Both the position numbers and the translations under genes were made by a program. The notes beneath the pieces were generated by a model, which saw nothing but the letters and a program-made list of their open reading frames with translations, searched no databases and was not told where the DNA came from. From Fidelibacterota bacterium (lineage in GTDB: Bacteria; Fidelibacterota; Marinisomatia; SCGC-AAA003-L08; JACNLC01), in the NCBI GenBank assembly GCA_014381725.1, contig JACNLC010000056.1, positions 1 through 64,000 on the forward strand: a DNA stretch of 64,000 nucleotides. The letters are read 5' to 3'. This document shows, piece by piece, positions 1 to 64,000 of the stretch; position 1 is the stretch's first letter; each line of letters begins with the position of its first letter.

Positions 1-242
1 AACGCAACACCTCTGTCATCAGCCGGCTCCAAGAACCAGATAATTTGTTTTTCACTTCCATCTTTAGAAACGGATTTGAACGACGAAGTCCGAGTTTTGC
101 CCTTTTTATTTGTCAACTCCATTGTCATTGTTGATGACATATCTTTTGGTGTTTTTTTAGCGTCAATTTGTTGTGCAAGTTCTAAGCCCGTTTGAGCGAA
201 TAGAACGGTTGCCATTGTGAGTATTAGTGTTATTTTCTTCAT
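1..242 (-). CDS. LolA-like outer-membrane lipoprotein-sorting protein (N-terminal part)
   Basis: The frame runs on the minus strand from an ATG at 242 to the window edge, giving 80 residues with no stop. It opens with a signal peptide (KKITLILTMATVLFAQ) and continues with the strand pattern MTMELTNKKGKTRTSSFK and IIWFLEPADDRGVAF, typical of the LolA-like proteins encoded beside MMPL/RND exporters. The protein would be periplasmic and may carry a lipid or lipoprotein for the pump. It is the last visible gene of the TetR/MMPL/ABC set on the same strand. The C-terminus lies outside the window, so full length is unknown. The family call rests on this segment and its context. Confidence 0.7.
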   Translation of the reverse strand, partial: MKKITLILTMATVLFAQTGLELAQQIDAKKTPKDMSSTMTMELTNKKGKTRTSSFKSVSKDGSEKQIIWFLEPADDRGVA

Positions 243-283
243 TGTTTTCCTGTATTATAATTGTTTACTGGATATTTCCCCAT

Positions 284-458
284 TTACTTCTCATTATTAA
301 AATACTCGTCCATCACCCAAGTAATTGACCAGTATTTATAGCATTATCCATTTTCAAATCAGAATAGTTGATTTCTGAAATTTTACTGTTTCCACATCCC
401 ACAAACAGAATGTAAATAATTATGAAGTATATTGTTTTTATAATTTTACTTTTACCAT
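284..458 (-). pseudogene. Possible decayed small lipoprotein gene
   Basis: The 300-base gap between the LolA-like gene and the ABC permease is not blank. One minus frame reads IIYILFVGCGNSKISEIN, a lipoprotein signal with a lipobox Cys, but it has no in-frame ATG and stops at 313. A neighbouring frame then reads YWSITWVMDEYFNNEK to a stop at 284. An ATG at 458 is one base out of frame with the signal. Two single-base shifts would join these into one protein of about 57 residues. I see no Shine-Dalgarno sequence. It may be decay or chance. Confidence 0.25.
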
Positions 459-541
459 TACATTACTATCAAATCCCTATCGAATTACAACTGAAGTCTA
501 ATCCTTATCCCTTTTTCCTGACACCTTTAACCATTAAAAAT

Positions 542-1741
542 TCACGTTCTAAAAATAACACTTTCTTTATCAAACCATTTTGTAGCGAAATAGATACTGC
601 CAATTGCTAATAGAAACATAGAGGTATAAACTTCTGCTAATAGCCAAAAGTCAGTAGTTCCAGCAATAATTTCTTTTGTAGCTAAAGAAATGTTTAAAAT
701 TGGAATTGACGCAGTGATGATATCCAGTTTAATTCCTGGAACCAAACCCACAATTACAGGAACAAAAAACAGAATATTCAGTGGTCCAATAATACTTTGT
801 GCTTCCTTGAAAGTTTTTGCATAAATACTGAGTGAAAGCAAAATTGCTGAGAAAAATACTGCAATTGGAATAATCAATGACAGAACTAAAACAATTGTTT
901 CGGGTTGCAAAATGCTGGTTAAAACATCAAAAATTTGTGAAGTTTCATTTGTAGTAATAAATTGGCTAATTGCGATGTAAATCCCTGTAAATCCCAATCC
1001 GACCGAAACAAAACCAGAGAGCGCAACCACCCCAAATTTTCCTAACATTATTTCTAACCGATTTGCCGGAGAAACCAGCAATGTTTCAAGAGTTCCGCGT
1101 TCTTTCTCTCCCGCACCTAAATCTAATGCTGGATACATTGCACCCATAAAGCAGAATATTACAAAGAGATATGGCAAAAATCCGCCTGCCATTTTACCCA
1201 GTTGTTCTCGCCCAGAAGCAAAATTATGAAATGAAATGTTTAACGGGTCGGTGATTTTTCTATCAAGATTCAACTTATCAAATCGAATACTTCTTATTTG
1301 ATTTGCATAGCTGTCAAGAGTTTTTCCGATCCGTCTTTGAGTTACATCCATATCATCAGCCGATCGATGGTAAATTGAAACAGGTGCCTGATTCATACTT
1401 TCAATATCACTTTCAAAATTACTTGATATTACAATTGCAACTTGGATAGAATCATCTAATATCAACTGCTCAATCTCATTTTCATTTATTTCAGAATAGA
1501 CGATAAAACTTTCATTATCAAGAAATTGTTGATACAAGTCTTGAGAATATTCTGCACCGACAAAAGCCACATTTAAGATTTTGTCTTGTTGCTTCTTTTC
1601 AGCATTTGAAAATAATTTTGGTATTGCGGTCATTAACACAGGCATTAAAATTAACGGAAAAACTATCATAAAAAATATTGTGCGTCTATCACGAAGCATA
1701 TCTTTGAGTTCTTTTCTAAAAATTATGGATATATTTCTCAT
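542..1741 (-). CDS. ABC-2 type transporter permease, NatB-like
   Basis: This 399-residue inner-membrane protein is the permease half of an ABC exporter. The N-terminus (FRKELKDMLRDRRTIFFMIVFP) has the amphipathic KE-D-RR segment and first membrane helix usual for ABC-2/NatB permeases. A periplasmic domain of about 150 residues follows, then five hydrophobic segments in the C-terminal half. The cytoplasmic GERERGTLETLL-type motif is present as GEKERGTLETLLVSP. The start overlaps the stop of the ATPase gene as TAATG, so the two are translationally coupled. NatAB exports sodium in Bacillus, but substrate cannot be read from sequence. In this operon a drug or lipid is as likely. Confidence 0.85.
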   Translation of the reverse strand: MRNISIIFRKELKDMLRDRRTIFFMIVFPLILMPVLMTAIPKLFSNAEKKQQDKILNVAFVGAEYSQDLYQQFLDNESFIVYSEINENEIEQLILDDSIQVAIVISSNFESDIESMNQAPVSIYHRSADDMDVTQRRIGKTLDSYANQIRSIRFDKLNLDRKITDPLNISFHNFASGREQLGKMAGGFLPYLFVIFCFMGAMYPALDLGAGEKERGTLETLLVSPANRLEIMLGKFGVVALSGFVSVGLGFTGIYIAISQFITTNETSQIFDVLTSILQPETIVLVLSLIIPIAVFFSAILLSLSIYAKTFKEAQSIIGPLNILFFVPVIVGLVPGIKLDIITASIPILNISLATKEIIAGTTDFWLLAEVYTSMFLLAIGSIYFATKWFDKESVIFRT

Positions 1742-2508
1742 TATTCTTCTCCTGTTAATCGAATAAATTCATCTTCAAAACTATCTGTTTGCATATCATT
1801 TTTAAACACATCAAAAGTATTATTAAAAAACAGTTTACTTTTGTGGATAATCGCTAAATCATCACACAGGGGTTGAATTTCACCCAGTCGATGCGTTGAT
1901 AAAATTACTGTTTTGTTATCATCTTTGCAATTGCGAATTAATTGAATAATTGCTCTCGATGTCATCACATCTAAACCCGTGGTTGGTTCATCAAAAATCA
2001 AAACTTGCGGATTGTGAATCATAGTTCGGGCAATTGACACTTTTTGTTTCATTCCAGAGCTTAATTTTGCGATACGCCGTGATGCGAATTCGTGCATATC
2101 AAGAAGTGTAAACAATTCTTCTTTTCTAGTTTGAAATTCATCTTTTGTCATTCCATTTAAATCAGCGTAATATTTCACCATTTCATCTGTGGTGAGTCGG
2201 TCGTATAGAGCAGTGTTATTCGACATAAACCCAAGATTTTCTCTCACAGATTTTGGAGATTTGATAGTATCAAAACCGTTTACAGAAATGGTGCCTTGAG
2301 TTGGTTTTAGCATTGTTGCAATCATTCTGAGCAATGTTGTTTTACCGGCTCCATTGGGCCCGAGTAGGCAGAATATACGCCCAGATTTACATTCTAGACT
2401 TACATCATCAACAGCTGTGAGATTTCGTGATGAGAAACCATCCCCAATGTCCTTCATCTGTTTACGAGATAATTTGAACACTTTTGATACATTGTTTATT
2501 TTTATCAT
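1741..2508 (-). CDS. ABC transporter ATP-binding protein, NatA-like
   Basis: This is a 255-residue cytoplasmic ATPase that powers the adjacent permease. Walker A is GPNGAGKTT (residues 50-58), the signature is LSSGMKQ (149-155), Walker B is VLIFDEPTTGLD (169-180) and the H-loop His is in VILSTHRLGE near 206. Length matches single-domain NatA/DrrA-type ATPases. The start at 2508 follows AAGGAAGGAAAT, a good ribosome-binding site. Its stop overlaps the permease start (TAATG). It lies 91 bases downstream of the MMPL pump gene on the same strand, so all are probably transcribed together under the TetR regulator. Confidence 0.92.
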   Translation of the reverse strand: MIKINNVSKVFKLSRKQMKDIGDGFSSRNLTAVDDVSLECKSGRIFCLLGPNGAGKTTLLRMIATMLKPTQGTISVNGFDTIKSPKSVRENLGFMSNNTALYDRLTTDEMVKYYADLNGMTKDEFQTRKEELFTLLDMHEFASRRIAKLSSGMKQKVSIARTMIHNPQVLIFDEPTTGLDVMTSRAIIQLIRNCKDDNKTVILSTHRLGEIQPLCDDLAIIHKSKLFFNNTFDVFKNDMQTDSFEDEFIRLTGEE

Positions 2509-2599
2509 ATTTCCTTCCTTGCTAACTTATTCTTAATTATTTAGCTTTCTATTTAAAACCTTAAAAGTAAATCCTTAAACTCGACATTAACCTTTCACC

Positions 2600-4888
2600 T
2601 TAATCCTTTATCAACTTATTTTTCAACAATTCTCCTAAAGACGCTAATAGTGTCAATGTTCCTATTGATGTAGATAGCATTGCAAAAACCATTAATCCGC
2701 CTATATATTGGATTGGTAAAAATACAGAAAGTATCAGTGCTCCGAATCCCATATTTGATGCCGCATCTAAAATAATTGGATATCCCACATCATCAATAAC
2801 TTCTCGACTTAGTTTATCTTTGGGAATTCCATTCTTTGATAAATTGCGATATTGGGAGATATAATGAATAGCAAAATCCACCCCAACACCAATAATAATT
2901 GATGATAAAATTGCTGTGATATGCGACATCTCCACACCGAAAATCCCCATAAAACCAAAGTTCATTAAAACGGCTGAAGTAAGCGGAATAACAGCCAATA
3001 ATCCCCAAATAAATCTTTTGAAAAAATACGCTGCAATTAAAGCAATGGCAAAAATAGAAATTGATATGCTAATCATTGAAGAATCCACAATCAATTTTAC
3101 GAGGTCGCGGAAAACAACCATCATTCCAGTTATGCTCAATTCTGTGTTCGGATTTACATTTTCTTTTGCAAAAGTTTGGATATTATTTACGACCTCTGTA
3201 ACTTCAGTTGAAGTGACCATTTTCATTAAACCGGTAACTAACCCAACTTCGTAATTTTCATCTACAAGTGATGAAAAGTCATCTGTATCTCCAGAAAGCG
3301 AATACATTGTAAATAGATTGTTCACTTTTCCGCGGGAGTTGGGGATTCTTTCAAATTCCGGCCGGTCTTCCTCAACAATTCGGTGCATTTGCTTGATAAC
3401 CTCCGCAATTGACATTGTGGTTGTTACACCTTTTTGCTTGGCAATATAATTTTGGATCGTTTCCATGTCTCTCAAAACAGATGGGTCTTTTATGTCAGCT
3501 TCTATTCTGATTTGAATATCAGATGAACCGGTCATTTGCTCATCCAAAAATGTCATGCTATCACGAATTTCAGTCCCCTTTTTGAAAAAGGTTGTTACAT
3601 TTGCCTCTACCCTAACCAAAAATATACCGTAAATTGAAATACCAACAATTAACATTCCTGCACTTAAAATATACTTTGGATGACGCACAACAATAATTCC
3701 AAATTTATCAATCAATTTTTCAAAGATACTTGCGTGTGTAATTGCTTTTGAGCTGTTATCCCATTTTTTAAGATTTATAAGCGATGGCAACATAATTGAG
3801 GACAATAGCCACGCCCAAGCCACGCCAAATCCGATTGTAATTCCGTAACCTGCCATTTGTTCTATAGGTGCAAGCAACATAGATAAAAATGCTACAATTG
3901 TGGTTATACTTGTTAAAAATATTGGCATTAATAATGAATCCATTGTGGAAGTTATCGCGGATCTTTTTTCTTTAGATTTTCTAAATTCTCTAAAGAATTT
4001 TGCTAGTACATGAACTCCATCAGAATTTGCTATAGTAAGCAAAATAATTGGCATTGATGTATTCATCATCGTGAACAAAAATTTATCCGAATCTGTTAAT
4101 TTGTAAACCCAACCCATAAACCCTAACATTGCAACAAGAGATAAAATTATAACGGACAAAACCATCCCAACGGCATAAATACTTCGTAAATTAATCAGAA
4201 GTATCAAAATCATAATGAGCATTCCGATTTGCATGAGCATTTTTACATCTTTTTGAATGAGTGCCGGAATTACCCCCGACAAATAGGCGTGTCCACCGTA
4301 ATGCTTGTCGTAGTTTTGAAGTATGGAATCACCTGTTGCAATTATTTTTGGTGTTAATTTATCAAGAGCAACATCATTAATTGGGCGAATCATTATGCTG
4401 AGAAAATCTTTGTATTTCGACAATAATCTAATTTCTATGGATGGTGTTTTGTTTAAGTAATTTTCTATATCATTTACTTGTTCATTTGATAAATGCTGTT
4501 TTGGCATCATATCATCTACAACCATTTCATCAAATTCAGCGTCATAGACCATTTTGCTAATAGATGCAATGCTCATAACTTCATCAACTTCAGGTATATT
4601 TTCGAGAGCTTTAGTTACTTCCCAGCATTTTGCAAGAGTTTCAGGATTTAATGCAGATTTGCCTTCAATCCCCATTGCAAGATAAATCATTTCCGTATTG
4701 CCAAATTCTTCACGGACAGCATCCCAAGTTTTGCGAGTTTCTAGATCTTGAGGTAGCAATTTCATCATATCGTCGTCAACGGTAAACCATTTTGCCCCAA
4801 AACCCATTATAAGCGTTAGAATAATGCTGATAAAAACAGTTTTCTTTGAATGATTTAGCGATTTGTTGATAATAAATTGTTTAATCAT
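2600..4888 (-). CDS. MMPL/RND-family exporter
   Basis: A 762-residue inner-membrane pump of the MMPL branch of the RND superfamily. It has the duplicated layout: one membrane helix, a large periplasmic loop, five or six helices, then the same again. The repeats hold sterol-sensing-like helices such as GVGVDFAIHYISQYR in the second half and NSDGVHVLAKFFREF in the first. I place the start at 4888 because GGAG lies six bases upstream. A longer frame begins at 4900. The chosen start overlaps the TetR stop by 8 bases, which couples repressor and pump. MMPL pumps beside LolA-like proteins usually move lipids or hydrophobic compounds; the substrate here is unknown. Confidence 0.88.
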   Translation of the reverse strand: MIKQFIINKSLNHSKKTVFISIILTLIMGFGAKWFTVDDDMMKLLPQDLETRKTWDAVREEFGNTEMIYLAMGIEGKSALNPETLAKCWEVTKALENIPEVDEVMSIASISKMVYDAEFDEMVVDDMMPKQHLSNEQVNDIENYLNKTPSIEIRLLSKYKDFLSIMIRPINDVALDKLTPKIIATGDSILQNYDKHYGGHAYLSGVIPALIQKDVKMLMQIGMLIMILILLINLRSIYAVGMVLSVIILSLVAMLGFMGWVYKLTDSDKFLFTMMNTSMPIILLTIANSDGVHVLAKFFREFRKSKEKRSAITSTMDSLLMPIFLTSITTIVAFLSMLLAPIEQMAGYGITIGFGVAWAWLLSSIMLPSLINLKKWDNSSKAITHASIFEKLIDKFGIIVVRHPKYILSAGMLIVGISIYGIFLVRVEANVTTFFKKGTEIRDSMTFLDEQMTGSSDIQIRIEADIKDPSVLRDMETIQNYIAKQKGVTTTMSIAEVIKQMHRIVEEDRPEFERIPNSRGKVNNLFTMYSLSGDTDDFSSLVDENYEVGLVTGLMKMVTSTEVTEVVNNIQTFAKENVNPNTELSITGMMVVFRDLVKLIVDSSMISISISIFAIALIAAYFFKRFIWGLLAVIPLTSAVLMNFGFMGIFGVEMSHITAILSSIIIGVGVDFAIHYISQYRNLSKNGIPKDKLSREVIDDVGYPIILDAASNMGFGALILSVFLPIQYIGGLMVFAMLSTSIGTLTLLASLGELLKNKLIKD

Positions 4889-5492
4889 TAGAAACTCCAT
4901 GTTTGATATAGTTTTTCACTTGTGATTTTAACTCTTTCATAGTTGGTAGTTTTTCTCCAGTAATTTCTGCTACATTTCCCCAAATATTTGATGTCATAAA
5001 AGGAAATATTATTGTCCCGATAATCATTGAATATTGTATGATATTAATTTTTGAAGATTGATTTTGATACTTGTTTAATTTCGATAAAAGTGGTGTAATT
5101 CTTTCTGAAATTATTTCGGATATAATTTGCCCACCATTCGCTTGTTCCCGAGCAATAAGTCTTGGAAAAATATCTCGTTTTTTAATCAATACAGAAAAAT
5201 ATGAATCAACAATGACATCAATTAATTCGTTAATTGATAGATTTTCTGAAATAGCTTTGATTATTGTTTCAAAAATAGGACCTGCATTTTGTTCAATAAC
5301 TGCACGATACAAACCAGTTTTATTGGTAAAATAGTAATAAATTAGATTTTTGTTGATATTGATTTCTCCTGCGATATCGCGAGTGGTTGTTGCAGAGAAT
5401 CCCTTTTCAGCAAAGAGCTGTTCAGCCGAAGCTAAAATCAACTTTTTAATTTCATTATCAGCATTTCTTTCAGATTTTTTTGGTCTAGCCAT
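4881..5492 (-). CDS. TetR/AcrR-family transcriptional regulator
   Basis: A 203-residue DNA-binding repressor. The N-terminal helix-turn-helix is complete, at about residues 15-60: LASAEQLFAEKGFSATT, then TTRDIAGEININKNLIYYYF with the usual Y-YYHF-like end. The C-terminal two-thirds is the variable ligand-binding and dimer domain. It is first in the operon, and its stop overlaps the MMPL start. Two TTGACC-N4-GGTCAA palindromes lie just upstream, so it very probably represses its own operon. There is no obvious Shine-Dalgarno sequence before the ATG at 5492. The inducer is unknown, most likely a compound the pumps export. Confidence 0.93.
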   Translation of the reverse strand: MARPKKSERNADNEIKKLILASAEQLFAEKGFSATTTRDIAGEININKNLIYYYFTNKTGLYRAVIEQNAGPIFETIIKAISENLSINELIDVIVDSYFSVLIKKRDIFPRLIAREQANGGQIISEIISERITPLLSKLNKYQNQSSKINIIQYSMIIGTIIFPFMTSNIWGNVAEITGEKLPTMKELKSQVKNYIKHGVSND

Positions 5493-5502
5493 GCAAATAA
5501 GT

Positions 5503-5554
5503 TATTGACCAAATGGTCAATAATACAAGAACTATTTGACCGAGCGGTCAATAG
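5503..5554. promoter_or_regulatory. Paired TetR-type operators
   Basis: Two palindromes with the same core, TTGACC-N4-GGTCAA, lie directly upstream of the TetR start: TATTGACCAAATGGTCAATA at 5503-5522 and TTGACCGAGCGGTCAA at 5536-5551. Their centres are 31 bp apart, about three helical turns, so two dimers would bind the same DNA face. The TTGACCG-CGGTCAA form is typical of TetR/AcrR operators. They sit between the export operon and gdhA, so gdhA could also be affected. Confidence 0.85.
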
Positions 5555-5704
5555 TGAAGATAAAATCAACTTTATATCACAAAATACTTTATAATATTTA
5601 GTAAATATCTTTGATAAGTTGCACTAAAAGTTGCTTAAATTTTGGTGCTCGATTAGGAGCGGATATTCGGTATTAGATTTATTTAATTATTAAGGAGAAT
5701 ATGA

Positions 5705-7042
<1,338 letters not shown>

Positions 7043-7065
7043 TTTATTTTAGAATACCAAATACA

Positions 7066-7092
7066 AAAAGGGCTCCATTGGAGCCCTTTTTT
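7066..7092 (+). terminator. Intrinsic terminator of gdhA
   Basis: An 11-bp perfect stem (AAAAGGGCTCC and GGAGCCCTTTT) around the loop ATT, followed by more T residues, 24 bases after the gdhA stop. The A-rich left flank means it can also stop minus-strand transcription leaving the VOC gene. Confidence 0.93.
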
Positions 7093-7148
7093 GTAGAATA
7101 AGGTTTACTTAACGGTGAGTATATAGTGTGTTCGATTCCGCTTTTTTA

Positions 7149-7688
7149 TTATTTAGTTGTCTTGCCGCCCATTGATGTAAATATGCTATCGACAGGTTCC
7201 CATAGTTCAATTTTATTCCCTTCGTCATCCATTATATGGACAAATTTTCCATAATCATAAGTCTCTATTGAGTCTAAAACAGTAACGCCATTCAATTTCA
7301 ATTTATTTATAAGTCCTTCAATATTTTGAACTCGATAGTTGATCATAAACTCTTTCTTTGATGGCGAAAAATATTCACTCCCTTTTTTAAAAGGAGACCA
7401 TTGTAGGTAGTTGATTTCTTTTGGCCTATTAGCATTTCTAAATTCAAAACTTGAGCCCCATTGATTAGTTTCAAGTCCTAAGTTCTCTGAATACCATTTT
7501 TTTGTTTTTTCCGTGTCTTTAGAAAAAAAGAAAATACCACCGATTCCAGTAACTTTTGGAATAATGTTGTTATCAGCTGAATTCTCACTGTTGGATTTAT
7601 TTTCTTTTTTCATTTTATGATCCTTTCTATTTGTTGAATTACAACTTATTAAAACTAAAATCACGAAAGTAATTATAATATTTTTCAT
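7149..7688 (-). CDS. VOC/glyoxalase-fold lipoprotein
   Basis: A 179-residue predicted lipoprotein. The N-terminus is a short signal with lipobox LISC, then a Lys/Ser/Asn-rich linker to about residue 45. The rest is one vicinal-oxygen-chelate domain: GIGGIFFFSKDTEKTKKWYSENLGL, SFEFRN, and a C-terminal GKFVHIMDDEGNKIELWEP with the expected final metal-ligand Glu. VOC proteins include glyoxalases, dioxygenases and resistance proteins, and the substrate cannot be read here. Lipid anchoring of a VOC domain is unusual. It is convergent with gdhA and begins a run of accessory minus-strand genes. Confidence 0.8.
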   Translation of the reverse strand: MKNIIITFVILVLISCNSTNRKDHKMKKENKSNSENSADNNIIPKVTGIGGIFFFSKDTEKTKKWYSENLGLETNQWGSSFEFRNANRPKEINYLQWSPFKKGSEYFSPSKKEFMINYRVQNIEGLINKLKLNGVTVLDSIETYDYGKFVHIMDDEGNKIELWEPVDSIFTSMGGKTTK

Positions 7689-7718
7689 AATTCTCTTTTT
7701 GTTAGTGTAGCGTATTTT

Positions 7719-8105
7719 TCACTTTGTCTTGTTTACTTTTAAGTCAATAAAGAATAACGGAATAAGAATTGAAACATATGCAATTAGATCCCAAAGATCA
7801 AATGTAGAATCGTAAATATTCAAATACTGCATAGTTTCAATACCAAAACAGACTAAAAGAAAAATTGTTAAAGTTCTTTTCGGTGTAAAAAAACGAATCC
7901 ACACATTATTGGTATAAGATGTAAAAAGCCCTCGAAACAAAATGTAATTCCATGCAGGACCAGTCATATCTAGTACATATCCTTTCCAAAAACTTCCTAA
8001 ATCAATCCAAATTGTTGAAAGACCTATTGAACCAAATATAAAAAGTGCTAATGCCCAATATGGTGCACATTTATCGTGTCTGATTTTTATACTTTCTTGT
8101 TCCAT
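7719..8105 (-). CDS. Small membrane protein, possibly VanZ/DUF2809-like
   Basis: A 128-residue protein with four hydrophobic helices. The pattern CFGIETMQYLNIYDSTFDLWDLIAY (an E-xx-Q in a helix, then TFD-x-WD-xx-AY) recalls VanZ-like and DUF2809 proteins, where these residues are conserved. The function of those families is poorly known, so I name no activity. It lies 30 bases upstream of the VOC gene on the same strand and could be co-transcribed with it. The start at 8105 has no clear ribosome-binding site. Confidence 0.65.
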   Translation of the reverse strand: MEQESIKIRHDKCAPYWALALFIFGSIGLSTIWIDLGSFWKGYVLDMTGPAWNYILFRGLFTSYTNNVWIRFFTPKRTLTIFLLVCFGIETMQYLNIYDSTFDLWDLIAYVSILIPLFFIDLKVNKTK

Positions 8106-8153
8106 AAAATTTGTATATTAAAAATTGTACAGATAATCACTATCGATATTCTA

Positions 8154-8294
8154 TTATTTTGAGTCTCTTTTTTTAAGTTTGTTCTTTATTCCTTTTAGAA
8201 TATCTTTAATTTCTTTTATCTTGCTTTATTTGAAGCATAATTACTTGAAAAGCCACAGCAAAAAGGATTATGATTATTATTGTGTTTCTACCAT
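8154..8294 (-). pseudogene. Frameshifted remnant of a small single-span membrane protein
   Basis: The gap between 8106 and 8319 holds pieces of one short gene in three frames on the minus strand. ATG at 8294 begins MVETQ then stops. One base over, the frame reads TIIIIILFAVAFQVIMLQIK, a membrane helix, ending after QDKRN. A further shift at a run of four A gives EIKDILKGIKNKLKKRDSK to the stop at 8154. Two single-base changes restore one protein of about 46 residues with a helix and a basic tail. The amino-acid sense in each piece argues against chance, but no relative was compared. Confidence 0.4.
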
Positions 8295-8319
8295 AAGTTT
8301 GTGACTATTAATTTGTTAT

Positions 8320-9255
8320 TTAATAATTTTTAATCTTAAAATGTTTTAATATACGCATTGCCCTAAGTGTATTCCATCTACTTGATTTACCTGCTTTCTC
8401 CATAGTAAAGTGTACTTGTCCTGGATGAGCAACATTCAAGTTCCAACTTCCATTTTTGTTTTTCTTATTTTGAATAATGTCAAGTGCTGATTCCATTCGT
8501 TTATCCCAAGTACTGCCAGCATATTGAAAATAATCCAACGCTCGAAGAATATCGTACTTCCACCTGCTTGGATAGGGCATCTTTAAAAAGTCTTTGTTAA
8601 TGATCTCTCCGGTTCGGTCAGACAGGAATAACTGATGTAGAAGGATAAATTCCTCAGCACTCTCTTTAGCGCTTTGAATATCCTTTATTCGATAAGTGTA
8701 TCCTGATTTCTGAAACTCATTCAATCCTTCAAGTACTGAGATGGTGGAGTGTAGAGAACTATGTTTAGCACCACTTCGTGTGGTTATGCAATTGAAACCA
8801 CTATCTGGCATTATCTCTTGAAGAAAACTATCGACAATCGAGCACAATTCTTTCTCTTCGGTTTTAAAGTATGAAGCGTAATTCAAAAACATACCGTTTA
8901 CACAAACATCACTATGATGAGATGTGGAAGGTCCCAATGGAATACCACCATCATCTGCCTTTCCTGAATTTAATGTTAACTCGATTGCCTCTTTTACAAT
9001 ATCGTTGTCAGGATTGAGATTTAAATTACGCAGGTCTAACAATGTATAATGAGTAGAAATCCATTTCGGTTGATAAAACCTATTTCCCCAATGTCCATTT
9101 TTATTACATTTGGATAAAAATTGGTTTCCCCAACCTTCCTTTGCTATTCTGTCCTGTAGATCCCTTTTGTCATTTTCAAGTAAATCCCGGTAAACTTGAT
9201 ATTGTATTGAAACATCACCTTCAAGTAACCATTCTATGATTTGTTGTTCATTCAT
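8320..9255 (-). CDS. Prenyltransferase/squalene-cyclase-like alpha-alpha toroid protein
   Basis: A soluble protein of 311 residues from the ATG at 9255. A longer frame opens at 9339, but its first 28 residues (Cys- and Arg-rich) read through the end of the YbjQ gene. The start at 9255 overlaps the YbjQ stop as ATGA, the usual sign of coupling. It contains repeated helical hairpins of the alpha/alpha-barrel type and ends with DIIQNKKNKNGSWNLN, then GQVHFTMEKAGKSSRWNTLR, a tail typical of widespread uncharacterised terpenoid-cyclase-fold proteins in bacteria. The catalytic DXDD of true squalene cyclases is not visible, so I do not assign cyclase activity. Confidence 0.75.
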   Translation of the reverse strand: MNEQQIIEWLLEGDVSIQYQVYRDLLENDKRDLQDRIAKEGWGNQFLSKCNKNGHWGNRFYQPKWISTHYTLLDLRNLNLNPDNDIVKEAIELTLNSGKADDGGIPLGPSTSHHSDVCVNGMFLNYASYFKTEEKELCSIVDSFLQEIMPDSGFNCITTRSGAKHSSLHSTISVLEGLNEFQKSGYTYRIKDIQSAKESAEEFILLHQLFLSDRTGEIINKDFLKMPYPSRWKYDILRALDYFQYAGSTWDKRMESALDIIQNKKNKNGSWNLNVAHPGQVHFTMEKAGKSSRWNTLRAMRILKHFKIKNY

Positions 9256-9572
9256 CTTTTGTTTAATTTTACGGCGGTTCCATAGGCAAGAAGTTCTGCT
9301 GATCCTTGCATTACAGCAGATGTTGTGAATCTTGCACAAACAATTCCGTTTGCACCTTTGCTTTTAGCGTCATCAATCATTCTGTCCAAAGCCTGTTCTC
9401 GTGACTCAGCAAGCATTTTTGTATATTCAGTAATTTCACCACCTACAAGAGTTCTTAATCCAGCAAGGATATCTTTTCCAACATGTCTTGCTCTAATTGT
9501 ATTTCCCTTGGCCAACCCTAGTGTTTCAATTATATCGTAATCTGCGAATTTGTCTTGAGTTGTAATTTGCAT
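9252..9572 (-). CDS. YbjQ/UPF0145 family protein
   Basis: A 106-residue protein covering the whole YbjQ (UPF0145, DUF74) domain. Landmarks are the ETLGLAKGNTIRARHVGKDI and LVGGEITEYTKMLAESREQALDRM blocks, then AKSKGANGIVCARFTTS and a final AYGTAVKL. The family forms pentamers and is often called a heavy-metal-binding domain, but its role is unproven. The stop overlaps the next gene by four bases, and the small membrane gene lies 10 bases upstream. YbjQ genes beside small membrane proteins are common and suggest a membrane-associated assembly. Confidence 0.9.
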   Translation of the reverse strand: MQITTQDKFADYDIIETLGLAKGNTIRARHVGKDILAGLRTLVGGEITEYTKMLAESREQALDRMIDDAKSKGANGIVCARFTTSAVMQGSAELLAYGTAVKLNKR

Positions 9573-9582
9573 ATATTATCTC

Positions 9583-9786
9583 CTATTTATCGACACTTTT
9601 TGAATAATAATCATCTTCTTTATTTTTTAAGCGATCTTTGATGATTTTGGCAAATAAAAAGCCAATACCGCTTATTACCACAAGTCCAATTATTCCAAAT
9701 GGAAATGCTACAATCATTCCTACTATCATTGCTACGAACCAACATACAGCAACAATTCCAAGTAAAATATATCCTATGTTTTCCAT
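9583..9786 (-). CDS. Small two-helix membrane protein upstream of YbjQ
   Basis: A 67-residue protein with two strongly hydrophobic glycine-rich helices (residues about 5-28 and 30-47) and a charged tail, DRLKNKEDDYYSKSVDK. The start at 9786 follows AAAGGAGATAATGA, a strong ribosome-binding site. Another frame beginning at 9814 covers the same bases but lacks this site and makes no sensible protein. The 10-base gap to YbjQ and the shared strand indicate one operon with YbjQ and the toroid gene. No named family was recognised. Confidence 0.72.
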   Translation of the reverse strand: MENIGYILLGIVAVCWFVAMIVGMIVAFPFGIIGLVVISGIGFLFAKIIKDRLKNKEDDYYSKSVDK

Positions 9787-9914
9787 TCATTATCTCCTTT
9801 CTATTGCCGAACATAAGATTAGGTGTACTAATGAAAAAGCAATTGGCTCAATTTCAGATATTTCGTTTTTCTTATGTTTTAATTTATACAGCATTTTATT
9901 TTTCCTTTATGTTG

Positions 9915-9959
9915 CACAACGGTTTGTGTATGAAGCGTTGGGCATTTTGAAACGCTTCA
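9915..9959. repeat. Nested inverted repeats between DUF1835 gene and YbjQ operon
   Basis: TGAAGCGTT (9931-9939) and AACGCTTCA (9951-9959) form a perfect 9-bp stem with an 11-base loop. Overlapping it, CAACG (9918-9922) and CGTTG (9936-9940) form an alternative stem. The GTTGGGC end fits the integron R-box pattern GTTRRRY, but the spacing is much shorter than a normal attC. The rest of 9787-10038 is A/T-rich with no ORF. The hairpin may end transcription from the DUF1835 gene. Confidence 0.45.
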
Positions 9960-10038
9960 ATTTCATTTTATGACTAATTTTCTTTATTGCTATAATCTTC
10001 ATTTTTAGCACTATCTGCCAAATGCTCTATATTTTGTG

Positions 10039-10788
10039 TTAGCGGTTGTTTTTTATTTCGTCAAACAATCTTTTCACCTGTAAATCTCCAAAACCATAAA
10101 TGCTTTCTCGTTTACTAAATTCCCTGAATACTGCCCCAAATTCATCAGTTTCAAGTTCTTTCATTATTGCAACAAGAGATTCAGTCGGTCTACCAATATT
10201 ACCCATAGTTGGTATTCGCTCAATATGTGCTTCTACTGCAGGTAGTATAAATGGGTATTTGCTTTCTAATTTTCGTGCAGAGTCAACCAATTTTGTAGTG
10301 TCGCCAATTTGATATGATTCCCAAAGGTTTGCTAATTTATCAAGTTCGGTTAATTCCAATCTGTTCTCATAAATTGAAATTAATTCGGATTTGTTCAGTC
10401 CTCCAAAGCTATATTGGCTATGTACTTTTGGTCTAATAAGAAAAACTGTGGTATTCTTAATAGACTTACATAGAAGATGTACTACGAACCAAAAGTTTAC
10501 TTGACAAAATAGGTCATCCTCAAACCAAAGATTAACGTCTGAATTATCAGGAATATTTTGCATTTTCTGAAATTCTGGAACTATCTTTTCAAAATAATCT
10601 TGTTCATTATAACCGTTATAGTTGCTACTAATAAATTCCGCTCTTGTATGAAAAAAATCATTTAAGTCTTTTCCCTTTACATTTCCATCTACCAAGCATT
10701 CGCGTGCTACAATTAGTTCGCCTTGAATACCGTCAGGAAATTGTTCTTTTAATGAATCACCATTAAGTATATGATATTGTTTTTTCAT
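10039..10788 (-). CDS. DUF1835 domain-containing protein
   Basis: A 249-residue cytoplasmic protein that opens with YHILNGDSLKEQFP and GELIVARECLVDGNV, the standard start of DUF1835. Further on are DVNLWFEDDLFCQVNFWFVVHLL and the C-terminal GFGDLQVKRLFDEIK. The family is widespread and uncharacterised, often near regulators and toxin-like genes. It lies alone between two regions with hairpins and looks independently expressed. The call is by motif recognition; I give no function. Confidence 0.82.
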   Translation of the reverse strand: MKKQYHILNGDSLKEQFPDGIQGELIVARECLVDGNVKGKDLNDFFHTRAEFISSNYNGYNEQDYFEKIVPEFQKMQNIPDNSDVNLWFEDDLFCQVNFWFVVHLLCKSIKNTTVFLIRPKVHSQYSFGGLNKSELISIYENRLELTELDKLANLWESYQIGDTTKLVDSARKLESKYPFILPAVEAHIERIPTMGNIGRPTESLVAIMKELETDEFGAVFREFSKRESIYGFGDLQVKRLFDEIKNNR

Positions 10789-10874
10789 TCGATTTCTTTA
10801 ATAACCGTTAATGTTTGATTATACGACATATTTCCTCTCTGAGTTACAAGCAAAATATCTTGTATTACGCTAAT

Positions 10875-11237
10875 TTATTGTTTTGCTTTAAAAAATACCG
10901 TTGTAACTAATTCAATTAATAATCCGTAAATCATTCCCATAACAACTGTGGAAACAAATAACATTGTATGAGTAAATTCAGGATTTTCAGGTCCTATCAT
11001 TGATCCAAATCCAGACGGTAAACTAAATATAAATCCCATAATTATTCCGTGCAATGACCAATGTTTCATAGAAAAACGACTTATTCCTATTCCAAAACCC
11101 AAGAGGGCTCTGCCTAAAATAATATTTATAGACAGAAATAATGGGATTTCATATACTCCACTTGAAGCCATTGTATTGCACACAAATCCAAATACTACAC
11201 CTAAAATGGTAGCAATAATTAGTCTCTTTGTAGCCAT
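10875..11237 (-). CDS. Four-helix membrane protein of unknown function
   Basis: A 120-residue integral membrane protein beginning ATKRLIIATILGVVFGFVCN. I place the start at 11237 because AAAAAGGAG lies seven bases upstream. A longer frame from 11279 adds a Lys-rich stretch covering that ribosome-binding site. Four hydrophobic helices are separated by short loops, one holding SLPSGFGSMIGPENPEFTHT. The pattern is repeated roughly twice (GRALLGFGIGISR and VVMGMIYGLLIEL). No family was recognised. Confidence 0.7.
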   Translation of the reverse strand: MATKRLIIATILGVVFGFVCNTMASSGVYEIPLFLSINIILGRALLGFGIGISRFSMKHWSLHGIIMGFIFSLPSGFGSMIGPENPEFTHTMLFVSTVVMGMIYGLLIELVTTVFFKAKQ

Positions 11238-11419
11238 AACTTTCTCCTTTTTAAAACACTTATCAATTTTGTTAGCCAAATAGTCTTATCATAAAAACAA
11301 ATATTTAATTTGTGTATAACTGTTAACTATTTGTTCGTGAAAATTAATGCATAGAAACAAAAATAACCAAATTATTTATTGTTATATTTTCAAACTGACT
11401 TATTATATTAACTTTATGG

Positions 11420-11435
11420 GTGTAAATCTTTACAC
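11420..11435. promoter_or_regulatory. Palindromic operator-like site
   Basis: GTGTAAATCTTTACAC is an inverted repeat of 7 bp with a 2-base centre. It lies three bases before the ribosome-binding site of the 19-residue lipopeptide ORF. At this position it could be a repressor operator or an mRNA hairpin that modulates initiation. The cognate regulator is unknown. The rest of the divergent interval 11238-11448 is A/T-rich and shows nothing else. Confidence 0.5.
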
Positions 11436-11448
11436 AAAGGAGAAAATT

Positions 11449-11508
11449 ATGAGTAAATTTTTGATTGGAATTTTGATTTTATTTGCATTATCTTGTAGTA
11501 AGGAGTAA
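11449..11508 (+). CDS. 19-residue lipopeptide ORF (signal peptide with lipobox only)
   Basis: ATG at 11449 follows AAAGGAGAAAATT, a strong ribosome-binding site. The peptide is SKFLIGILILFALSCSKE after Met: a complete lipoprotein signal with lipobox ALSC, then only SKE before TAA. The ribosome-binding site of the next gene (AAGGAG) lies inside its last codons, and the next ATG is three bases after its stop, so translation is coupled. It is either the stub of a lost lipoprotein, a leader peptide, or a true tiny lipopeptide (mature CSKE). The good initiation site argues that it is translated. Confidence 0.5.
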   Translation: MSKFLIGILILFALSCSKE

Positions 11509-11511
11509 AAA

Positions 11512-11997
11512 ATGGAAAAACAAGAATTCACTCCTGAAGATAAGTTACACAACTATCTTGGGATAGAACTCAATATACAAACTTGGAATCTGCTTGGACA
11601 GAAAAAGCGAACTAATGATGATAATATTAGGATGATTCAATTTGCCAAAGGTTCATTGTTCCACTGGGAACGCTCTCCTGTTTGGGAGCCAATAAACACA
11701 CAACGCGGAGAATGGATGTTATCACATGTCTATGCTGTTTTGGAAAAAGGAGAATTAGCGTTAACACATGCAGAAAAATGTTTGGAGTTAACAAGAAAAC
11801 ACGGATTTGATGGATTCGATTTGGCTTATGCTTATGAATGTATGGCGCGGGCTCTGGCATGTTTGGGGAAAACTAAGGAATATACAAAATTCTATGATTT
11901 AGCAGAATCATTTGGAAACAAAATCGAAGGAGAGGAAGACAAAAAAATATTCCTTTCAGATTTGAAATCTCAACCGTGGTTTGGAGCAAAAAAATGA
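11512..11997 (+). CDS. Uncharacterised helical-repeat (TPR-like) protein
   Basis: A 161-residue soluble protein, mostly helical. The segment AVLEKGELALTHAEKCLELTRKHGFDGFDLAYAYECMARALACLGKTKEYTK reads as one and a half TPR-like helix pairs. The N-terminal half contains NIRMIQFAKGSLFHWERS. Similar stand-alone proteins occur in many bacteria without assigned function. AAGGAG lies six bases before the start, inside the lipopeptide ORF. Its stop overlaps the exonuclease start as ATGA, so the two are made together. Confidence 0.72.
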   Translation: MEKQEFTPEDKLHNYLGIELNIQTWNLLGQKKRTNDDNIRMIQFAKGSLFHWERSPVWEPINTQRGEWMLSHVYAVLEKGELALTHAEKCLELTRKHGFDGFDLAYAYECMARALACLGKTKEYTKFYDLAESFGNKIEGEEDKKIFLSDLKSQPWFGAKK

Positions 11998-12650
11998 ATT
12001 ATATCATATTAGACATCGAAACAGTTCCACAACCAAACTTACCAGAAACTATTGAAGAGGAAGTAGAAAAACAAGTCAGGAAAAAGTTAGAAAGAGCAGA
12101 AATTGACAGATCGGATGCAGAATCACTTATTCGATCTGTATCACCATTTTTTGGTCAAGTATTATGTGTAGGTCTTAGATGGTATAGTGGTGGAAGCCAA
12201 ACAAGTAAAGACAAAGTAATCTGTGAAAAAGATGAAGAAACCACTCTAAACAAATTCTTTGAAATTATTAACAGCCAGCAATCTCAAAATGTAAAATTTG
12301 TTCACTACAACGGATTGGGATTTGATATTCCTTTTTTGGTGGTTCGTGCAGCACATTATGGGATTTCAATTAACAATAAAACTTTCAGAGATTTACGGCG
12401 ATTTTCTTACAGATGTCACATTGATCTTATGATGTTTTTATCCAATTGGAATAATTATAATGCCACTAAGTTGGATATCGTTTGTCAGTCGTTTGGAATT
12501 CCATCACCCAAAGAAGGTGAAGTCAAAGGTGAAACAGTAGCTAAAGCATTTGAAGAAGGAAATATCAAAGCTGTGGAAGAATATGTAATGCGAGATGTTG
12601 AAGCAACTTATCAATTGTTTTTAAAGTTACAGCGATATATTTTGTTGTAA
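11994..12650 (+). CDS. PolB-like 3'-5' exonuclease (DnaQ fold)
   Basis: A 218-residue predicted 3'-5' exonuclease of the DNA_pol_B_exo2 type. Motif I is ILDIETVPQ (Asp7 and Glu9 as metal ligands), motif II is HYNGLGFDIPFL, and motif III is YVMRDVEATYQLF with the Asp-containing helix. I choose the ATG at 11994 rather than the in-frame one at 11976, because the Asp-x-Glu strand normally starts at residue 4-5, GGAG lies upstream, and it forms an ATGA overlap with the previous stop. It acts on nucleic acid, probably in repair or RNA processing. The partner is unknown. Confidence 0.85.
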   Translation: MNYIILDIETVPQPNLPETIEEEVEKQVRKKLERAEIDRSDAESLIRSVSPFFGQVLCVGLRWYSGGSQTSKDKVICEKDEETTLNKFFEIINSQQSQNVKFVHYNGLGFDIPFLVVRAAHYGISINNKTFRDLRRFSYRCHIDLMMFLSNWNNYNATKLDIVCQSFGIPSPKEGEVKGETVAKAFEEGNIKAVEEYVMRDVEATYQLFLKLQRYILL

Positions 12651-12691
12651 TAAATTATCTTTTTCGACTAAGCGTGAAAAAAGGAAAATAA

Positions 12692-13639
12692 ATGAAAGAT
12701 TTATACCCGAATATTGAACCTTTTAACGAATTTCAACTTAATGTTTCGGATTTACACACAATTCACATTGAAGAATCAGGAAACCCAAAAGGGAAACCAG
12801 TTATTTTTCTACATGGCGGTCCCGGTGGAGGAATTGAACCAGTTTATCGGCAATATTTTAATCCAGAAAAATGGCGAATAATTATATTTGACCAACGAGG
12901 TTGCGGGAAAAGTACTCCACACGCAGAACTACAAGAAAACACAACTTGGGATTTAGTGGAAGATATTGAAAAAATCCGAGATTACATTAGTATTGATCAA
13001 TGGGTAGTCTTTGGCGGTAGTTGGGGTTCAACGCTGGCTTTGTCTTATGCAATCAAACACCAAAATCGCTGTAAAGGACTCATCTTCCGTGGGATATTTA
13101 TGCTCCGGGAAAAAGAAATACGATGGTTTTACCAAGAAGGAGCAAGCTATATTTATCCAGACGCTTGGGAAAAATATCTCGAACCAATACCTAAATTTAA
13201 GAGAAATAATTTGGTCAAATCTTATTATGAGCAACTTACTGATGAAAATATAAATATTAGATTAAAAGCCGCAAAGGCGTGGTCAATTTGGGAAGCAAGC
13301 ACAAGCAAACTATTCCAAAGCGAAAAAAGTTTACATCATTTTGAAATTGACGATATAGCCGATGCTTTTGCTAGAATCGAATGTCACTATTTCATCAACA
13401 AAGGATTTTTTAAAACCGACGAATGGTTGTTAGAAAATATAAACTCAATAAGACAAATTCCTGCGGTAATTGTACAAGGGCGATACGATGTAGTTTGTCC
13501 GATGCAATCTGCTTGGGATTTACATCGAAAATGGCCTGAAGCAGATTTCCATATTATTCAAGATGCTGGACATTCTATGACGGAGCCAGGAATTAGAAGC
13601 AAGTTAATCGAATATACAGATAAGTTTGTAGAATTATAA
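12692..13639 (+). CDS. pip: Proline iminopeptidase
   Basis: A 315-residue alpha/beta-hydrolase that removes N-terminal proline from peptides. All family marks are present: the oxyanion loop HGGPGGG near residue 40, DQRGCGKSTPH, nucleophile elbow GGSWGSTLAL around residue 110, Asp in GRYDVVCPM near 270 and His in DAGHSMTEPG near 295. Length matches the roughly 310-320 residues of bacterial Pip. AAAGGAAAATAA lies before the start. No signal peptide is seen, so the enzyme is cytoplasmic. It ends at a hairpin shared with the convergent nrdJ pair. Confidence 0.94.
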   Translation: MKDLYPNIEPFNEFQLNVSDLHTIHIEESGNPKGKPVIFLHGGPGGGIEPVYRQYFNPEKWRIIIFDQRGCGKSTPHAELQENTTWDLVEDIEKIRDYISIDQWVVFGGSWGSTLALSYAIKHQNRCKGLIFRGIFMLREKEIRWFYQEGASYIYPDAWEKYLEPIPKFKRNNLVKSYYEQLTDENINIRLKAAKAWSIWEASTSKLFQSEKSLHHFEIDDIADAFARIECHYFINKGFFKTDEWLLENINSIRQIPAVIVQGRYDVVCPMQSAWDLHRKWPEADFHIIQDAGHSMTEPGIRSKLIEYTDKFVEL

Positions 13640-13641
13640 AA

Positions 13642-13676
13642 AAAGCCACTAGATTTACACTAGTAGCTTTAATATT
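13642..13676. terminator. Bidirectional terminator between pip and nrdJb
   Basis: AAAGCCACTAG and CTAGTAGCTTT form an 11-bp stem with one mismatch around ATTTACA. It has an A-run on the left and AATATTTT on the right. It starts two bases after the pip stop, and the convergent nrdJb gene ends 50 bases further on, so it can serve both. Confidence 0.8.
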
Positions 13677-13723
13677 TTAGCAGTCATTTCTGCAATATCT
13701 GGTCTTCGTTTCTCCGTAACCTT

Positions 13724-14395
13724 TTATTTATCGCACTTACTATATCCGCATCCTGGATCAACGCAATTATCACAACCATTTTCTGTTTTTAGTGTTTTTC
13801 TATTACACTCAGGGCAAATTTTAAATAGACTATTCAGATCAAATAAATCATCATCGGTTTCTGGTGTTTTCATATCTTCCACAATGCCGTTGTCTGCGAG
13901 AGGCATTATGTCGGGTCGTGCAGTAATTCCTACATCAAAGAAGAACTGTTCAATAACATCTGCAATTTCTGCGTAAAACGAATGATAGTATTTCCCTTGT
14001 TTGTACAATCCACCACTTGGGTCAAAGATTCCTCGCAATTCTTCTAGGATAAACATTGGATCTGTAGAACGCCTAAAAATTGCAGAAATCAAACGAGTTA
14101 ACACTACATATTCCGGTGCACGAGATAAATCTTTTGAATTAATAAATATTTCAATTGGGCGTTTCACATCATTTTCAACAACAAACCCCAAAGTTACAAA
14201 AACTGAGTTTTTCACAAAGGCACTTTTAAGTTTATATACTTTTGCATCAACCACATCTGGTCGTTGTGAAAAAGCAGAATATTTTATTTGTGTTGGTATT
14301 TTCTTACGCTCAGATTTTACCTTGGTCTTTACCTTTGGTGCTTGTGAAATATTCACTTCTTCAATTTTAGTTTCGACTGTTTTCAATTTTATCAT
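13724..14395 (-). CDS. nrdJb: Class II ribonucleotide reductase, C-terminal subunit (TSCPD and zinc-ribbon)
   Basis: A 223-residue protein holding the C-terminal part of an adenosylcobalamin-dependent reductase as a separate chain. It carries the TSCPD-like domain (PIEIFINSKDLSRAPEYVVLTRLISAIFRR, residues about 80-130) and a Cys-rich tail: CPECNRKTLKTENGCDNC, then DPGCGYSKC. In single-chain NrdJ this tail carries the mobile Cys pair that re-reduces the active site. Its start overlaps the stop of the large subunit by one base. The N-terminal 40 residues are Lys-rich and probably flexible. Split nrdJa/nrdJb genes are known in several phyla. Confidence 0.85.
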   Translation of the reverse strand: MIKLKTVETKIEEVNISQAPKVKTKVKSERKKIPTQIKYSAFSQRPDVVDAKVYKLKSAFVKNSVFVTLGFVVENDVKRPIEIFINSKDLSRAPEYVVLTRLISAIFRRSTDPMFILEELRGIFDPSGGLYKQGKYYHSFYAEIADVIEQFFFDVGITARPDIMPLADNGIVEDMKTPETDDDLFDLNSLFKICPECNRKTLKTENGCDNCVDPGCGYSKCDK

Positions 14396-16914
14396 TAATT
14401 AACATCCTCAAAATTAGGTGTATCTAATACTTCTTCAATTCCAATTTCATCCCCTTCAAGGTGATGAAAAACTGTTGATAGCGTTCCATCGGGTAACTTG
14501 AGTATATCGTCTCCTTGACAAAGGATTTCCGTTTCCTCATCTTGTAAAATGCGATATACTTTACTTTTTGATTTCTGAAATTCAGATGATTTTTCATCTG
14601 TTGTCAGAATCGGTAATCGGCTACCGTCTCTATAGATTGTAATTCCCTTCAACTTCTTTTTCCAAGCCATTAAATAAATATCTGAAATCACTTCCGGTTC
14701 AATATCTTCCGGTAAATTGACCGTCGAGGAAATACTGTGGTCAATGTATTTCTGGCAGATACTTTGGATTTCTACCCGTTTCTTTGGGATAATATTATGT
14801 GATGTTCTCTGAAAACAATCTGGCAGAATATCATTCAAATTATCGGATTTTTCCGCTTTTGCCTGTAGCCCAAATTTATCAATATATGCTTGAATTGTGG
14901 AATGAAAAACTTTAAAAAATTTATTTCCAAACGATTCAGACCTACGAGTGTAGAATTGTGCAAATATTGGTTCAAGTCCACCAGAAACTCCGATATAATT
15001 TTTGTCTTTTGACTTGTATCCAAGCACAATATTAGAAATTGAACCCGTTGGAGCTATTGACAAAATTGCCATATTTCTCAATCCTTTTTCACGGATTACT
15101 CTTCGAGTTTCTTCGCTTAATGCTTCTTTAACAAATGGACATTCCATAAATTTTTTGCTTGAGAAAATTGATGATGATCCCTTTTCCTCGGCTATACTTG
15201 CAGATGCTTGGTAGGATGCGTTAGCGATAAAGGACATCAATTTTTCCGTCAAACGCAAACCTTCTTCAGAATCATAACCAACACCCATTTGGTTAAACAT
15301 ATCCGCTATTCCCATAATACCAAGACCAAGGCGGCGAGTTTCTGAAGCAGCTTTTCGCTGTTTGTCAAGAGCGTTCAAATCTTCGTTCCAAGTAACTACA
15401 TCATCTAGAAATCGAACAAGAATACTAACTGATTCTGCAAGTTGATCCCAATCAATTTTTGCATTATCATCATAACCATTTAAAACAAATCGCGATAGAT
15501 TTAAAGAACCAAGATTACAAGCACCACCATCTTCAAGAGGAACCTCCGCACAAGGATTTGTGGAGATAATAGGTCGTCCAACATAATTTGAAGGAGAGTA
15601 TTTACTCATTGTGGTCCAAAAAATCAAACCTGGTTCAGCAGTTTTGTAATTTCCTTCAATAAACTGATCCCAAATATCTCGTGCTTTAACTAACCGACGG
15701 ATTTCACCAGTTTCTTTGCTACTGAAATACAATAAATAATCACCAGATTGTTTGATGACAATATCAAAATCACGATCTTTGAGCTGATAAACAAAATCAC
15801 CAAAAACATCGCGTCGTTCGTGATCTAATAATTCTTTTTTATTACTGGTTAAACCGTAATTTTGGAACAGCCAGTTATTCATTTCTGTAAATGATGGAAA
15901 GACTTGAAGTAATTCATAATCATCAATATCTTTAGATGGGATTCCAATAGAATAATGATTTTTTTCACTTTGTGGTGCATTTATTACTACATTTTTATTG
16001 GATTTTTTATAAATCAGATATTTGTCTTGTCCGTAAGTGCATTGTTCATCAACAGCTTGCATAAACTCATCACTAGTTTTTATTGATATATTTGCAAAGC
16101 GAATTTGACTATTTTCTACAACTTGTTTCTGTATCATTGCGAGCTGTTTGTCATCGTACAAACCAGACCATTTACACTGCTCAACAATTTGATTTGTAAC
16201 CCAATTTGGAACCTTTTTTACATTTATAAAATGCTCGATATCTGGATGTTTAATGTCAATTGTTAACATCAAAGCCCCACGCCTACCACTTTGTCCAATT
16301 AGCCCAGTTGTGGTAGAATACAAATCCATAAACGATACAGCTCCGGATGAACTATCTGCTGCGTTATGCACTATTGCATCTCTAGGTCGTAGAGATGAAA
16401 TATCCACGCCAATTCCTCCTCCAAAAGAATAAGTTCGTGCACATTCATACGCCGCTTCATATATAGCTTCTATGCTATCGTTATTTATTTTAGCAACAAA
16501 GCAATTTGCTAGAGTTTTAAGGCGATATAAATCGCCAGCACCAGCAAGTACTCGTCCACCCGGAGCAAATCGACCCTCAAATAATTCGGTATAAAATTTT
16601 TCTGCCCATTGTTTCTGTTTTGTTTTTGTAGTTTCCGAAGTTGCAATAAAAGAAGCAATTCGCTTAAATACATCCTCTGGAGAATCTTCAATTAATTTGT
16701 TATTTAAATCTTTTAAGTAATACTTTTTAGCGTAAATATTTTGTGCTAGCTCGTTTCCGTTTAGATAATCACCATTAGATTGTAAGTCATCGGAACTTTG
16801 TAAATCAGAAATATATTGATACAATTCTGTGTAAATAGAAATTCTTTTTTTCCCTATAACAGATGTTGTTTTGCCTTCATGGTTAAACATTTTGTTCATT
16901 GTTTGTGTCCGCAT
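14395..16914 (-). CDS. nrdJa: Class II (adenosylcobalamin-dependent) ribonucleotide reductase, catalytic subunit
   Basis: An 839-residue catalytic subunit that reduces ribonucleotides to deoxyribonucleotides with a radical formed from adenosylcobalamin. The first redox Cys is in TLANCFVAKI (near residue 138). The thiyl radical region is STNPCAEVPLEDGGACNLGSLNLSRF, containing the Asn, Cys and Glu of the active site and the second redox Cys. Substrate-binding PTGSISNI is present near residue 630. A segment of about 100 residues between LIYKKSNKN and EIRRLVKARD is extra relative to minimal enzymes. No NrdB-type radical subunit gene is nearby, which fits class II. No cobalamin-riboswitch core was seen upstream. 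It lies divergent to thyA-folA. Confidence 0.92.
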   Translation of the reverse strand: MRTQTMNKMFNHEGKTTSVIGKKRISIYTELYQYISDLQSSDDLQSNGDYLNGNELAQNIYAKKYYLKDLNNKLIEDSPEDVFKRIASFIATSETTKTKQKQWAEKFYTELFEGRFAPGGRVLAGAGDLYRLKTLANCFVAKINNDSIEAIYEAAYECARTYSFGGGIGVDISSLRPRDAIVHNAADSSSGAVSFMDLYSTTTGLIGQSGRRGALMLTIDIKHPDIEHFINVKKVPNWVTNQIVEQCKWSGLYDDKQLAMIQKQVVENSQIRFANISIKTSDEFMQAVDEQCTYGQDKYLIYKKSNKNVVINAPQSEKNHYSIGIPSKDIDDYELLQVFPSFTEMNNWLFQNYGLTSNKKELLDHERRDVFGDFVYQLKDRDFDIVIKQSGDYLLYFSSKETGEIRRLVKARDIWDQFIEGNYKTAEPGLIFWTTMSKYSPSNYVGRPIISTNPCAEVPLEDGGACNLGSLNLSRFVLNGYDDNAKIDWDQLAESVSILVRFLDDVVTWNEDLNALDKQRKAASETRRLGLGIMGIADMFNQMGVGYDSEEGLRLTEKLMSFIANASYQASASIAEEKGSSSIFSSKKFMECPFVKEALSEETRRVIREKGLRNMAILSIAPTGSISNIVLGYKSKDKNYIGVSGGLEPIFAQFYTRRSESFGNKFFKVFHSTIQAYIDKFGLQAKAEKSDNLNDILPDCFQRTSHNIIPKKRVEIQSICQKYIDHSISSTVNLPEDIEPEVISDIYLMAWKKKLKGITIYRDGSRLPILTTDEKSSEFQKSKSKVYRILQDEETEILCQGDDILKLPDGTLSTVFHHLEGDEIGIEEVLDTPNFEDVN

Positions 16915-17079
16915 TTATAAAAATTCACAGTTCAAAAAGTCACAATGGAATATAGTCAAGATTTACCTCGTTCCCTTACAGATTATTAACTTTCAGTTAT
17001 TAGTTTTTCCACAACAGATACGATGAAGTTTTGGATTATCACCGTTTTATCAATGTTCTACCGTCGGATGGAAAAAAAT

Positions 17080-17164
17080 GATTAACACAAGATGTGCTAA
17101 TCAACTGCTAAAATATAACAATATGTTGTGGTGATTCTCAAAATATTTGTTACAATTTGTAACA
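17080..17164. promoter_or_regulatory. Divergent nrdJa/thyA control region with two palindromes
   Basis: The 407-base interval 16915-17321 between the divergent genes has no ORF. It holds two inverted repeats: GATTAACACA-AGA-TGTGCTAATC at 17080-17102 (one mismatch per arm) and TGTTACAATTTGTAACA at 17148-17164 (palindrome around a single central base). The first contains ACAC and TGTG half-sites resembling, but not matching, an NrdR box. The second recurs in variant form at 28169-28205. Either could coordinate deoxynucleotide genes. Confidence 0.5.
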
Positions 17165-17321
17165 TTATTTTTCTATATCAACAAAAACAAAGACTTAGGG
17201 ATTTTGTTCTAAGTTAGAAAAATAAAATTGAATCACAATGAAATATTTTTATAAACCTGATAAAAAATATTCGTAAAATAACCACTTAGATTATCCTACA
17301 AATTTCAATATCGAGTATAAA

Positions 17322-18140
17322 ATGGAAGTTTATCACAATCTAGTAAAAAATATTTTAGAAAATGGAACTCTCAGAGAAAACCGAACGGGAGTTGATACTA
17401 TTGCGATTTTTGGTGCACATTACAAAATCAATTTGCAAGAAGGGTTTCCTATATTGACAACCAAAAAAGTTTATTATAAATCAATAATAAGGGAATTACT
17501 TTGGTATCTATCTGGGCAGACACATATAAGAGATTTGCGGAACCATACAAAAATTTGGGATGCTTGGACATCAGAAGAGAAGAATTGGGAAATAGGAAAA
17601 ATGTATGGCTACCAATGGGTAAATTGGGAAAAGCATTCTCATAATCTTGCAACGGGCGAGTGTGAAGTTACCCATATCAACCAGATTCAAAATGTAATTG
17701 AATTGATAAAGAATAATCCTGAATCAAGACGGATGGTTGTAACGGCTTGGAATCCGTCAGTTTTGAATGAAATAGCGTTGCCAAGTTGTCATGCATTTTT
17801 TATGTTTAATGTAATTGGTGGAAAACTAAATTGCCATCTTACTCAGAGAAGTGGTGATGTTGCACTTGGAATTCCTTTTAATATTGCGAATTATGCAGTA
17901 TTGACACAAATGATTGCACAGGAAACTAATTTAGAAGTTGGAGAACTTTCTCACTACATCAATGACGCTCATATTTATGTTAATCATATTGACGGACTAA
18001 AAGAGCAACTTAAAAGAAGACCAAAATCTCTACCTCAATTAGAAATTTCAGATAAACCATTTTGGGATTTACAATTTGAAGATTTCACTATCAAAAATTA
18101 TCAACATCATCCAGCTATAAAATTTGAGGTTGCTGTATAA
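17322..18140 (+). CDS. thyA: Thymidylate synthase
   Basis: A 272-residue folate-dependent enzyme that methylates dUMP to dTMP. It has the N-terminal RENRTGVDTIAIFGAHYKINL, the phosphate-binding RR in ESRRMVVTAWNP, the nucleophile in LPSCHAFF, and LTQRSGDVALGIPFNIANYA and HIYVNHIDGLKEQL near the end. Length is that of ordinary bacterial ThyA (264 in E. coli). The start lacks a clear Shine-Dalgarno sequence. The stop overlaps the folA start by one base, a common pairing, since ThyA produces the dihydrofolate that FolA recycles. Confidence 0.96.
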   Translation: MEVYHNLVKNILENGTLRENRTGVDTIAIFGAHYKINLQEGFPILTTKKVYYKSIIRELLWYLSGQTHIRDLRNHTKIWDAWTSEEKNWEIGKMYGYQWVNWEKHSHNLATGECEVTHINQIQNVIELIKNNPESRRMVVTAWNPSVLNEIALPSCHAFFMFNVIGGKLNCHLTQRSGDVALGIPFNIANYAVLTQMIAQETNLEVGELSHYINDAHIYVNHIDGLKEQLKRRPKSLPQLEISDKPFWDLQFEDFTIKNYQHHPAIKFEVAV

Positions 18141-18622
18141 TGAAAATCCATCTTATTTGGGCACAAGATGAAGACGGGGGAATCGGGAAAAACGGACAAC
18201 TTCCTTGGCACATATCAGAAGATTTGAAAAACTTCAAAAGATTAACATTGAATTCAACAATTATAATGGGACGGAAAACTTGGGAGTCTTTACCGTTTAA
18301 ACCTCTACCTAAAAGAAGAAATATCGTTTTAAGTTCTAAGCCATTGAAAGATGTAGAGTGCTATAATTCTGTAGGGAATTGCTTGTCAGTCCTTCAAAAA
18401 GATGATGTTCAAAATGTATTTGTGATTGGTGGAGAACAGATTTATTCAGAATTTTTACCCTTTGCGGATGAACTTCATATCACATTGATTAAAGAGAAAA
18501 CAGATGGTGTAGACAAATATTTTCCTATTCAGTTGAATGAAATTGAATCAAAGTTCGATAAAACAGAAGAAAGAATACTATCCCAAGTAGCTATTTATTT
18601 TAAATATACCAAAAAACAGTAG
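18140..18622 (+). CDS. folA: Dihydrofolate reductase
   Basis: A 160-residue enzyme that reduces dihydrofolate with NADPH. The N-terminus is IHLIWAQDEDGGIGKNGQLPWHISEDLKNFK with the substrate-binding Asp/Glu helix, followed by NSTIIMGRKTWESLPFKPLPKRRNIVLS, and NVFVIGGEQIYSEFLPFADELHIT in the C-terminal half. It is normal length for bacterial FolA. It is the second gene of the thyA-folA operon, coupled through TAATG, and convergent with the urea transporter/M23 gene. Confidence 0.95.
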   Translation: MKIHLIWAQDEDGGIGKNGQLPWHISEDLKNFKRLTLNSTIIMGRKTWESLPFKPLPKRRNIVLSSKPLKDVECYNSVGNCLSVLQKDDVQNVFVIGGEQIYSEFLPFADELHITLIKEKTDGVDKYFPIQLNEIESKFDKTEERILSQVAIYFKYTKKQ

Positions 18623-18650
18623 AAACAAATCAGAAATACCACTACTGTTT
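18606..18650 (-). terminator. Possible terminator of the urea-transporter/M23 gene
   Basis: AAACAGTAG and CTACTGTTT form a 9-bp perfect stem with a 19-base loop. On the minus strand the stem ends in a run of six T. One arm overlaps the folA stop codon. It lies 50 bases past the stop of the minus-strand gene at 18700. The loop is longer than usual. Confidence 0.5.
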
Positions 18651-18699
18651 CCGAAATTTGAATCACAAATTGCTAACAGCTAATAACTAAAAATTAAAA

Positions 18700-20712
18700 T
18701 CACTTATTCTTTGAAACTTTTGAAATCTGCTTAAATTGGAAATTGTTGCTATTATTAAACTTCACATCTAAAATACCATTTTTAGAATCAATGGTGATTT
18801 GGAATAATTCAGATTTTACTACCCAATTGTCTGACGCTTGAACAACAATACCATTGTTCCATTTAAAATTATTTAATAACTTTTTGGGGAGAATGAGACT
18901 CTCACCGGTAATTTTTAAAAACGCAGACGGAGACAACAAAGACGGATAAGTTTTATAATCAGGGCGGATTTCAACAAAATTAGGCATATCAATAATTCTC
19001 CATAAACGATTATTATCAGATAAAATTGCAGGGAGTCCAAATTCATCTGTGCCGAAAGTCAGTGTTTCTTTAAAAGAGCGACCTCCGGTTTTGCATTGGA
19101 AAATCCACTGCTCACCTTCTCTGCCAATAAGCGACCACTCAACTTCAGATTCAATTTCAATTGGAGAAATTAAATCGTCTTTGTTAGGATTGGAATGAGA
19201 AACTATATCTCCATTTACAGTTGCTTCCGAAAATGATGCAGGCAAAGTGGGTGAACCCACAACCGGAATTGCTTGTAGTTGATAGTGGATGTGGGGAACA
19301 GGAGAACGACCTGAATTTCCACAGTATCCTAAAATTTGACCTCGAGTTACTTTTTGTCCAGGTACAACAATAATACTGCCTTGTTTAAAATGGCTAAGCT
19401 CACTAAACTCACCGTTCCAGTGATCAATGATAACATAATTTCCCCAATTTCGTTCTGTGTTTGCAGTTTGAGGTGGATTATCTTCAACTGAATTTTCTAC
19501 GATGTAAACGGTACCTGGAGCAGGCGCCAATACTGGCAATCCAAACGCATAAAAATCTTCAACTTTGTTCCCAAATCCACTGGCTTGATGACCTCGTTCA
19601 TCTCTAACTACAAAATCCCACGCGTATTGCCCAACACCTTTGTGAGTCCACTCACCATGATTTCCTTGTAAAACTGTCCACTCACCCATAAACGGAAGTG
19701 TTATTACAGTTTTGAGATTGTTTTTTTGCCCAGACCAACGACGATACCATCTGCGATTTGTTTCTGGACTTTTAATAATGTGCAACGGAATTGGAATCAG
19801 TCTGAATGAACTTGTAGTTTGAGGTAACATTTTAAGTGGAAACAAGAAAACGAAAGTTACCATATTAAATGCAAAAACGAGAGGGGGGAGGTTTATCGGA
19901 TTCAGAACTGTAGTCATAGCTACATCTACCAATCCAACTGTGACAATAGCGATTGATGCTAAAACAAAACCGTGGCGATTTGACACAATAAAAAATCCAC
20001 CAAAAGCTAATGCAGTAAGCACATAATTAAGACCGTGAAAGCCATCAACATTTCCGTGTAAAAATGTGTAGGTAAGCATTCCTAAAAATCCACCCCATAA
20101 TCCGTAGATGATTGAAACTCGCGAGTATAATCCGATTGCGATTAGCACAAGAACACCAGAAAGTAGATTGTCTTGAAATAGAATACTCCCAAACATTTTT
20201 ATATATTCAAAAATACTGTATGGGAGGAAATTAAATAACCATAAATCTAATGTTTTGAGAAATGTAATAGGAGCAAATGAAACCACTGAATCATCCACAA
20301 CACCGATGGTAAGTAATACTAACCAAATCACAATCATAAATGGTAAACTCAAAATTGGGAGGTCGTATTTTGATAAGAAATTTGCCAACATTACTGAAAT
20401 AATTCCTGAGATTCCAGATCCAGCAATGAGGAAAATCCACATTCTCAAAGATGGTTCAGTATATTTGCCGAGTGCTAATCCGATAAGAATTCCGCTTACT
20501 CCGAAAATCCCTGATTTCCAAGCATCGGGATGAGCGTGCATCCACCGGGCTGTTAAATTGGAGATGATATCTCCGATTAAACCCATCAATCCAATTACTG
20601 GATAAAAAAGTGTAGATGTAAAAATTATTAAAGCAGTAATTGGATGTGGTGAAAAAGCCAACACACCATAAGAAAGAAAAGTAACATTGGTAATCTGTTT
20701 AAGTCGTTTCAT
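18700..20712 (-). CDS. Urea-transporter-like membrane domain fused to an M23 metallopeptidase domain
   Basis: About 670 residues in two parts. Residues 1-300 form roughly ten helices with urea-transporter marks: FSPHPITALIIF, then GIFGVSGILIGLALG, then LPILSLPFMIVIWLVLL. Residues about 350-510 are an M23/LytM peptidase: HKGVGQYAWDFVV (first His and Asp ligands), GLPVLAPAPGTVYIVENSVED, NYVIIDH and SPVPHIHYQLQ (HxH). A beta-rich tail of about 150 residues follows. All zinc ligands look intact. I use ATG 20712; a TTG directly before it is possible. Whether the barrel really moves urea is unknown. The peptidase should face the periplasm, perhaps as a wall hydrolase or regulator. Confidence 0.85.
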   Translation of the reverse strand: MKRLKQITNVTFLSYGVLAFSPHPITALIIFTSTLFYPVIGLMGLIGDIISNLTARWMHAHPDAWKSGIFGVSGILIGLALGKYTEPSLRMWIFLIAGSGISGIISVMLANFLSKYDLPILSLPFMIVIWLVLLTIGVVDDSVVSFAPITFLKTLDLWLFNFLPYSIFEYIKMFGSILFQDNLLSGVLVLIAIGLYSRVSIIYGLWGGFLGMLTYTFLHGNVDGFHGLNYVLTALAFGGFFIVSNRHGFVLASIAIVTVGLVDVAMTTVLNPINLPPLVFAFNMVTFVFLFPLKMLPQTTSSFRLIPIPLHIIKSPETNRRWYRRWSGQKNNLKTVITLPFMGEWTVLQGNHGEWTHKGVGQYAWDFVVRDERGHQASGFGNKVEDFYAFGLPVLAPAPGTVYIVENSVEDNPPQTANTERNWGNYVIIDHWNGEFSELSHFKQGSIIVVPGQKVTRGQILGYCGNSGRSPVPHIHYQLQAIPVVGSPTLPASFSEATVNGDIVSHSNPNKDDLISPIEIESEVEWSLIGREGEQWIFQCKTGGRSFKETLTFGTDEFGLPAILSDNNRLWRIIDMPNFVEIRPDYKTYPSLLSPSAFLKITGESLILPKKLLNNFKWNNGIVVQASDNWVVKSELFQITIDSKNGILDVKFNNSNNFQFKQISKVSKNK

Positions 20713-20746
20713 CAATAGATTATAAATTCTTCGTTATCTCCTCCAT

Positions 20747-20782
20747 AATTTACATCGAGTTTAGTTAAACTCGATGTAAATT
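20747..20782. repeat. Perfect 36-bp palindrome (17-bp arms)
   Basis: AATTTACATCGAGTTTA (20747-20763) and its exact complement TAAACTCGATGTAAATT (20766-20782) are separated by GT. It lies between the decarboxylase stop and the transporter/M23 start. No T-run follows on either strand, so it is not a plain intrinsic terminator. It could be an operator, a transcript-stabilising hairpin, or a pause site. Confidence 0.85.
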
Positions 20783-20801
20783 AGATATATTTTGTTAGAA
20801 T

Positions 20802-22148
20802 TTATTTCTTAAACTCATCAGGTACATTTTCAAATTCTTGAACATAATCTCGTGTATCTGATTTTTTAATTACATGGATTTTTCCATCTTCAATTGCGAT
20901 GATATTTGGTCGCAAATAAATAAATTGCCAAGATTGACTAATATTATATGCTCCAACATGTGGAATCACCAATAAATCACCTCGCCTAACTGGTGGAACT
21001 GACGCATTTTGCCGTAATACATCAATATTCATACACAAACCACCAAATAGGATAGTATCTTCTAACATTTGCCCTGAGTCTTGAGCAGTTTGGAAATTAT
21101 AGTTATACCACTGAACAGACGAGAGAACATTCATCCCTGCATCTAAAACAACTCCGCGAGTTCCACCCGGAAGTCTCTTTTGAGCTACAACAGATGTAAT
21201 CATAGAAAATGGTTCATCAACTAAAGCTCTACCCGGTTCCAAAAATAGTCGTGGTGCATCTTGTGCTTGGAATGGACCATTCATCAAAATCGGACAAATT
21301 GCTTCTGCATATTGATCAAAAGTCGGGCAGGTTTGTTCAGCAGGCATCCACGCCCAATTGAGCGTATTTCTAGATGCATAACCACCACCAATATCCCAGT
21401 ATTTTAGTTTAACACCAAGTTGCTCTTTGATATAAGCGTAAAAATCAACCAAACCCTGTGCTGCTCGGGAATATACTGTAACATCGTCAACATAAGTCCC
21501 TGCGTGTAAATGTAATCCAACAACTTTAAGCTTATTATTTGATAATGCTCGTTTTACAGCTTCGTATGCGTGGCCGGCTTCAATATTAAATCCAAATTTA
21601 TGCCAAGGAGGATTGTTTAAATCCATATTAACACGAATTCCAACTTCAAGTATTTTACCAAGCTCGTCGGATATATCTTCAATGAGTTGCATTTCATCGT
21701 AATTATCAATATTGACCATTGCACCATCATTGAATGCACGAATCAACTCTTCCCGAGTTTTATAAGGTCCATTGAACACAATTTTATTTCCCGGCATATC
21801 AAGATTTCGAGCAATATCATATTCAAACCCGGAAACTACTTCTGCCCAAGCACCCTCTTGATGAAGAATAGAGCATACTGCTTTTAGATAATTTGTTTTA
21901 TATGAATATGCAATTTGTGCTTTTGGATAACGAGTTTGGAAAGCACGAGTCATATCTCTATACCGTTCCCTAAGTTCGTTTACTGCCAAAACATATAACG
22001 GAGAACCATATTCCCCAGCTAACTCTTCAACAGAAAATCCTGATAAACGACTCATCGGAACCGTTGCAGGAGGACGACCGAATTTATTCATAACTCCTAC
22101 AGTATGTCTAACAATTGTTGGTTTACTATAAGTTTTCTTTGGTGCCAT
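20802..22148 (-). CDS. PLP-dependent decarboxylase of the diaminopimelate/ornithine fold-III type
   Basis: A 448-residue enzyme of the alanine-racemase-fold decarboxylases. The PLP lysine is in IAYSYKTNYLKAV near residue 84, the glycine loop in YWDIGGGYASRN, the phosphate-binding region in LFLEPGRALVDE, and the partner-subunit Cys in FGGLCMNIDVL. It is not an ordinary LysA: there is an N-terminal extension of about 35 residues (TYSKPTIVRHTVGVMNKFG, then RPPATVPMSRLSG) that looks like a peptide leader rather than an enzyme segment. The start overlaps the ATP-grasp stop as TAATG. With PqqD and ATP-grasp partners it probably works in a peptide- or carrier-based pathway. The substrate is unknown. 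Confidence 0.82.
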   Translation of the reverse strand: MAPKKTYSKPTIVRHTVGVMNKFGRPPATVPMSRLSGFSVEELAGEYGSPLYVLAVNELRERYRDMTRAFQTRYPKAQIAYSYKTNYLKAVCSILHQEGAWAEVVSGFEYDIARNLDMPGNKIVFNGPYKTREELIRAFNDGAMVNIDNYDEMQLIEDISDELGKILEVGIRVNMDLNNPPWHKFGFNIEAGHAYEAVKRALSNNKLKVVGLHLHAGTYVDDVTVYSRAAQGLVDFYAYIKEQLGVKLKYWDIGGGYASRNTLNWAWMPAEQTCPTFDQYAEAICPILMNGPFQAQDAPRLFLEPGRALVDEPFSMITSVVAQKRLPGGTRGVVLDAGMNVLSSVQWYNYNFQTAQDSGQMLEDTILFGGLCMNIDVLRQNASVPPVRRGDLLVIPHVGAYNISQSWQFIYLRPNIIAIEDGKIHVIKKSDTRDYVQEFENVPDEFKK

Positions 22149-23215
22149 TATTCTTCCTTTCCACTTTTTGTATAGTGTAATTCACCTAATGTTGTTAAAT
22201 GTTCAATATGTTCAATTGGGCATACTAAATCGGTAGCGTGTCTAACAAAAGTCATTCCTGATTTTGCACACGGCATCGGCTTTACATCTTTTCCGAGCGC
22301 GAGGTCAACCACTAGCTTTGGTAGATTTTGTTCCGCTCCTGTGCATAAATAAATCCACGCAGGAAATCTCGGATTTACTTCAAGTAAGTAGTATTTATTT
22401 GTCTTTTTCTCTTGAAGTATTTCCAGTTCACAAGGACCTGCCCACTTTAATCCTTTAATAATTTTTTTTGATAATTTATCTAGTTCTGGATTTTTGATAG
22501 TAATCGCAGCCCACGCCTTTCCTTTATCGGTTAAACGAGTTTTACGGATTGGAACAGACCCTAGCAAATCTCCATCTCTACTTCCCACGCAACAGATATC
22601 GAATTCTTCTGCTTTTATGACTTTTTGCAGAATAATCGGTAATCCCCATTTTAGTTTAATTTTATCGAAATATGACAATGCATCTAGTTTATTTTCGCAA
22701 TGATATGCTTCGTAAAAGATTCCCTTAACCATCAATGGAAATCCAATTTCCTTAAATCCTTCGTCAAGTTGACTAGGTGTTTTTACCACAAATGTTTTTG
22801 GTGAAGGAATTCCTATCTCTTGACAGAATTCATCAATATATGCTTTGGAGACATTTTTTGTGGATTCAGGTGATGGAAGAAATAAAGATATTCCTATTTC
22901 TTTTAATCGAGGTTCTAAACTCTGGTACAATGCCAATTCACTATCAAGTGTAGGAATTATTACATCCAAACGAACTTGGCTGTGAATATATGCTAATCTT
23001 TCAAATATCGCATCAAAGCCTTGATTTGGATAGGGTATTAGATATACATCGTCTAAAAGTCCGTCGTCGTAAATTCCGGTGTCCATTACATCGTAACCCA
23101 AACCTACAATTTTCCCATCCCATCCATCTGGGTGTCGCAAACTTCTAATAACCCCGATTCCAGGTGCAGGATTATCCGCAGCGTGAAGACCTGTTATTCC
23201 TATATTAATTCCCAT
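22148..23215 (-). CDS. ATP-grasp ligase
   Basis: A 355-residue ATP-grasp protein. Residues 1-110 are a Rossmann-like pre-ATP-grasp region (NIGITGLHAADNPAPGIGVIRSLR). The central domain has PLMVKGIFYEAYHCEN (the nucleotide lysine loop) and LQKVIKAEEFDICCVG. The metal-binding end is YYLLEVNPRFPAW with Glu and Asn. Such enzymes join a carboxylate to an amine through an acyl phosphate. It overlaps the PqqD-like gene upstream and the decarboxylase downstream by one base each, so the three are made together. A tail with VRHATDLVCPIEHIEHL follows the catalytic core. Confidence 0.85.
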   Translation of the reverse strand: MGINIGITGLHAADNPAPGIGVIRSLRHPDGWDGKIVGLGYDVMDTGIYDDGLLDDVYLIPYPNQGFDAIFERLAYIHSQVRLDVIIPTLDSELALYQSLEPRLKEIGISLFLPSPESTKNVSKAYIDEFCQEIGIPSPKTFVVKTPSQLDEGFKEIGFPLMVKGIFYEAYHCENKLDALSYFDKIKLKWGLPIILQKVIKAEEFDICCVGSRDGDLLGSVPIRKTRLTDKGKAWAAITIKNPELDKLSKKIIKGLKWAGPCELEILQEKKTNKYYLLEVNPRFPAWIYLCTGAEQNLPKLVVDLALGKDVKPMPCAKSGMTFVRHATDLVCPIEHIEHLTTLGELHYTKSGKEE

Positions 23216-23460
23216 TAGTCAATAAGCCCCGCTTCAGATAATTGACGAAAGAAATCGTCTATATCTTTTCTTGCAGTTTCTTCGCTTACATCAAACTCGT
23301 TGATAAGTAGTCGTAGAATCCCTGGTGCTTGTTTGCCTTCTTCAATGTTCTTGAAGATAAACTGACCGGTTGGATTTAATGTATAAGTCAAGCCTGACCC
23401 GTGGTCAAATAAAAATCCATTTTGACTTAGAGTTAGTTCTGATTTAAATATATTTTTCAT
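23215..23460 (-). CDS. PqqD-family peptide-binding protein
   Basis: An 81-residue winged-helix-like protein of the PqqD family. Its pattern is GFLFDHGSGLTYTLNPTGQFIFKNIEEG, then ILRLLINEFDVSEETARKDIDDFFRQLSEAGLI. PqqD domains bind leader peptides and present them to modifying enzymes. I place the start at 23460, where AAAGGAAAAAG precedes the ATG. An open frame from 23505 would add 15 mostly charged residues and hide that site. Its stop overlaps the ATP-grasp start (TAATG). No separate precursor peptide gene was seen next to it. Confidence 0.85.
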   Translation of the reverse strand: MKNIFKSELTLSQNGFLFDHGSGLTYTLNPTGQFIFKNIEEGKQAPGILRLLINEFDVSEETARKDIDDFFRQLSEAGLID

Positions 23461-23532
23461 CTTTTTCCTTTCTTTATTGATTGTAGGCCTTTTATTTTCG
23501 GCCATTTTGTGTTTAGAAATTAGAACAATTTC

Positions 23533-23958
23533 TTAATAACCTTCGATATTATTTAGCAACCCTGTTTTGTAAACCAATAAATCATCAAAGTGATAACCGT
23601 TGAGTTTGCACCAATGGCAGTATTCTAAAGTGCAATCAATTTTATCTATTTTGTTTCCCCATAATGCAACCTCAAAACTACCACCGAGTAAATCTTTATC
23701 AACTTGGATTTCCTGCGAAAAATGTCCTTTATTAATTACTGAGTTACTGTGTCTTCCACCTGTTACGGCATCAACGGTATTGTATGGATACAGAGAAATT
23801 CCAAGCCAAGCGTTTTCATTATTGCATTCACCATTGATAGAAATTCTTGTTGGCCAGCCGTGGTCAGCATTTATAATAATTTCAGCAGTCATTGTAGATG
23901 AATCTTGAGCAAACATAATAACAGCAAATAATAATAATCCCAAAAATTTATATTTCAT
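23533..23958 (-). CDS. Exported protein of unknown function, Cys-containing beta domain
   Basis: A 141-residue exported protein with signal peptide KYKFLGLLLFAVIMFAQ. The mature part is beta-rich: AEIIINADHGWPTRISING, then ENAWLGISLYPYNTVDAVTGGRHSN. It has a small Cys cluster at DCTLEYCHWCKLNGY, which may form a disulfide or bind metal. I did not recognise the family. It follows the barrel protein (TAATG overlap at 23958) and lies 73 bases before the PqqD/ATP-grasp/decarboxylase genes on the same strand, so it may be their target or an unrelated operon member. Confidence 0.65.
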   Translation of the reverse strand: MKYKFLGLLLFAVIMFAQDSSTMTAEIIINADHGWPTRISINGECNNENAWLGISLYPYNTVDAVTGGRHSNSVINKGHFSQEIQVDKDLLGGSFEVALWGNKIDKIDCTLEYCHWCKLNGYHFDDLLVYKTGLLNNIEGY

Positions 23959-24923
23959 TAAAACCTCCCCTGAAAACCGATCGTAAAAAAGTTGGAATGA
24001 TATGGTTTGTCATCCTCAAGAGTTTCATATCGGTGAAATGAATAAACTCCAATCAAATGCCAATTTGTATTAATTCTATAAGTTATGTTAATGTTGGATA
24101 AATCCCGTAACACATCCGGATTATTGTTTATAACTAATGCATAAGGGTCAACAGAAAACCGACTTTCCCCAATATTTAAAGATGCTGAAATTGAAAGAGG
24201 GTCGGTTGGTTGCCATAACCAAGTTCCAATTGCAGAATACATATAATCATCATTTACTTGTTGAACCATTCCACCAAGCCTAAAAATATGGTCTCCGAAT
24301 TTTTTACCGATAATTCCAGTATATTGATTTACAAATATTTCGCTTATCTCATCATAATAATATGTTGTATCATTTAGAGAAAATCGTTCTGGATAGTTTC
24401 GTATATCTGTAACATGCTCCACATTAAAATATTCCGAGTGAATATATGAAACAGCGTATCCAAACCTTCTCAAATCTCCAGTAATTTGAGTTCCAGCAAT
24501 CCAACCGTTTAAGTGTGTTTCGGTCTGTTTTTCTTGAGATAAAGAATTAACAAACATAGTATCTAAACCTATATTTGAGTCAAAAAACCCAACAATCCCA
24601 CCAATACGAAATCCTGTTTTTATCCAAAAGAAATCTCGTCCTAAAACATTGTATTGACGATATACTGTTGAGTCAGTTGTAACTTTCAAATCTTCATAAG
24701 AAATTGCAAATCTGTCGCGCCATCTTCTATCCATTGAAACATATCCTGCATACGAACGATATTGTTTCCCATCAGAATATTTACCATAAGTATAATAAGC
24801 AGAAGTTCCCAAATTCCAAGGATATAAAGCATCTAAGCTCATTGTTGACTGAGTAAAAGCGACTGAAAGAAATGCAATTACAACAAACAAAAATCGTAGA
24901 TTAATCATGATATTTTTTCTCAT
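23958..24923 (-). CDS. Predicted outer-membrane beta-barrel protein
   Basis: A 321-residue protein with signal sequence (INLRFLFVVIAFLSVAFTQS) and alternating aromatic strands through to a C-terminal SNFFTIGFQGRF. The final Phe and strand pattern are typical of outer-membrane barrels. About twelve to fourteen strands are likely, for example YYTYGKYSDGKQYRSYAGYVS and GGMVQQVNDDYMYSAIGTWLW. I recognise no named family. The start may be the ATG at 24923 or the in-frame ATG at 24908. It lies between two Por-tailed proteins and a small exported protein, so it may be their surface anchor or an unrelated porin. Confidence 0.65.
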   Translation of the reverse strand: MRKNIMINLRFLFVVIAFLSVAFTQSTMSLDALYPWNLGTSAYYTYGKYSDGKQYRSYAGYVSMDRRWRDRFAISYEDLKVTTDSTVYRQYNVLGRDFFWIKTGFRIGGIVGFFDSNIGLDTMFVNSLSQEKQTETHLNGWIAGTQITGDLRRFGYAVSYIHSEYFNVEHVTDIRNYPERFSLNDTTYYYDEISEIFVNQYTGIIGKKFGDHIFRLGGMVQQVNDDYMYSAIGTWLWQPTDPLSISASLNIGESRFSVDPYALVINNNPDVLRDLSNINITYRINTNWHLIGVYSFHRYETLEDDKPYHSNFFTIGFQGRF

Positions 24924-24940
24924 TATATTTAAAAATATTA

Positions 24941-25912
24941 CTATTTCATCATCATCATTGGACGAGTGATAGTACCTAAATTAGTTTTAACTTGATAAAA
25001 ATAAACTCCACTGGAAAGATGGTTTCCTCTTTGACCAACTCCAGCCCAAGGGAATTGGTGATTACCAGATGGTAACATTTTATCGATAACTCTACAAATT
25101 AAATTCCCTTTAATGTCAACAATATTTATCGTAACATGAGATGGTTCACTTAGTTTAACAGGGATAACTGTTGAGGGATTAAAAGGGTTTGGGAAATTTT
25201 GTCCTAGTTGAAAATCAACTGGAGTAGTTTCTCCAGAAATAAATGCTCCACCTGTGTATTGAAGCACATGTAGAGTGTAAATTTCGTTTTCGTAATCATA
25301 CAAATTGTAAATCAATTCCATTTGCTCGTCTAAGTCTAAATTACCAATGTACGGGCCTGCAATATAACCGTTGAACAACTCACTTGTCCATTCGAGTGTA
25401 CCTGATGCACCATCGTAAATATAAATTTTACTGGTGTAAGTAGAAGTTCCGTAATTGTAATCGTTTAATCCAAACACAAGTTCTTCCATCCCATCGTTAT
25501 CCATATCTTTGGAATCAATGAAGTATATTTCCCCAGATAGTTCTCCAGTTGTCCAAACAGGTTCAGTAGCGAAAATATCCCATACAGCTAACTTCGTTCG
25601 ATAAATCGGATCATAACTGGTAGATACAAACACTGCCTGCTCTATTTCATCACCATTGAAATCGTATAGTTCGTAGATATTTAGATAATCATAATTGTCT
25701 TCGACTATTTCCCAATTAATTTGATAGTCGTTTTCACCATCGAAGAACACAACATTGTTCATCCATATTTTGGTCAATTCTGGTGTATCGTCATTATTTA
25801 GATCAAAATATATCAGTCCCTTTTCTGATGGATCTTGTGCTACTTGCCATTCTTCGGTATATTGAGCCACTATCACCGAAAATGCTATTATTATTGAAAT
25901 TAATTTCTTCAT
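24941..25912 (-). CDS. Secreted protein with Por/type IX sorting tail
   Basis: A 323-residue exported protein. A signal peptide ends at VIVAQ, followed by about 200 residues of beta repeats with acidic loops of the FG-GAP/VCBS kind (FIDSKDMDNDGMEELVFGLN), which may bind calcium. The C-terminal 85 residues are a Por secretion-system sorting domain: FQLGQNFPNPFNPSTVI, then SSGVYFYQVKTN. It should be secreted or surface-attached through a type IX-like system. It is a short paralogue of the next gene upstream: both start with a matching W-E/Q-QD, then YFDLNNDD and FFDG pattern. AGAAAGGAAAAAATA precedes the start. Confidence 0.85.
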   Translation of the reverse strand: MKKLISIIIAFSVIVAQYTEEWQVAQDPSEKGLIYFDLNNDDTPELTKIWMNNVVFFDGENDYQINWEIVEDNYDYLNIYELYDFNGDEIEQAVFVSTSYDPIYRTKLAVWDIFATEPVWTTGELSGEIYFIDSKDMDNDGMEELVFGLNDYNYGTSTYTSKIYIYDGASGTLEWTSELFNGYIAGPYIGNLDLDEQMELIYNLYDYENEIYTLHVLQYTGGAFISGETTPVDFQLGQNFPNPFNPSTVIPVKLSEPSHVTINIVDIKGNLICRVIDKMLPSGNHQFPWAGVGQRGNHLSSGVYFYQVKTNLGTITRPMMMMK

Positions 25913-25925
25913 TATTTTTTCCTTT

Positions 25926-28091
25926 CTATTTTAGTAATGTTATTTTATTGAAAATTGAATTGTTATCTGTTGTTAATTTTACAAAATATATTCCACTTGA
26001 ATAATTTGACGCATCCCAAATTACTTGGTGAAAACCAGCTTCCTGCATACTGCCACTGCTTACTAGTTCTTCTATAAGTTGGCCATTAACATTGTAAATA
26101 GCGAGTAGCACGGAGCTATGAGCAGGGAGTTGGTAACTCATTGTGGTTACAGGATTAAATGGGTTTGGATAACTCTTGTAAAGTTGAAATTCTAATGGAA
26201 TATTTGCGTCAGTTTTCAATAGCAATGGGTTAAATCCATCTCCGATTATTCCATTAATTTCAAATTGTAATTTTTCGTTGATTTGATAACTTATATTATC
26301 CGTATCAATTACTTCAAATCTGATTTGTTCATCTTCTGTATTTCCATAAATCATCATATTAAATTCATATCGTTCATTTAGTGGAAATTTTTGAAGTGAA
26401 GCAGTTCCCCGAATTTCATTCTCACAAAATGCTGATATTGTAATCTCTGAATTTGTACATTCATCTCCATTGATTTCTACAGCGCCAATTACTGACATAT
26501 TATATTCAAACTGCCGGAAATCAAAGTTTGTATTTTCACTATGATAACATTCTCGGGGAACTGCAACTATCTCCGGAGGAGGAGAATAAATTAAACTTGT
26601 AGAATTTCGCATTTTTAGCATATATCCGACTCCTGGATTCATCGACTCAAAACCATACCAGCCATATCCTTCATAATAAGTAGCAAAACTAGTTTGATTT
26701 TTTATCATTTCACCATGGTCTTCAATACTGGCCAGTGCATCGTTTACAAAAGTTGAACCTTGTAGTAAATATCCAATCCAATTCCAACCTTCGTTTAGAT
26801 TAATAGGAATACTAGTATCAGCAGGAAATCCGCTGAAAATCAAATCGCTATATTCACTCATTTCAATCATATACATTAACGAAACATCAAATGTATCAAG
26901 TCCATACCATCCAAACTCTTGATAATAAGTAGCGAAACCTGTTTGGTTTTTTATCAAACTTCCACTATTTCCTAAAGATTCTAGAACAAAATTTACATCC
27001 ATATTTTCATTTTCTAAATTTAAAGAAAACCAATTCCACCCAACAGGGAAATTCAATACCATTTGGGATGCACTACTTGCGTTAATTTCAAATGGATTAA
27101 TATCATCTCCAATAATATCATTTGCAGAAAATTCTATATTTTCTTGAACAAAATCATAAACCAAATCATCATCATTATTATATGCCTTAAAGGTAATTGC
27201 ATCTCCTATAGTTTCGTTGCTGTAGAGCATTAAATTCACGGTAAAATGTTCGGTCACAGGAAAATAAGTTGGAGATGCAACCCCAACACATTCGTCATTT
27301 ACAAAAGCACCGACAATATCATTTTCGTCAAAAGATTCCACTCCATCAAAAAATAATGCACCAGTTAAAACCATATTAAATTCGTAATCATTTGGATTAA
27401 CTGTCCAATTTGGATAATTAGGAGGGGTATTGTTTTGATATTCGATTGAGTGTATCGTATAAAATTCATTTTTGTAATCGTAAACATTAAAAACTATTTC
27501 GTTAATATTATCACCGTCCATATCTCCAATGTAAGGACCGACCATATATCCCGAATACATCTCACTTAACCATTCGGTTTCACCTGTAAGTGCATTTAAA
27601 ATATGGAGTTGACTTGTATAGCTAGTATCTGAATCATCGTAGAAGTTTAAAGAAAAAATTAATTCACTTTGATTGTCATCATCTAAATCTTCAGAATCAA
27701 TATTGTAAATTGAAGCATTGAATGTTTCGGTTTCCCAGCTTGGCTGAGTACTTAAAATAGAATAAGCAGATATTTTTGCAGTAAGAGTATCGTAAAAACT
27801 AGAACTTGAGAAAATAGCTTTCTTGATATTTCCGTCTAATTCATAAATATTCCATAATGTAAGATATTCAAAATCTGTACTCTCTAATTGCCATACCGGA
27901 CTGAATTCATTTGCACCATCGTAAAATGAAACAGTATTAAGCCAAAACTTGCCTAATTCTTTTATACCGTCATCATTTAGATCATAATATATTGATCCAA
28001 AATCATTTCCGTCCTGCTCAATTTCCCAATCTAGAGTATATTGAGCTGAAACAAATGTCAACGAAATTAAAAGTAAAAATAATGTTTTCAT
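25926..28091 (-). CDS. Large secreted protein with repeats and Por/type IX sorting tail
   Basis: A 721-residue exported protein. A signal peptide ends at FVSAQ. Residues 18-230 match the whole N-terminal domain of the neighbouring 323-residue protein. Two repeats of about 100 residues follow, each with WNWFSLNLENEN or WNWIGYLLQGST and then KNQTGFATYYQEFGWYG or KNQTSFATYYEGYGWYG. The tail is FQLYKSYPNPFNPVTTM then SSGIYFVKLTTDNN, a sorting domain. AGGAGGGG precedes the start. Two related palindromic motifs lie upstream. It is probably a surface or extracellular binding protein; the ligand is unknown. Confidence 0.85.
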   Translation of the reverse strand: MKTLFLLLISLTFVSAQYTLDWEIEQDGNDFGSIYYDLNDDGIKELGKFWLNTVSFYDGANEFSPVWQLESTDFEYLTLWNIYELDGNIKKAIFSSSSFYDTLTAKISAYSILSTQPSWETETFNASIYNIDSEDLDDDNQSELIFSLNFYDDSDTSYTSQLHILNALTGETEWLSEMYSGYMVGPYIGDMDGDNINEIVFNVYDYKNEFYTIHSIEYQNNTPPNYPNWTVNPNDYEFNMVLTGALFFDGVESFDENDIVGAFVNDECVGVASPTYFPVTEHFTVNLMLYSNETIGDAITFKAYNNDDDLVYDFVQENIEFSANDIIGDDINPFEINASSASQMVLNFPVGWNWFSLNLENENMDVNFVLESLGNSGSLIKNQTGFATYYQEFGWYGLDTFDVSLMYMIEMSEYSDLIFSGFPADTSIPINLNEGWNWIGYLLQGSTFVNDALASIEDHGEMIKNQTSFATYYEGYGWYGFESMNPGVGYMLKMRNSTSLIYSPPPEIVAVPRECYHSENTNFDFRQFEYNMSVIGAVEINGDECTNSEITISAFCENEIRGTASLQKFPLNERYEFNMMIYGNTEDEQIRFEVIDTDNISYQINEKLQFEINGIIGDGFNPLLLKTDANIPLEFQLYKSYPNPFNPVTTMSYQLPAHSSVLLAIYNVNGQLIEELVSSGSMQEAGFHQVIWDASNYSSGIYFVKLTTDNNSIFNKITLLK

Positions 28092-28168
28092 AACCTCACC
28101 CCTCCTAATTTAAGAGATTCCACTAGTAATAAAGTATTGTACTTTATAATTTTAACAAAGAGTTCAAA

Positions 28169-28205
28169 TGTATCAATTTGTACAAAAATGTTACCATTTG
28201 TAACG
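28169..28205. promoter_or_regulatory. Tandem TGT-ATTTGTA palindromic sites
   Basis: TGTATCAATTTGTACA (28169-28184) and TGTTACCATTTGTAACG (28189-28205) start 20 bp apart upstream of the 721-residue secreted-protein gene. The second differs at two positions from TGTTACAATTTGTAACA in the nrdJa/thyA interval. Spacing of two helical turns fits cooperative binding. The cognate factor is unknown; the OmpR-type regulator encoded just upstream is one candidate. Confidence 0.5.
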
Positions 28206-28213
28206 AATTTAAA

Positions 28214-28909
28214 TTAAGAGATAGGTTTACCTATGAATTTATAACCTTCACCGTGGACAGTTTTAATGTAACGAGGGTTGTTGATGTCCTCTAATAATTT
28301 TTTGCGTAACCTGCTCACTAAAAGGTCAACCGACCTATTAGTTGCTTCCCACTGAATACCTTTTAGATGTTCAATAATAAATTCTCTATTTAGATTTTCG
28401 TTGGGATTGTCAATAAACAATTTAAACACTTCGTATTCAGCAGTTGTGAGGTGAATCGTTTTACCGTCAACTTCAACTTTTTCGGTTAATCTATTGACTG
28501 TCAAACCTTCAAATGATCTAACATAAAGGTTAACAGATTGAGAAAAACTTCTTCGGATAACTGCCTGAATTTTTACCAGCAGTTCGTATGGATCAAAAGG
28601 TTTGTGTATGCAGTCATCTGCACCTAATTCTAAGGCGATTATTCTATCTGTAGCATCTCTAGGAGATAGCATAATAACGGGGACTTCTGAAATAGTGCGG
28701 ATTTCTTTAAGAATTGTAAACCAATCAGTGCCAGGTAACATAACATCTAAAATTACGAAATCTACTTTACGATTGTTTAGAAATTTAATACCATCTTCAG
28801 GTTTATGGAATGCAATAGCTGTAAAATCGTAAGATTGTAAAAAATTCTTAATAAATCCCGTAATCCGAGTTCCGTCATCTATTAGTAATATTTGATATTT
28901 ATTTGCCAT
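28214..28909 (-). CDS. OmpR/PhoB-family response regulator
   Basis: A 231-residue two-component regulator. The receiver domain has LIDDGTR (acid pocket), phospho-acceptor Asp in FVILDVMLPG near residue 54, and Lys in CIHKPFDPYEL near 103. The C-terminal winged helix has GKTIHLTTAEYEVFKLF, then NRSVDLLVSRLRKKL and KTVHGEGYKFI. No histidine kinase gene is adjacent. It closes the copper-efflux gene run on the same strand, so it may control metal genes, as CusR does. The partner kinase lies elsewhere or is one shared with other regulators. Confidence 0.9.
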   Translation of the reverse strand: MANKYQILLIDDGTRITGFIKNFLQSYDFTAIAFHKPEDGIKFLNNRKVDFVILDVMLPGTDWFTILKEIRTISEVPVIMLSPRDATDRIIALELGADDCIHKPFDPYELLVKIQAVIRRSFSQSVNLYVRSFEGLTVNRLTEKVEVDGKTIHLTTAEYEVFKLFIDNPNENLNREFIIEHLKGIQWEATNRSVDLLVSRLRKKLLEDINNPRYIKTVHGEGYKFIGKPIS

Positions 28910-28928
28910 AAAATCCTAAATTAATTAA

Positions 28929-29180
28929 TTATGCATGAATTACCTGATTCAGTCGTTTTATGTCTTTATCGTTAGGTATTCCGACTTGCACTACTTTACC
29001 ATCAACAACAATCGAAGGTACAGCTCGGATGTTATATTTGGCTGCCAACTGACAACAACTTCCATCAGTTCAATCACTAGCAAGATGAAGAGTAAACTCT
29101 AATTTCGGGAAGTTGCTTTTGATGAATTGAAGCATTGCATCACACAATCTGCAACCGGCACTAAAAATTTCAACTTTCAT
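28929..29180 (-). CDS. Thioredoxin-like protein with in-frame UGA (candidate selenoprotein)
   Basis: An 83-codon frame from ATG 29180 to TAA at 28929 with one internal TGA at 29072-29070 (codon 37). Before it: KVEIFSAGCRLCDAMLQFI with a CxxC motif, then LEFTLHLASD. After it: TDGSCCQLAAKYNIRAVPSI, then VVDGKVVQVGIP, a full thioredoxin/glutaredoxin-like end with the cis-Pro. I would expect Cys at codon 37, since TDGSCC follows directly. AACTGA and TCAGTT form a 6-bp stem starting at the last base of the TGA, as a bacterial SECIS hairpin would. The alternatives are a nonsense mutation or sequencing error. GGAG lies upstream. It belongs to the metal/redox gene run. Confidence 0.65.
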
Positions 29181-29203
29181 AAGATTCTTCTCCAATAATT
29201 AAA

Positions 29204-29455
29204 TTACGATTCCAAAGAATTTACAAATTTTAGAACATTTCCCAAACAACATTTTCCCGACGGATTTAATTCAGAACAACGACAATTATCATTTTGGATT
29301 TCCAATCGAATTTTATCAGGGATGTCAGTTGCACCGGTTCTCTCAATATCTTTTTTGATATGATCTTCAGTAAATTTAAAGCAATAGCATAACATCCCCG
29401 GAATGACTTTTGGGTTACAAGATTTATCCGATGGATTACAGCAATCCTTGTTCAT
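29204..29455 (-). CDS. CopZ-type N-terminal (2Fe-2S/zinc) domain protein
   Basis: An 83-residue Cys-rich protein: CCNPSDKSCNPK, then MLCYCFKFTEDHIKKDIERTG, then NDNCRCSELNPSGKCCLGNV. This is the pattern of the Fe-S and zinc-binding N-terminal domain of fused CopZ copper chaperones, here as a free protein. Nearby, the HMA half is encoded separately at 29483, so the two genes together equal a split CopZ. It is probably cytoplasmic and delivers or senses copper within the Cus cluster. Confidence 0.8.
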   Translation of the reverse strand: MNKDCCNPSDKSCNPKVIPGMLCYCFKFTEDHIKKDIERTGATDIPDKIRLEIQNDNCRCSELNPSGKCCLGNVLKFVNSLES

Positions 29456-29482
29456 AAATCAATATTCCAATTCATTTTGGTT

Positions 29483-29686
29483 CTATTTTTCATCTTCTAT
29501 CGTAAATCCAGCACCCTCAATCTTATTCCTAAGAGTGTAAGAGTCTGATGTTCCGTGAATTATTACGAATTTATTTGGTACATCAAATTCGATATTTTCT
29601 ACACCTTCTACATTATCCAATGTTTTTCTAATAGTCCATGCACAATTTCCGCACATCATATCTAGTACTTTAAAAGTATGTTTCAT
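29483..29686 (-). CDS. Heavy-metal-associated (HMA) chaperone, CopZ/MerP-like
   Basis: A 67-residue single HMA domain: FKVLDMMCGNCAWTIRKTLDNVEGVENIEF with the CxxC metal site (MCGNC) in the first loop, ending RNKIEGAGFTIEDE. There is no signal peptide, so it is cytoplasmic. GGAGATTACG precedes the start. It is followed after 27 bases by the CopZ-type Fe-S domain gene. Known relatives pass Cu(I) to ATPases or regulators; no copper ATPase is in this window. Confidence 0.88.
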   Translation of the reverse strand: MKHTFKVLDMMCGNCAWTIRKTLDNVEGVENIEFDVPNKFVIIHGTSDSYTLRNKIEGAGFTIEDEK

Positions 29687-29713
29687 CGTAATCTCCTATA
29701 AACAATGAGCTTA

Positions 29714-29739
29714 GAGTAATGGATAAATCTCCATTACTC
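29714..29739. repeat. 9-bp hairpin in the metal-gene operon
   Basis: GAGTAATGG and CCATTACTC form a perfect 9-bp stem around an 8-base loop. The right arm is followed by a second CATTACTCC copy. It lies between the Cys-rich lipoprotein and the HMA gene. No T-run follows, so it is more likely an mRNA processing or stability element than a terminator. Confidence 0.6.
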
Positions 29740-29765
29740 CATTACTCCAAAACCCAATTTCATTA

Positions 29766-30359
29766 CTATTTTACTAATCTCATTGGTTCAAGGTTCATCC
29801 CGCATCCTCCAGCTCTATCGCAAAGCCCTGGTTTATCAGACCGTATATGAGAATGCATCAACATAGGACAGCCATAGAAATCTGCTTTGTCTTCTGTTGT
29901 TATTACACCAGCTACCATATCCATTCCGCATTCGCTACATTTTCCGGCTTCTCTGCTTCGGATGTGTTTATGTGAATCCATTGGACAAGTATAGTAGATT
30001 ATTTTTTCTTCACCACTATTCGTCATTTTTCCCATTGAACCACACTTTTTGCCCTTCATTTTGCATTTGTCCATACCGCCTTTGTTGCAACCTTTGCTGG
30101 GTTTTTCGCTATCAACTTCGGTTACATCTTGGTGCTTGCCGTGATTTTTGCATTTATCACTTTTCGGGCAATCTTTGTGCTGACAATTTGCTTTGTCTTT
30201 ACATTTTTCACCTTTTGGACAATCTTTGTGTTTATCACAAGGTTTGTCACAACCTTGCTCGGTTGCATGTTTACATTTTTCATCACTTTTGTTACAGCAA
30301 TCTGCTTTATCACAAGCAAATAAACTAACAACAAATATCATAAAGAGTACTCTTTTCAT
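29766..30359 (-). CDS. Cys-rich metal-binding lipoprotein with two HMBD domains
   Basis: A 197-residue lipoprotein (lipobox LFAC). Residues 17-110 are a low-complexity Cys/Lys/His/Asp region with repeated CPKGEKCKDK-type and CKNHGKH units, rich enough to bind many Cu or Zn ions. The C-terminal half has two heavy-metal-binding (HMBD) modules, YYTCPMDSHKHIRSREAGKC then CGMDM, and YGCPMLMHSHIRSDKPGLC then CGMNLEP. The same module begins the CusB homologue of this cluster. It probably buffers copper or silver in the periplasm. The exact repeat number is hard to define because the unit varies. Confidence 0.85.
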   Translation of the reverse strand: MKRVLFMIFVVSLFACDKADCCNKSDEKCKHATEQGCDKPCDKHKDCPKGEKCKDKANCQHKDCPKSDKCKNHGKHQDVTEVDSEKPSKGCNKGGMDKCKMKGKKCGSMGKMTNSGEEKIIYYTCPMDSHKHIRSREAGKCSECGMDMVAGVITTEDKADFYGCPMLMHSHIRSDKPGLCDRAGGCGMNLEPMRLVK

Positions 30360-30455
30360 GATCTTTTTCCTTTCTGTTTTTTAATCGCATAGAGCATAGT
30401 GAACTCAATTTTCATCACACTTTCTGCGATTGTTTATTTTAACCTTAATCTAAAT

Positions 30456-32924
30456 TTAATATCCCATTCCTTCAGAATCCATATCACCACCATTCATTCC
30501 GGAACCTCTTCTACCTCTTCGTTTATTATCTTTCATATCACCAAAACGATAGGTGAACGCCAATGAAATTGTTTGCCCCTCACGCCATCGTCTCCAAGAT
30601 TCAAAATTATCGGAACTGATAGAGAATTTTCTAGTATTAAAAACATCCCCTATTTTTAGTACAAGAGATCCTTTATTATCAAAAATATCTTTTTCTATTG
30701 CAATATCACAAAATCCAATCCCGCCAACGGTTCCTTGGAGAACTTCCATTGGTGACCTAAAACGCCCCGAAAATTGAATGTCAATATTTGTTGGTAAAGA
30801 TAAAGTAGCTGAAGCCATTCCTCTAACCCCTCTCGTATCTTTGTTTAAATCATCTTCAGATTCCTCTATGTCCTCAGAAAAGGCATAGATTATTGATTCA
30901 AAAGCATTAACGCTTGCCATTAAACTCAAATAAGGTAATGGTTTAAAATTAGAAACTAATTCAATTCCCATTTGTTTAGCATTCCCTAAGTTTTTAAATG
31001 TAAGCAATGTTGGCTCCACTGTTTCGATTCTATAATGGCGAATCATATCTTCGACATCTTTTACATAAAATGATATCATTTGACCCATAGCCATATAACT
31101 CATATCCCACGAATTAATATATTCTGGTTTTAAATATGGGTTTCCTTGCCGCTCAAAAATTGGGCTATATCGTTTTTTAAATGGATTGATATGCCAATCG
31201 TGTGGACGATTCACTCTTCTGCTATAACTTAATCGTAATGTTTGTTTTTCAGATATTTTATATTGGAAATGTCCGCTTGGGAATAGACTTTCATAAGTGT
31301 TGTTAAATATTTTGTCTGTTTCGCCAGTATCAATAATTGTTTCCGCGTGCTCAGCTCTTAGCCCTAATTGTAATCCAAACTCATCACTAAGTTGGTGACT
31401 AAAAATTAAATAACCAGCATAAATATTTTCATTGTATTGAAAATTCATTGTAACTAAAGAATCGTAGGATTCTTCTTCTTCATACTTGGAGATATCTTTC
31501 ATATATGACTTTGCACCAACTTCAAATTTAGTTTTATCTTTAATTGGATGACTATAATCAAATTGAAGCGTAGTGTTTTTGTATTCTTCATCTTGCTGAA
31601 CTTTCAAAATGTTTTGAGTTTGATCGATGTCGTCATAAGTGTCCGTTCTAGTTGATTCATTGTCTCCGAATGATTTAGATTGATTTACTTCAAATGAAAA
31701 CTTTTGTTGTTTGTTTTCAAAATCTTTATATAAACCCAAAGTCCAATCAATACTTTCGCCATTATCAAAGCTCTCATTGGATGATACATTTACTAAATCT
31801 ACTAAATCATCTGTACTTACCAACGATGAATCACGAATTTCATAATCAAAATCAGTGGAATTATTATGGTTTGTTCCGTGCAAATTATATGAAATATTTG
31901 AAGAAACTGATAATTTCTCTGTCAAATTATAATCTACTCCAAATTTTATCATTTGTGAATCGGACTTCCTAATTCCATTTGTGTTTGATTCAGTAAGAAG
32001 TGAGTCTGTTGTTATAGATTGCCAACCTGAACCATTATTTTCGTGAGATCTCCAAGAATAATTTGAATACAGATTTAGTGGTCCTGTTCGATAATTGATC
32101 ATTGCACTTGCATTATATCTATTATTATCACCGATATTTACAGAAGTGCTTCCATTAAATCCTTGTAATCTATTTTTCTTCAAAATAATGTTGATAATTC
32201 CAGCCATTCCGTCGGGGTCATATTTAGCAGATGGATTTGTGATAACCTCCACACTTTCGATGGTTGAAGCAGGGATGTTATCCAAAATTGCTCGTCGTCC
32301 ACTTCCGGTTAGCCCAGATGGCTTGCCGTCAACTAGCACTCGTACATTTTCGCTACCACGCAGACTAATATTCCCATCAATATCCACATCAACAGACGGT
32401 ACATTTCCCAAAACATCTGAAGCCGAACCTCCAATAGATGTTTTGCTCTGCTCTACATTGAAAATCATTTTATCAATAGTATTAATCAACAGAGGAGCTT
32501 CTTTAGTTACTTGAATTTCATCCATTTGCAGAATCCCTGGAACCAACATAATTGTTCCAATATTTTTGTCTAATCCCCCTCTTGGATTTAACATCACCGG
32601 TTTGATTGATTTCTTATCATATCCGATAAATTCTATGAGCAATTCATATTTCCCAGGCCTGAGAGAATTGATTTTGAACTTTCCAAATTCATCACTTACT
32701 CCACCCGTTACTAATTTACCATCACGAATACTTGTAACAGAAATTGACGCATATTCGATTGGAGCGGAGTTCAAAGAATCCACAACTGACCCAGAGATGC
32801 TTCCTTTCATATTCATCATTCTGCCACCACCAGGAGGTTGCGAAAACAACATTCCAAGTGTGCATCCTAATAACAATAATTTCCATTTATTTGTTTTATT
32901 TTTCATTTGTATTATTCCATTCAT
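30456..32924 (-). CDS. TonB-dependent outer-membrane receptor (OMP_b-brl_3 type)
   Basis: An 822-residue outer-membrane protein (816 if the in-frame ATG at 32906 is used). After the signal comes a CarboxypepD-regulatory-like domain (GSISGSVVDSLNSAPIEYASISV, about 40-120). Next is a plug domain with GGSASDVLGNVPSVDVD, GSENVRVLVDGKPSG and IPASTIESVEVITNPSAKYDPDG, then a barrel with GNPYLKPEYINSWDMS. It follows the CusA gene on the same strand. Its place in a metal efflux cluster is unusual: such receptors normally import. It may take up a metal complex or simply be co-regulated. Confidence 0.88.
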   Translation of the reverse strand: MNGIIQMKNKTNKWKLLLLGCTLGMLFSQPPGGGRMMNMKGSISGSVVDSLNSAPIEYASISVTSIRDGKLVTGGVSDEFGKFKINSLRPGKYELLIEFIGYDKKSIKPVMLNPRGGLDKNIGTIMLVPGILQMDEIQVTKEAPLLINTIDKMIFNVEQSKTSIGGSASDVLGNVPSVDVDIDGNISLRGSENVRVLVDGKPSGLTGSGRRAILDNIPASTIESVEVITNPSAKYDPDGMAGIINIILKKNRLQGFNGSTSVNIGDNNRYNASAMINYRTGPLNLYSNYSWRSHENNGSGWQSITTDSLLTESNTNGIRKSDSQMIKFGVDYNLTEKLSVSSNISYNLHGTNHNNSTDFDYEIRDSSLVSTDDLVDLVNVSSNESFDNGESIDWTLGLYKDFENKQQKFSFEVNQSKSFGDNESTRTDTYDDIDQTQNILKVQQDEEYKNTTLQFDYSHPIKDKTKFEVGAKSYMKDISKYEEEESYDSLVTMNFQYNENIYAGYLIFSHQLSDEFGLQLGLRAEHAETIIDTGETDKIFNNTYESLFPSGHFQYKISEKQTLRLSYSRRVNRPHDWHINPFKKRYSPIFERQGNPYLKPEYINSWDMSYMAMGQMISFYVKDVEDMIRHYRIETVEPTLLTFKNLGNAKQMGIELVSNFKPLPYLSLMASVNAFESIIYAFSEDIEESEDDLNKDTRGVRGMASATLSLPTNIDIQFSGRFRSPMEVLQGTVGGIGFCDIAIEKDIFDNKGSLVLKIGDVFNTRKFSISSDNFESWRRWREGQTISLAFTYRFGDMKDNKRRGRRGSGMNGGDMDSEGMGY

Positions 32925-33085
32925 TTTTATTTATTTTACTATTTTCCTATAACCTATATTCGACATATCAAATCTCAAAAAGTTAAAATAATTTCTCGCA
33001 AACAAACAAAGTTGCAAAGAAAATAAGTGTTTCATTAATATTGCCTTCTACTAACTATATCTGTATTTTGCTCAAACATTCCCAC

Positions 33086-36000
33086 TCAACTATTCACCTT
33101 TCTCTCTTCAATTGCAGAATACAAAACTGGCACCACAAACATTGTTAATGCTTCAAAAAGCATTCCACCAAAAACAGGAATTGCCATCGGAACCATTATA
33201 TCCGATCCTCGTCCGGTAGATGTTAAAATTGGCAATAACGCTAAAATTGTTGTAGCAGTTGTCATCACTGCTGGACGAACCCGTTTTTTCCCGGCAGACA
33301 TAACAGCCAAACGAATATCCTTAACCGTTTTTGGCTTTTTTGTTTCCATAGATTGTTTCAGATATGTTGCTATTAAAACTCCATCATCCGTTGCGATACC
33401 GAATAGAGCAAGAAAACCAACCCAAACTGCAACGCTCAAGTTAACTGGAGAAATATGAAACAGTTCCCGTAACCCCCAAAAATTCATAAACCAACCCTGA
33501 CTATAGAGCCAAATCAATATAAATCCACCACTCCACGCAACAAAAATTCCGATAAATACAAGAACAGTTGTGGAAAACTTCTTAAACTGAAAATACAGAA
33601 TCAGCATTATCACTAAAAGTGCCAACGGTAAAATGACCATTAACTTTTTCTGTGCCCTAATCTGATTTTCATACGATCCGGCAAAAGTAAAACTAACTCC
33701 GGATTGCAACTCTAATTCTCCATTAGCAATTTTCTCACTCAAAAATGATTTTGCATTTTCCACAACATCCACTTCCGCATAACCTTGCAGTTTGTCAAAC
33801 AGAACATAACCTATCAGAAAGCCGTCTTCTGATTTTATCATCTGCGGACCTCTACGATATTTTATTTCTGCAAGTTCTAATAATGGAATTTGCTGGCCAG
33901 TTGGAGTAGGAATCAAAATTCGACCAAGTTCATCAAAATCATCTCTAAGTTCTCGTGCATATCGCACACGAACAGCATATCGCTCTCGCCCTTCAACTGT
34001 TTGCGTCAATGGCTTTCCACCCAACGCTACTTCGATTACATTTTGTACATTTCCAATATGCAAACCAAATCGTGCAATTTTCTCTCTGTCTATTTCAATT
34101 TCCAGATACGGTTTCCCAACAATTCTATCGGCAAAAACAGTCTCAGGACTAACTCCGGATACAGATTTCAACAATTCTTCTAATTTGAGTCCGGTTTGCT
34201 CAATCGCATCTAAATTTTGTCCTTTGACTTTGACTCCCATAGGTGCTCGCATTCCGGATTGTAACATCACTAAACGAGTTGAAATAGGCATCAATTTTGG
34301 GGCAGAGGTTGTTCCGGGGATTTTGGTAACAGCTACAATTTCATTCCAAATATCGTCCATTGTTCGGATTTGGTCTCTCCACTGTCGAACGATTTCGCCA
34401 TTTTCTTCAACATATTCAGGAATTATATTGATAACTGTTTCCACCATCGAAAGCGGGGCAGGATCAAGTGCAGTTTCTGCTCGACCAATTTTCCCAACTA
34501 CAGATTCAACTTCCGGGACCGTTGCAATTGCCATATCTAGTTTATGTAAAACATCCAAAGTTTCACCCATACCAGCGTGTGGCATTGTTGTAGGCATATA
34601 CAAAAACGAACCCTCATCCAATGATGGCATAAATTCCTTACCCAACCCGGGGAATGCGTGAGATAATGCAACTATTGGGCGGATTTTTTTGATACTATCA
34701 GGCAACCAACCTGTCAGTTTAGGAAATCCCAACCAAATTGTTAAACCTAGAATCACAATGCTTGCAGGAATTGTAATAAATTGCTTTTTATGTGTTAAAC
34801 ACCACCCTAACAATTTTTCATATTTTTTCAAAAATAATTGAAACAAACCAAGAATGAGTGCCAAAAACGAAATCACAAAAAGGAAATTCCAAAAATCAGC
34901 GATATGTTTACCCAACGGACTCCAATGCAGTGAAAGGAATAATGTAACCAGTAAAATCAATAATCCGTTGCCGATTATTTGTCGTTTTGATTTTTTCTCA
35001 GATTTAGAATTTCCACCAAGTTTTTTTTGTCTTCTAAAAATTACCATCGCAAAAGTAGGTAAAATAAACAATGCGATGATTACAGAAGCAATAAGTGCAA
35101 AAGTTTTAGTATATGCCAATGGTTTAAACAATTTTCCTTCGGCGCCTGTCATTGTAAATATTGGCAAAAATGAAATCACAGTTGTAGAAATTGCTGTTAA
35201 AATGGCACCTCCCACTTCTTTGCTTGCCCGAGAAATAATTTTTAATCGTGATTCATCAACACCGGCTTTATTGAAATGTTTAAGGATATTTTCTGTCATT
35301 ATGATTCCCATATCCACAATGGTTCCAATGGCTATTGCAATACCAGAAAGTGCTACAATGTTGGCATCAACCCCAAACCATTTCATGCCGATGAATGCAC
35401 AGAGAACCGCTAATGGAAGCAATCCGGAAATCAATAGCGCAGAACGCAGATGCATTACCATAAAAATCACAACAATTATTGTGAGTAAAATTTCGTCAAT
35501 CAAAGCACGATTGAGTGTATCTAAAGTTTCGTGTATAAGTTCTGTTCTGTCGTAAAATGGAACAATTTTTACTTGACTAATAGTTCCGTCAGATAGTGTT
35601 TTGTTAGGTAATCCAAGGGATATTTCTGCTATTTTCTCTTTTACATTTTTGATTGTTGTCAACGGATTTTCACCATAACGGACAACCACAACTCCGCCAA
35701 CTGCTTCAGCTCCTTCTCTGTCCAACGCACCACGACGAAGAGCTGGTCCAAATGAAACTTCTGCAATATCACTAATGAGAATTGGAATATTGTCAGTAAC
35801 TTTCACAACAGCTTGTTCAATATCTTTTAATTCTTTTACAAATCCGATTCCACGGACTACATATTCCACATTATTAACTTCAATAGTTTTTGCACCTACA
35901 TCCGAATTAGAATGTTTCACAGCATTAAAAACTTCTGTTAGAGTAACACCCTTTGCAAACATTTTATCTGGATTAACATCAATCTGATATTCTTTTACAA

Positions 36001-36598
36001 ATCCTCCGACACTGGCAACTTCTGCCACACCTTCGGCAGACATCAATCCATATTTAACGGTGAAATCCTGAATCGTTCGAAGTTCGTCAAGACTCCATCC
36101 TCCTGCTGGATTTCCATCATGGTCGTATCCTTCGAGTGTGTACCAGAAAATCTGACCGAGACCAGTAGCATCTGGCCCGAGCGATGGAGAAATTCCTGTT
36201 GGTAATAGATTATCAGGTAAGGATGCTAGTTTTTCTAAAATTCGACTTCTTGACCAATAGAATTCGATATCTTCGTCAAATATTACATAAATGGTTGAAA
36301 ATCCAAACATTGAAATTGCTCGTACGGTTTTCACACCCGGAACTCCCATCAACGCGGATGTGAGAGGATAAGTGATTTGGTCTTCGATATCCTGTGGAGA
36401 GCGACCGTGCCACTCAGTGAAAACGATTTGCTGATTTTCTCCGATGTCAGGAATGGCATCCACTGGCACCGGATTTCGTTGAAGTCCGATATCCCAGTCA
36501 AACGGAGCTACCATTATCCCACTAAATGCAATCAAAAGTGTTGCTAAACCGACTGCTAATCGGTTGTTTAAGAAAAATTGAATTAATTTAGAAAGCAT
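33086..36598 (-). CDS. cusA: CusA/CzcA-type heavy-metal RND efflux pump
   Basis: A 1170-residue inner-membrane pump of the heavy-metal RND family. It has VDAIPDIGENQQIVFTEW near the N-terminus, the porter domains, and twelve helices with the duplicated layout. LSGIAIAIGTIVDMGIIMTENI (helix 4, with the proton-relay acid) and FLALFGIATDDGVLIATYLKQS near the C-terminus are family marks. Met-rich loops such as MPTTMPHAGMGE fit Cu/Ag rather than Zn/Co. The insertion between helices 6 and 7 (about 30 Lys/Gln-rich residues, then two extra hydrophobic segments) makes it longer than E. coli CusA (1047). It works with the CusB and OMF genes directly upstream. Confidence 0.93.
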   Translation of the reverse strand: MLSKLIQFFLNNRLAVGLATLLIAFSGIMVAPFDWDIGLQRNPVPVDAIPDIGENQQIVFTEWHGRSPQDIEDQITYPLTSALMGVPGVKTVRAISMFGFSTIYVIFDEDIEFYWSRSRILEKLASLPDNLLPTGISPSLGPDATGLGQIFWYTLEGYDHDGNPAGGWSLDELRTIQDFTVKYGLMSAEGVAEVASVGGFVKEYQIDVNPDKMFAKGVTLTEVFNAVKHSNSDVGAKTIEVNNVEYVVRGIGFVKELKDIEQAVVKVTDNIPILISDIAEVSFGPALRRGALDREGAEAVGGVVVVRYGENPLTTIKNVKEKIAEISLGLPNKTLSDGTISQVKIVPFYDRTELIHETLDTLNRALIDEILLTIIVVIFMVMHLRSALLISGLLPLAVLCAFIGMKWFGVDANIVALSGIAIAIGTIVDMGIIMTENILKHFNKAGVDESRLKIISRASKEVGGAILTAISTTVISFLPIFTMTGAEGKLFKPLAYTKTFALIASVIIALFILPTFAMVIFRRQKKLGGNSKSEKKSKRQIIGNGLLILLVTLFLSLHWSPLGKHIADFWNFLFVISFLALILGLFQLFLKKYEKLLGWCLTHKKQFITIPASIVILGLTIWLGFPKLTGWLPDSIKKIRPIVALSHAFPGLGKEFMPSLDEGSFLYMPTTMPHAGMGETLDVLHKLDMAIATVPEVESVVGKIGRAETALDPAPLSMVETVINIIPEYVEENGEIVRQWRDQIRTMDDIWNEIVAVTKIPGTTSAPKLMPISTRLVMLQSGMRAPMGVKVKGQNLDAIEQTGLKLEELLKSVSGVSPETVFADRIVGKPYLEIEIDREKIARFGLHIGNVQNVIEVALGGKPLTQTVEGRERYAVRVRYARELRDDFDELGRILIPTPTGQQIPLLELAEIKYRRGPQMIKSEDGFLIGYVLFDKLQGYAEVDVVENAKSFLSEKIANGELELQSGVSFTFAGSYENQIRAQKKLMVILPLALLVIMLILYFQFKKFSTTVLVFIGIFVAWSGGFILIWLYSQGWFMNFWGLRELFHISPVNLSVAVWVGFLALFGIATDDGVLIATYLKQSMETKKPKTVKDIRLAVMSAGKKRVRPAVMTTATTILALLPILTSTGRGSDIMVPMAIPVFGGMLFEALTMFVVPVLYSAIEERKVNS

Positions 36599-36612
36599 TT
36601 GATTTCCTTTCC

Positions 36613-38280
36613 TTATTTATTCTCATCATTAACAGATTGATTTTCCCATGTGATTTCTGCGTGGCAAGGAATCATTTCTTTCCCAAAATATGGATTTTTC
36701 ACTTTTCCTGATTTTTGCAACCAATAACCACCATCTGGGGCAGGGCAAAACCGTTCTTCAAATTCGAGATTGATTGATTTCTCTCGCACGATTTGTCGAA
36801 TAACTTCCGATATTTCACGGAATGAATTACGCAATTCGGAGATATTTTGATTCGGTCGCATCGTTGGCTCCATAATTGGTTCAACGCCCTTAACACCCAT
36901 CGTTAATCTGTGGATTCCCATCGTTGACATATAAGCAGAATCGAAATCATCAATAGCCAAATATTCTTGTAAAGAAAAATAGTGATGGAGAACTTCTGCT
37001 AGAAGTTTATCGGATATTGTAACTACTACCTTTTCATCGTCATTCATATCTCCACTCATCATTGATGGTTTTGCTTCGAGTTGCATTGCAGAATCAATTT
37101 TAAATGTTCCGTGAGAAACTACATTTTCACCTTCAGATAATCCATCTAAAATAATATATTCGTCTTGAATTCGGTGCCCAAGCGTTACTTCGCGAAGTTC
37201 AAAAACAGGCTCTTCAGTATTGGGTTTCATTACATATACAATTGCTCTTTCGCCTGTTTTCATTACCGCTGATGATGGAACAATTAGTGGATTTGCTGAT
37301 ATGTCATCATCATTCGATATTACTTCTCCTTTTGCATTGAGTCTAACCTGAACTTGAGCCGAAACAAACATCTCAGGTTTTAGTTGATTATTGCTGTTGT
37401 CCACATTAACTCTCACGGATACAGTTCTAGTTTTACTGTTCATCGTAGGATGTATAAATGAAACAAGTCCTTCAAATAAGTCTCCCGGATAAGCGTCAAC
37501 TAAAAAAGTAACATTTTGGTTGATTTGAATTAGTGAAATATCCGATTCGTGAACATCAATATTTAACCATAAATTTCTTAAATCAGAAACAGTTGCGATT
37601 GGTGAACCTGTTTTCACATAATCACCTTCAGCAATATTGAGCTCAACAACTGTTCCAGAAATTGGAGCTGTGATAGATATTGTTTGTAGAATTTTTCCGT
37701 TGCTCTTTATTTCGGATATTTGTTTACTTGAAATTCCAAGTAAACGGAGTTTTTCAGAAGTAATTGATTCCATCGCTGTTCCTACAGATAACAAATATTC
37801 TTGTTGAGCAGAAATAAGTTCAGGAGAATATATTTCCATTAATTTGTCATTGTTTGAAATTTCAACTCCAACAAAATCAATAAATAGTTTATCGATTCTT
37901 CCGTCAGTCCAAGCGGTGATACTATTTGTTTTAGTTTCGTCGAAACCTAATTTTCCGGAAAAACGAATATGTTTTTCAGCTACTTCACGAGATACCAGAG
38001 TTGTTCCGATTTCTGCTAATTTCATTGCAGATTTCGACAATTTCAGTTCTACTTCTGATACTGAATCATCCGAATCTAACGGGATCAAGTCCATAAAACA
38101 AATTGGGCATTGACCAAATTCCGGCAACTGAATTTGTGGATGCATTGAGCAGGTCCAAACCGTCGCTTTTTCTTCGGATTGATGTGTGTTGGCAGGATGA
38201 CCGGTTGAGCTTCCAATCCAATATCCAATACCAAGTGCAATTACAATCAAAATAATTATTATTTTATAATATTTCTTCAT
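36613..38280 (-). CDS. cusB: CusB-type periplasmic adaptor with N-terminal HMBD and C-terminal DUF3347-like domain
   Basis: A 555-residue membrane-fusion protein. It has an N-terminal anchor (IIIILIVIALGIGYWIG), then an HMBD module VWTCSMHPQIQLPEFGQCPICFMDLIP (residues 41-68). The adaptor core is WTDGRIDKLFIDFVGVEISN, ISAPISGTVVELNIAEGDYV, IATVSDLRNLWLNIDVHES. A C-terminal metal-related domain of about 130 residues ends in FCPAPDGGYWLQKSGKVKNP and GKEMIPCHAEI. It bridges CusA and the outer-membrane factor and hands metal to the pump. The extra end domains are common in FCB-group CusB proteins. Confidence 0.92.
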   Translation of the reverse strand: MKKYYKIIIILIVIALGIGYWIGSSTGHPANTHQSEEKATVWTCSMHPQIQLPEFGQCPICFMDLIPLDSDDSVSEVELKLSKSAMKLAEIGTTLVSREVAEKHIRFSGKLGFDETKTNSITAWTDGRIDKLFIDFVGVEISNNDKLMEIYSPELISAQQEYLLSVGTAMESITSEKLRLLGISSKQISEIKSNGKILQTISITAPISGTVVELNIAEGDYVKTGSPIATVSDLRNLWLNIDVHESDISLIQINQNVTFLVDAYPGDLFEGLVSFIHPTMNSKTRTVSVRVNVDNSNNQLKPEMFVSAQVQVRLNAKGEVISNDDDISANPLIVPSSAVMKTGERAIVYVMKPNTEEPVFELREVTLGHRIQDEYIILDGLSEGENVVSHGTFKIDSAMQLEAKPSMMSGDMNDDEKVVVTISDKLLAEVLHHYFSLQEYLAIDDFDSAYMSTMGIHRLTMGVKGVEPIMEPTMRPNQNISELRNSFREISEVIRQIVREKSINLEFEERFCPAPDGGYWLQKSGKVKNPYFGKEMIPCHAEITWENQSVNDENK

Positions 38281-38288
38281 AATACCTC

Positions 38289-39476
38289 CTAAAGTGTTTT
38301 CCCAATTAATTCATAAAACCGGGCTTTTGTTGTTTGAAAAATTTTGTGTAGAGATGCGTTTTCTAATTTGAGATTTAGCAAAATTAGAACGGCATCCATA
38401 AATCTGTCAAAATCAATATCATTTGACAAATAAGCAGTTTCAGAAACAGTAAACGATTGTTCAGCTTTTGGAATAAGTTCATTTTGATATAATAGAGTTT
38501 TTCTCTGCAAATTTTCCATTTCAAACAATAGTCGTTCTGATTGAGATTTTAATAATTCTTCTGTGTCAAAAACCAGATATTCCGTAGATGTTAATTCTGA
38601 TTTTGCAGATTGTTTCTTTGCCATATTTTTGCCAAACCATAAAGGGAGAGTTAACCCAAATCGAATATCGATTGGATTGTCTTCGACAGCACCATCCAAC
38701 ATAATATAATCGGCTCCTATTTTGAAATCCGGTAAGTAAGATAAATTTGCCAGATGCACTTTGGTTTTTGCAATATCTACCGATATTGACACCGTCTGCA
38801 ACTCGGGATTCTTTGCAAAATCCTTAAATTCAGGGATAGTCAATTCAATTTCATCAAAAACGATATCTCCGGGATTTTGTCCACCCAATAAAGATTTCAT
38901 TTCACGATATAGGATTATTTCTTCATTGACAATTGTAGCTAGATTATCTTCTTGTTTTAGAACTTCGAGTTGAATTTGTATAAGATTTGCGTGATTTACA
39001 GAAGCCGTTATATATTGTGTTGTTAGCACAGATTCCAAACGCTTGAGTATCACCAATAGATTTTCTGTGATTGAAGTTTCTGTCTGTAAATATCGAAGCT
39101 TTTCATAAACAGTGATGACTTCCCGTTGTATTTCCAATTGTGTTTTTTGTAAACTTACTTTTTCTTTTTCTGCACGCAATAACCCAATCTTCTTTTTTGA
39201 TGCCAACTTCCCGAATCCGGGAATTGATTGACTAATTCCAATTTTCCATTCTTGCGGACCGGTTTTAGTTTCAATGGGTGTAAGAAAATATCCTGCGGAC
39301 AGCGATGGGTCTGGCAGAGAACTCAATACTTTCGCTTCTGACTTTTGTTTGCTTACCAATTCCATTTTACTTTGTATTTTTAGGTTATTTTCAAACGCAA
39401 TTGATAATAATTTTTCTAAATTTGTTTCGTTCCCAATAAGTAGAGAACAATATATTAAAATTATAAAATACTTCAT
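38289..39476 (-). CDS. TolC-family outer-membrane factor of the Cus system
   Basis: A 395-residue outer-membrane efflux protein. I start it at 39476, where GAGGGAAAT precedes the ATG and a signal peptide (KYFIILIYCSLLIGNE) follows. The open frame from 39521 would add 15 residues with no export signal. Long amphipathic helices repeat twice, as in TolC/CusC: SLPDPSLSAGYFLTPIETKTG, ISQSIPGFGKLASKKKIG, and later LPDFKIGADYIM, IDIRFGLTLPLWFGKN. It is transcribed just before the adaptor and pump and forms the exit channel. Confidence 0.88.
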   Translation of the reverse strand: MKYFIILIYCSLLIGNETNLEKLLSIAFENNLKIQSKMELVSKQKSEAKVLSSLPDPSLSAGYFLTPIETKTGPQEWKIGISQSIPGFGKLASKKKIGLLRAEKEKVSLQKTQLEIQREVITVYEKLRYLQTETSITENLLVILKRLESVLTTQYITASVNHANLIQIQLEVLKQEDNLATIVNEEIILYREMKSLLGGQNPGDIVFDEIELTIPEFKDFAKNPELQTVSISVDIAKTKVHLANLSYLPDFKIGADYIMLDGAVEDNPIDIRFGLTLPLWFGKNMAKKQSAKSELTSTEYLVFDTEELLKSQSERLLFEMENLQRKTLLYQNELIPKAEQSFTVSETAYLSNDIDFDRFMDAVLILLNLKLENASLHKIFQTTKARFYELIGKTL

Positions 39477-39553
39477 ATTTCCCTCGTGGTTTATATACAA
39501 AAAACCTAATTCCGGATACAAAACCCCCGGACTAAAAACAGGAAATTAGAAGT

Positions 39554-39910
39554 CTAAATTAGAAGAGGATTACTTGTATTTGGAGGGATTTTATATTTAT
39601 GCCGGCTATAATCTCTTGGCATAACTCGTGAAATTAAAATTGGCACAAAATTACAATCCAGATTAATAATTTCAGTTTGTTTTTCAATCTTATTAATTTG
39701 AGCTACAGCTGGATGTTGGACTCCGTCGAAATCCGTTTTGTTGCATTTGAATTTCATATTGCATTGGCATCCTTTTTTGTCCATCATGCAACAAGATTTC
39801 ATCCCTTTTGTTTTAGAGAATGGTTTGCAACATTTCTCGAAGCTGACATGAGCTCCGAGATTTAGAGCCAACGAAAATGATACTATTGTTAATAATAATC
39901 TCACACCCAA
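39554..39910 (-). CDS. Small exported Cys/Met-rich protein at the head of the Cus cluster
   Basis: A 118-residue protein with a signal peptide (LLLTIVSFSLALNLGAH), then a dense Cys/Met region EKCCKPFSKTKGMKSCCMMD, KKGCQCNMKFKC, which has eight Cys within about 30 residues. The last 50 residues are plain and may be disordered. It is the first gene on the strand before the OMF, adaptor and pump. A periplasmic copper-binding or copper-sensing role is inferred from composition and place. I recognise no family. Confidence 0.7.
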   Translation of the reverse strand: MGVRLLLTIVSFSLALNLGAHVSFEKCCKPFSKTKGMKSCCMMDKKGCQCNMKFKCNKTDFDGVQHPAVAQINKIEKQTEIINLDCNFVPILISRVMPRDYSRHKYKIPPNTSNPLLI

Positions 39911-39947
39911 ATTTAGAGCTACATCATTACTTTAGCAAAACATTATT

Positions 39948-39964
39948 TGTAACAAGTTATTACA
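39948..39964. promoter_or_regulatory. Palindrome upstream of the Cus cluster
   Basis: TGTAACAAGTTATTACA is a 17-bp palindrome with one mismatched pair, 38 bases upstream of the first Cus-cluster gene and 93 bases from the divergent GGDEF gene. Position suits an operator for the metal regulon. It is only loosely like the TGTTAC-type motifs elsewhere in the window. Confidence 0.45.
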
Positions 39965-40057
39965 GACAGATAAGAGAAATACAACAATATTTCATAAACA
40001 TGTAGCATTTGTAAATATGTATATATAAATTTCCACTATAGATAATCAATTATATTT

Positions 40058-41152
40058 ATGTGTTCAATTAAAAAAGACAAACTCAAAACTAAAACAAAAT
40101 CTGAGCTTATTCAAGAAATTGAAACCCTACTAACTAGGATTTCTGAGCTAGAGAGTTCAACTAGGGATGAGATTAAAACCATTGAACAATCAAAACAAAA
40201 AATTGAATGGCTACACAAAGCTGCACGAAATATTGCAACTTGTGAAACTGAAGTAGAAGTCTATCGCACTACAGTATTGGAAGCAAGAGAAATTCTAAAT
40301 TACACCGATTGCACATTAGATATTATAGAAGACAATAAATTTGTAGTTAAAGCAAAAATTGCTCAAACTTTCTCTAAAGAAGAATGGACAAGGGAAATGG
40401 ATATTGACGAAGGTATTGCCGGGAAAACTCACAAAACTGGTAAAACAATTTTGATTACTGATTTATCAAAAGAAGCAAATGCAAAGCCATCAACCAAAAA
40501 TATTCAATCAGCAATAAGTGCGCCTATCGGTAGCCTTGGGATATTTCAAGTAATCTCAAATAAAATTAATGCTTTTTCAGAAGAAGATGTTCAAATGCTA
40601 GAATTACTGCTTGGTCATACAGCTGAAAAGTTGAACCGTATTAAATTACAAAAAGAAATTCGTAATCAAGCAATACACGATCCACTAACAGGAGTTTATA
40701 ATAGACATTATTTACACAAAATACTGAAACAAGAAGAAAAAAGATCTAAAAGATATAGCCGTTCAGTTGCGTTTATTATGATTGATCTCAATGGGTTGAA
40801 AAAAGTTAATGATAAATACGGACATAAAATTGGTGATGATCTGATTCACACTGTTGCTGATTTATTACTAAAAGAAGCAAGGCAAACTGATGTTGTATTC
40901 CGCTATGGTGGAGATGAATTTTTAATTGTTCTTCCTGAAACAGGCGAAGAGGTGGACATTATAAAACAGAGAATTAATATTCGTGTTGAACAATGGAATA
41001 AACTAAATCCTAACGCTTTGTATAGAGTTTCTTTTGCTTTAGGTAGTGCTTATTGGAGTCCTAAAAAAACGGATGCCACAATTGAAGAAATAATAGCTTT
41101 AGCAGATAAAAAAATGTACGAAAATAAACGAAATTTGAGAGAAATTAGTTAA
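40058..41152 (+). CDS. GAF-GGDEF diguanylate cyclase
   Basis: A 364-residue soluble protein. Residues 1-65 are a Lys/Glu-rich coiled coil. A GAF-like sensor follows, about 65-200 (MDIDEGIAGKTHKTGKTILITD, SAISAPIGSLGIFQVISN). The GGDEF domain starts at DPLTGVYNRHYLHKIL and has the active loop RYGGDEFLIVLPE with intact catalytic residues. It should make cyclic di-GMP from GTP. There is no inhibitory RxxD five residues before GGDEF. No Shine-Dalgarno sequence is visible. Its end overlaps the convergent TPR gene by 8 bases. Confidence 0.92.
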   Translation: MCSIKKDKLKTKTKSELIQEIETLLTRISELESSTRDEIKTIEQSKQKIEWLHKAARNIATCETEVEVYRTTVLEAREILNYTDCTLDIIEDNKFVVKAKIAQTFSKEEWTREMDIDEGIAGKTHKTGKTILITDLSKEANAKPSTKNIQSAISAPIGSLGIFQVISNKINAFSEEDVQMLELLLGHTAEKLNRIKLQKEIRNQAIHDPLTGVYNRHYLHKILKQEEKRSKRYSRSVAFIMIDLNGLKKVNDKYGHKIGDDLIHTVADLLLKEARQTDVVFRYGGDEFLIVLPETGEEVDIIKQRINIRVEQWNKLNPNALYRVSFALGSAYWSPKKTDATIEEIIALADKKMYENKRNLREIS

Positions 41153-43406
41153 ACTCAATGTAGTATTGAAGCGAATCGTATAAATCTTGATTTAACATAT
41201 ATAGTATATTCATTTCTTTTTTTGCAGATCGTTTTTTATTTAATTCTAAATAAGTTAGACCTAAAAGATAATGGGTTTCAGCATCATCAGAATAAATTTT
41301 CAATGCTTTCTTTAACGACTTTGCTGCGTCTTTATAATCTTTCAAATTGTAATGACATTTTCCAATAAAATATAAAATTCGATAATCATTTGGATTTAAC
41401 TCCAAAGATTTATTGAAGTTTTCTAGAGCGACTTTGATTTTTCCAAGTTTTAAATAGGATTGCCCAATTAAGAAATAAACAACAGAATCATTGCTGAAAT
41501 TTTCAACATATTGTTCAAATTTAGTTATTGCTTGATTATGCAATCCAAGTTCTTTAAAAGCTACTCCCATTTGATATTGAATTTTTGAATTATCTGATGA
41601 AAGGATTAGTGCATCTTGAAATGCAATCAGGGTTTGCATATATTTACCTGAATTACCAAAAGCTAACGCCAACTGATAATACATGTTTAGAGTTGGTGTA
41701 CCGCAACTTATTGCATGTAGCAAATGTTCTTGAGCTTCTTCAAAATCACCCAATTCATTTGAAATTAATCCTAATCTATAGTGGGCTTGTGTATTTTCAT
41801 CATCAAAAAGAAGAACCTTTTTATAAGCAGAACTTGCATCCTCCATCTCGTCAAGACTCCAGTATGATTCAGCAATTTGAGAACAATAATACTCACTTTC
41901 CATATCTAACAGATTGAGTCGATTATATGTATCTATTGCTTCTGGAAATCTAGTTTCTTTCATAAATACTTCGCCAAGAATTTTTAGCACAGAAATACTA
42001 TCCGGTTCTAAAATAATAAATTCCCTTAGAGGATCCAAAGCTAAATAAAATTGCTCAGTTTTGTATAACAACATTCCCAATCGATAATTGATATTTTTAG
42101 TGTTAGTAGAATATTCACGAGCTTTTTTGTAGGACTCAATTGCTTGATCGATGTTTAAAATGTTCTCGTAAATTTCACCCAAATAATAATGTGCATCTCC
42201 ATTCTCGGGATTGATTGAAACTGTACGGTTAAATGCTTCTAATGCTTGTAGTGTTTTATTTGTATTTAGGTAAGCAATGCCCAGCTGATGAAATGTTTGC
42301 TCATTGTCTGGGTTCAAAAGTAATGCTTGAGTTAAGTAAGAAATCGCAGAACTATATTCTTCTAACAAATTATAAGTATTTCCGATTTCAAAAAGTGCCT
42401 TGTAATTGTAAGAATCATCCGTGAGAACATTTTCAAATGCAGTAAGTGCATCATTATAATTCCCCATAGAAGCAAGAGATTTTCCAGTACCATACATTGA
42501 TTCCAAGAAATTAGGATTTAACCAATAAGATTGTTGATAATTTATCAGTGCATTGTAATAATCATTAGCTTCAAAACACATATCAGCTAAAAAGAAAAAT
42601 CCTCTGTAATCTGCAGGGTTATTTTTTATATATTTTTGCATATAATTTTTTGCTGATTCTAAACTATCGGAATTCCACTGTATTAAAGATAAATAAAAAT
42701 CAGGTGCAATTTTGCTGTGATTATAATTTTGATCCAAAACAAATGCATTTTTTAAACTTCCAAAATAAGATGCATCGCTTAGATAAAATTTGTCACGAAA
42801 ATAATCTATGTCTAAACTTGGTGCATCCATTAGTAACGCATTTGAAAAATTATCTACAGCTTCTGTAAGTAAATCACTTTCAATATAAGAAAATCCAATA
42901 TCCATAAGTTCTAGAGCATGGTCATACGGTAAATATATTTCAGGATATTCAGCTAACTCTTCCTCTTCTTTTTGTTCATCTACTTGTATTTCAGAGAGTT
43001 TATTAGTTATGTGTTGCAACTGCTGAACATCTCCAGATATTGAGTACAATTCCTGCAAGTTTTTATATGGCTGGACTAACCTTTTTTTACTTTCATCAAT
43101 GTGTTTGTTATAAATTAGAATTGAGCGATTAAAAAACTGTTCTGCTAGTTTTGTATTATCTGAGTTAAGGTGCGTAAGACCTATGTTGTTCAATGTTATT
43201 GCAACATCTAAGTGATTTTTACCCAATACAGATTCTTGCAAGTATAAAATCTGTTCATAAACAGAAATTGCTTCAACAAACTGCCCAGAATTTTTGTAAT
43301 ATTCTGCTTGTTTCTTCATTTCAGATACTACGCTTCCGTCTTGACCTACACCAAATGACATCAAGCTTAGGATGAGAATAGTACAAAATTTTGTTATCTT
43401 ACGCAT
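41145..43406 (-). CDS. Exported TPR-repeat protein
   Basis: A 753-residue exported protein. A signal peptide (ITKFCTILILSLMSFGVGQ) is followed by an N-terminal block (residues 30-110) typical of TPR_12 repeats, then about 15 canonical 34-residue TPR units from residue 160 to the end, for example AFENVLTDDSYNYKALFEIGNTYNLLEEY and ALENFNKSLELNPNDYRILYF. It is a periplasmic or outer-membrane-linked scaffold; the partner is unknown. Its promoter region lies beyond the sRNA terminator, so it may be expressed separately or by read-through from the sRNA. Confidence 0.88.
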   Translation of the reverse strand: MRKITKFCTILILSLMSFGVGQDGSVVSEMKKQAEYYKNSGQFVEAISVYEQILYLQESVLGKNHLDVAITLNNIGLTHLNSDNTKLAEQFFNRSILIYNKHIDESKKRLVQPYKNLQELYSISGDVQQLQHITNKLSEIQVDEQKEEEELAEYPEIYLPYDHALELMDIGFSYIESDLLTEAVDNFSNALLMDAPSLDIDYFRDKFYLSDASYFGSLKNAFVLDQNYNHSKIAPDFYLSLIQWNSDSLESAKNYMQKYIKNNPADYRGFFFLADMCFEANDYYNALINYQQSYWLNPNFLESMYGTGKSLASMGNYNDALTAFENVLTDDSYNYKALFEIGNTYNLLEEYSSAISYLTQALLLNPDNEQTFHQLGIAYLNTNKTLQALEAFNRTVSINPENGDAHYYLGEIYENILNIDQAIESYKKAREYSTNTKNINYRLGMLLYKTEQFYLALDPLREFIILEPDSISVLKILGEVFMKETRFPEAIDTYNRLNLLDMESEYYCSQIAESYWSLDEMEDASSAYKKVLLFDDENTQAHYRLGLISNELGDFEEAQEHLLHAISCGTPTLNMYYQLALAFGNSGKYMQTLIAFQDALILSSDNSKIQYQMGVAFKELGLHNQAITKFEQYVENFSNDSVVYFLIGQSYLKLGKIKVALENFNKSLELNPNDYRILYFIGKCHYNLKDYKDAAKSLKKALKIYSDDAETHYLLGLTYLELNKKRSAKKEMNILYMLNQDLYDSLQYYIEFN

Positions 43407-43499
43407 TTATGCTCATTTTATTATGATGTAAAATTACATTCATTAAATAGATGTTTCAAAACTTACTCTATCAGACGATAAAATTAGCATCAAGTTCCA

Positions 43500-43660
43500 T
43501 ATAAAAAAAGAGCCCCAAAACTGGAGCTCTTTTAATTTTCAGGTTTATTTGAAGGAGGAAACCTGAAGTGTACCAAATTCACCTTGAAGGAGGAGGAGAT
43601 AAGGGAAGGGGTTGGCACAAACCCTTTATAAATCTATCTATTTCAAAAACCTTTTCCTGC
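43500..43660 (-). ncRNA. Candidate small RNA with repeated anti-Shine-Dalgarno motifs
   Basis: The 346-base interval 43407-43752 has no ORF but has all parts of a small RNA gene on the minus strand: activator box (43714-43734), TATTATTATA (43670-43661), then about 155 bases ending in a strong terminator. The transcript would hold a 7-bp hairpin AAGGGTT/AACCCCTT and an open C-rich stretch UCCUCCUCCUUCAAGG. It also has a perfect 7-bp hairpin CAGGUUU/AAACCUG with UCCUCCUUC in its loop. UCCUCCUUCAA thus occurs twice, once unpaired and once in a loop, and is complementary to AAGGAGGA. This predicts base-pairing with ribosome-binding sites. The start site is estimated. Confidence 0.72.
43504..43533 (-). 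terminator. Intrinsic terminator of the candidate sRNA
   Basis: On the minus strand AAAAGAGC, a TCC/GGG inner stem and GCTCTTTT form a hairpin around AGTTTT, followed by TTT in a run of seven T. The opposite side is weaker (TTTTAATTTT), so the main direction is minus. Confidence 0.9.
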
Positions 43661-43734
43661 TATAATAATACATTTATTAATATTATCAAAAAATAAGATA
43701 AAAGCCGATTGTATTGTAGGGAAAAATCTTACAA
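43661..43734 (-). promoter_or_regulatory. GacA-like box and promoter of the sRNA
   Basis: TTGTAGGG (43714-43721) and TCTTACAA (43727-43734) flank AAAAA. Here the repeat extends outward to a perfect 10-bp arm pair (TTGTATTGTA, 43709-43718, and TACAATACAA, 43730-43739). Reading on the minus strand, 43 bases separate the box from TATTATTATA. CTTATTTT begins 17 bases after the box. The half-site TGTAAGA resembles the known GacA/UvrY upstream site TGTAAG-N6-CTTACA. A matching promoter is at 44744-44817. Confidence 0.75.
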
Positions 43735-43752
43735 TACAAAGAATGACTTTCA

Positions 43753-44253
43753 TCAAACTAATGCAGATTGAAGATAATTGTTGTGTTTAATATTTGTTTG
43801 TTGATAGACAATCTGTGGTACAACATAAAAAATATCAGGCATTGATAAGCGAAAAAAACACCACTTTTTTCGCGACGGGAATTTATTCTTTATTGATTTA
43901 TCTAGCAGATATTGACAAGTTTCTACAACTCTATAAATTTCTTGAGACAAACCATTAGAATTCACTTTTATAACATTTCCATCAATATCAATATTTTGTA
44001 AGTTATTGTTTGTCATTAATATAATGATAGTATTTGGGCAAGATGATTTTATTCTACGGATTGCTGAGATGCACTCATATCCGCAGAAGTCGTAATTTAA
44101 CACCAATAAATTTGCATCGTGTTGGATAACAGTCTTCAATACTTTTTCAGGTTTGATAATTTCGCTAATTATTGAAACACCATCAAATGGTAATAACATT
44201 GCTGACAATTTTCTACTAATACATATAGATTCTTCGGCGATGACTACTTTCAT
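43753..44253 (-). CDS. Receiver-domain protein lacking the phospho-acceptor (pseudo-receiver)
   Basis: A 166-residue protein with a receiver-like N-terminal domain: KVVIAEESICISRKLSAML, then ANLLVLNYDFCGYECISAI, then NTIIILMTNN. The residue that should be the phosphorylated Asp (LLDYDMP in true receivers) is Asn (LNYD), and the acid pocket is EE. The switch-Lys region is also degenerate. A C-terminal tail of about 45 residues (KNKFPSRKKWCFFRLSM) has no recognised domain. Its start overlaps the previous pseudo-receiver by one base. It probably acts by binding a partner rather than by phosphorylation. Confidence 0.75.
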   Translation of the reverse strand: MKVVIAEESICISRKLSAMLLPFDGVSIISEIIKPEKVLKTVIQHDANLLVLNYDFCGYECISAIRRIKSSCPNTIIILMTNNNLQNIDIDGNVIKVNSNGLSQEIYRVVETCQYLLDKSIKNKFPSRKKWCFFRLSMPDIFYVVPQIVYQQTNIKHNNYLQSALV

Positions 44254-44636
44254 TATATTTCCTTTTTAGCTTTATCTTTGTAAAATAATTCTTTACAAAC
44301 ATCTATAACTTTGTCAAATTCTGTATATTTGTCAAAAAAGTGAATTATCCCCAACTGCTTACATTCTTCTTTCATTTGTTGATAAGGATAACTTGAAAGA
44401 ATGATTACCCGAGTGTCAGGAGTTATTTTGTTAATTAAATTCATTTTATCAATACATTCTTCAACGGACATTTTAATACCGATAACAATAATATCCGGTT
44501 TTGTTTTGAGAATTGTTTCACAATGCTTTCTAGTAGAATTCACAAGCTGGGTTACTTCTATTTTCCCAATTGAGAGTAGCATTTCTGCTAATCTTTCGCG
44601 TATAACTTTTGATTCTTCTGAAATTATTACATTCAT
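44253..44636 (-). CDS. Receiver-domain protein with Gly at the phospho-acceptor (pseudo-receiver)
   Basis: A 127-residue single receiver domain: NVIISEESKVIRERLAEML, KPDIIVIGIKMSVEECIDKM, DTRVIILSSYPYQQMKEEC, HFFDKYTEFDKVI. The phospho-acceptor position has Gly (VIGIKMS in place of LLDIxMP) although the switch Ser and Lys are kept. I prefer the ATG at 44636, which matches the start of the next gene (MKVVIAEES); one at 44648 is also possible. It lies behind the GacA-like box at 44797-44817 and in one operon with the second pseudo-receiver. Confidence 0.75.
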   Translation of the reverse strand: MNVIISEESKVIRERLAEMLLSIGKIEVTQLVNSTRKHCETILKTKPDIIVIGIKMSVEECIDKMNLINKITPDTRVIILSSYPYQQMKEECKQLGIIHFFDKYTEFDKVIDVCKELFYKDKAKKEI

Positions 44637-44662
44637 TATTCGTTCCATTACTAAATAATTTT

Positions 44663-44712
44663 AGAGTCCTTTATAATACTAACCATTTTATTGGTTTCTC
44701 AAAGGATTTCTT
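44663..44712 (-). promoter_or_regulatory. Structured leader element, copy A
   Basis: In the leader of the pseudo-receiver operon, outer stem TCCTTT/AAAGGA (44701-44706 with 44667-44672) encloses an inner hairpin AACCA/TGGTT. The plus-strand sequence TGGTTTCTCAAAGGATT (44692-44708) is identical over 17 bases to 49151-49167, where it sits in a comparable double-stem fold. It may be a regulatory RNA element. Confidence 0.5.
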
Positions 44713-44743
44713 CTATAATCGACTATATCTCCGTGTATTCTAT

Positions 44744-44817
44744 GCTAATAATAATTGATTTTCAAGAAGTACAAAATAAGTTGGAAACGGAATATTTTGT
44801 AGGGGTTTGTCTTACAA
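44744..44817 (-). promoter_or_regulatory. GacA-like box and promoter of the pseudo-receiver operon
   Basis: TTGTAGGG (44797-44804) and TCTTACAA (44810-44817) flank GTTTG. On the minus strand 43 bases follow the box before TATTATTA at 44753, and CTTATTTT begins 17 bases after the box, exactly as at the sRNA promoter. A start near 44740 gives a leader of about 100 bases. It lies 71 bases past the stop of the GacA-like regulator gene. Confidence 0.75.
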
Positions 44818-44888
44818 GTGAGTTGTGAAATTAAACTACATTAATATAGCAGATATCCACACGAAATTGAAGAAAGAAAAGTGAAATT

Positions 44889-45524
44889 TTACTCAACTAA
44901 AGAATTTGATATAGCGTAGTAAGTCATTTCAGCATTAGTTTTAATGTTCATTTTCTCCAAAATCCGAGATCTATAAGTGCTGATTGTTTTAACACTGAGA
45001 AATAGTTGCGATGCAATTTCACTAATTGTTTTTCCTGATGCAATCAAACACAAGACTTCATATTCTCTATCAGATAGCAATTCGTGGGGTGCTTTGTTGG
45101 AATCTTGACCAATATCTTCTGCTAATATTTCTGCTAAATGTGGAGAAATAAATTTTCCACCATCATTTACTCTACGGATTGCCTTAACAAGCAAATCGGA
45201 AGCACCATCTTTTGTTACATAACCCGATGCTCCTGCTTTTAGGGTTCGTTTCGCATATTGATCTTCTGAGTGCATACTTAGCATCAATACAGGAATATTT
45301 TTATCAAAACTCTTTATTTCCTTTAAGACATCCAAGCCGTTTGGTCCGCCCGGCATTGAGATATCTAACAGAATTAGATCATATTTGTTTGTCCATACTT
45401 CTTTTAAAGCTTCTGAACCATTATTGGCTTCACCGGTAACTTGCATTCCCATAGTTTCATCAATTATTCTCTTTAGACCTTCGCGGACAATTGCGTGGTC
45501 ATCAACTAATAGTATTTTTATCAT
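44889..45524 (-). CDS. NarL/FixJ-family response regulator, GacA/UvrY-like
   Basis: A 211-residue response regulator. The receiver has LLVDDHAIVREGLKRII, phospho-acceptor in DLILLDISMPGGPNG near residue 57, and the switch Lys in GYVTKDGASD. The C-terminal LuxR-type helix-turn-helix is LSDREYEVLCLIASGKTISE, then QLFLSVKTISTYRSRILEKM, then AEMTYYAISNSLV. The last segment is especially like UvrY/GacA (VELTHLAIRHGL). The start at 45524 overlaps the kinase stop as ATGA; the open frame to 45611 is read-through into the kinase gene. The two matching boxes in the next intergenic regions are its likely targets. Confidence 0.93.
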   Translation of the reverse strand: MIKILLVDDHAIVREGLKRIIDETMGMQVTGEANNGSEALKEVWTNKYDLILLDISMPGGPNGLDVLKEIKSFDKNIPVLMLSMHSEDQYAKRTLKAGASGYVTKDGASDLLVKAIRRVNDGGKFISPHLAEILAEDIGQDSNKAPHELLSDREYEVLCLIASGKTISEIASQLFLSVKTISTYRSRILEKMNIKTNAEMTYYAISNSLVE

Positions 45525-48500
45525 TTTAGTTCCTTTTCGTTGTATGGAATTTCTACATGAATAAATGTACCAATATCCATTTTCCCGGAGATTGTAACAG
45601 TTCCACCCCAAATATTTGCTCTTTCTCTCATGCCAAGTAAACCTAATGATTTATGGTTGAAAATTATTTCTTCATCAATTCCGAGCCCGTTATCACTTAT
45701 ATCCAAAATTAATTTGTTAGTTTCCTTTGTGAGTTTAATTGACACTTCAGTTGCCTCAGAATGACGAGCTACATTTGTTAATGATTCCTGTAACATTCTA
45801 AACAGAGCAGTAGATCGTTTGGTGTCAATCCAGCTATCATCATCTGGTAGATGTAATTTACAATGGATTTCTGTTCGTTGAACATATTCTTTGATATGCC
45901 ATTCGATTGCCGCTATTAGTCCAAGGTCATCTAAAATACTTGGTCGAAGTTCTGAACTTATTCTCCTCACATCATTTATTGTTTGGTTTACAAGTTTTTC
46001 TAGAGAATCAAATTTGTTATAAACTGGAAGATTGTGGTTATCTGGTACTTTGGATTTAAGCCAAGCGAGGTCCATTTTCATTCCAGTTAAATTTTGTCCT
46101 AATTCATCGTGAATTTCTCGAGCAATATTTGTTCGTTCTTCTTCTTGAAGTGTTTGAAGTCGTGAAGAAAGTTTACGGAGTGCTTCCTCTGCACTCTTTC
46201 GTTTTGTTATATTATCAAAAAACCCAAATCCCCCATTTTCTTGACCTGATTTACTGTAAATTATTGCACTATTCAGTATTGTATAAATTTCTTCACCGTC
46301 TTTCTTTTCCAACACAACATCAAATCTTCGATGGCTAGCAATTGGATTTTTTTCAATTTCCAAATTCATTAAATTTCTTGATTTGTCTGTTACAAATTCT
46401 GTCAATCTTCTACCAATAATTTCTTCTCTGTTGAAATCAATCAAATCACAAAATGCGTTATTTACTTCACTAATTCTCTGATTAGAATCTACAAGATAAA
46501 AGCCTTGTGTTGTTAAATCAATGACTGTCCGGTATTTTTCTTCACTTAATCGAAGAGATTTTTCAATTCGTTTCAGATTTGAAATGTCCACAAAACTTTC
46601 AATTAAGCACTTTCGTCCTTTTATGGTTGCGGTAGTAACTGTTTTCAGTATTGGGATTTTCTTCCCATCAATATTCAGCAAAATCCTCTCAGAATTATCT
46701 ATTGCCTGACCCAAGTTAGATATAGGGCATTTTCCTCTTTCAGCTGGACAAATATATTCATGGCATACCGACCCAACGATTTTATCTTTTGGAGCACCAA
46801 TTAACTTTACTGCAGCAGAATTAATATCAACAACCGTATGATCTTTTTCATCAATTACAAAAATCCCTGCTTGAGCAGTATCAAAAATAGTTTGTAAGTG
46901 TTTTTCACTTTCACGAATAGCTTCATCATCTTTAATTTTTTGTGTAATGTCATTCCCTGTTGATACAAAATGTGTAATTTCACCATTTGCGTTTTTTAAT
47001 GGGGATATTGTTTTACCTTCATAATATAATTTGCCTGTTTTTGTTTTGTTGATCAAAATATTTTTGTATGTTTTACCGGAGAGAATAATATCCCACATTT
47101 CTTTGTAAAATTCTTGATTATGTTTTCCGGATTTTAGAATTCTAGTATTTTTACCTATAACTTCGTCGAATGAATAGCCGGTTACTTTTTCAAATGCTGG
47201 ATTAACATAAGTTATTAATCCTGATTTATCCGTAATTACAACATGAGAATTAGATTGTTGAGTAACTCTTGATAATTTTCGAAGTTCATCTTCTGTTTGT
47301 TGCCGTTCAAAAATTTCATTTTTTAACTCTATGGTTCGTTCTTCTACGAGATCTTCTAATCGAATTCGATACATTTCTAGTTCTTGTTCGTTTCTCTTCC
47401 TTTGTGTAATATCTCGACCGACACCTAATCTTCCGATAATTTTACCAAAAGAATCTGTTAAAGTACTTATTTTTAGTTCAAGATAAATAACAGTACCATC
47501 TTTGCATATAACAGCGGTTTCATAGGGCGGAACATGTTTTCCAGAAATTGCCTTTTTGAAATTTTCAACTGTTGTTTTAAGGTACTCAGGCACTATTAAA
47601 CCTGTGAAAGAGCGCCCAATAACTTCTTCGGATGAATATCCGGTTAGTTCTTCAGATTTAGGATTTGCGTAAGTAAATTTTCCTTCAACATCTATAGTGT
47701 AGATAATATCATCAATTGTTTCAACAAGAGTCTTATACTTTTGTTCACTATAATGTAATTCTGAAATCTTGTCTTCTACAAGTTCTTCTAAATGATTTCT
47801 GTGAAGTTCGAGATCCTTTTCAGTTTTTTCTCTTTGTGTAATATCTTTGATAATTCCGATAAAACCTGTTGGATTCCCTTCATTATCTAGAATAATTGAT
47901 GCACTAGATTCTCCCAAGAAAGTAGTTCCGTCCTTTCTTAGAAAAGTATATCTTACATCTATGATTTTACCGCTTTCAATTGCATTTAAAGCATCTTGAT
48001 TAATTTTTTCTCGATCTTCGGGAACAACATAAGAAAATGTTGTTTTCCCTTTGACATCATCTTTAGTATCAAGATTAAATAATTTTTGAGTTTGACGATT
48101 AACATACTTTATTTTTGCATCTAAATCGCTAACGACAATTGCGTCCGGAGACAGCTCAAACAAAGTACGGTACAATTCTTCTCTATCGAGTAGTTTTTTT
48201 TCAGCTAGCTTTTTGGAGGTTATATCTTGAGTTGTTCCGATGATTGCAATCGGAGTGCTATCTTTATCGTAAGTTACATTAGCTCTGCATCTCAGAAATC
48301 GCACCTCTTGCGAATCCTGTTTAATAAATCTACATTCATAGTCAATAGGTTCGTGATTTGCAATATTGTTATTAATTATCTGTCGGATATCATCTCTGTC
48401 TTCTGGGTGAATTATTTGAAAAAGAATATCATTCGAATACTCAAAAGTATCGGGCTTTACTCCCAATATCGCATAAGCTTCTTTAGACCAAACAACACTT

Positions 48501-48958
48501 TCAGTTTGCATATTGTACTCAAAACTACAAATATGTGTTAAATGCTGAGACTCATCAAGTAAAACTCGACTTTTTTCTAGTCTTTGTTGAGAAAGTTTTT
48601 GTTCTGTAATATTGCGAATAATTGAGATTACTTCTTTATTTTCAGTTGGAAGAAGTCGTGCTTCGAAGTATTTAGTTTCACCTGAAATTTGAAGTGAATA
48701 TTCGATCTGAGATAGTTTATTATTTCTTAATGAATCCTTAACAGCTTTCATTATTCTTGAAGATGTTGTGGATGGAAATATATCTTTTATTTTTTTATTT
48801 ATAAATTCTTCAGGTGGGAGATATAAATCTGCTATATTTCCAGCTCGGTAATCGAGAATCTTACCCTTTTTATCTAATCGAAAATATAAATCAGGTAATG
48901 CTTTGAAAATAATTTCAAGGTCAGATTGATGTTGATTATTATTGTTTTGCTTTTTCAT
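45521..48958 (-). CDS. Multi-PAS sensor histidine kinase (HisKA_3 type)
   Basis: A 1145-residue kinase with no membrane helix, so it is cytoplasmic. Seven PAS domains occur in series, starting near residues 12, 130, 262, 405, 560, 690 and 815. Several end in the usual ITQRK or ITEQK linker, and coiled segments come before PAS4 and PAS5. PAS6 contains CHEYICPAERGKCP, a Cys cluster that may bind metal or sense redox state. The kinase core is a NarX/DegS-type dimer helix, NIAREIHDELGQNLTGMKMD (phospho-His), then an ATPase with NGLGIDEEI and GLLGMRERA. It is coupled to the regulator gene by ATGA, giving a clear cognate pair. The signal is unknown. Confidence 0.93.
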   Translation of the reverse strand: MKKQNNNNQHQSDLEIIFKALPDLYFRLDKKGKILDYRAGNIADLYLPPEEFINKKIKDIFPSTTSSRIMKAVKDSLRNNKLSQIEYSLQISGETKYFEARLLPTENKEVISIIRNITEQKLSQQRLEKSRVLLDESQHLTHICSFEYNMQTESVVWSKEAYAILGVKPDTFEYSNDILFQIIHPEDRDDIRQIINNNIANHEPIDYECRFIKQDSQEVRFLRCRANVTYDKDSTPIAIIGTTQDITSKKLAEKKLLDREELYRTLFELSPDAIVVSDLDAKIKYVNRQTQKLFNLDTKDDVKGKTTFSYVVPEDREKINQDALNAIESGKIIDVRYTFLRKDGTTFLGESSASIILDNEGNPTGFIGIIKDITQREKTEKDLELHRNHLEELVEDKISELHYSEQKYKTLVETIDDIIYTIDVEGKFTYANPKSEELTGYSSEEVIGRSFTGLIVPEYLKTTVENFKKAISGKHVPPYETAVICKDGTVIYLELKISTLTDSFGKIIGRLGVGRDITQRKRNEQELEMYRIRLEDLVEERTIELKNEIFERQQTEDELRKLSRVTQQSNSHVVITDKSGLITYVNPAFEKVTGYSFDEVIGKNTRILKSGKHNQEFYKEMWDIILSGKTYKNILINKTKTGKLYYEGKTISPLKNANGEITHFVSTGNDITQKIKDDEAIRESEKHLQTIFDTAQAGIFVIDEKDHTVVDINSAAVKLIGAPKDKIVGSVCHEYICPAERGKCPISNLGQAIDNSERILLNIDGKKIPILKTVTTATIKGRKCLIESFVDISNLKRIEKSLRLSEEKYRTVIDLTTQGFYLVDSNQRISEVNNAFCDLIDFNREEIIGRRLTEFVTDKSRNLMNLEIEKNPIASHRRFDVVLEKKDGEEIYTILNSAIIYSKSGQENGGFGFFDNITKRKSAEEALRKLSSRLQTLQEEERTNIAREIHDELGQNLTGMKMDLAWLKSKVPDNHNLPVYNKFDSLEKLVNQTINDVRRISSELRPSILDDLGLIAAIEWHIKEYVQRTEIHCKLHLPDDDSWIDTKRSTALFRMLQESLTNVARHSEATEVSIKLTKETNKLILDISDNGLGIDEEIIFNHKSLGLLGMRERANIWGGTVTISGKMDIGTFIHVEIPYNEKELK

Positions 48959-49064
48959 GATGCTATCAAAAGTAAAATTAAAATGATTAACGATTTATCT
49001 ACCTTTAAAATTACATCAATATTCTGGCAGAACAAATATATTTTGACAGATTTGTAAAGAAAAT

Positions 49065-49098
49065 TATTTCTAAACAAAACAAGGGGCGAACCCCCTTG
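49065..49098 (-). terminator. Intrinsic terminator after the aminotransferase gene
   Basis: CAAGGGG and CCCCTTG form a 7-bp stem around the stable GTTCG loop (minus-strand reading), followed by TTTTGTTT. It lies about 95 bases past the stop of the 49191-50522 gene. Confidence 0.9.
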
Positions 49099-49108
49099 CT
49101 TTATAAAT

Positions 49109-49169
49109 AGAATCTTTTGAAACACTCGAAATTCATTAAAACCGATTTGATGGTTTCTCAAAGGATTCT
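49109..49169 (-). ncRNA. Structured 3' element, copy B (shared 17-nt core)
   Basis: AGAATC (49109-49114) pairs with GATTCT (49164-49169), and the stem extends with TTTGA/TCAAA. Inside is a hairpin AAACC/GGTTT (49139-49143 with 49152-49156). The 17-base core TGGTTTCTCAAAGGATT equals that of the leader element at 44692. The piece and its terminator could be a 3' UTR or a separate RNA of about 105 bases. Confidence 0.4.
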
Positions 49170-49190
49170 AATAGATTACATTTTATTTTT

Positions 49191-50522
49191 CTACAACGAT
49201 GCAATTACATTACGAATAGCTTCTGCTATATTATCAATTTGCCATGCTTCTATGGTTAATGCTGGTGCAATTCGTACAGTACTGTGGTGAGTTTCTTTTG
49301 CATACACACCTTGTCGGAGCAATTCTAATGATACTTTGTGCCCGTCTAAGTGTTTCCCCTTTTGCATTTCAAAAGCTGTGAGCAAACCCCTTCCTCTGAC
49401 TTCTTTGATTTTATCTGGGAACTCAGATTTCATATCTTCAAAATGTCTGATTAATTGCGCCCCACGAATTCGAGCATTTTCTGCAAGTTTTTGCTCGACC
49501 AAAACTTTGATAGCAAAGACAGAAACTACAGAAGCTAATGGATATCCACCGAATGTTGAACCCTCAGAACCCGGAGTTAAAACGCCAATAACTTCATCTT
49601 TTCCAGCAACAAATGAAACTGGGAGAAGACCACCTCCAGCGGCTTTTCCGCATCCCATTAAATCAGGTTTTACATCGAACAATTGATGAGCAAAGTTTGC
49701 ACCGGTTCTTCCAAATCCGGTTTGGACCTCATCCATAGCTAACAAAATATTATGTTTTTTACATAATTCAGAAACTTTTGTAAAATAATCATCGTCGGGT
49801 ACAATTACTCCCGCTTCACCTTGAATTGGTTCAACAATGAATGATGCAATTCTTGAACCTTTTTCGTCAAAAAGTTGTTGCAGAGAATCTATATCGTTGA
49901 ATGGAACGAGTTCAATTCCAGGCACAAAAGGACCAAAATCGTCTCTCGCAACACTATCATCAGAGAGCGAAACGGCAGTCATTGAGCGACCGTGGAAATT
50001 GCCTTTTGCAGCAACGATAATGGCTTCATTTTCAGGAATCCCCTTTACTCGATAACCCCATCTACGAGATAACTTAAACAACAGTTCAGGAGCTTCAACA
50101 CCAGCAACTTTTGGGACAACCCGATCCATACCGGTAATGTTGGTAACTGACATTAAAAATGCACTCATATATTTGTGCCTTATTGATCGTGGAACTGTTG
50201 GCAATTTTTCCTTCGTGAGATGATGTACAACTGCATCTACTATCGTTTGATTTAGCTGTCCTTGATTGACTGCAGAATAGCAACATAATCCGTCAATAAG
50301 TTCTTCTTCGATAAATGATTTTATATTATCCGGATCAGGTTTTCTGCAAATTAGAGTAGAGGAATCCTGCACATGGGAAACCACTACATTTTCTAATGGA
50401 CTGTAATTTCGTCCGCCCTTTTCTTTTTCTATATTTTCATGATCAGCTGGTGATAAATCACCCAATCTAGTTCCGTTAATTGTTAGATCATCGCCATAAC
50501 CTGTTATTTTGAGTTCAGACAT
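49191..50522 (-). CDS. Class III aminotransferase, ornithine aminotransferase-like
   Basis: A 443-residue PLP enzyme of aminotransferase class III. It shows NFHGRSMTAVSLSDD (phosphate and ring region), FGPFVPGIELVPFND (close to ornithine aminotransferase), FIVEPIQGEAGVIVPDDDYF, LLAMDEVQTGFGRTG with the PLP Asp, and the Schiff-base Lys in GCGKAAGGGLLPVS. The usual NSGAEAVE block is altered to VAGVEAPELLFKLSRRW, so substrate may differ. It is somewhat longer than RocD (about 400), with an N-terminal extension of about 35 residues. It would convert an omega-amino acid such as ornithine to its semialdehyde. It lies after tRNA-Thr and ends at a strong terminator. Confidence 0.82.
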   Translation of the reverse strand: MSELKITGYGDDLTINGTRLGDLSPADHENIEKEKGGRNYSPLENVVVSHVQDSSTLICRKPDPDNIKSFIEEELIDGLCCYSAVNQGQLNQTIVDAVVHHLTKEKLPTVPRSIRHKYMSAFLMSVTNITGMDRVVPKVAGVEAPELLFKLSRRWGYRVKGIPENEAIIVAAKGNFHGRSMTAVSLSDDSVARDDFGPFVPGIELVPFNDIDSLQQLFDEKGSRIASFIVEPIQGEAGVIVPDDDYFTKVSELCKKHNILLAMDEVQTGFGRTGANFAHQLFDVKPDLMGCGKAAGGGLLPVSFVAGKDEVIGVLTPGSEGSTFGGYPLASVVSVFAIKVLVEQKLAENARIRGAQLIRHFEDMKSEFPDKIKEVRGRGLLTAFEMQKGKHLDGHKVSLELLRQGVYAKETHHSTVRIAPALTIEAWQIDNIAEAIRNVIASL

Positions 50523-50562
50523 AAATTCTCCTATTTTACAATATCAATATTTTAGTACTTTG

Positions 50563-50635
50563 AGCCACCGATAGGAGTTGAACCTACGACCCCATCATTA
50601 CGAATGATATGCTCTACCAACTGAGCTACTGTGGC
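50563..50635 (-). tRNA. tRNA-Thr (anticodon CGT)
   Basis: A full 73-base cloverleaf on the minus strand: acceptor stem GCCACAG with CGGTGGC (one mismatch) and discriminator T, D-arm GCTC-AGTTGGTA-GAGC, anticodon arm TATCA-TTCGTAA-TGATG giving anticodon CGT for ACG (Thr), and T-arm GTAGG-TTCAACT-CCTAT. CCA is not encoded. It lies between the aminotransferase and DAHP synthase genes. Confidence 0.95.
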
Positions 50636-50713
50636 AAATTGTTATCCTATAGAACAAGTAAATTTAAAACGAAAAGCAAATGTGATAATAAACTTTTGAT
50701 AGGTAATTTTATA

Positions 50714-52045
50714 TTACTTTTTCAGCAAATCCGCTACGGCAAAAGCAAGTTCCAAGCTTTGCACATTGTTTAAACGAGGGTCGCAAGCTGTTTCGTAACA
50801 TTCATCTAGATTTGATGGTTCAATCATTTGAGTTCCGCCCAAACATTCTGTAACATTTTCACCGGTAAACTCAAAATGTATTCCTGCAGGTGTAGTTCCT
50901 TCTGTTCGGTGGATTTCAAAAAATTGTTTTAACTCGGTTAAGATTGTGTCAAAAGAACGAGTCTTATAGCCAGATGGAGTTGTGTATGTGTTTCCGTGCA
51001 TTGGGTCAGACATCCATGAAATTTGATAACCTTCCTTCTGCACTTTTTGTATAATTGGTGGTAGTTTTTCACCAATTTGCTCTGCACCCAATCGAAGAAC
51101 TAAAGCAATCTTTCCAGGTTCGTTCTGTGGATTTAATTTATTGATTAGTAAAGGTAAATCATCTACATCAAAAGTTGGACCAATTTTTATCCCGATTGGA
51201 TTAATCACACCGGATAAAAACTCAACATGCGCACCATTTGGTTGGCGAGTTCTGTCACCAATCCAAAGTGTATGAGCTGAACAATCTACCCAATCGTTGG
51301 TTAACGAATCTCTGCGAGTGAGTGCTTGTTCGTAATCCAAAATCAACGCTTCGTGTGAAGTGTAAAAATCGGTAATTGTTTTTGACAAAACTTCTTGCTC
51401 ATTATTTTTGATTGACGCTAATATTTCATCTATTCTTGTGGTTAAATGATGGTGAGATTCTGATAAAACACTCGTGATAAATTCTTTATTCCATATATGG
51501 ATTTTATTCAAATCAGCAAATCCACCCATTGTAAATGCTCGCAACAAATTAAGAGTTGAAGCAGATTGATGATACGCCTGAACTAACCGCTTTGGGTCGG
51601 GAGTCCGTGCTTCTTTTGTAAATTTAATATCATTTATTGAATCACCACGATATGATTGTAAGGTTACTCCATTATGAGTTTCTGTTTGGGAAGTTCTTGG
51701 TTTGGCAAATTGTCCAGCTATTCTGCCAATTAACAAGACATCTTTCGGAATTTCATACGCTAAAATTGTGTTCATTTGAAGTAAAATTTTATATTTTTCT
51801 CGAACACTTGGAGCAGAAGAATCTGCAAATGTTTCTGCACAATCTCCGCCTTGTAAAATAAAGCATTTACCCTGTGAAGCACACGCTAATTTTTCTTTTA
51901 ATTTTCTTACTTCACCAGCAAAAACTAGTGGAGGAGCTTTTTCAATTTCTGTTAAATTTCTACTAAGCTCGTTTTTATTGGGCCACTCAGGTTGTTGCAG
52001 AGCAGAATAGTTTTTCCAAGAGTTTGGTTGCCACTTTTTCTTCAT
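50714..52045 (-). CDS. DAHP synthase, class II (plant/AroA-II type)
   Basis: A 443-residue enzyme that joins phosphoenolpyruvate and erythrose 4-phosphate in the first step of aromatic amino acid synthesis. Class II marks are WQPNSWKNYSALQQPEWP at the N-terminus, CFILQGGDCAETFAD with the metal Cys, LLIGRIAGQFAKPRT, SYRGDSIND, SAHTLWIGDRTRQPNGAHVE, SWMSDPMHGNTYT, and GGIHFEFTGENVTEC-like AGIHFEFTGENVTECLGG. Length agrees with the family (about 450). It begins three bases after the phosphodiesterase stop. Confidence 0.95.
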   Translation of the reverse strand: MKKKWQPNSWKNYSALQQPEWPNKNELSRNLTEIEKAPPLVFAGEVRKLKEKLACASQGKCFILQGGDCAETFADSSAPSVREKYKILLQMNTILAYEIPKDVLLIGRIAGQFAKPRTSQTETHNGVTLQSYRGDSINDIKFTKEARTPDPKRLVQAYHQSASTLNLLRAFTMGGFADLNKIHIWNKEFITSVLSESHHHLTTRIDEILASIKNNEQEVLSKTITDFYTSHEALILDYEQALTRRDSLTNDWVDCSAHTLWIGDRTRQPNGAHVEFLSGVINPIGIKIGPTFDVDDLPLLINKLNPQNEPGKIALVLRLGAEQIGEKLPPIIQKVQKEGYQISWMSDPMHGNTYTTPSGYKTRSFDTILTELKQFFEIHRTEGTTPAGIHFEFTGENVTECLGGTQMIEPSNLDECYETACDPRLNNVQSLELAFAVADLLKK

Positions 52046-52048
52046 TTA

Positions 52049-53362
52049 TTAATCTTGTCCAACTAAAATATTTTTCAAAACTCTAATATTTCCATCAGGT
52101 TTGTCTTTGTAGGATGGGGCAGTGCCACCAAACGGTTTTATATCCAAAATTTCGCAAACAAGTGGGTAAATATGGATTAGCTCAAACGAATCAATTTGTA
52201 AGTTTGCTTTGAATTTTGTCCCATAAGCATAAAATATTCCGTGCATTAACTTCGATTTTGGGTCATATCCGTGCATCCCTCTTACAGATGGAAATCCGTA
52301 TTCCAAATACTCATTTGTAGATATAAACCAACCGTCATCAGCTACTAGTAAAAAATCTGCAGTATTGTGATTTATAAAATGAAATCGCAATGGAATACTC
52401 TCTTTTGAATATGCAGTTAAATGAGGAATCCTGCGCGATTCATTCATAAAAGTTAGAACATAATCATGAGAGTTTATATCAATCTGAGAAAATGAACCGT
52501 CTCCTTCAACATAAATGTCATCCATTTGTGAAATGTAATCATCTAACACGATAAAACGAGAAGTATCCACTGATGCCATTCCGTGGTCACTCACAATTAT
52601 TAAGTTAATATTATCGGCTATGGTTAGCGTTTGAATTTGGTTGAGTAAATATCCCAAAATGCTATCCATTTCTTCTACGACTTCAGGAATTTTAGGAGAG
52701 TCAGGTCCTTGGCGATGACCTGTATGGTCTGGTTCGCTAAAATACAGCATTACTAATTGAGGGCGAATTTCTTCTGGGAGTTTGAGCCAAGTTATAACTG
52801 AATCCACTCGAGTTTTAAACGGAATTTTCCCGTTATATTTTTTGTAAATTGATGGATAAATTCCGAGAATTGGTGCCTCTGAACCAATCCAGAAAAATGA
52901 AGCAGAGCGTATGTTTTGCCTTTCTGCAGTTACCCAAATTGGTTCTGCGCCATACCATTTGGCATCTTGAACTGTGGACGCATCATACATTGAGTAAACC
53001 TCTTCGGTTTGGCGATTGTAAAAAGTGTTTGCTGTAATTCCGTGAGTCCCTGTATAAGCTCCGGTTGCCAACGAATAATGATTTGGAAATGTCAGTGATG
53101 GAAATACAGGTTGTAACGATTCAGCTTTTACTCCATTTTCACGGACAAAATCAAAATGTGGAGTATCTACATTTTCCATATAATCGTATCGAAATCCGTC
53201 GAATGAAACCATAATAACAATTGGTTTTTCAGTTGCAAGTAGAAAAGTTAAACCGAGCAATATTAATAGAATTAACAATTTAACATTTTGAATAATACTA
53301 AAGGTTACAATAGTTGGATTAACACGGTTAATCCGCTCAATTTTATTTGCACTATTCATCAT
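52049..53362 (-). CDS. NPP-type nucleotide pyrophosphatase/phosphodiesterase
   Basis: A 437-residue alkaline-phosphatase-superfamily enzyme with an N-terminal membrane anchor or signal (VKLLILLILLGLTFLLA). It has VSFDGFRYDYMENVDTPHFD (first metal Asp), the Thr nucleophile in VFPSLTFPNHYSLATGAYTGTHGI, YFSEPDHTGHRQGPDS (metal ligands), IIVSDHGMASVD, and RGMHGYDPKSKLMHGIF (last His). NPP enzymes hydrolyse nucleotide or phospholipid diesters outside the cytoplasm. The first ATG (53362) overlaps the DUF4249 stop as ATGA; about 30 polar residues precede the helix. It is grouped with a TonB receptor and its lipoprotein, suggesting uptake of the products. Confidence 0.88.
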   Translation of the reverse strand: MMNSANKIERINRVNPTIVTFSIIQNVKLLILLILLGLTFLLATEKPIVIMVSFDGFRYDYMENVDTPHFDFVRENGVKAESLQPVFPSLTFPNHYSLATGAYTGTHGITANTFYNRQTEEVYSMYDASTVQDAKWYGAEPIWVTAERQNIRSASFFWIGSEAPILGIYPSIYKKYNGKIPFKTRVDSVITWLKLPEEIRPQLVMLYFSEPDHTGHRQGPDSPKIPEVVEEMDSILGYLLNQIQTLTIADNINLIIVSDHGMASVDTSRFIVLDDYISQMDDIYVEGDGSFSQIDINSHDYVLTFMNESRRIPHLTAYSKESIPLRFHFINHNTADFLLVADDGWFISTNEYLEYGFPSVRGMHGYDPKSKLMHGIFYAYGTKFKANLQIDSFELIHIYPLVCEILDIKPFGGTAPSYKDKPDGNIRVLKNILVGQD

Positions 53363-54462
53363 TTATTTTGTTCAGGTTTTAGAAGATAATATATTTTGGT
53401 ATTTTCAGGGAATCCCGATGGTGAAATTTCACCTAAATTCCCTGATGCAAATAAACCGTATCCGCCAATTATATTACTTTCCGGTAGATAGTGAGGATCG
53501 CTCGGAGGTCCTTCCAAATTCCCTTTGTGGTAATTTAGATAATTTTCGTCCAACGCATAAATCCCCAAAAATTGCGGACCGTAAAATGTAAGAAATGTCC
53601 ACCCAATCATTAAATCATCTTCAAGTTGAGAAAACGACCATTGAGATGTTCGTCTCAATAAAATTCTTTGCATTAGTGAATCCTCTGGAAGATGATGCCA
53701 TTTCCACAAAAAAGCTAAAAGAGTATCGTCTTCAGTAATCATCAAGTTTTCACGAATATCTTGCTCTAATTCAACTGGCGGATTTTCTTCATTTTCATAG
53801 TATTCCAAATAATCATCTAATTTTTCATCAACCGCCATATTAATAATTCGACCCATTGCTGGAGGATAGTCTTCATCCAATGACTTAATTTTTAGAGTAA
53901 ACTGTATTGGCTCAAACATACTCGCTTGACCTGAAACAGCTGGCTTATAAACAATATCCTTAAACATCAAATCACCTATATTTTCATCATCTACAATAGT
54001 TTCTGTAATTTCTAATGCTGACGGGATTGTAGTTTCCGCATAAACTGTATCCACAAAACCACCAGAAAGCGTATCAATAACTGTAATTCGATAAGTATGT
54101 CCTTCTTCAAAAACCAATTCTGAATGATAATAAACTCCAGGTAAAGAATCGCTTTCAGTTAAAGTATATAATGAGTCAATTGTCAAATCTTCAAGTGTTA
54201 CAAAATCATTAGAAATTGTAGTTGTATCGGATGAATAAACTTCAGTTATATCAGCAGTTCTGTTGAGTTTTATAAAAGACATATCTAGGCTTTCGTCACC
54301 AAAATCACCTTCATATTCCATGAGTTTTTGGTTGGCAAACAGCATTCCGTTTATTACAATTTTTTCTTCGTAATCAGAACTTGTTGGCATTTCAATCCAT
54401 TCGCATGAAAAAGCTAAGAACAGCATTCCGATAAATATTGATATTTGAAATCTCTTTATCAT
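53359..54462 (-). CDS. DUF4249 lipoprotein
   Basis: A 367-residue lipoprotein (lipobox LAFSC). Opening strands EKIVINGMLFANQ and the middle EGHTYRITVIDTLSGGFVDTVYAETTIPSA are typical of DUF4249, an Ig-like domain found almost only beside TonB receptors of the FCB group. A partly helical C-terminal region follows. It probably sits on the outer membrane as a partner of the receptor encoded next to it. The start overlaps the receptor stop as ATGA, and its own stop overlaps the phosphodiesterase start. Confidence 0.85.
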   Translation of the reverse strand: MIKRFQISIFIGMLFLAFSCEWIEMPTSSDYEEKIVINGMLFANQKLMEYEGDFGDESLDMSFIKLNRTADITEVYSSDTTTISNDFVTLEDLTIDSLYTLTESDSLPGVYYHSELVFEEGHTYRITVIDTLSGGFVDTVYAETTIPSALEITETIVDDENIGDLMFKDIVYKPAVSGQASMFEPIQFTLKIKSLDEDYPPAMGRIINMAVDEKLDDYLEYYENEENPPVELEQDIRENLMITEDDTLLAFLWKWHHLPEDSLMQRILLRRTSQWSFSQLEDDLMIGWTFLTFYGPQFLGIYALDENYLNYHKGNLEGPPSDPHYLPESNIIGGYGLFASGNLGEISPSGFPENTKIYYLLKPEQNK

Positions 54463-56693
54463 CTAAAATTTATCCTAAATCCGATAGTTGGTAAAATTGG
54501 TAACATTTTGAGTTCATCTTTTTCAGCAGGTTCTCCATCATCAAGTGAATCGGTATCCCAATAAACTCCCTCAATATTTCTGTGATTATAAATATTTATG
54601 ATATTCAAATAGAAATCTCCATCAAACCACGAATTAGTAAAATGTCGAGTTAAACTTACATCTAACCTATGATAATTTGGTAATCGTTCATTGTTTCGTG
54701 TTCCGGGAATTTGTTGATAAGTTGGGTCTTCGTTGCCGGGTTCCCAATACGGATAAGTCCCCAACATTTTTGTATATGGATATCCATCTCCAAATTGAAA
54801 TACTGAACCCAAACTCCATTTTTTGTTAATCTCCCAATTTACCATAGATTTAAACTCGTGTCGACGGTCCCAATTTGCCCAATATTTTGGTTCATCTGCA
54901 ATTTCTTTTACTACATAAGAATGAGTGTAACTGATATTTCCTGTAACACTTCCAACTTTTTTCTCAACCATAAATTCAGCACCCCAAGCAACGGCATCTG
55001 ATGGAGTGAACATATCACTTACTGTTGGGTTATCAAATCCACTATTATCATCCATAGAAGCTCTATCTTCTTTGTAAACCAACAGATTGTTCATCGTTTT
55101 CGCGTAGAATTCTGCAGTAAAATTGTAATTATAGGAAAAATACTCAAATCCCAAAATTGCTTGGTCACCGTATTGCGTTGGAACTGTTTTGTCCTGTGCA
55201 ATCCATGCATTTATAATTTGGATACTGTATTCATCGTTCATTGTAAAAATATGTTGATAATATCTACCAACAGAAAATGAAAATGCAGAATTATCAGTAA
55301 CAAGTCTTTTAACTGAAAATCGAGAAGTATTAGTTAACGGTTCTTCAGCCCAATCATAATAATTCCATCTAAATCCAACTTGGAAAACCCACGGATGATA
55401 ATTTAATTTTTGATTATAATAAATTGCACCATAGATTGGAGTTTGATGGATTTCAGCAATTTCAATTGAGTCATTAAAAGTAGCAAGATAATGAATTTCC
55501 AAGTCTTTCAGTTCAACACCGAATTTCAGTTGATTATTGTCAGAAACAAAATAAGTCAAATCGCCTTTTGCAGTTCTATCAACAATGTCATCATCTTCTT
55601 TAAGAAAACCGCCCATATCCATATTTATCCAAAATCTAGAATCAGCAATCAAGAAATTGGAAAATAATTTTTCGTTAAATAAATGTCTCCATCTAGCACT
55701 AATAGTTCTGTTTCCCCAATTGAATCCCATTAAAATTTCTGGCCAATCAAATTTGTCATCACCACTATAGATACTGAACGAAACTCTGTCATTTTCAGTA
55801 AAATCTTGGAAAATATTGCCTTGAAAATCAAAAAAATAATATGGAAATGTGAAATCGATTATTTTGGCATTGTTCATAATTTCAATCATTTTATCAATAT
55901 AAGTTCTGCGTGCAGTGAGCAGAAATCCACCTTTTCCAATTGGTCCTTCAATCAACGCTTTTGATGAAATTAAACTAATTTCCACACTACCGGCAAATTT
56001 TTTGGAGTTTCCATACTTACTGCGGATATCTAAAACTCCTGATAATCGCCCACCATATTGTGCTGGATAAGCACCTTTTACCAGTTCAGCTTCATGGACA
56101 CCTTCCGTAATAAAGTTGGAGAATACTCCTCCTAGATGTGATGGGTTATAGACTGTAATTCCATCATACAAAATCAAGTTTTGGTCAGTATTTCCACCGC
56201 GGATGATAAGTCCACTTGATAGTTCGGATTGAGAACGAATTCCCGGTAACATCTGAATAGTTCGGAATAAATCTGTTTCTCCCATCTGAGGAAGTTTTCT
56301 AAGTTTAAGAGGATTTATGGTTATTCGGCTGGTTAAAATTTCTCTCTGAAATTTCTTTTTCTCGGCGGTTACTTCTACAGCTTCTCCTTCAATCATTTTT
56401 GACTTGAGTTCTACATCAATCCGTGTATTTTTGTTTGATGTGATGTTTATAGGAATTTCTTTAAATTCGTAGCCAAGATAACTGGTCTGAAGTATGTAAT
56501 CTCCCTGTTTTACGGAATTTATCACAAAATAACCGTCGGTATTAGCAGCGGTTCCGTAATTTGTATTTTTCAAAAATACATTTGCTCCGATGAGTGCTTC
56601 ACCGGATTCTGCATCTGTAATAAATCCAGAAATGGTTGTCAGCGATGTGCTGAAACCAAATGTTGCTAAAATTGTAATTAAGAATAATTTCAT
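54459..56693 (-). CDS. TonB-dependent receptor with carboxypeptidase-regulatory-like domain
   Basis: A 744-residue outer-membrane receptor. A signal peptide is followed by a CarboxypepD_reg-like domain (ISGFITDAESGEALIGANVFL, residues 22-100). The plug has PQMGETDLFRTIQMLPGIRS, ELSSGLIIRGGNTDQNLILYDG and GRLSGVLDIRSKYG. The barrel has about 22 strands, ending TIGFRINFR. Together with DUF4249 it forms a common FCB uptake pair; the substrate may be linked to the NPP enzyme that follows. It begins the minus-strand operon, divergent from rarA, and has no clear ribosome-binding site. Confidence 0.9.
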   Translation of the reverse strand: MKLFLITILATFGFSTSLTTISGFITDAESGEALIGANVFLKNTNYGTAANTDGYFVINSVKQGDYILQTSYLGYEFKEIPINITSNKNTRIDVELKSKMIEGEAVEVTAEKKKFQREILTSRITINPLKLRKLPQMGETDLFRTIQMLPGIRSQSELSSGLIIRGGNTDQNLILYDGITVYNPSHLGGVFSNFITEGVHEAELVKGAYPAQYGGRLSGVLDIRSKYGNSKKFAGSVEISLISSKALIEGPIGKGGFLLTARRTYIDKMIEIMNNAKIIDFTFPYYFFDFQGNIFQDFTENDRVSFSIYSGDDKFDWPEILMGFNWGNRTISARWRHLFNEKLFSNFLIADSRFWINMDMGGFLKEDDDIVDRTAKGDLTYFVSDNNQLKFGVELKDLEIHYLATFNDSIEIAEIHQTPIYGAIYYNQKLNYHPWVFQVGFRWNYYDWAEEPLTNTSRFSVKRLVTDNSAFSFSVGRYYQHIFTMNDEYSIQIINAWIAQDKTVPTQYGDQAILGFEYFSYNYNFTAEFYAKTMNNLLVYKEDRASMDDNSGFDNPTVSDMFTPSDAVAWGAEFMVEKKVGSVTGNISYTHSYVVKEIADEPKYWANWDRRHEFKSMVNWEINKKWSLGSVFQFGDGYPYTKMLGTYPYWEPGNEDPTYQQIPGTRNNERLPNYHRLDVSLTRHFTNSWFDGDFYLNIINIYNHRNIEGVYWDTDSLDDGEPAEKDELKMLPILPTIGFRINFR

Positions 56694-56884
56694 TCGTTAT
56701 GATTAATTTTATCGTTTACACAAGTGAAATATTAGGAGGTTATTCATATCTTCTCAAAGTAATTTCCAACTTTGGTGGAAAGAAATGATTCCCGTAACTT
56801 TAGAGAGTGATTATTAAGAGAAAATTGGTTGCTTGGTGCTAGGAGCTCGGTGTTAGATATTAGATTTTCACTTTTCACTTTATT

Positions 56885-58195
56885 ATGACAGAAAAAGAAA
56901 CTATACAATTAACAGGAAATTTACCACCATTGGCAGAGCGGATTCGTCCGCATACGCTTACCGATTTCATTGGGCAATCGTCGTTGCTAAATGAGAATAG
57001 TCTGCTTATTCATTCGCTGAAGCAAGGACAGTTATTCTCAATGATTTTTTGGGGACCTCCAGGAACTGGAAAAACTACACTTGCCAAAATCATAGCAAAG
57101 GAATCCAAAGCACAATTATTTGCAATTTCTGCTGTTTCTTCCGGAGTGAAAGATGTCCGAAAAATAATTGCAACAGCCAAAGAATCGCTCAAACTTGGCA
57201 CCACCACATTATTGTTTATTGATGAAATTCATCGGTTCAGCAAATCCCAGCAGGATGCCTTGCTCCATGCAGTTGAGGATGGCTCGATTATTTTGATTGG
57301 AGCAACAACAGAAAATCCATCATTTGAAGTAATTTCTCCACTTTTGTCTCGATGCAAAGTCCTAAAACTAAACTCATTCACAGAAACTGAATTACAAAAT
57401 ATTCTACAAAGAGCAATTGTTGAAGATATTGTTCTGTCACAAAAAATGATTAGTTTTGATGATGGGATGGAAAAATTATTAATTCAATCTTCAGGCGGTG
57501 ATGCACGAAAAATGCTCAACACTTTGGAGTTAACGGTTTCACTCCACAATGAAAGTAAAATCAAAATTACGAAATCTAATTTACAAGAAGCCCTTCAGCA
57601 GAAAAATATCATTTATGACAAAACTGGTGATTATCATTACGATACTATTTCTGCGTTCATTAAATCGGTGCGTGGCTCTGATCCTGATGCATCTGTGTAT
57701 TGGTTGGCGATTATGCTCGAAGCTGGCGAAAAACCGGAATTTATCGCTCGCCGATTAATAATTTTAGCATCCGAAGATATTGGTAACTCCGACCCTTACG
57801 CAGTAATGTTGGCAAATTCTGCAATGCAATCTGTCCACAGTGTTGGGATGCCGGAAAGTATGATAATTCTCGGACAAGTTACTACTTATTTAGCAAGTGC
57901 GCCAAAGAGCAATGCCGCAAATCAGGCAATCCAGTCTGCAATGGATTTTGTTAAAAAACACGGAGCAGGTTCTGTGCCATTGCATCTGCGAAATGCTCCA
58001 ACAAAATTGATGAAGGATTTAGATTACGGGAAAGGTTATCAATATCCGCACTCCAAACCTGAACATTTTGTAAAAGAAAAATATTTCCCAGATTCATTTC
58101 AATCATCGCCATCGTTTTACAAACCTACCACTCAGGGCAGAGAAAAATTTCTAAAAGAACGACTCATTCATTTATGGAAAGACCGATATAAATGA
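56885..58195 (+). CDS. rarA: RarA/MgsA recombination factor (AAA+ ATPase)
   Basis: A 436-residue AAA+ ATPase that acts at stalled replication forks. It has PPLAERIRPHTLTDFIGQSSLL, Walker A in WGPPGTGKTTLAK near residue 57, Walker B in LLFIDEIHRFSKSQQDALLHAVEDG, sensor 1 GATTENPSFE, the arginine finger SRCKV, and the C-terminal FIKSVRGSDPDASVYWLA and AIQSAMDFVKKHGAGSVPLHLRNAP blocks. Length is normal (447 in E. coli). The stop overlaps the LptD-like gene as ATGA. Confidence 0.96.
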   Translation: MTEKETIQLTGNLPPLAERIRPHTLTDFIGQSSLLNENSLLIHSLKQGQLFSMIFWGPPGTGKTTLAKIIAKESKAQLFAISAVSSGVKDVRKIIATAKESLKLGTTTLLFIDEIHRFSKSQQDALLHAVEDGSIILIGATTENPSFEVISPLLSRCKVLKLNSFTETELQNILQRAIVEDIVLSQKMISFDDGMEKLLIQSSGGDARKMLNTLELTVSLHNESKIKITKSNLQEALQQKNIIYDKTGDYHYDTISAFIKSVRGSDPDASVYWLAIMLEAGEKPEFIARRLIILASEDIGNSDPYAVMLANSAMQSVHSVGMPESMIILGQVTTYLASAPKSNAANQAIQSAMDFVKKHGAGSVPLHLRNAPTKLMKDLDYGKGYQYPHSKPEHFVKEKYFPDSFQSSPSFYKPTTQGREKFLKERLIHLWKDRYK

Positions 58196-61100
58196 GATTT
58201 GCAATCGTCATATTATTGTTATTAGCTTTTGCATTTTCCACCGAAGATGAACGATTGAGAATTATCAATGCCGAAATTTTAGAAAATACAACAATTGATG
58301 ACCAATCCATTAGACAATTTCGAGGGAATGTAATCTTTCAACGAGGCGATATGATGTTATATACAGACGAAGCCACACACTATCAAAACCTCGACGAATT
58401 TCATTTAACCGGTTCCGTAAAAATGACCGAAAATTTGGATACACTGACTTGCAAGAAACTAAAATATTTTAGCAAGGATATAAATTATCTGAAAGCAATT
58501 GACGATGTTCGATTTCGTCAAGATGACCGAATAATATTTTGTGACTCGCTAAATTACTGGACAGACCAAGACTATGGTGTGGCGATGGGAAATGTTAGAA
58601 TGCATGAAAAAGATAAAAATCTTACAACAGATATTTTCCGATATACTGAAACAGAAGGCTTTAGAGGGATGTCATTTTCTGCAGAAAACAACACAAAATT
58701 TCAAGATGGAAACCGAATTATCAGCGCATCAGTAATCAAATATGATGACTATATTCAACAGATGATTTTGGATGAAAATTGCTCGGTTTCCGAAGACGGA
58801 CAAGAACTATCCGGCACAAGAATAATCATTCAATATGCGGATAGTATTTTGCAGAATATTGCTGTTTCCGAAAACGCCACTGCCTATCACAATTTAAGTG
58901 CAAAAATTCGTGCGGAATCAGAATTTCAAAATTTTAGAGATGCGATGAGCAGCACCAAAATGTTTGCTCAATTTACCGACAATGAAATTTCCATATTGCA
59001 ACTTATTGGTATGGCTGAAACAATTTACAATGTTGTTGATGATTCGCTTTTGATGGGAGTAAATTCTGCAACTGGCGATACAATTACTATTTCGTTTATT
59101 GATGAAGAAATGAATAGAATTGAAGTTTTGGGTGGCGCTAGAGGTAAGTTCACTCCAGAAGCAGGGAATGCCAAAGTTGATTCCACAGTTTCATATAGAG
59201 CAGAATATCTGGATTATCACATAAACGAGCAACTGACTTATCTAGAAAAAGATGCAGTTGTCAGTTATCAAGATACTAAACTTACTTCGGAATTTATCGA
59301 AGCTAATTGGAATACAAATCTACTGACAGCTAAGGCAGATGAAGATATTTTCCCGACAGTAATTTCAGAATCAAACGAACCGATGAGTGGCGATTTTATG
59401 GAATTTGATTTGCTTACAAAACACGGTCGAGTGAATCAGGGGAAAACCAAATTTAACAACGGAAATTATTACGGTGATGAAATTTTTAGAGACGAACCTA
59501 ATATTTACCATGTGGATGAGAGTGTTTACACCACTTGCGATAATGAAAATCCGCATTACTATCTCGGTAGTAACAAAATGAAAATGGTTTCTGGCGACAG
59601 AGTTGTTGCCAAACCTTTAGTGTTGTTTATTCAAGATATCCCAATAGTTGGGATTCCATTTGCAGTTTTCCCAAACAAGGGAGGAGGACGAAGAAGTGGC
59701 TGGATTATGCCATCTTTTGATGTTGTCAGGGGTTCAACTTTGCTTAGGGGATTAGGGTACTTTTGGGCTCCAAACGATTATTGGGATGCGTTAGTAAAAG
59801 CAAATTTCCACGATCAAGCTGGAATTGACTTATATGGAAAAATCCGCTACGAAAAACGATATTCATTTTCGGGTTCATTAAGTTCTACAGTTCATAGAAA
59901 AGTTGTGGATTCAGAAATTACTAATATTTTCTCTGAATACAACCAAAGTTGGGATTTGAAATGGCGACATTCACACACAATTGACCCAACACAGAAATTT
60001 AGTGTAAATGCAACTTATGTCTCTAGTAGTTCAATGTATCAAGATTATGGTTGGGATCAAAATACTCGCTTAACACAAAAAATTGAATCTAGAGCGAATT
60101 ACTCTAAAAACTGGCCGGGGACAAAAAATTCTATGTCTGTAAGTTTGTCAGATAGTTATGATTTGATGGCGATAGCAAAACTACCATCGGAAGTTAGTAA
60201 AGATTCAGGCGAAGTTTACATTGACAGAACACAAACACTTCCTAGTGTGAATTTTAGACGCGGACAAACCCAGATTTTTGGTAACGGGAAAAAATCTAAA
60301 TGGTATCATTCAATTTATGCGTCAATGTCGAGCAATTACACAGCAAATAGAAAAATCGGGTTAATTGCAATGAATGACTCAACTTGGAGTAACAATCGGG
60401 ATTATACTAATAGTGAGAAAATTACTCATTCATTTTCGTTGTCCTCACCTCAAACATTTTTTGGGTGGTTAACGCTTAATCATAGAGTTAGTTTAAAGGA
60501 AGAGTGGATTTTCAAATTTCGAGAAGCCGACATCGATGATGAAACTGGATTGTTTGCAAGAGATACAAATAACACTATTTTGTATTCGGAAGTTGAGAAA
60601 TTTATTCCACGACATACCGGTTCGGCATCAATTTCTACAAGCACCAAATTGTATGGTATATTCCCGATTTCTATTGGAAGTTTAGAAGCATTGAGACATG
60701 TTGCATCTCCAAGCATTGGATTATCTTGGAAACCAGATTTTTCCAAACAGATGTTTGGTTATGATTTGGGTTATTTCCAAAAAGATGCAGAAGGCGAATT
60801 GTTTGATAAATTCTCTGGCTCTATGATTGGTTCTACATCAAAAACTGAACAACAATCAATAAGCTTGGGACTTAACAATGTTTTTCAAGCAAAAATAAAA
60901 TCCGGTGATAGCTACAAGAAAATTGATTTTTTAACTTGGTCACTAAATTCTGGATATAACGCAGTTGCTGATAGTTTAAAATTTTCTACAATCCGGTCAT
61001 CTATTCGCACCAATATCCCCGGTGGATTGAAGCTCGATATTTCAATGACTCACGATCCTTACGCCTTACTACCGGACTCAAGTGGAAATTACAAACGAAT

Positions 61101-61626
61101 GGATGAATTTTTGGAATTCCCAAGAATGACATCAATGAGTGCGTCCACCAGACTAAAACTAAATGGTGGACGGTTTATGGGATTTGCACCAACCGAGCCG
61201 GATACATCCGAAAATTTACTGGACGAAATGGAAGATGATTTAATTATCACAGAAGACAATTTTGAACCAATAATTTCTGACGGAAACCTTTGGGAAGCAT
61301 CTTTGAGTCTGCGATATTCTTTGTCTCAAATAATTAGTGGTGCTGAAATAATAGATAATGAAACCTTTTGGGCAAATCTCGGATTAAATATTCAAGTAAC
61401 GGAAAATTGGAAATTGCGATATAGCACTCGCTTTGATTTACTCGAAAAGGAAATGGTTAGTCACAGCTTTGATTTTTACAGACCACTACATTGTTGGGAG
61501 TTTAGTTTTAGGTGGACTCCATCAGGAGCAGGTCAAGGGTTTTTCTTGAAAATCAACATCAAAAATTCAGATTTAAAAGACATCAAACTTGAATCCCATG
61601 GTGGTAAAAGTTTTTGGAGACTTTAG
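58192..61626 (+). CDS. LptD/OstA-family LPS-assembly outer-membrane protein
   Basis: A 1144-residue outer-membrane protein. A signal peptide (FAIVILLLLAFAFS) is followed by two stretches of OstA/LptA-like beta-jellyroll repeats (residues about 20-420: FRGNVIFQRGDMMLYTDEA, HLTGSVKMTENLDTLTC). Next is the LptD barrel (about 450-1144), with YTTCDNENPHYYLGSNKMK, PIVGIPFAVFPNKGGGRRSGWIMPSF and GYFWAPNDYWDALVKANF. It is larger than E. coli LptD (784) because of the longer N-terminal jellyroll, which is usual in FCB bacteria. It receives LPS from the Lpt bridge and places it on the surface. Confidence 0.85.
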   Translation: MRFAIVILLLLAFAFSTEDERLRIINAEILENTTIDDQSIRQFRGNVIFQRGDMMLYTDEATHYQNLDEFHLTGSVKMTENLDTLTCKKLKYFSKDINYLKAIDDVRFRQDDRIIFCDSLNYWTDQDYGVAMGNVRMHEKDKNLTTDIFRYTETEGFRGMSFSAENNTKFQDGNRIISASVIKYDDYIQQMILDENCSVSEDGQELSGTRIIIQYADSILQNIAVSENATAYHNLSAKIRAESEFQNFRDAMSSTKMFAQFTDNEISILQLIGMAETIYNVVDDSLLMGVNSATGDTITISFIDEEMNRIEVLGGARGKFTPEAGNAKVDSTVSYRAEYLDYHINEQLTYLEKDAVVSYQDTKLTSEFIEANWNTNLLTAKADEDIFPTVISESNEPMSGDFMEFDLLTKHGRVNQGKTKFNNGNYYGDEIFRDEPNIYHVDESVYTTCDNENPHYYLGSNKMKMVSGDRVVAKPLVLFIQDIPIVGIPFAVFPNKGGGRRSGWIMPSFDVVRGSTLLRGLGYFWAPNDYWDALVKANFHDQAGIDLYGKIRYEKRYSFSGSLSSTVHRKVVDSEITNIFSEYNQSWDLKWRHSHTIDPTQKFSVNATYVSSSSMYQDYGWDQNTRLTQKIESRANYSKNWPGTKNSMSVSLSDSYDLMAIAKLPSEVSKDSGEVYIDRTQTLPSVNFRRGQTQIFGNGKKSKWYHSIYASMSSNYTANRKIGLIAMNDSTWSNNRDYTNSEKITHSFSLSSPQTFFGWLTLNHRVSLKEEWIFKFREADIDDETGLFARDTNNTILYSEVEKFIPRHTGSASISTSTKLYGIFPISIGSLEALRHVASPSIGLSWKPDFSKQMFGYDLGYFQKDAEGELFDKFSGSMIGSTSKTEQQSISLGLNNVFQAKIKSGDSYKKIDFLTWSLNSGYNAVADSLKFSTIRSSIRTNIPGGLKLDISMTHDPYALLPDSSGNYKRMDEFLEFPRMTSMSASTRLKLNGGRFMGFAPTEPDTSENLLDEMEDDLIITEDNFEPIISDGNLWEASLSLRYSLSQIISGAEIIDNETFWANLGLNIQVTENWKLRYSTRFDLLEKEMVSHSFDFYRPLHCWEFSFRWTPSGAGQGFFLKINIKNSDLKDIKLESHGGKSFWRL

Positions 61627-61926
61627 GAAAGCGGGAGTAGTAACAGTCGCAGTAAGCAGTGGCAGTAGGCAGAAAGCGGAATCGATTTTAAAAACAGTTA
61701 GAGATGTTTGAAAAATTGATGTGATTTTGGGGTTATGAATTGATTGCAATATATTACTTGAAGGTTTTTCCATCCAGATTTTAGTCGACGCCATTTAGAA
61801 AGCAGAGTACAACCATCCTCCAATCTCAATTTTATTGATGAAAGTTTTATACCCATTTCCATCTCAATCTCAATCTTCGCTTAACAAATTGAGAGTTCTA
61901 TTTTCCTGTTTTATTATTTACAGCCA
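61627..61926. other. Intergenic stretch with short GCAGT repeats
   Basis: The space between the LptD-like gene and the 62-kb gene string has no credible ORF. Near 61649-61675 CAGT/GCAG words repeat (GCAGTAAGCAGTGGCAGT, then AGGCAG). The remainder is A/T-rich, and base composition changes from its neighbours. It marks the border between the conserved region and the accessory string. Confidence 0.5.
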
Positions 61927-61972
61927 CTAACGGTTAAGGCTATATGTTGTTTTAATGGCTTACAGCAGTTAG
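61927..61972 (-). other. attC-like imperfect palindrome at the end of the gene string
   Basis: CTAAC (61927-61931) pairs with GTTAG (61968-61972), with a second inner pairing of TAAG with CTTA after unpaired bases. The centre, TATATGTTGTTTTAA, is unpaired. Box pairs separated by an asymmetric bulge are the plan of integron attC sites. The GIY-YIG stop codon lies inside the outer box, as often seen in gene cassettes. No integrase is in the window. Confidence 0.35.
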
Positions 61973-62508
61973 CACACGAACTTTTCACGATATGCATCTC
62001 TTATTGCTTTGCGGCGTTCTTTATTGGTAGCAATAAAAGGATTGGTATTCCCCTGAATATTTAATGGTGGTGAATATTTCCTTATCATTTCTTCTTCAAT
62101 GGATTTATATTGGTCACTGAGACAATATTTAATATACACATAATTATCCAGGAATTCATTGAGTTTATCTTGCTGGCTTAGGCATTCGATATCACTATGG
62201 TTTGCCATGTATGAATGCCTTAATGTGGACAGAGTACCATTACAAATGTTTACATGTTTTATATTAATTATCCCGAGATGCCACCTAAGCCGTTGCTTCA
62301 TGTTTTGTGCCTTACCAATATAAACCAACCCAAGTTTTATCTTTCCGTGTTTTTCAAAATTAACTGGACAGACACCTTTTAGTAGTTTCAGGCCTTTTTC
62401 ATCAACAAAGTGCATATAAACTCCACTTTCCGTGGAATAAGAATCTATGTTATTTCGGATATTTAACGCCGACTCAATTTCTGAAAATACAACCATCTCT
62501 TTATCCAT
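61969..62508 (-). CDS. GIY-YIG nuclease-domain protein
   Basis: A 179-residue protein with a GIY-YIG-type domain: SGVYMHFVDEKG (first strand, VYMH in place of GIY), LVYIGKAQNMKQRLRWHL (YIG motif and the Arg helix), TLRHSYMAN, and the metal Glu region KSIEEEMIRKYSPPLNIQGN. A basic tail (TNKERRKAIRDAYREKF) may bind DNA. It is probably an endonuclease of a restriction, defence or repair system. The start overlaps the YaaA-like stop by 8 bases. It is the last gene of the string and ends in the attC-like palindrome. Confidence 0.82.
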   Translation of the reverse strand: MDKEMVVFSEIESALNIRNNIDSYSTESGVYMHFVDEKGLKLLKGVCPVNFEKHGKIKLGLVYIGKAQNMKQRLRWHLGIINIKHVNICNGTLSTLRHSYMANHSDIECLSQQDKLNEFLDNYVYIKYCLSDQYKSIEEEMIRKYSPPLNIQGNTNPFIATNKERRKAIRDAYREKFVC

Positions 62509-63178
62509 TAGCTATACATTTCACCTTTCTTGTAAATTTAAAAGAACCGCAACCCAAATCAGTAGCTAACTGTAAGCCGTGATTATATGGCGTGTGGTAA
62601 GAATTTCCATTTACAACATTGCAATGAGTTACCCCTTTAAGCGTGGTATGACCTCCTAACAATGGTGTGGCCGATTGGTTAACCACAGTATAGTAGCCTG
62701 TACTGGTGCCACAATAAAATCGAATATATTCTATTTTATTGTGATTGACATAATCCGAAAGAAAGGCTGGGAAATTTAGTGCCCAAAAGCCATTTTTTGA
62801 TATCGGCATTATCAGATTGTAATCATTTATTAAGGATTCTGGATGTAATGGTCCATAAAGTGCCGACAAAATAAGAAGCTTTGGTTTTCCTTCGATGTTG
62901 GTATTATTTCGGATGCATTTGGACAAAGTTGGAAATGCTGTATATAAATTCCCATTATATCTATCAATCGCAGGCATATATTGATCACTATGTTTAATAT
63001 GCTGAGCTATGTGATCTTTTCTAATATCGACGAGATTCTTGTATGCACTTGGACATATGTATTTTGATAAGGGGTCGCTGTAATTTTTTGGTAAGGGTTT
63101 ACCACCACTACTTTTTCTTGCACAGCAAGGAATTATCAACAAAGTGTTTTTGTTAATATTATTTACATCCCTATTCAT
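62501..63178 (-). CDS. YaaA-like protein (distant, DUF6884-like)
   Basis: A 225-residue protein. It has LLIIPCCARKSSGGKPLP at the start, AIDRYNGNLYTAFPTLSK in the middle, and KLLILSALYGPLHPESLINDYNLIMP, the hallmark of YaaA (YxGxVYxGL and ILSxLYGxLxPxDLIxPYRL). YaaA is a DNA-binding protein that protects against peroxide; distant relatives occur near DNA-modification and defence genes. The early PCCARK motif recalls DUF6884. It overlaps both neighbours by 8 bases each, so it is translated with the GIY-YIG protein. Confidence 0.7.
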   Translation of the reverse strand: MNRDVNNINKNTLLIIPCCARKSSGGKPLPKNYSDPLSKYICPSAYKNLVDIRKDHIAQHIKHSDQYMPAIDRYNGNLYTAFPTLSKCIRNNTNIEGKPKLLILSALYGPLHPESLINDYNLIMPISKNGFWALNFPAFLSDYVNHNKIEYIRFYCGTSTGYYTVVNQSATPLLGGHTTLKGVTHCNVVNGNSYHTPYNHGLQLATDLGCGSFKFTRKVKCIANG

Positions 63179-63671
63179 TTTCGTTTTTTTCGATTTTCCC
63201 TAGATGCCAAAGCTTGTAGGCCACAGTTGTGGCTCCTTGATTGGTTTTTGCTGGCTTTGGATCACCATCCATATTAAACTCATCTTCAAAGCACTTCTTA
63301 ACCTCATCCCATAAACCTGTTAGCGATATCCTCTTTGTTTGTTTTGATAAAATATCGATTGCGAGTAGTGAATAGACGCCGTTCTTTGAATGATTTTTCA
63401 GCACATCACGAAGCGAGCTGGTCGTATCGTAGCTCATCTTGGCCCCCTGAATTCTTCCAAGTTTATACAATGTCTTTGTTCCGTTCTTCGGGCAGCCCTT
63501 TTTGCCGCTGTCTTCACTTGTTCCTTCAAGGTCCGTTTTGTATGTATCCCACCAAGCGTCATTCCATTTCTTACCATCTTTTTCCACTTTTTCGATAGTG
63601 CCGTAAACCCAGTCTGTAAGGTCTACTAAATAAAATGTATTGTCTTTTGTTGTTTGTTTATTATTTGTCAT
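63171..63671 (-). CDS. Hypothetical protein in the GIY-YIG/YaaA string
   Basis: A 166-residue soluble protein I do not recognise. The first 60 residues are Trp- and Asp-rich (YLVDLTDWVYGTIEKVEKDG, NDAWWDTYKTDLEG). A following helical part has GVYSLLAIDILSKQTKRISLTGLWDEV, which resembles a small helix-turn-helix or restriction-linked region, and the end is YKLWHLGKIEKNE. Start and stop overlap the adjacent genes by 11 and 8 bases. The ribosome-binding site (AGGGAGG) lies within the preceding small ORF. Confidence 0.65.
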   Translation of the reverse strand: MTNNKQTTKDNTFYLVDLTDWVYGTIEKVEKDGKKWNDAWWDTYKTDLEGTSEDSGKKGCPKNGTKTLYKLGRIQGAKMSYDTTSSLRDVLKNHSKNGVYSLLAIDILSKQTKRISLTGLWDEVKKCFEDEFNMDGDPKPAKTNQGATTVAYKLWHLGKIEKNENE

Positions 63672-63831
63672 ATCCCTCCCTATTGTTATTTATAAGCTTT
63701 TTGTTTAATTCGTAAAATTCATCAAATTTGCCTTGTTTAAATTTAATACATCTTTTTTGTGATTCCAAATATCTGGTAAAGTTTGCAGTTGGTATTATTT
63801 TTCTTGATACACATTTGATTGATATTTTCAT
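63661..63831 (-). CDS. 56-residue hypothetical protein
   Basis: A small basic protein (KISIKCVSRKIIPTANFTRY, then QKRCIKFKQGKFDEFYELNK) with a perfect AAGGAGG seven to eight bases before its ATG. Its end overlaps the next gene by 11 bases. It has no signal or membrane helix. The ideal ribosome-binding site and the tight packing support it as a real gene; I recognise no family. Confidence 0.65.
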   Translation of the reverse strand: MKISIKCVSRKIIPTANFTRYLESQKRCIKFKQGKFDEFYELNKKLINNNREGYDK

Positions 63832-63841
63832 AATTGCCTCC

Positions 63842-64000
63842 TTAAATATGTGTTAACCGTTTTATATAATTCCATGAACCGAAGTATTTTTTGCGCAGGA
63901 CCTTGATGGAAGTATAATCGGTATTTTTACAATAGTAAACAATTTCAGATGATAATATTTTGTTGTAGCCGGAAAAATCCTCTATAAAACCCGAAATATT
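63842..64000 (-). CDS. C-terminal fragment of a gene continuing past the window
   Basis: An open frame of 52 residues runs from the window edge to TAA at 63842-63844. It reads SGFIEDFSGYNKILSSEIVY, then TDYTSIKVLRKKYFGSWNYI. The stop codon is part of the TAAGGAGG ribosome-binding site of the next gene, so both belong to one operon. The protein looks soluble and basic near its end. Family unknown. Confidence 0.55.
   Translation of the reverse strand, partial: NISGFIEDFSGYNKILSSEIVYYCKNTDYTSIKVLRKKYFGSWNYIKRLTHI

Follow-up and report, generated by a model that had tools for sequence, protein, structure and literature searches.

Two Brachyspira proteins, Sec.1 and Sec.2, are the described selenoproteins that most resemble the one reported here. 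They carry the Pfam domain PF13192 and, in the excerpts of PMC5330540 that are available, appear as small thioredoxin-fold selenoproteins with a bacterial SECIS element and relatives that use cysteine. Their selenocysteine (Sec) is carried by a short extension of the N terminus, at alignment column 26, ahead of a thioredoxin domain that starts at column 53, and Sec.1 has no CxxC motif (PMC5330540). The review PMC13188914, in its available parts, counts 119 families and assigns proteins that differ in Sec position to subfamilies of their own; its Table 1 holds only the two Brachyspira entries for PF13192. Other thioredoxin-like bacterial selenoproteins in these parts are the HUIPC-motif selenoprotein (NF047660) and SaoT (NF040730), for which the listed motif is UxxC, and Table 1 places SaoT in the metal- or organometal-linked set. 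The theme of Sec in the handling of soft metals is shared by a MerT-type mercuric transport protein, a MerT/CopZ fusion (NF045683), the CopZ-family 2Fe-2S forms 1 and 2, and a UxxU metal-binding protein (NF041115), again according to the available parts of PMC13188914.

Here we describe a gene from a 64,000-nucleotide stretch of contig JACNLC010000056.1 (the window), a thioredoxin-like frame in which a UGA codon is almost certainly decoded as selenocysteine. Its predicted Sec37 is situated inside the PF13192 domain, 24 residues past a retained CxxC. Since Sec of the Brachyspira proteins lies in the N-terminal extension, Sec37 would be a new Sec site for this domain, the two being compared by description only and from excerpts of PMC5330540. 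The best NCBIfam match of the window protein was MTH895/ArsE (TIGR00412; 1.7e-8 over residues 7 to 82), but with 34.7 bits, where the cut-off is 62, it is a non-member by that model, and the solved MTH895 structure (1ilo) matched weakly (E 0.024). NF047660 reached 13.6 bits, far below its cut-off of 105, and the window protein contains no HUIPC. NF040730 was absent among its NCBIfam matches, and no model in NCBIfam 20.0 covers it. The metal-linked MerT-type, MerT/CopZ, CopZ-family, and UxxU selenoproteins differ from the window protein in fold and gene, and the CopZ-like neighbor in the window is a Cys protein. Within the accessible text of the open-licence PMC literature, preprints being outside the scope, no description was found of this thioredoxin subfamily or of the exported protein discussed below.

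Gene, reading frame, and predicted fold

The gene occupies positions 28929 to 29180 of the minus strand and comprises 83 codons. With TGA read through, the minus strand is open from 28929 to 29195 and contains only one TGA. The likely start is the ATG at 29180-29178, 9 nt after a GGAG resembling a ribosome-binding site (29190-29193, minus strand), and the stop is the TAA at 28929-28931. The UGA is codon 37 (29072-29070) and immediately precedes TDGSCC, as originally described. With U for the TGA, the translation reads MKVEIFSAGCRLCDAMLQFIKSNFPKLEFTLHLASD-U-TDGSCCQLAAKYNIRAVPSIVVDGKVVQVGIPNDKDIKRLNQVIHA, in which no signal peptide could be recognized by eye. When C was substituted for U, the Pfam model Thioredoxin_3 (PF13192) was passed with 45.5 bits (cut-off 24.8). 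The match extends over residues 6 to 82 of an 88-aa reading and includes both flanks of the UGA, in agreement with the claim that the frame keeps its family sense on either side of codon 37.

An AlphaFold2 model of the window protein, built with two UGA-containing relatives, had a pLDDT of 90.3 and a pTM of 0.78, with the elements E3-7, H11-23, E30-33, H41-48, E56-59, E62-66, and H71-81. Glutaredoxins and thioredoxins were the best Foldseek matches, and sequence matches in the PDB included the thioredoxins 1fo5 and 1nho and the thioredoxin-like protein 2k8s. In the model, helix 1 is opened by C10-x-x-C13 of the C-R-L-C motif (residues 10 to 13; 29142-29153, minus strand). Sec37 is placed in the loop past strand 2, and the D-G-S-C-C block (residues 39 to 43; 29052-29066, minus strand) continues from this loop to the start of helix 2, which is opened by C42-C43. 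A proline occupies the usual thioredoxin loop. Because strands 1 and 2 of the thioredoxin fold are parallel, the CxxC, Sec37, and C42-C43 would be expected to cluster on one edge of the modeled protein. The area of Sec37 and C42-C43 is presumably comparable to the region of Cys62 and Cys69 in human thioredoxin.

Conservation and decoding of codon 37

A match search among 100 relatives yielded 6 genomes, and a profile search of 245 genomes of the phylum (Neomarinimicrobiota) yielded 20 with any match. TGA was present at the same codon in 4 of these 20, namely, in the window's own genome (G000) and in G086, G004, and G001, whose proteins are 54 to 57% identical to that of the window. Two others (G061 and G237) have TGC at this codon, and the remaining 14 gave weak thioredoxin-like matches that lack the [DE]-[UC]-x-DGSCC block. 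When the search was extended to a set of 392 genomes, it also returned G348, which belongs to another phylum and has TGC at the Sec site, and G316, which matches distantly and has no Cys at this place. The alignment thus contains, next to the three further genomes with UGA, three relatives with the cysteine that the original prediction had expected at this position. DGSCC is invariant in all seven subfamily members (four UGA and three Cys forms) and the CxxC is kept in all except G061.

The Cys form of G061 (L051:7761-7985) reads CRLS for CRLC and has a TAA before the usual end, while its mer neighbors look intact; this copy is possibly decaying.

Beyond these genomes, plasmid searches returned only cyanobacterial thioredoxins, with 11 records for the window protein and 19 for the Cys form, none of the latter exceeding 46% identity. 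Neither Cys nor Sec is found at the site in the two cyanobacterial plasmid relatives that were examined. Together with G316, they indicate that the residue is dispensable for the family as a whole. A profile search of viral contigs gave 51 candidate stretches, of which none was confirmed, and phages searched with the Cys form gave no match.

The genome from which the window derives (2.18 Mb, 98% complete) was searched for selA, selB, selC, and selD, and all four were present. SelA (438.6 bits) and SelB (379.2 bits, cut-off 242) are encoded side by side on one contig. The tRNA-Sec scored 72 bits (Rfam cut-off 47) and has the anticodon TCA. SelD (391.3 bits) has a single in-frame TGA of its own, in the motif GAG-U-ACK (L015:1531-1533); an in-frame UGA in SelD is known elsewhere. 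SelA and an over-threshold tRNA-Sec were also detected in 7 of 7 phylum relatives tested (G001, G002, G003, G004, G061, G086, and G237). SelA is present in G348 and absent from G316.

Downstream of the UGA, the four UGA genes exhibited pS values of 0.68 to 0.82, close to saturation, versus pN values of 0.11 to 0.29, indicating that this part is translated and constrained. Purifying selection was as strong past the UGA as ahead of it. For the closest pair, G004 and G001, dN was 0.12 and dS 1.75 after the UGA, compared to 0.23 and 1.06 before it.

A sequencing or assembly error at 29070-29072 has practically no probability left, even though the assembly is split into 88 contigs, one of which contains the window, since the same codon occurs in independent assemblies (MAG contigs JACNLN010000120.1 and JAJRUW010000010.1, and G001). 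It is also highly improbable that the UGA is read by a near-cognate tryptophan tRNA or under a variant code. Sec itself is beyond measurement by sequence, which leaves room for such a reading, but the counterparts have Cys and never Trp, and the genome holds the full Sec machinery, including a SelD with its own UGA. In addition, the 42 non-overlapping open reading frames of at least 150 aa in the window end in TAA (25), TGA (9), or TAG (8), so UGA serves as an ordinary stop here, as had been stated. Equally improbable is a pseudogene, that is, a former TGC or TGT gene that is now dead or truncated. A lone stop in an open frame is the usual appearance of a nonsense mutation, and the G061 relative does have a premature TAA. 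However, the TGA occurs at the same codon in four genomes of three genera, with synonymous change near saturation and a constrained protein past the stop, and the frame and the ribosome-binding-like site are intact. With Sec machinery, a conserved UGA, and Cys counterparts all found, the candidate selenoprotein proposed originally is well founded, and we regard Sec insertion at codon 37 as very highly probable from the genomic data.

A candidate recoding hairpin

Bacterial SECIS elements, according to the rule used by bSECISearch, are hairpins after the UGA with a small loop that has a G in its first two positions and lies 16 to 37 nt from the UGA. A 6-bp hairpin of the window gene, GUUGUC-AGUU-GGCAGC (29041-29056, minus strand), fits this rule; its loop, AGUU, begins 19 nt past the UGA and has G at the second place. 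The hairpin is kept in all four UGA genes with the consensus G[UC]UG[UC]C-AGUU-GGCAGC and with 24 of 24 cells paired, two of the pairs being C-G in some genes and U-G in others. The residues encoded there (SCCQLAA) are also conserved, and the hairpin was assessed against synonymous recodings. The exact hairpin arose in 639 to 672 of 20,000 recodings per gene (about 3.3%) for each of the four genes, values which are non-independent probabilities because the genes are related. In a looser energy test with 2,000 synonymous recodings, the counts were 126 for G000, 22 for G086, 35 for G004, and 19 for G001, and the copy in the window is therefore the weakest of the four. Among the 34 residue-invariant codons, only 3 show no nucleotide difference between the four UGA genes. 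These are the consecutive codons 44 to 46, CAG-UUG-GCA, which span the loop and the 3' arm of the hairpin.

The Cys forms have no hairpin comparable to that of the UGA forms. Under the same rule, their best hairpins had energies of -0.1 kcal/mol (G061) and -3.8 kcal/mol (G237), with none in G348, versus -5.1 to -10.2 kcal/mol for the UGA forms. With only four UGA genes among the 245 phylum genomes, pair changes in the hairpin are one-sided, and no two-sided (compensatory) change was found among these four.

The original prediction had placed the SECIS element in a different 6-bp stem, AACTGA/TCAGTT (29047-29070, minus strand). This stem exists and starts from the last base of the UGA, but conservation is lacking, with 18 of 24 cells paired across the four UGA genes and all six pairs intact in the window copy only. 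It is probably not the SECIS element, as judged from the aligned genes. The two hairpins share bases and are mutually exclusive. In the window sequence by itself they compete, neither rising above shuffled sequences, and the RNA folds no better than shuffles (z of -0.17 for 61 nt and -0.87 for 40 nt). An Rfam scan of the window detected one tRNA only and no match to a SECIS family. As a control, SelD of the same genome has a 6-bp hairpin with the loop GUU at +33, a weak support since a stronger hairpin with the loop AUC is located nearer. Taking the comparisons together, we infer that the candidate hairpin at 29041-29056 may direct Sec insertion via SelB.

Metal-resistance context and proposed role

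In the window, the gene is part of a run of nine minus-strand genes that begins with an outer membrane efflux protein in a CusC-like position (38289-39521; PF02321) and ends with an OmpR-type response regulator (28214-28909), the next gene downstream after a gap of 19 bp. In between, the run encodes a CusB-like adaptor with a heavy-metal-binding domain (36613-38280; PF16576 and PF19335), a heavy-metal efflux pump of the CusA/CzcA family (33086-36598; TIGR00914, 815 bits, cut-off 701), and an outer membrane protein resembling TonB-dependent receptors (30456-32924; PF14905 and PF00593). These are followed by a cysteine-rich protein with a heavy-metal-binding domain (29766-30359; PF19335), an HMA heavy-metal-binding protein (29483-29686; PF00403, 1e-13), and, 23 bp upstream of the thioredoxin gene, a CopZ-like cysteine-rich protein of the 2Fe-2S type (29204-29455; NF047645 at 1.4e-13 and NF045877 at 5.2e-10, both below the curated cut-offs). 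The CopZ-like neighbor (83 aa) has Cys throughout, though the matched model NF045877 covers a selenoprotein form.

The copper-efflux setting given for the gene applies to the window, where the cluster is Cus-like and no mer genes were seen beside the gene in the stretch read, but the clearest link of the family is to mercury-resistance operons, and the copper/silver-type cluster of the window represents a variant of this setting. All three Cys forms adjoin a MerA above the curated cut-off. In G237, MerA scored 551.5 bits (cut-off 454.5) and is accompanied by a MerR-family regulator. The neighbors in G061 are MerA (543 bits), an ArsR-type regulator, and a MerTP-like fusion that does not reach its cut-off. 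In G348 (L060:4467-11597), a CusA-like pump, a MerR-type regulator, the thioredoxin, a MerTP-like fusion, and MerA (574.7 bits) follow one another in compact order. MerR-type or heavy-metal regulators were also located near both cyanobacterial plasmid relatives examined. The UGA copies of G004 and G001 adjoin the exported protein described below, with no merA, merT, or merR in the stretches read, and that of G086 has metabolic neighbors only and no metal genes alongside.

We propose that UGA codon 37 would be decoded as Sec by the cell's own SelA, SelB, SelD, and tRNA-Sec, directed by the hairpin at 29041-29056 within the gene. The product would be a small cytoplasmic thioredoxin-fold protein with two Cys, one selenol, and two more Cys. 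This thiol and selenol cluster would handle a soft metal, Cu(I) or Ag(I) in the window and Hg(II) in the relatives, with Sec adding affinity and reactivity. The protein might act as a shuttle, passing metal between small HMA-, CopZ-, or MerT-type proteins and a pump or reductase, or in repair, reducing metal-blocked or oxidized thiols of metal-binding proteins; we consider these two versions about equally probable. A Sec-containing thioredoxin-fold protein with a SECIS hairpin and a part in soft-metal handling is, as a whole, very probably the best explanation. The soft-metal role (Cu, Ag, or Hg), which derives from the gene neighborhoods, is moderately likely when taken separately.

The main rival to that role is an ordinary thiol-disulfide reductase, such as a peroxiredoxin partner or a general repair enzyme, to which the metal genes are simply adjacent. 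The Brachyspira PF13192 selenoproteins are said, in the excerpts of PMC5330540, to neighbor general redox genes. A general function would agree with the thioredoxin/glutaredoxin fold, the CxxC, and the usual proline, as well as with the G086 copy, which is free of metal neighbors. It accounts less readily for the metal-resistance genes next to the window copy and all three Cys relatives, and for the metal-type MerR regulators beside both cyanobacterial relatives examined. Nor does it predict U-x-D-G-S-C-C, an extra chalcogen group that is not known from ordinary thioredoxins. A general reductase is thus a substantial alternative, though the less favored one.

In G004, G001, G237, and G061, the thioredoxin gene adjoins a gene for an exported protein (the QUPLU protein) that begins, in its mature form, with GQ-U-PL-U-SN and has two in-frame TGAs past a signal-peptide-like start (L053:7281-8243, plus strand; L050:4551-5498, minus; L052:7149-8099, minus; and L051:8149-9051, plus). 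A match to the G004 copy was present in 81 of the 245 phylum genomes, and 73 of 86 match rows have two TGAs, such rows being spread over 73 of the 245 genomes. In the best 20 loci, which were read (L062 to L081), TGAs are found at QUPLU in every case, as is a hairpin with the invariant loop GGUC, 17 nt past the second UGA. One stem pair of this hairpin is U-A in 7, C-G in 9, and U-G in 4 of these best 20 loci, a compensatory pattern. The protein had no Pfam or NCBIfam match, and the window's genome gave no match to it. An AlphaFold2 model from the single sequence had a pLDDT of 32 and is useless, and an outer membrane barrel is accordingly our own reading only. Across the phylum, the QUPLU protein is probably an outer membrane protein with two Sec residues.

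The exported protein occurs in G061 a second time, as a distant copy (L051:9103-10011) that reads C-A-M-C in place of U-P-L-U and that may be the Cys counterpart of the form with two Sec residues.

The Sec thioredoxin and the QUPLU protein might be two parts of a selenium-based soft-metal defense of Neomarinimicrobiota, an idea which we put forward as doubtful. If it were true, surface and cytoplasmic selenols would capture Hg(II) or Cu(I) for transfer to MerA or a Cus pump, with Cys taking the place of Sec in the thioredoxin of some lineages. The selenoproteome of the phylum looks under-described, because a second, apparently phylum-wide protein with two Sec residues turned up beside the first. 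Standard annotation would turn the thioredoxin gene into a 36-residue fragment. Read through, it would represent a new selenoprotein subfamily with a Sec position that is undescribed for PF13192 in the available parts of PMC13188914, PMC5330540, PMC9312934, and PMC12013277. It would tie selenocysteine to copper and mercury operons in a marine phylum that is widespread and uncultured, and enlarge the small group of selenium proteins that are linked to toxic-metal handling.

Follow-up and report, generated by a model that had tools for sequence, protein, structure and literature searches.

In the 64-kb stretch of DNA analysed here (the window), a predicted small RNA gene on the minus strand, sRNA1, lies close to the gene for a GacA-like response regulator, and genome comparison supports it as a real, conserved and regulator-linked locus. 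Comparison establishes the transcribed strand, the activator box, the loop motif, the terminator, the link to the regulator and the presence of a second sRNA. We consider it likely that a GacA-like switch, through a box about 70 nt upstream, drives sRNA1 as a trans-acting RNA that represses mRNAs with strong Shine-Dalgarno (SD) sequences by direct pairing. A minus-strand sRNA had been proposed here in an earlier note, and its box, promoter and terminator were re-found (Table 1).

Table 1. Positions of the features discussed in the text (window coordinates unless a locus name is given).
Feature	Position	Strand	Basis or remark
sRNA1, predicted transcript of about 155 nt	43500..43655	-	start near 43655 to end of U-tract; promoter and terminator scan, folds, equivalents in relatives
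Activator box TGTAAG-N7-CCTACA of sRNA1	43733-43715	-	centred at about -69; kept in four relatives
Promoter TTGATA-N16-TATTAT	43689-43662	-	promoter scan; relatives with TTGACA and TAATAT at the equivalent place
Anti-SD motif A, CTCCTCCTCCTTCAAGG, open stretch	43582..43600	-	sequence, exact motif search, unpaired probability
Hairpin TTCAGGTTT-CCTCCTTCAAAT-AAACCTGAA, loop contains anti-SD motif B	43567-43538	-	sequence and fold; perfect 9-bp stem
Rho-independent terminator, 12 pairs, then U-tract	43533-43506	-	terminator scan, minus strand
Gene for degenerate receiver-like protein, 166 aa, between box-driven gene and sRNA1	43753..44253	-	weak homologue
Gene for small receiver-domain protein, first behind second box	44253..44648	-	Pfam Response_reg
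Leader element copy	44713-44660	-	before small regulator gene
Second box TGTAAG-N7-CCTACA	44798..44816	-	upstream of small response-regulator gene
Gene for GacA-like NarL/LuxR-family response regulator, probable driver	44889..45530	-	Pfam, NCBIfam, orthologue alignment
Gene for PAS-rich HisKA_3 histidine kinase, probable cognate kinase	45521..48958	-	Pfam, NCBIfam
Leader element copy	49172-49135	-	before histidine kinase gene
Leader element copy	L148 2405-2445	+	opposite sRNA2, before 843-codon open frame
GGAGG RNA	L146, L141, L133, L135 (position about 1500), L150 (position 1166)		box, motifs, terminator

The sRNA1 stretch is intergenic and has its own promoter and rho-independent terminator, as expected of anti-SD trans-acting sRNAs. 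Its activator box sits within a longer palindrome, TTGTATTGTA...TACAATACAA (43739-43709), and boxes of the form TGTAAG-N7-CCTACA occur twice in the window against 0.03 expected. TCCTCCTTCAA likewise has just two exact copies in the window, at 43594-43584 and 43559-43549 of the minus strand; if one mismatch is tolerated the count rises to 7, where 1.55 would be expected, a number that 0 of 100 shuffles reached. As described earlier, one copy lies in an open stretch and the other in the loop of a perfect hairpin, the stem of which is 9 bp long and not 7 bp as then stated. A 28-codon GTG frame across sRNA1 was rejected, since no equivalent would fit into the shorter RNAs of the relatives.

Folding of the minus strand gave a structure no more stable than shuffled sequences (z -0.66), and the plus strand of the same region folded more stably (z -2.65). 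An alternative fold competes with the anti-SD hairpin of sRNA1; on average the motif copy in the loop is unpaired with a probability of 0.49, and the open copy with one of about 0.8. What supports an RNA gene is therefore comparative evidence, not thermodynamics.

This comparative evidence comes from four Marinimicrobia genomes of another family than the window (G008, G011, G031 and G033). In each, a box-led RNA gene with a predicted product of about 76 nt lies directly downstream of the orthologous regulator (62-63% identical) and comprises, in this order, a TGTAAG-N6-CCTACA box, a near-consensus TTGACA/TAATAT promoter, a hairpin and a terminator. The hairpin, GTTAACT-TCCTTCCTCCTTC-AGTTAAC, has a 7-bp stem and TCCTTCCTCCTTC as its loop, and is analogous to the hairpin of sRNA1. 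Box, CCTCCTTCA motif and element order are kept among these RNAs and most other bases have changed; a CCUCC-type motif retained in unpaired regions with the remainder diverged is a mark of the anti-SD trans-acting class. The terminator stem carries one compensatory change, G-C to A-U, in G031 and G033 compared with G008 and G011; over this stretch G033 does not differ from the Marinimicrobia record CAJWYZ010000032.1 (L044). A check for loss of the CCUCC loop found none in these four genomes, which keep both regulator and box. With box, promoter, CCUCC loop and terminator standing beside the orthologue in four relatives, there is good support for the earlier proposal of a minus-strand sRNA under a Gac-like regulator.

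Judged from the available sequences, sRNA1 itself cannot be aligned with these RNAs past box, promoter and motif, and a nucleotide search with it in 40 relatives returned just short, mostly AT-rich chance matches. Rfam recovered a single tRNA only in the window and nothing above gathering in the relatives. In G001 and G004, which belong to the family of the window and possess both regulator and CsrA, neither box nor sRNA was found beside the regulator. Weak DNA matches of a relative's sRNA in G125, G127, G144 and G145 came without a strict box and were set aside.

The best NCBIfam model for the regulator is UvrY/SirA/GacA (NF007018), with 190.9 bits and hence below the cut-off of 280; the MctR and NarL models score lower, and the regulator of a relative (L033) reaches 202.3 bits with NF007018. 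The list of open reading frames gives the gene a longer TTG start, extending it to 45611. The kinase contains PAS repeats, HisKA_3 and HATPase_c in Pfam, and neither a receiver nor an HPt domain, so that it lacks the make-up of the GacS hybrid kinase. A GacA-like site, in the variant TGTARG-N6/7-CYTACA, is found at two sRNA genes in the genome of the window (G000) and at sRNA genes in four relatives. From this co-location we infer that the regulator binds the box. Probably the neighbouring PAS/HisKA_3 kinase phosphorylates the regulator, which would then turn on sRNA1 via the TGTAAG-N6/7-CCTACA box, located some 70 nt ahead of the predicted start. The 166-aa protein encoded next to sRNA1 has no Pfam match; it shows weak similarity both to the receiver domain encoded just before it and to a protein that follows this regulator in G009, and reads as a degenerate, fast-evolving receiver.

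The genome of the window has only three strict boxes, one each upstream of sRNA1, the small regulator gene and a second RNA gene, sRNA2. Since a reversed control pattern gives two matches in this genome, the box count alone is not significant and it is the contexts that matter. sRNA2, with a predicted length of about 140 nt, lies on a different contig (C60, in the region 4500-4800), is unlike sRNA1 in sequence and consists of box, two hairpins and a strong terminator; the hairpin loops are GUUCUCCUUCUUCAA and UUUGUCCUCCUCAGAUUA, with the C-rich loop motifs CUCCUUCUUC and UCCUCCUC. sRNA1 would be one of at least two trans-acting RNAs of this genome. Across 245 genomes of the phylum, a box followed by N66-96 and TCCTC was found at six distinct loci, all within the four relatives named above (g6 genomes), and at three other loci, which appear chance-like (one is tRNA-like, as read from the matched letters); the reversed control gave five single matches. 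In G031 and G033 (both g6) the regulator gene, too, is preceded by a box, a further box-led RNA with CUCCUC is present in G011 and G031, and in G009 and G016 a box likewise separates the LuxR-type regulator gene from the small regulator gene that follows.

The genes that follow these RNAs allow for a different reading, in which the element is the 5' leader of the TPR gene (41145-43406) and its terminator a conditional attenuator. About 95 nt past the sRNA1 terminator the TPR gene follows in the same orientation, a small TPR-like lipoprotein gene follows in the relatives, and the sRNA2 terminator is also followed by a gene on the same strand. However, what lies downstream varies, from genes for a 753-aa TPR protein and a 127-aa lipoprotein to a MotA-like gene and, at sRNA2, an unrelated gene, yet box, loop and terminator keep recurring. 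Furthermore, no alternative antiterminator is evident, and the C-rich loops match the SD sequence, not the terminator. We regard a leader as unlikely and retain a separate, regulator-driven sRNA.

Gac/Rsm, the textbook path from two-component signalling to global post-transcriptional control, depends on CsrA. No match to PF02599 (CsrA) above cut-off was detected in the 98% complete genome of the window or in any of the 23 f3 genomes, and none in any g6 genome or any relative carrying the RNA. A further 14 genomes of the order have CsrA, among them G001, G004, G009 and all f4 genomes; behind the strict boxes of CsrA-containing relatives no recognisable GGA RNA was seen. Titration as by CsrB or RsmY/Z would require CsrA/RsmA and several GGA loop motifs on the transcribed strand, and the strand on which box, promoter and terminator lie has CCUCC instead. 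Since CsrA was not found in the carriers, CsrB/RsmZ-like action is unlikely, with a misfit in both motif and partner, and direct pairing becomes the likelier action. The anti-correlation between CsrA and the RNA derives from two lineages and is by itself not evidence of replacement.

Another candidate is a Csr/Rsm-type titrating RNA on the plus strand whose GGA motifs would bind CsrA: that strand holds GAAGGAGGA twice, once in a hairpin loop, and its fold is better than that of shuffled sequences. This is highly improbable in our view: it is the minus strand that has the terminator and the best-placed promoter, and the CsrA to be titrated was not found in these genomes. In the relatives, moreover, box, promoter, loop and terminator follow one another in the direction of the regulator gene, on the CCUCC strand, which confirms the strand chosen in the earlier note.

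The minus-strand RNA probably acts by pairing directly with other RNAs and not by titrating CsrA. Most likely, the two UCCUCCUUCAA copies of sRNA1 would pair with strong GAAGGAGGA-type SD sequences, in the manner of the AbcR, alpha-r14 and RoxS RNAs; UCCUCCUUCAA is complementary to UUGAAGGAGGA, which is the SD core plus flanks, and sRNA1 could in this way pair directly with AAGGAGGA. Such pairing would repress, and perhaps destabilise, the mRNAs. Anti-SD action of sRNA1 is probable. In the genome, GAAGGAGG-N3-11-ATG occurs only four times, each before an open frame, and twice in the control; being hardly above the control, the four genes (named by sequence reading as an ABC permease, a NiFe-hydrogenase-like, an OB-fold-like and an NqrB-like protein) are candidates only.

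That strong SD sites are so rare in this genome fits a variant in which the regulator-driven RNA is real and its C-rich loops act on a partner other than SD sequences, such as a protein, the ribosome or another RNA, for example a GGAGG RNA. In five g6 genomes a box leads an RNA with a GAGGGAGGG (or GAAGGAGGG) loop, an open GAGGAGGA, both GGAGG motifs, and a terminator. This RNA, behind a second box in g6, would be a natural partner for CCUCC RNAs; it is placed upstream of a conserved gene that points the other way, and one of its carriers, G006, showed no close regulator orthologue. By analogy with RosA, the RNA sponge of RoxS (PMC8216469), it is possibly an SD-mimicking sponge of the CCUCC RNAs. 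On the other hand, none of the strict boxes in the genome of the window was found to lead such a GGAGG RNA, and UCCUCCUUC complements the SD core, as in known anti-SD sRNAs. We judge a non-SD partner to be improbable and favour pairing with SD sequences.

A broader scheme, in which CsrA-less Marinimicrobia have rewired a GacA-type circuit so that sibling sRNAs replace the CsrA-titrating GGA RNAs and themselves become the repressors by covering SD sequences and, in some relatives, the same switch co-drives a GGAGG sponge as their decoy, is tentative and on balance doubtful. What the predicted drive brings together is a GacA-like regulator, a nearly identical DNA site and RNAs of opposite polarity (CCUCC versus GGA) in genomes where CsrA was not found. 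If true, such a circuit can exchange its output while its transcriptional front end stays in place. An uncultured, widespread marine phylum would also gain a defined sRNA regulon, for which the three boxes in one genome are a testable prediction.

Known systems share parts of this arrangement. GacA recognises TGTAAG-N6-CTTACA, located at -75 for rsmY (PMC4950607), and the sRNA1 box differs from it by one base and one spacer position. A GacA-like regulator, a site near -70 and few boxes are common to sRNA1 and the GacS/GacA-RsmX/Y/Z (CsrB/C) systems, and as in a Gac system all three boxes of the window's genome precede sRNA or regulator genes. The differences are CCUCC in place of GGA, CsrA not being found, and a PAS/HisKA_3 kinase instead of the GacS hybrid. 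In the motif, AbcR1/2 (alpha-r15) of alphaproteobacteria come close, with one anti-SD motif in a hairpin loop and another between stem-loops (PMC8844928), the same placement as in sRNA1. In Sinorhizobium, however, AbcR involves the regulator LsrB, whereas a GacA-like regulator adjoins sRNA1, and the phylum is another. The alpha-r14 RNAs (NfeR1) keep identical anti-SD motifs in unpaired regions while their stems diverged (PMC10746234), like the RNAs described here. Both families, ar14 and ar15, appear among sub-threshold Rfam matches, far from gathering (RF02344, 26.2 versus 58.8 bits; RF02345, 24.9 versus 40 bits).

Two-component drive and C-rich type, as suggested for sRNA1, are found in RoxS/RsaE of Firmicutes, an sRNA driven by ResDE/SrrAB whose C-rich regions block ribosome-binding sites (PMC4409812). 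sRNA1 differs in having no Rfam match to it, in a NarL/GacA-type regulator and box instead of ResD, and in the closeness of regulator gene and sRNA gene. Sibling sRNAs with two anti-SD motifs each, NmsRA and NmsRB, repress mRNAs of central metabolism in Neisseria (PMC5362039); sRNA1 and sRNA2, by comparison, lie on different contigs, are mutually unlike and are linked by the GacA-like box.

Several other elements were noted around these genes. A leader element, AATCCTTTGAGAAACCA-N2-AAA-N2-GTT, has exactly three copies genome-wide (Table 1), and pairing of sRNA1 or sRNA2 with these leaders was not convincingly better than with shuffled ones. In g6 genomes a second palindrome, AATCAG-N7-CTGATT, stands directly behind the box near the -35 region (L044 3640-3670, L124, L125 and L126) and is possibly the site of a second factor; ahead of the regulator gene it takes the form AATCGGA-N5-TCCGATT. 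Three g6 genomes (L140, L147 and L151) hold a perfectly conserved box, TGTAAGGGATATCTTACA, about 100 nt before the gene for a small protein that reads MKYPVDT(I/L)V(M/L)INNREWRVAEYRMGRGREWVYTLANE. Within the window, the stretch 36613-41152 contains efflux-type genes, which appear from their sequence to encode an outer-membrane factor and a membrane fusion protein with a heavy-metal-binding-like N-terminus, and, adjoining them, a GAF-GGDEF diguanylate cyclase gene (40058-41152).

Follow-up and report, generated by a model that had tools for sequence, protein, structure and literature searches.

Comparative sequence evidence for a UvrY/GacA-like regulator that likely drives sibling CCUCC-type small RNAs and a degenerate receiver operon in a marine bacterium without detectable CsrA

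The window analyzed here, a stretch of 64,000 nucleotides, belongs to the genome (G000) of an uncultured marine bacterium of the Neomarinimicrobiota, which comprises 2.18 Mb in 88 contigs and is 98% complete. All of the evidence is sequence comparison, mostly of draft metagenome assemblies. The comparisons drew on 245 genomes of the phylum and on a set of 80 relatives of the regulator from GTDB genomes of many phyla. The genes and features of the locus are as follows:

45521..48958, minus strand: multi-PAS histidine kinase of the HisKA_3 type; its gene overlaps that of the regulator, whose partner kinase it presumably is
44889..45524, minus strand: NarL-family response regulator, UvrY/GacA-like (Pfam Response_reg and GerE); presumed to bind the boxes
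44797..44817, minus strand: box 2 (minus-strand sequence TTGTAAGACAAACCCCTACAA), upstream of the receiver operon and just downstream of the regulator gene
44773..44780, minus strand: CTTATTTT element, starting at base 17 after box 2
44746..44753, minus strand: promoter of the receiver operon, -10 region (TATTATTA), exactly 43 bases after box 2
44253..44648, minus strand: REC1, a stand-alone receiver (Pfam Response_reg, 9.1e-10)
43753..44253, minus strand: REC2, a degenerate receiver without a Pfam match, phospho-Asp replaced by Asn
43714..43734, minus strand: box 1 (minus-strand sequence TTGTAAGATTTTTCCCTACAA), upstream of sRNA1 and among the top three matrix sites
43690..43697, minus strand: CTTATTTT element, starting at base 17 after box 1
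43663..43670, minus strand: promoter of sRNA1, -10 region (TATTATTA), 43 bp downstream of box 1
43499..43655 (ends approximate), minus strand: sRNA1, predicted from promoter and terminator anatomy, fold and exposed motifs (~155 nt)
43582..43598, minus strand: CUCCUCCUCCUUCAAGG, exposed anti-SD-like motif of sRNA1, with CUCCUUCUUCAAGG as its counterpart in sRNA2
43540..43565, minus strand: hairpin CAGGUUU-CCUCCUUCAAAU-AAACCUG with CCUCC in its loop, read from the sequence and present in the centroid fold
43506..43533, minus strand: intrinsic terminator of sRNA1

Compared with seven E. coli NarL-type regulators, the response regulator scored 163 bits with UvrY and at most 108 with the other six, and its DNA-binding domain (HTH) also matched UvrY best. 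On this similarity we assign the regulator to the UvrY/GacA type, orthology not being proven. A profile search of the adjacent kinase found PAS repeats, HisKA_3 and HATPase only, with no tripartite hybrid arrangement (HisKA-REC-HPt). Elsewhere in the window, positions 36613-39910 (minus strand) encode membrane-fusion-like, outer-membrane-factor-like and small Cys-rich proteins and resemble a metal efflux system.

The two boxes are copies of a 21-bp palindrome, TTGTAGGG-N5-TCTTACAA, found without mismatch at 43714-43734 and 44797-44817. The preliminary description had claimed two identical 21-bp boxes with identical spacing, CTTATTTT at base 17 and 43 bases to TATTATTA; this held at both promoters with exact coordinates, on the minus strand, which is the reading strand of both promoters and that of the genes here. 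Its remark that no third copy was noticed held for the window, where a third exact copy is absent; a third box exists on another contig, beyond the sequence available to it. For the start sites it expected after the -10 there is no proof, these being predicted only. A further candidate box at 44278-44298 was rejected, as it has three mismatches, is at chance level (0.78 expected) and shows no promoter at the right distance. This palindrome, TTGTAAAGAATTATTTTACAA, is found where REC1 ends, with 25 bp left to the start of REC2, and is probably a chance occurrence.

The similarity of the two promoters extends 3' of the boxes, where 32 of 58 positions are identical, including two 8-base runs in register (P = 0.0003 in 20,000 shuffles; two such runs occurred in 0 shuffles), and the shared positions are concentrated in the CTTATTTT and TATTATTA runs. 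The identical spacing could stem from a recent duplication of one promoter, and the 32/58 identity speaks for this. However, identity 5' of the boxes is 17/50, near background. Additionally, the -10 begins 42-45 bases from the box at several promoters which share little else, namely in G132 (with a perfect TATAAT), G009, genomes of genus g6 and a Geobacter locus. Because this spacing is kept at otherwise unrelated promoters, it looks like a constraint rather than a duplication relic, and we regard recent duplication as highly improbable.

We scanned all 2.18 Mb of the genome for sequence patterns. The relaxed palindrome TTGTANGN7CNTACAA occurs at three sites in the whole genome, while the reversed-pattern control gave 0. 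The third box (G000:C60:4773-4793) is on a different contig and precedes a second predicted small RNA of the same type, again with a terminator. When up to three mismatches were allowed, 28 rows were obtained genome-wide, no more than in controls. A half-site weight matrix, trained only on boxes beside orthologous regulators of other genomes, was run over 1.43 Mb (~66% of the genome) and ranked the same three sites at the top, with scores of 25.1, 21.3 and 21.3 and the next site at 16.5; a caveat is that single sites at control spacings score up to 20.7.

Conservation of the box beside the regulator is shown by comparison. Close relatives of the regulator occur in 17 other genomes of the class, several of which carry TGTARG-N6/7-CYTACA right beside the regulator gene, and box 2 occupies the position that boxes take beside orthologous regulators in other genomes. 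Among the 80 GTDB relatives, the 63 kb next to the genes hold 15 copies of the palindrome and the other 567 kb hold 14, an approximately tenfold enrichment, and the middle of the palindrome there is often ACAAA, as in box 2. Regulator orthologues with the palindrome next to their gene occur across Neomarinimicrobiota and in several further phyla. A point against the reading is that in the majority of the 80 relatives no palindrome that fits the pattern lies next to the regulator gene.

The palindrome might instead be the site of another regulator, lying near the response regulator by chance or shared history. In favor of this, a similar box precedes a 247-aa putative membrane-protein gene in g6, including genome G006, which has no regulator orthologue passing the cut-off. 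Against it stand the finding that across many phyla the box is about ten times enriched next to the regulator gene, the likeness to the published UvrY/GacA site and the finding that UvrY is the nearest E. coli relative, and we consider this alternative unlikely. The comparative evidence supports the box as the site of the UvrY/GacA-like regulator, with a tiny regulon of receiver genes and sRNA, while binding remains unproven.

Several further loci carry related sites. In genus g6 (L014-L019, from G008, G034, G011, G006, G031 and G033), a TTGTARG-N7-CYTACAA palindrome precedes the conserved gene for the 247-aa putative membrane protein (MNPHLSMRSGNPALS..) in 5/6 loci, with a different gene behind it at L018; this membrane-protein gene may be a second target, either of this regulator or of a related one. 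Behind a relative of the regulator with 67% identity in G170 (L142, ~5345-5480) come a degenerate box, TTGCAGGGGGAATGCTTACAT, and a short hairpin RNA that has a terminator and lacks CCUCC. In G016 (L041 4350-4640 and L144 4820-5044), several TGTAGG/CCTACA palindromes and half-sites lie near two copies of a regulator-kinase pair; the repeated sites could represent arrays for cooperative binding, a possibility inferred from sequence alone.

Measured against these results, the remaining claims of the preliminary description fared as follows. That a GacA/UvrY-like regulator lies between the sites and its kinase held, the kinase being of the multi-PAS HisKA_3 type. That this regulator acts on the boxes is backed by comparison, without proof of binding itself. 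The genome-wide motif scan it had asked for returned few copies, three in the genome rather than many unrelated ones. The comparison with the published GacA box needs correcting: the site here is TGTARG-N7-CYTACA (19 bp), the published one TGTAAG-N6-CTTACA (18 bp), and when the latter was tested, N7 was found at 3/3 G000 sites and N6 in genus g6 and G016. Lastly, a small regulon of two pseudo-receivers and an sRNA largely held and was incomplete, as there are two box-driven sRNA candidates, not one.

The second candidate, sRNA2, is read from the minus strand of contig C60, where TAAAAT lies at base 45 after the third box and is followed by CUCCUUCUUCAAGG, a hairpin with GUCCUCCUC in its loop and a strong terminator; its promoter lacks both a good -35 and CTTATTTT. 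The anatomy of box, promoter, CCUCC motif and terminator is shown by comparison. A box-blind scan of 1.43 Mb for an intergenic CUCC-type motif followed by a terminator returned six sites, two of which are sRNA1 and sRNA2, an overlap with the boxes expected by chance at ~0.005. Of the other four, one looks like a tRNA gene, one like the end of a gene and two like intergenic sequence without notable features.

Against the proposed role of sRNA1 stand a fold no more stable than that of shuffled sequence (z = -0.5) and a second CCUCC whose unpaired share, when the full-length RNA is modelled, is only ~60%. In the MFE structure, other pairings rival its CAGGUUU-CCUCCUUC-AAACCUG hairpin. An Rfam search gave no family at gathering score for sRNA1 or the related RNAs (ar14, 26.2 versus 58.8 bits; ar15, 24.9 versus 40 bits), a DNA similarity search with the sRNA1 region returned only short, unconvincing matches elsewhere, and no mRNA stood out as a target when duplex energies were compared. 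sRNA1 (43655-43499, minus strand) also contains an open frame of ~28 codons with a GTG start after AAAGGG; no similar frame was seen in genus g6.

That CCUCC is exposed in loops suggests pairing with Shine-Dalgarno (SD) sequences. The 3' end of the 16S rRNA was not found in the assembly, and the anti-SD match is therefore inferred from Shine-Dalgarno usage: 53% of starts in G000 have at least 4 nt of the sequence, versus 22% of random positions. Because this genome uses SD sequences, anti-SD pairing is the simplest action for the CCUCC RNAs. This inference comes from sequence alone and rests on complementarity and accessibility only; silencing is untested.

Conservation of this anatomy in another family of the same order is shown by comparison. 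In G008, G011, G031 and G033, all of one genus (g6), a box lies downstream of the regulator gene, and behind it comes a promoter with TTGACA-N16 and a -10 that begins ~44 bases from the box (regulator identity to G000 is 63-64% in the two of the four orthologues aligned). The RNA there is ~75 nt long. It has a GUUAAC-stem hairpin, whose CCUUCCUCCUUC loop is unpaired with a probability of 1.00, and a terminator in which an A-U to G-C exchange leaves the stem paired. A composite pattern was found at only these four loci in the 245 genomes of the phylum; an earlier version with a box-to-motif distance of 85-115 missed this genus because the RNA there is shorter. In this sample, CCUCC RNAs were seen only in Neomarinimicrobiota.

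These short terminated transcripts could also be 5' leaders, that is attenuators or leader peptides, of downstream genes. A same-strand gene does follow each terminator by ~100 nt (a TPR gene after sRNA1, AsnA after sRNA2), sRNA1 carries the 28-codon GTG frame after AAAGGG, and there is a weak, sub-threshold Rfam match to the Phe leader. However, the downstream genes differ (a TPR protein, AsnA and, in the other genus, a 127-aa putative lipoprotein), no antiterminator was seen, and in the ~75-nt RNA of that genus no start codon is apparent ahead of the terminator. We therefore favor trans-acting RNAs and judge leaders improbable.

The box-linked operon beside the regulator gene encodes the two receivers. 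In REC1 the phospho-Asp is replaced by Gly, the acidic pair is EE, and the Lys is kept. REC2 is similar to REC1 at 1.3e-6 and was modelled as a receiver (AlphaFold2/Foldseek), its best PDB matches being receiver domains; the model is of moderate overall confidence, with the C-terminal 40 residues below pLDDT 50. The phospho-acceptor Asp is kept in 9/10 stand-alone receivers downstream of related regulators and absent from REC1 and REC2. The arrangement of regulator, box and receiver looks older and wider than the CCUCC RNAs.

Absence of CsrA is likewise a result of comparison. A search for CsrA (PF02599) scored over the cut-off in 14/41 members of the order but did not find the protein in G000 (98% complete) or any of six g6 genomes; it is present in family f4 and in some f1 and f5 genomes. 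Since G000 and g6 lack CsrA, a role of the RNAs as CsrA sponges is excluded. The opposite strand carries GGAGG motifs, and a reading of it as a CsrA sponge was rejected: CsrA is absent, and the terminator and box-spaced promoter are on the minus strand. A further alternative is that the box controls the promoters and the RNAs sequester an unknown protein recognizing CU-rich loops. Such titration, which would be Csr/Rsm-like with CsrA missing, agrees with the presence of two sibling RNAs per genome and with the way similar motifs recur, exposed, in short hairpins. However, no candidate protein was identified, CCUCCUUC is complementary to the SD used by this genome, and NfeR1, an RNA with a CCUCC-type loop motif, acts by pairing (PMC10746234). 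We hold protein titration to be doubtful.

The reading we prefer, and think likely, is that the UvrY/GacA-like regulator drives the sibling anti-SD RNAs and the degenerate receiver operon, with transcription, binding and targets all inferred. The multi-PAS kinase (45521-48958), encoded just upstream, would phosphorylate the regulator (44889-45524), which would then bind the 21-bp palindrome centered near -66 and activate three sigma-70-type promoters, those of the receiver operon, sRNA1 (~43655-43499, minus strand) and sRNA2 on the other contig; DNA binding and activation are inferred only. The predicted sibling RNAs, which expose CUCCU/CCUCC and end in intrinsic terminators, would pair in trans with the Shine-Dalgarno sequences of selected mRNAs and block ribosome binding, and the degenerate receivers may provide feedback or titration, both steps again being inferred. 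A bolder reading is that a Gac-type output has been rewired without CsrA, the UvrY/GacA-like regulator retaining its box and its role as driver of sibling sRNAs, base pairing replacing protein titration and the receiver operon serving as feedback; we see as much reason to doubt as to accept it.

The proposed circuit couples a Gac-type regulator and its box with sibling RNAs of the anti-SD kind, and does so in genomes that lack CsrA. In the literature searched, we found no described sRNA circuit in Neomarinimicrobiota. The system suggests that one regulator with several redundant sRNAs is a recurring design in which the RNA output is exchangeable. Additionally, the recurrence of the box next to the regulator gene across many phyla provides a testable predicted site for a large NarL-family group, for which the literature searched held no described site.

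In regulator and box, the closest known systems are BarA/UvrY and GacS/GacA with their CsrB/RsmY-type RNAs (PMC4682653, PMC3171408). The UvrY/GacA site is an 18-nt palindrome, TGTAAGN6CTTACA (PMC4682653, PMC3171408), and in both cases a TGTARG..CYTACA palindrome lies upstream of several sRNA genes, the sRNAs being among few targets. Unlike those systems, this one has no CsrA, carries CCUCC rather than GGA, has a PAS-HisKA_3 kinase rather than a hybrid kinase and has an N7 spacer at three sites. For membership in the Gac/Bar-Csr/Rsm group, the criterion of a UvrY/GacA-type regulator is met. Repeated GGA motifs in sRNA loops are not found, the exposed motifs being CUCCU/CCUCC, and neither the presence of CsrA nor a hybrid kinase (HisKA-REC-HPt) is met. 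On the tests made, the G000 system is not a Gac/Csr pathway.

By motif, the closest RNA type is alpha-r14/NfeR1 of rhizobia (PMC10746234, Rfam RF02344), which shares hairpin RNAs, exposed CCUCCUCCC anti-SD motifs and redundant action at ribosome-binding sites; it differs in being regulated by LsrB and NtrC rather than by a UvrY-like regulator, and the Rfam gathering thresholds of ar14 and ar15 are not met. In logic, the closest circuit is CiaRH-csRNA of streptococci, in which CiaR drives several CCUCCU-loop csRNAs that act additively (PMC4438229, PMC4507080). There, as is proposed here, a response regulator drives sibling short RNAs with a CCUCCU loop and a terminator, along with a few other promoters, and the csRNA criterion of CCUCCU in a loop plus an intrinsic terminator is met. 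The box type differs, since the CiaR direct repeat NTTAAG-N5-TTTAAG is replaced here by the inverted repeat TTGTARG-N7-CYTACAA. The streptococcal csRNAs also have an extra anti-start-codon stretch, come from a different phylum and show no sequence homology that we could see. On the tests made, the system is a member of none of these types and combines the front end of one with the back end of another.
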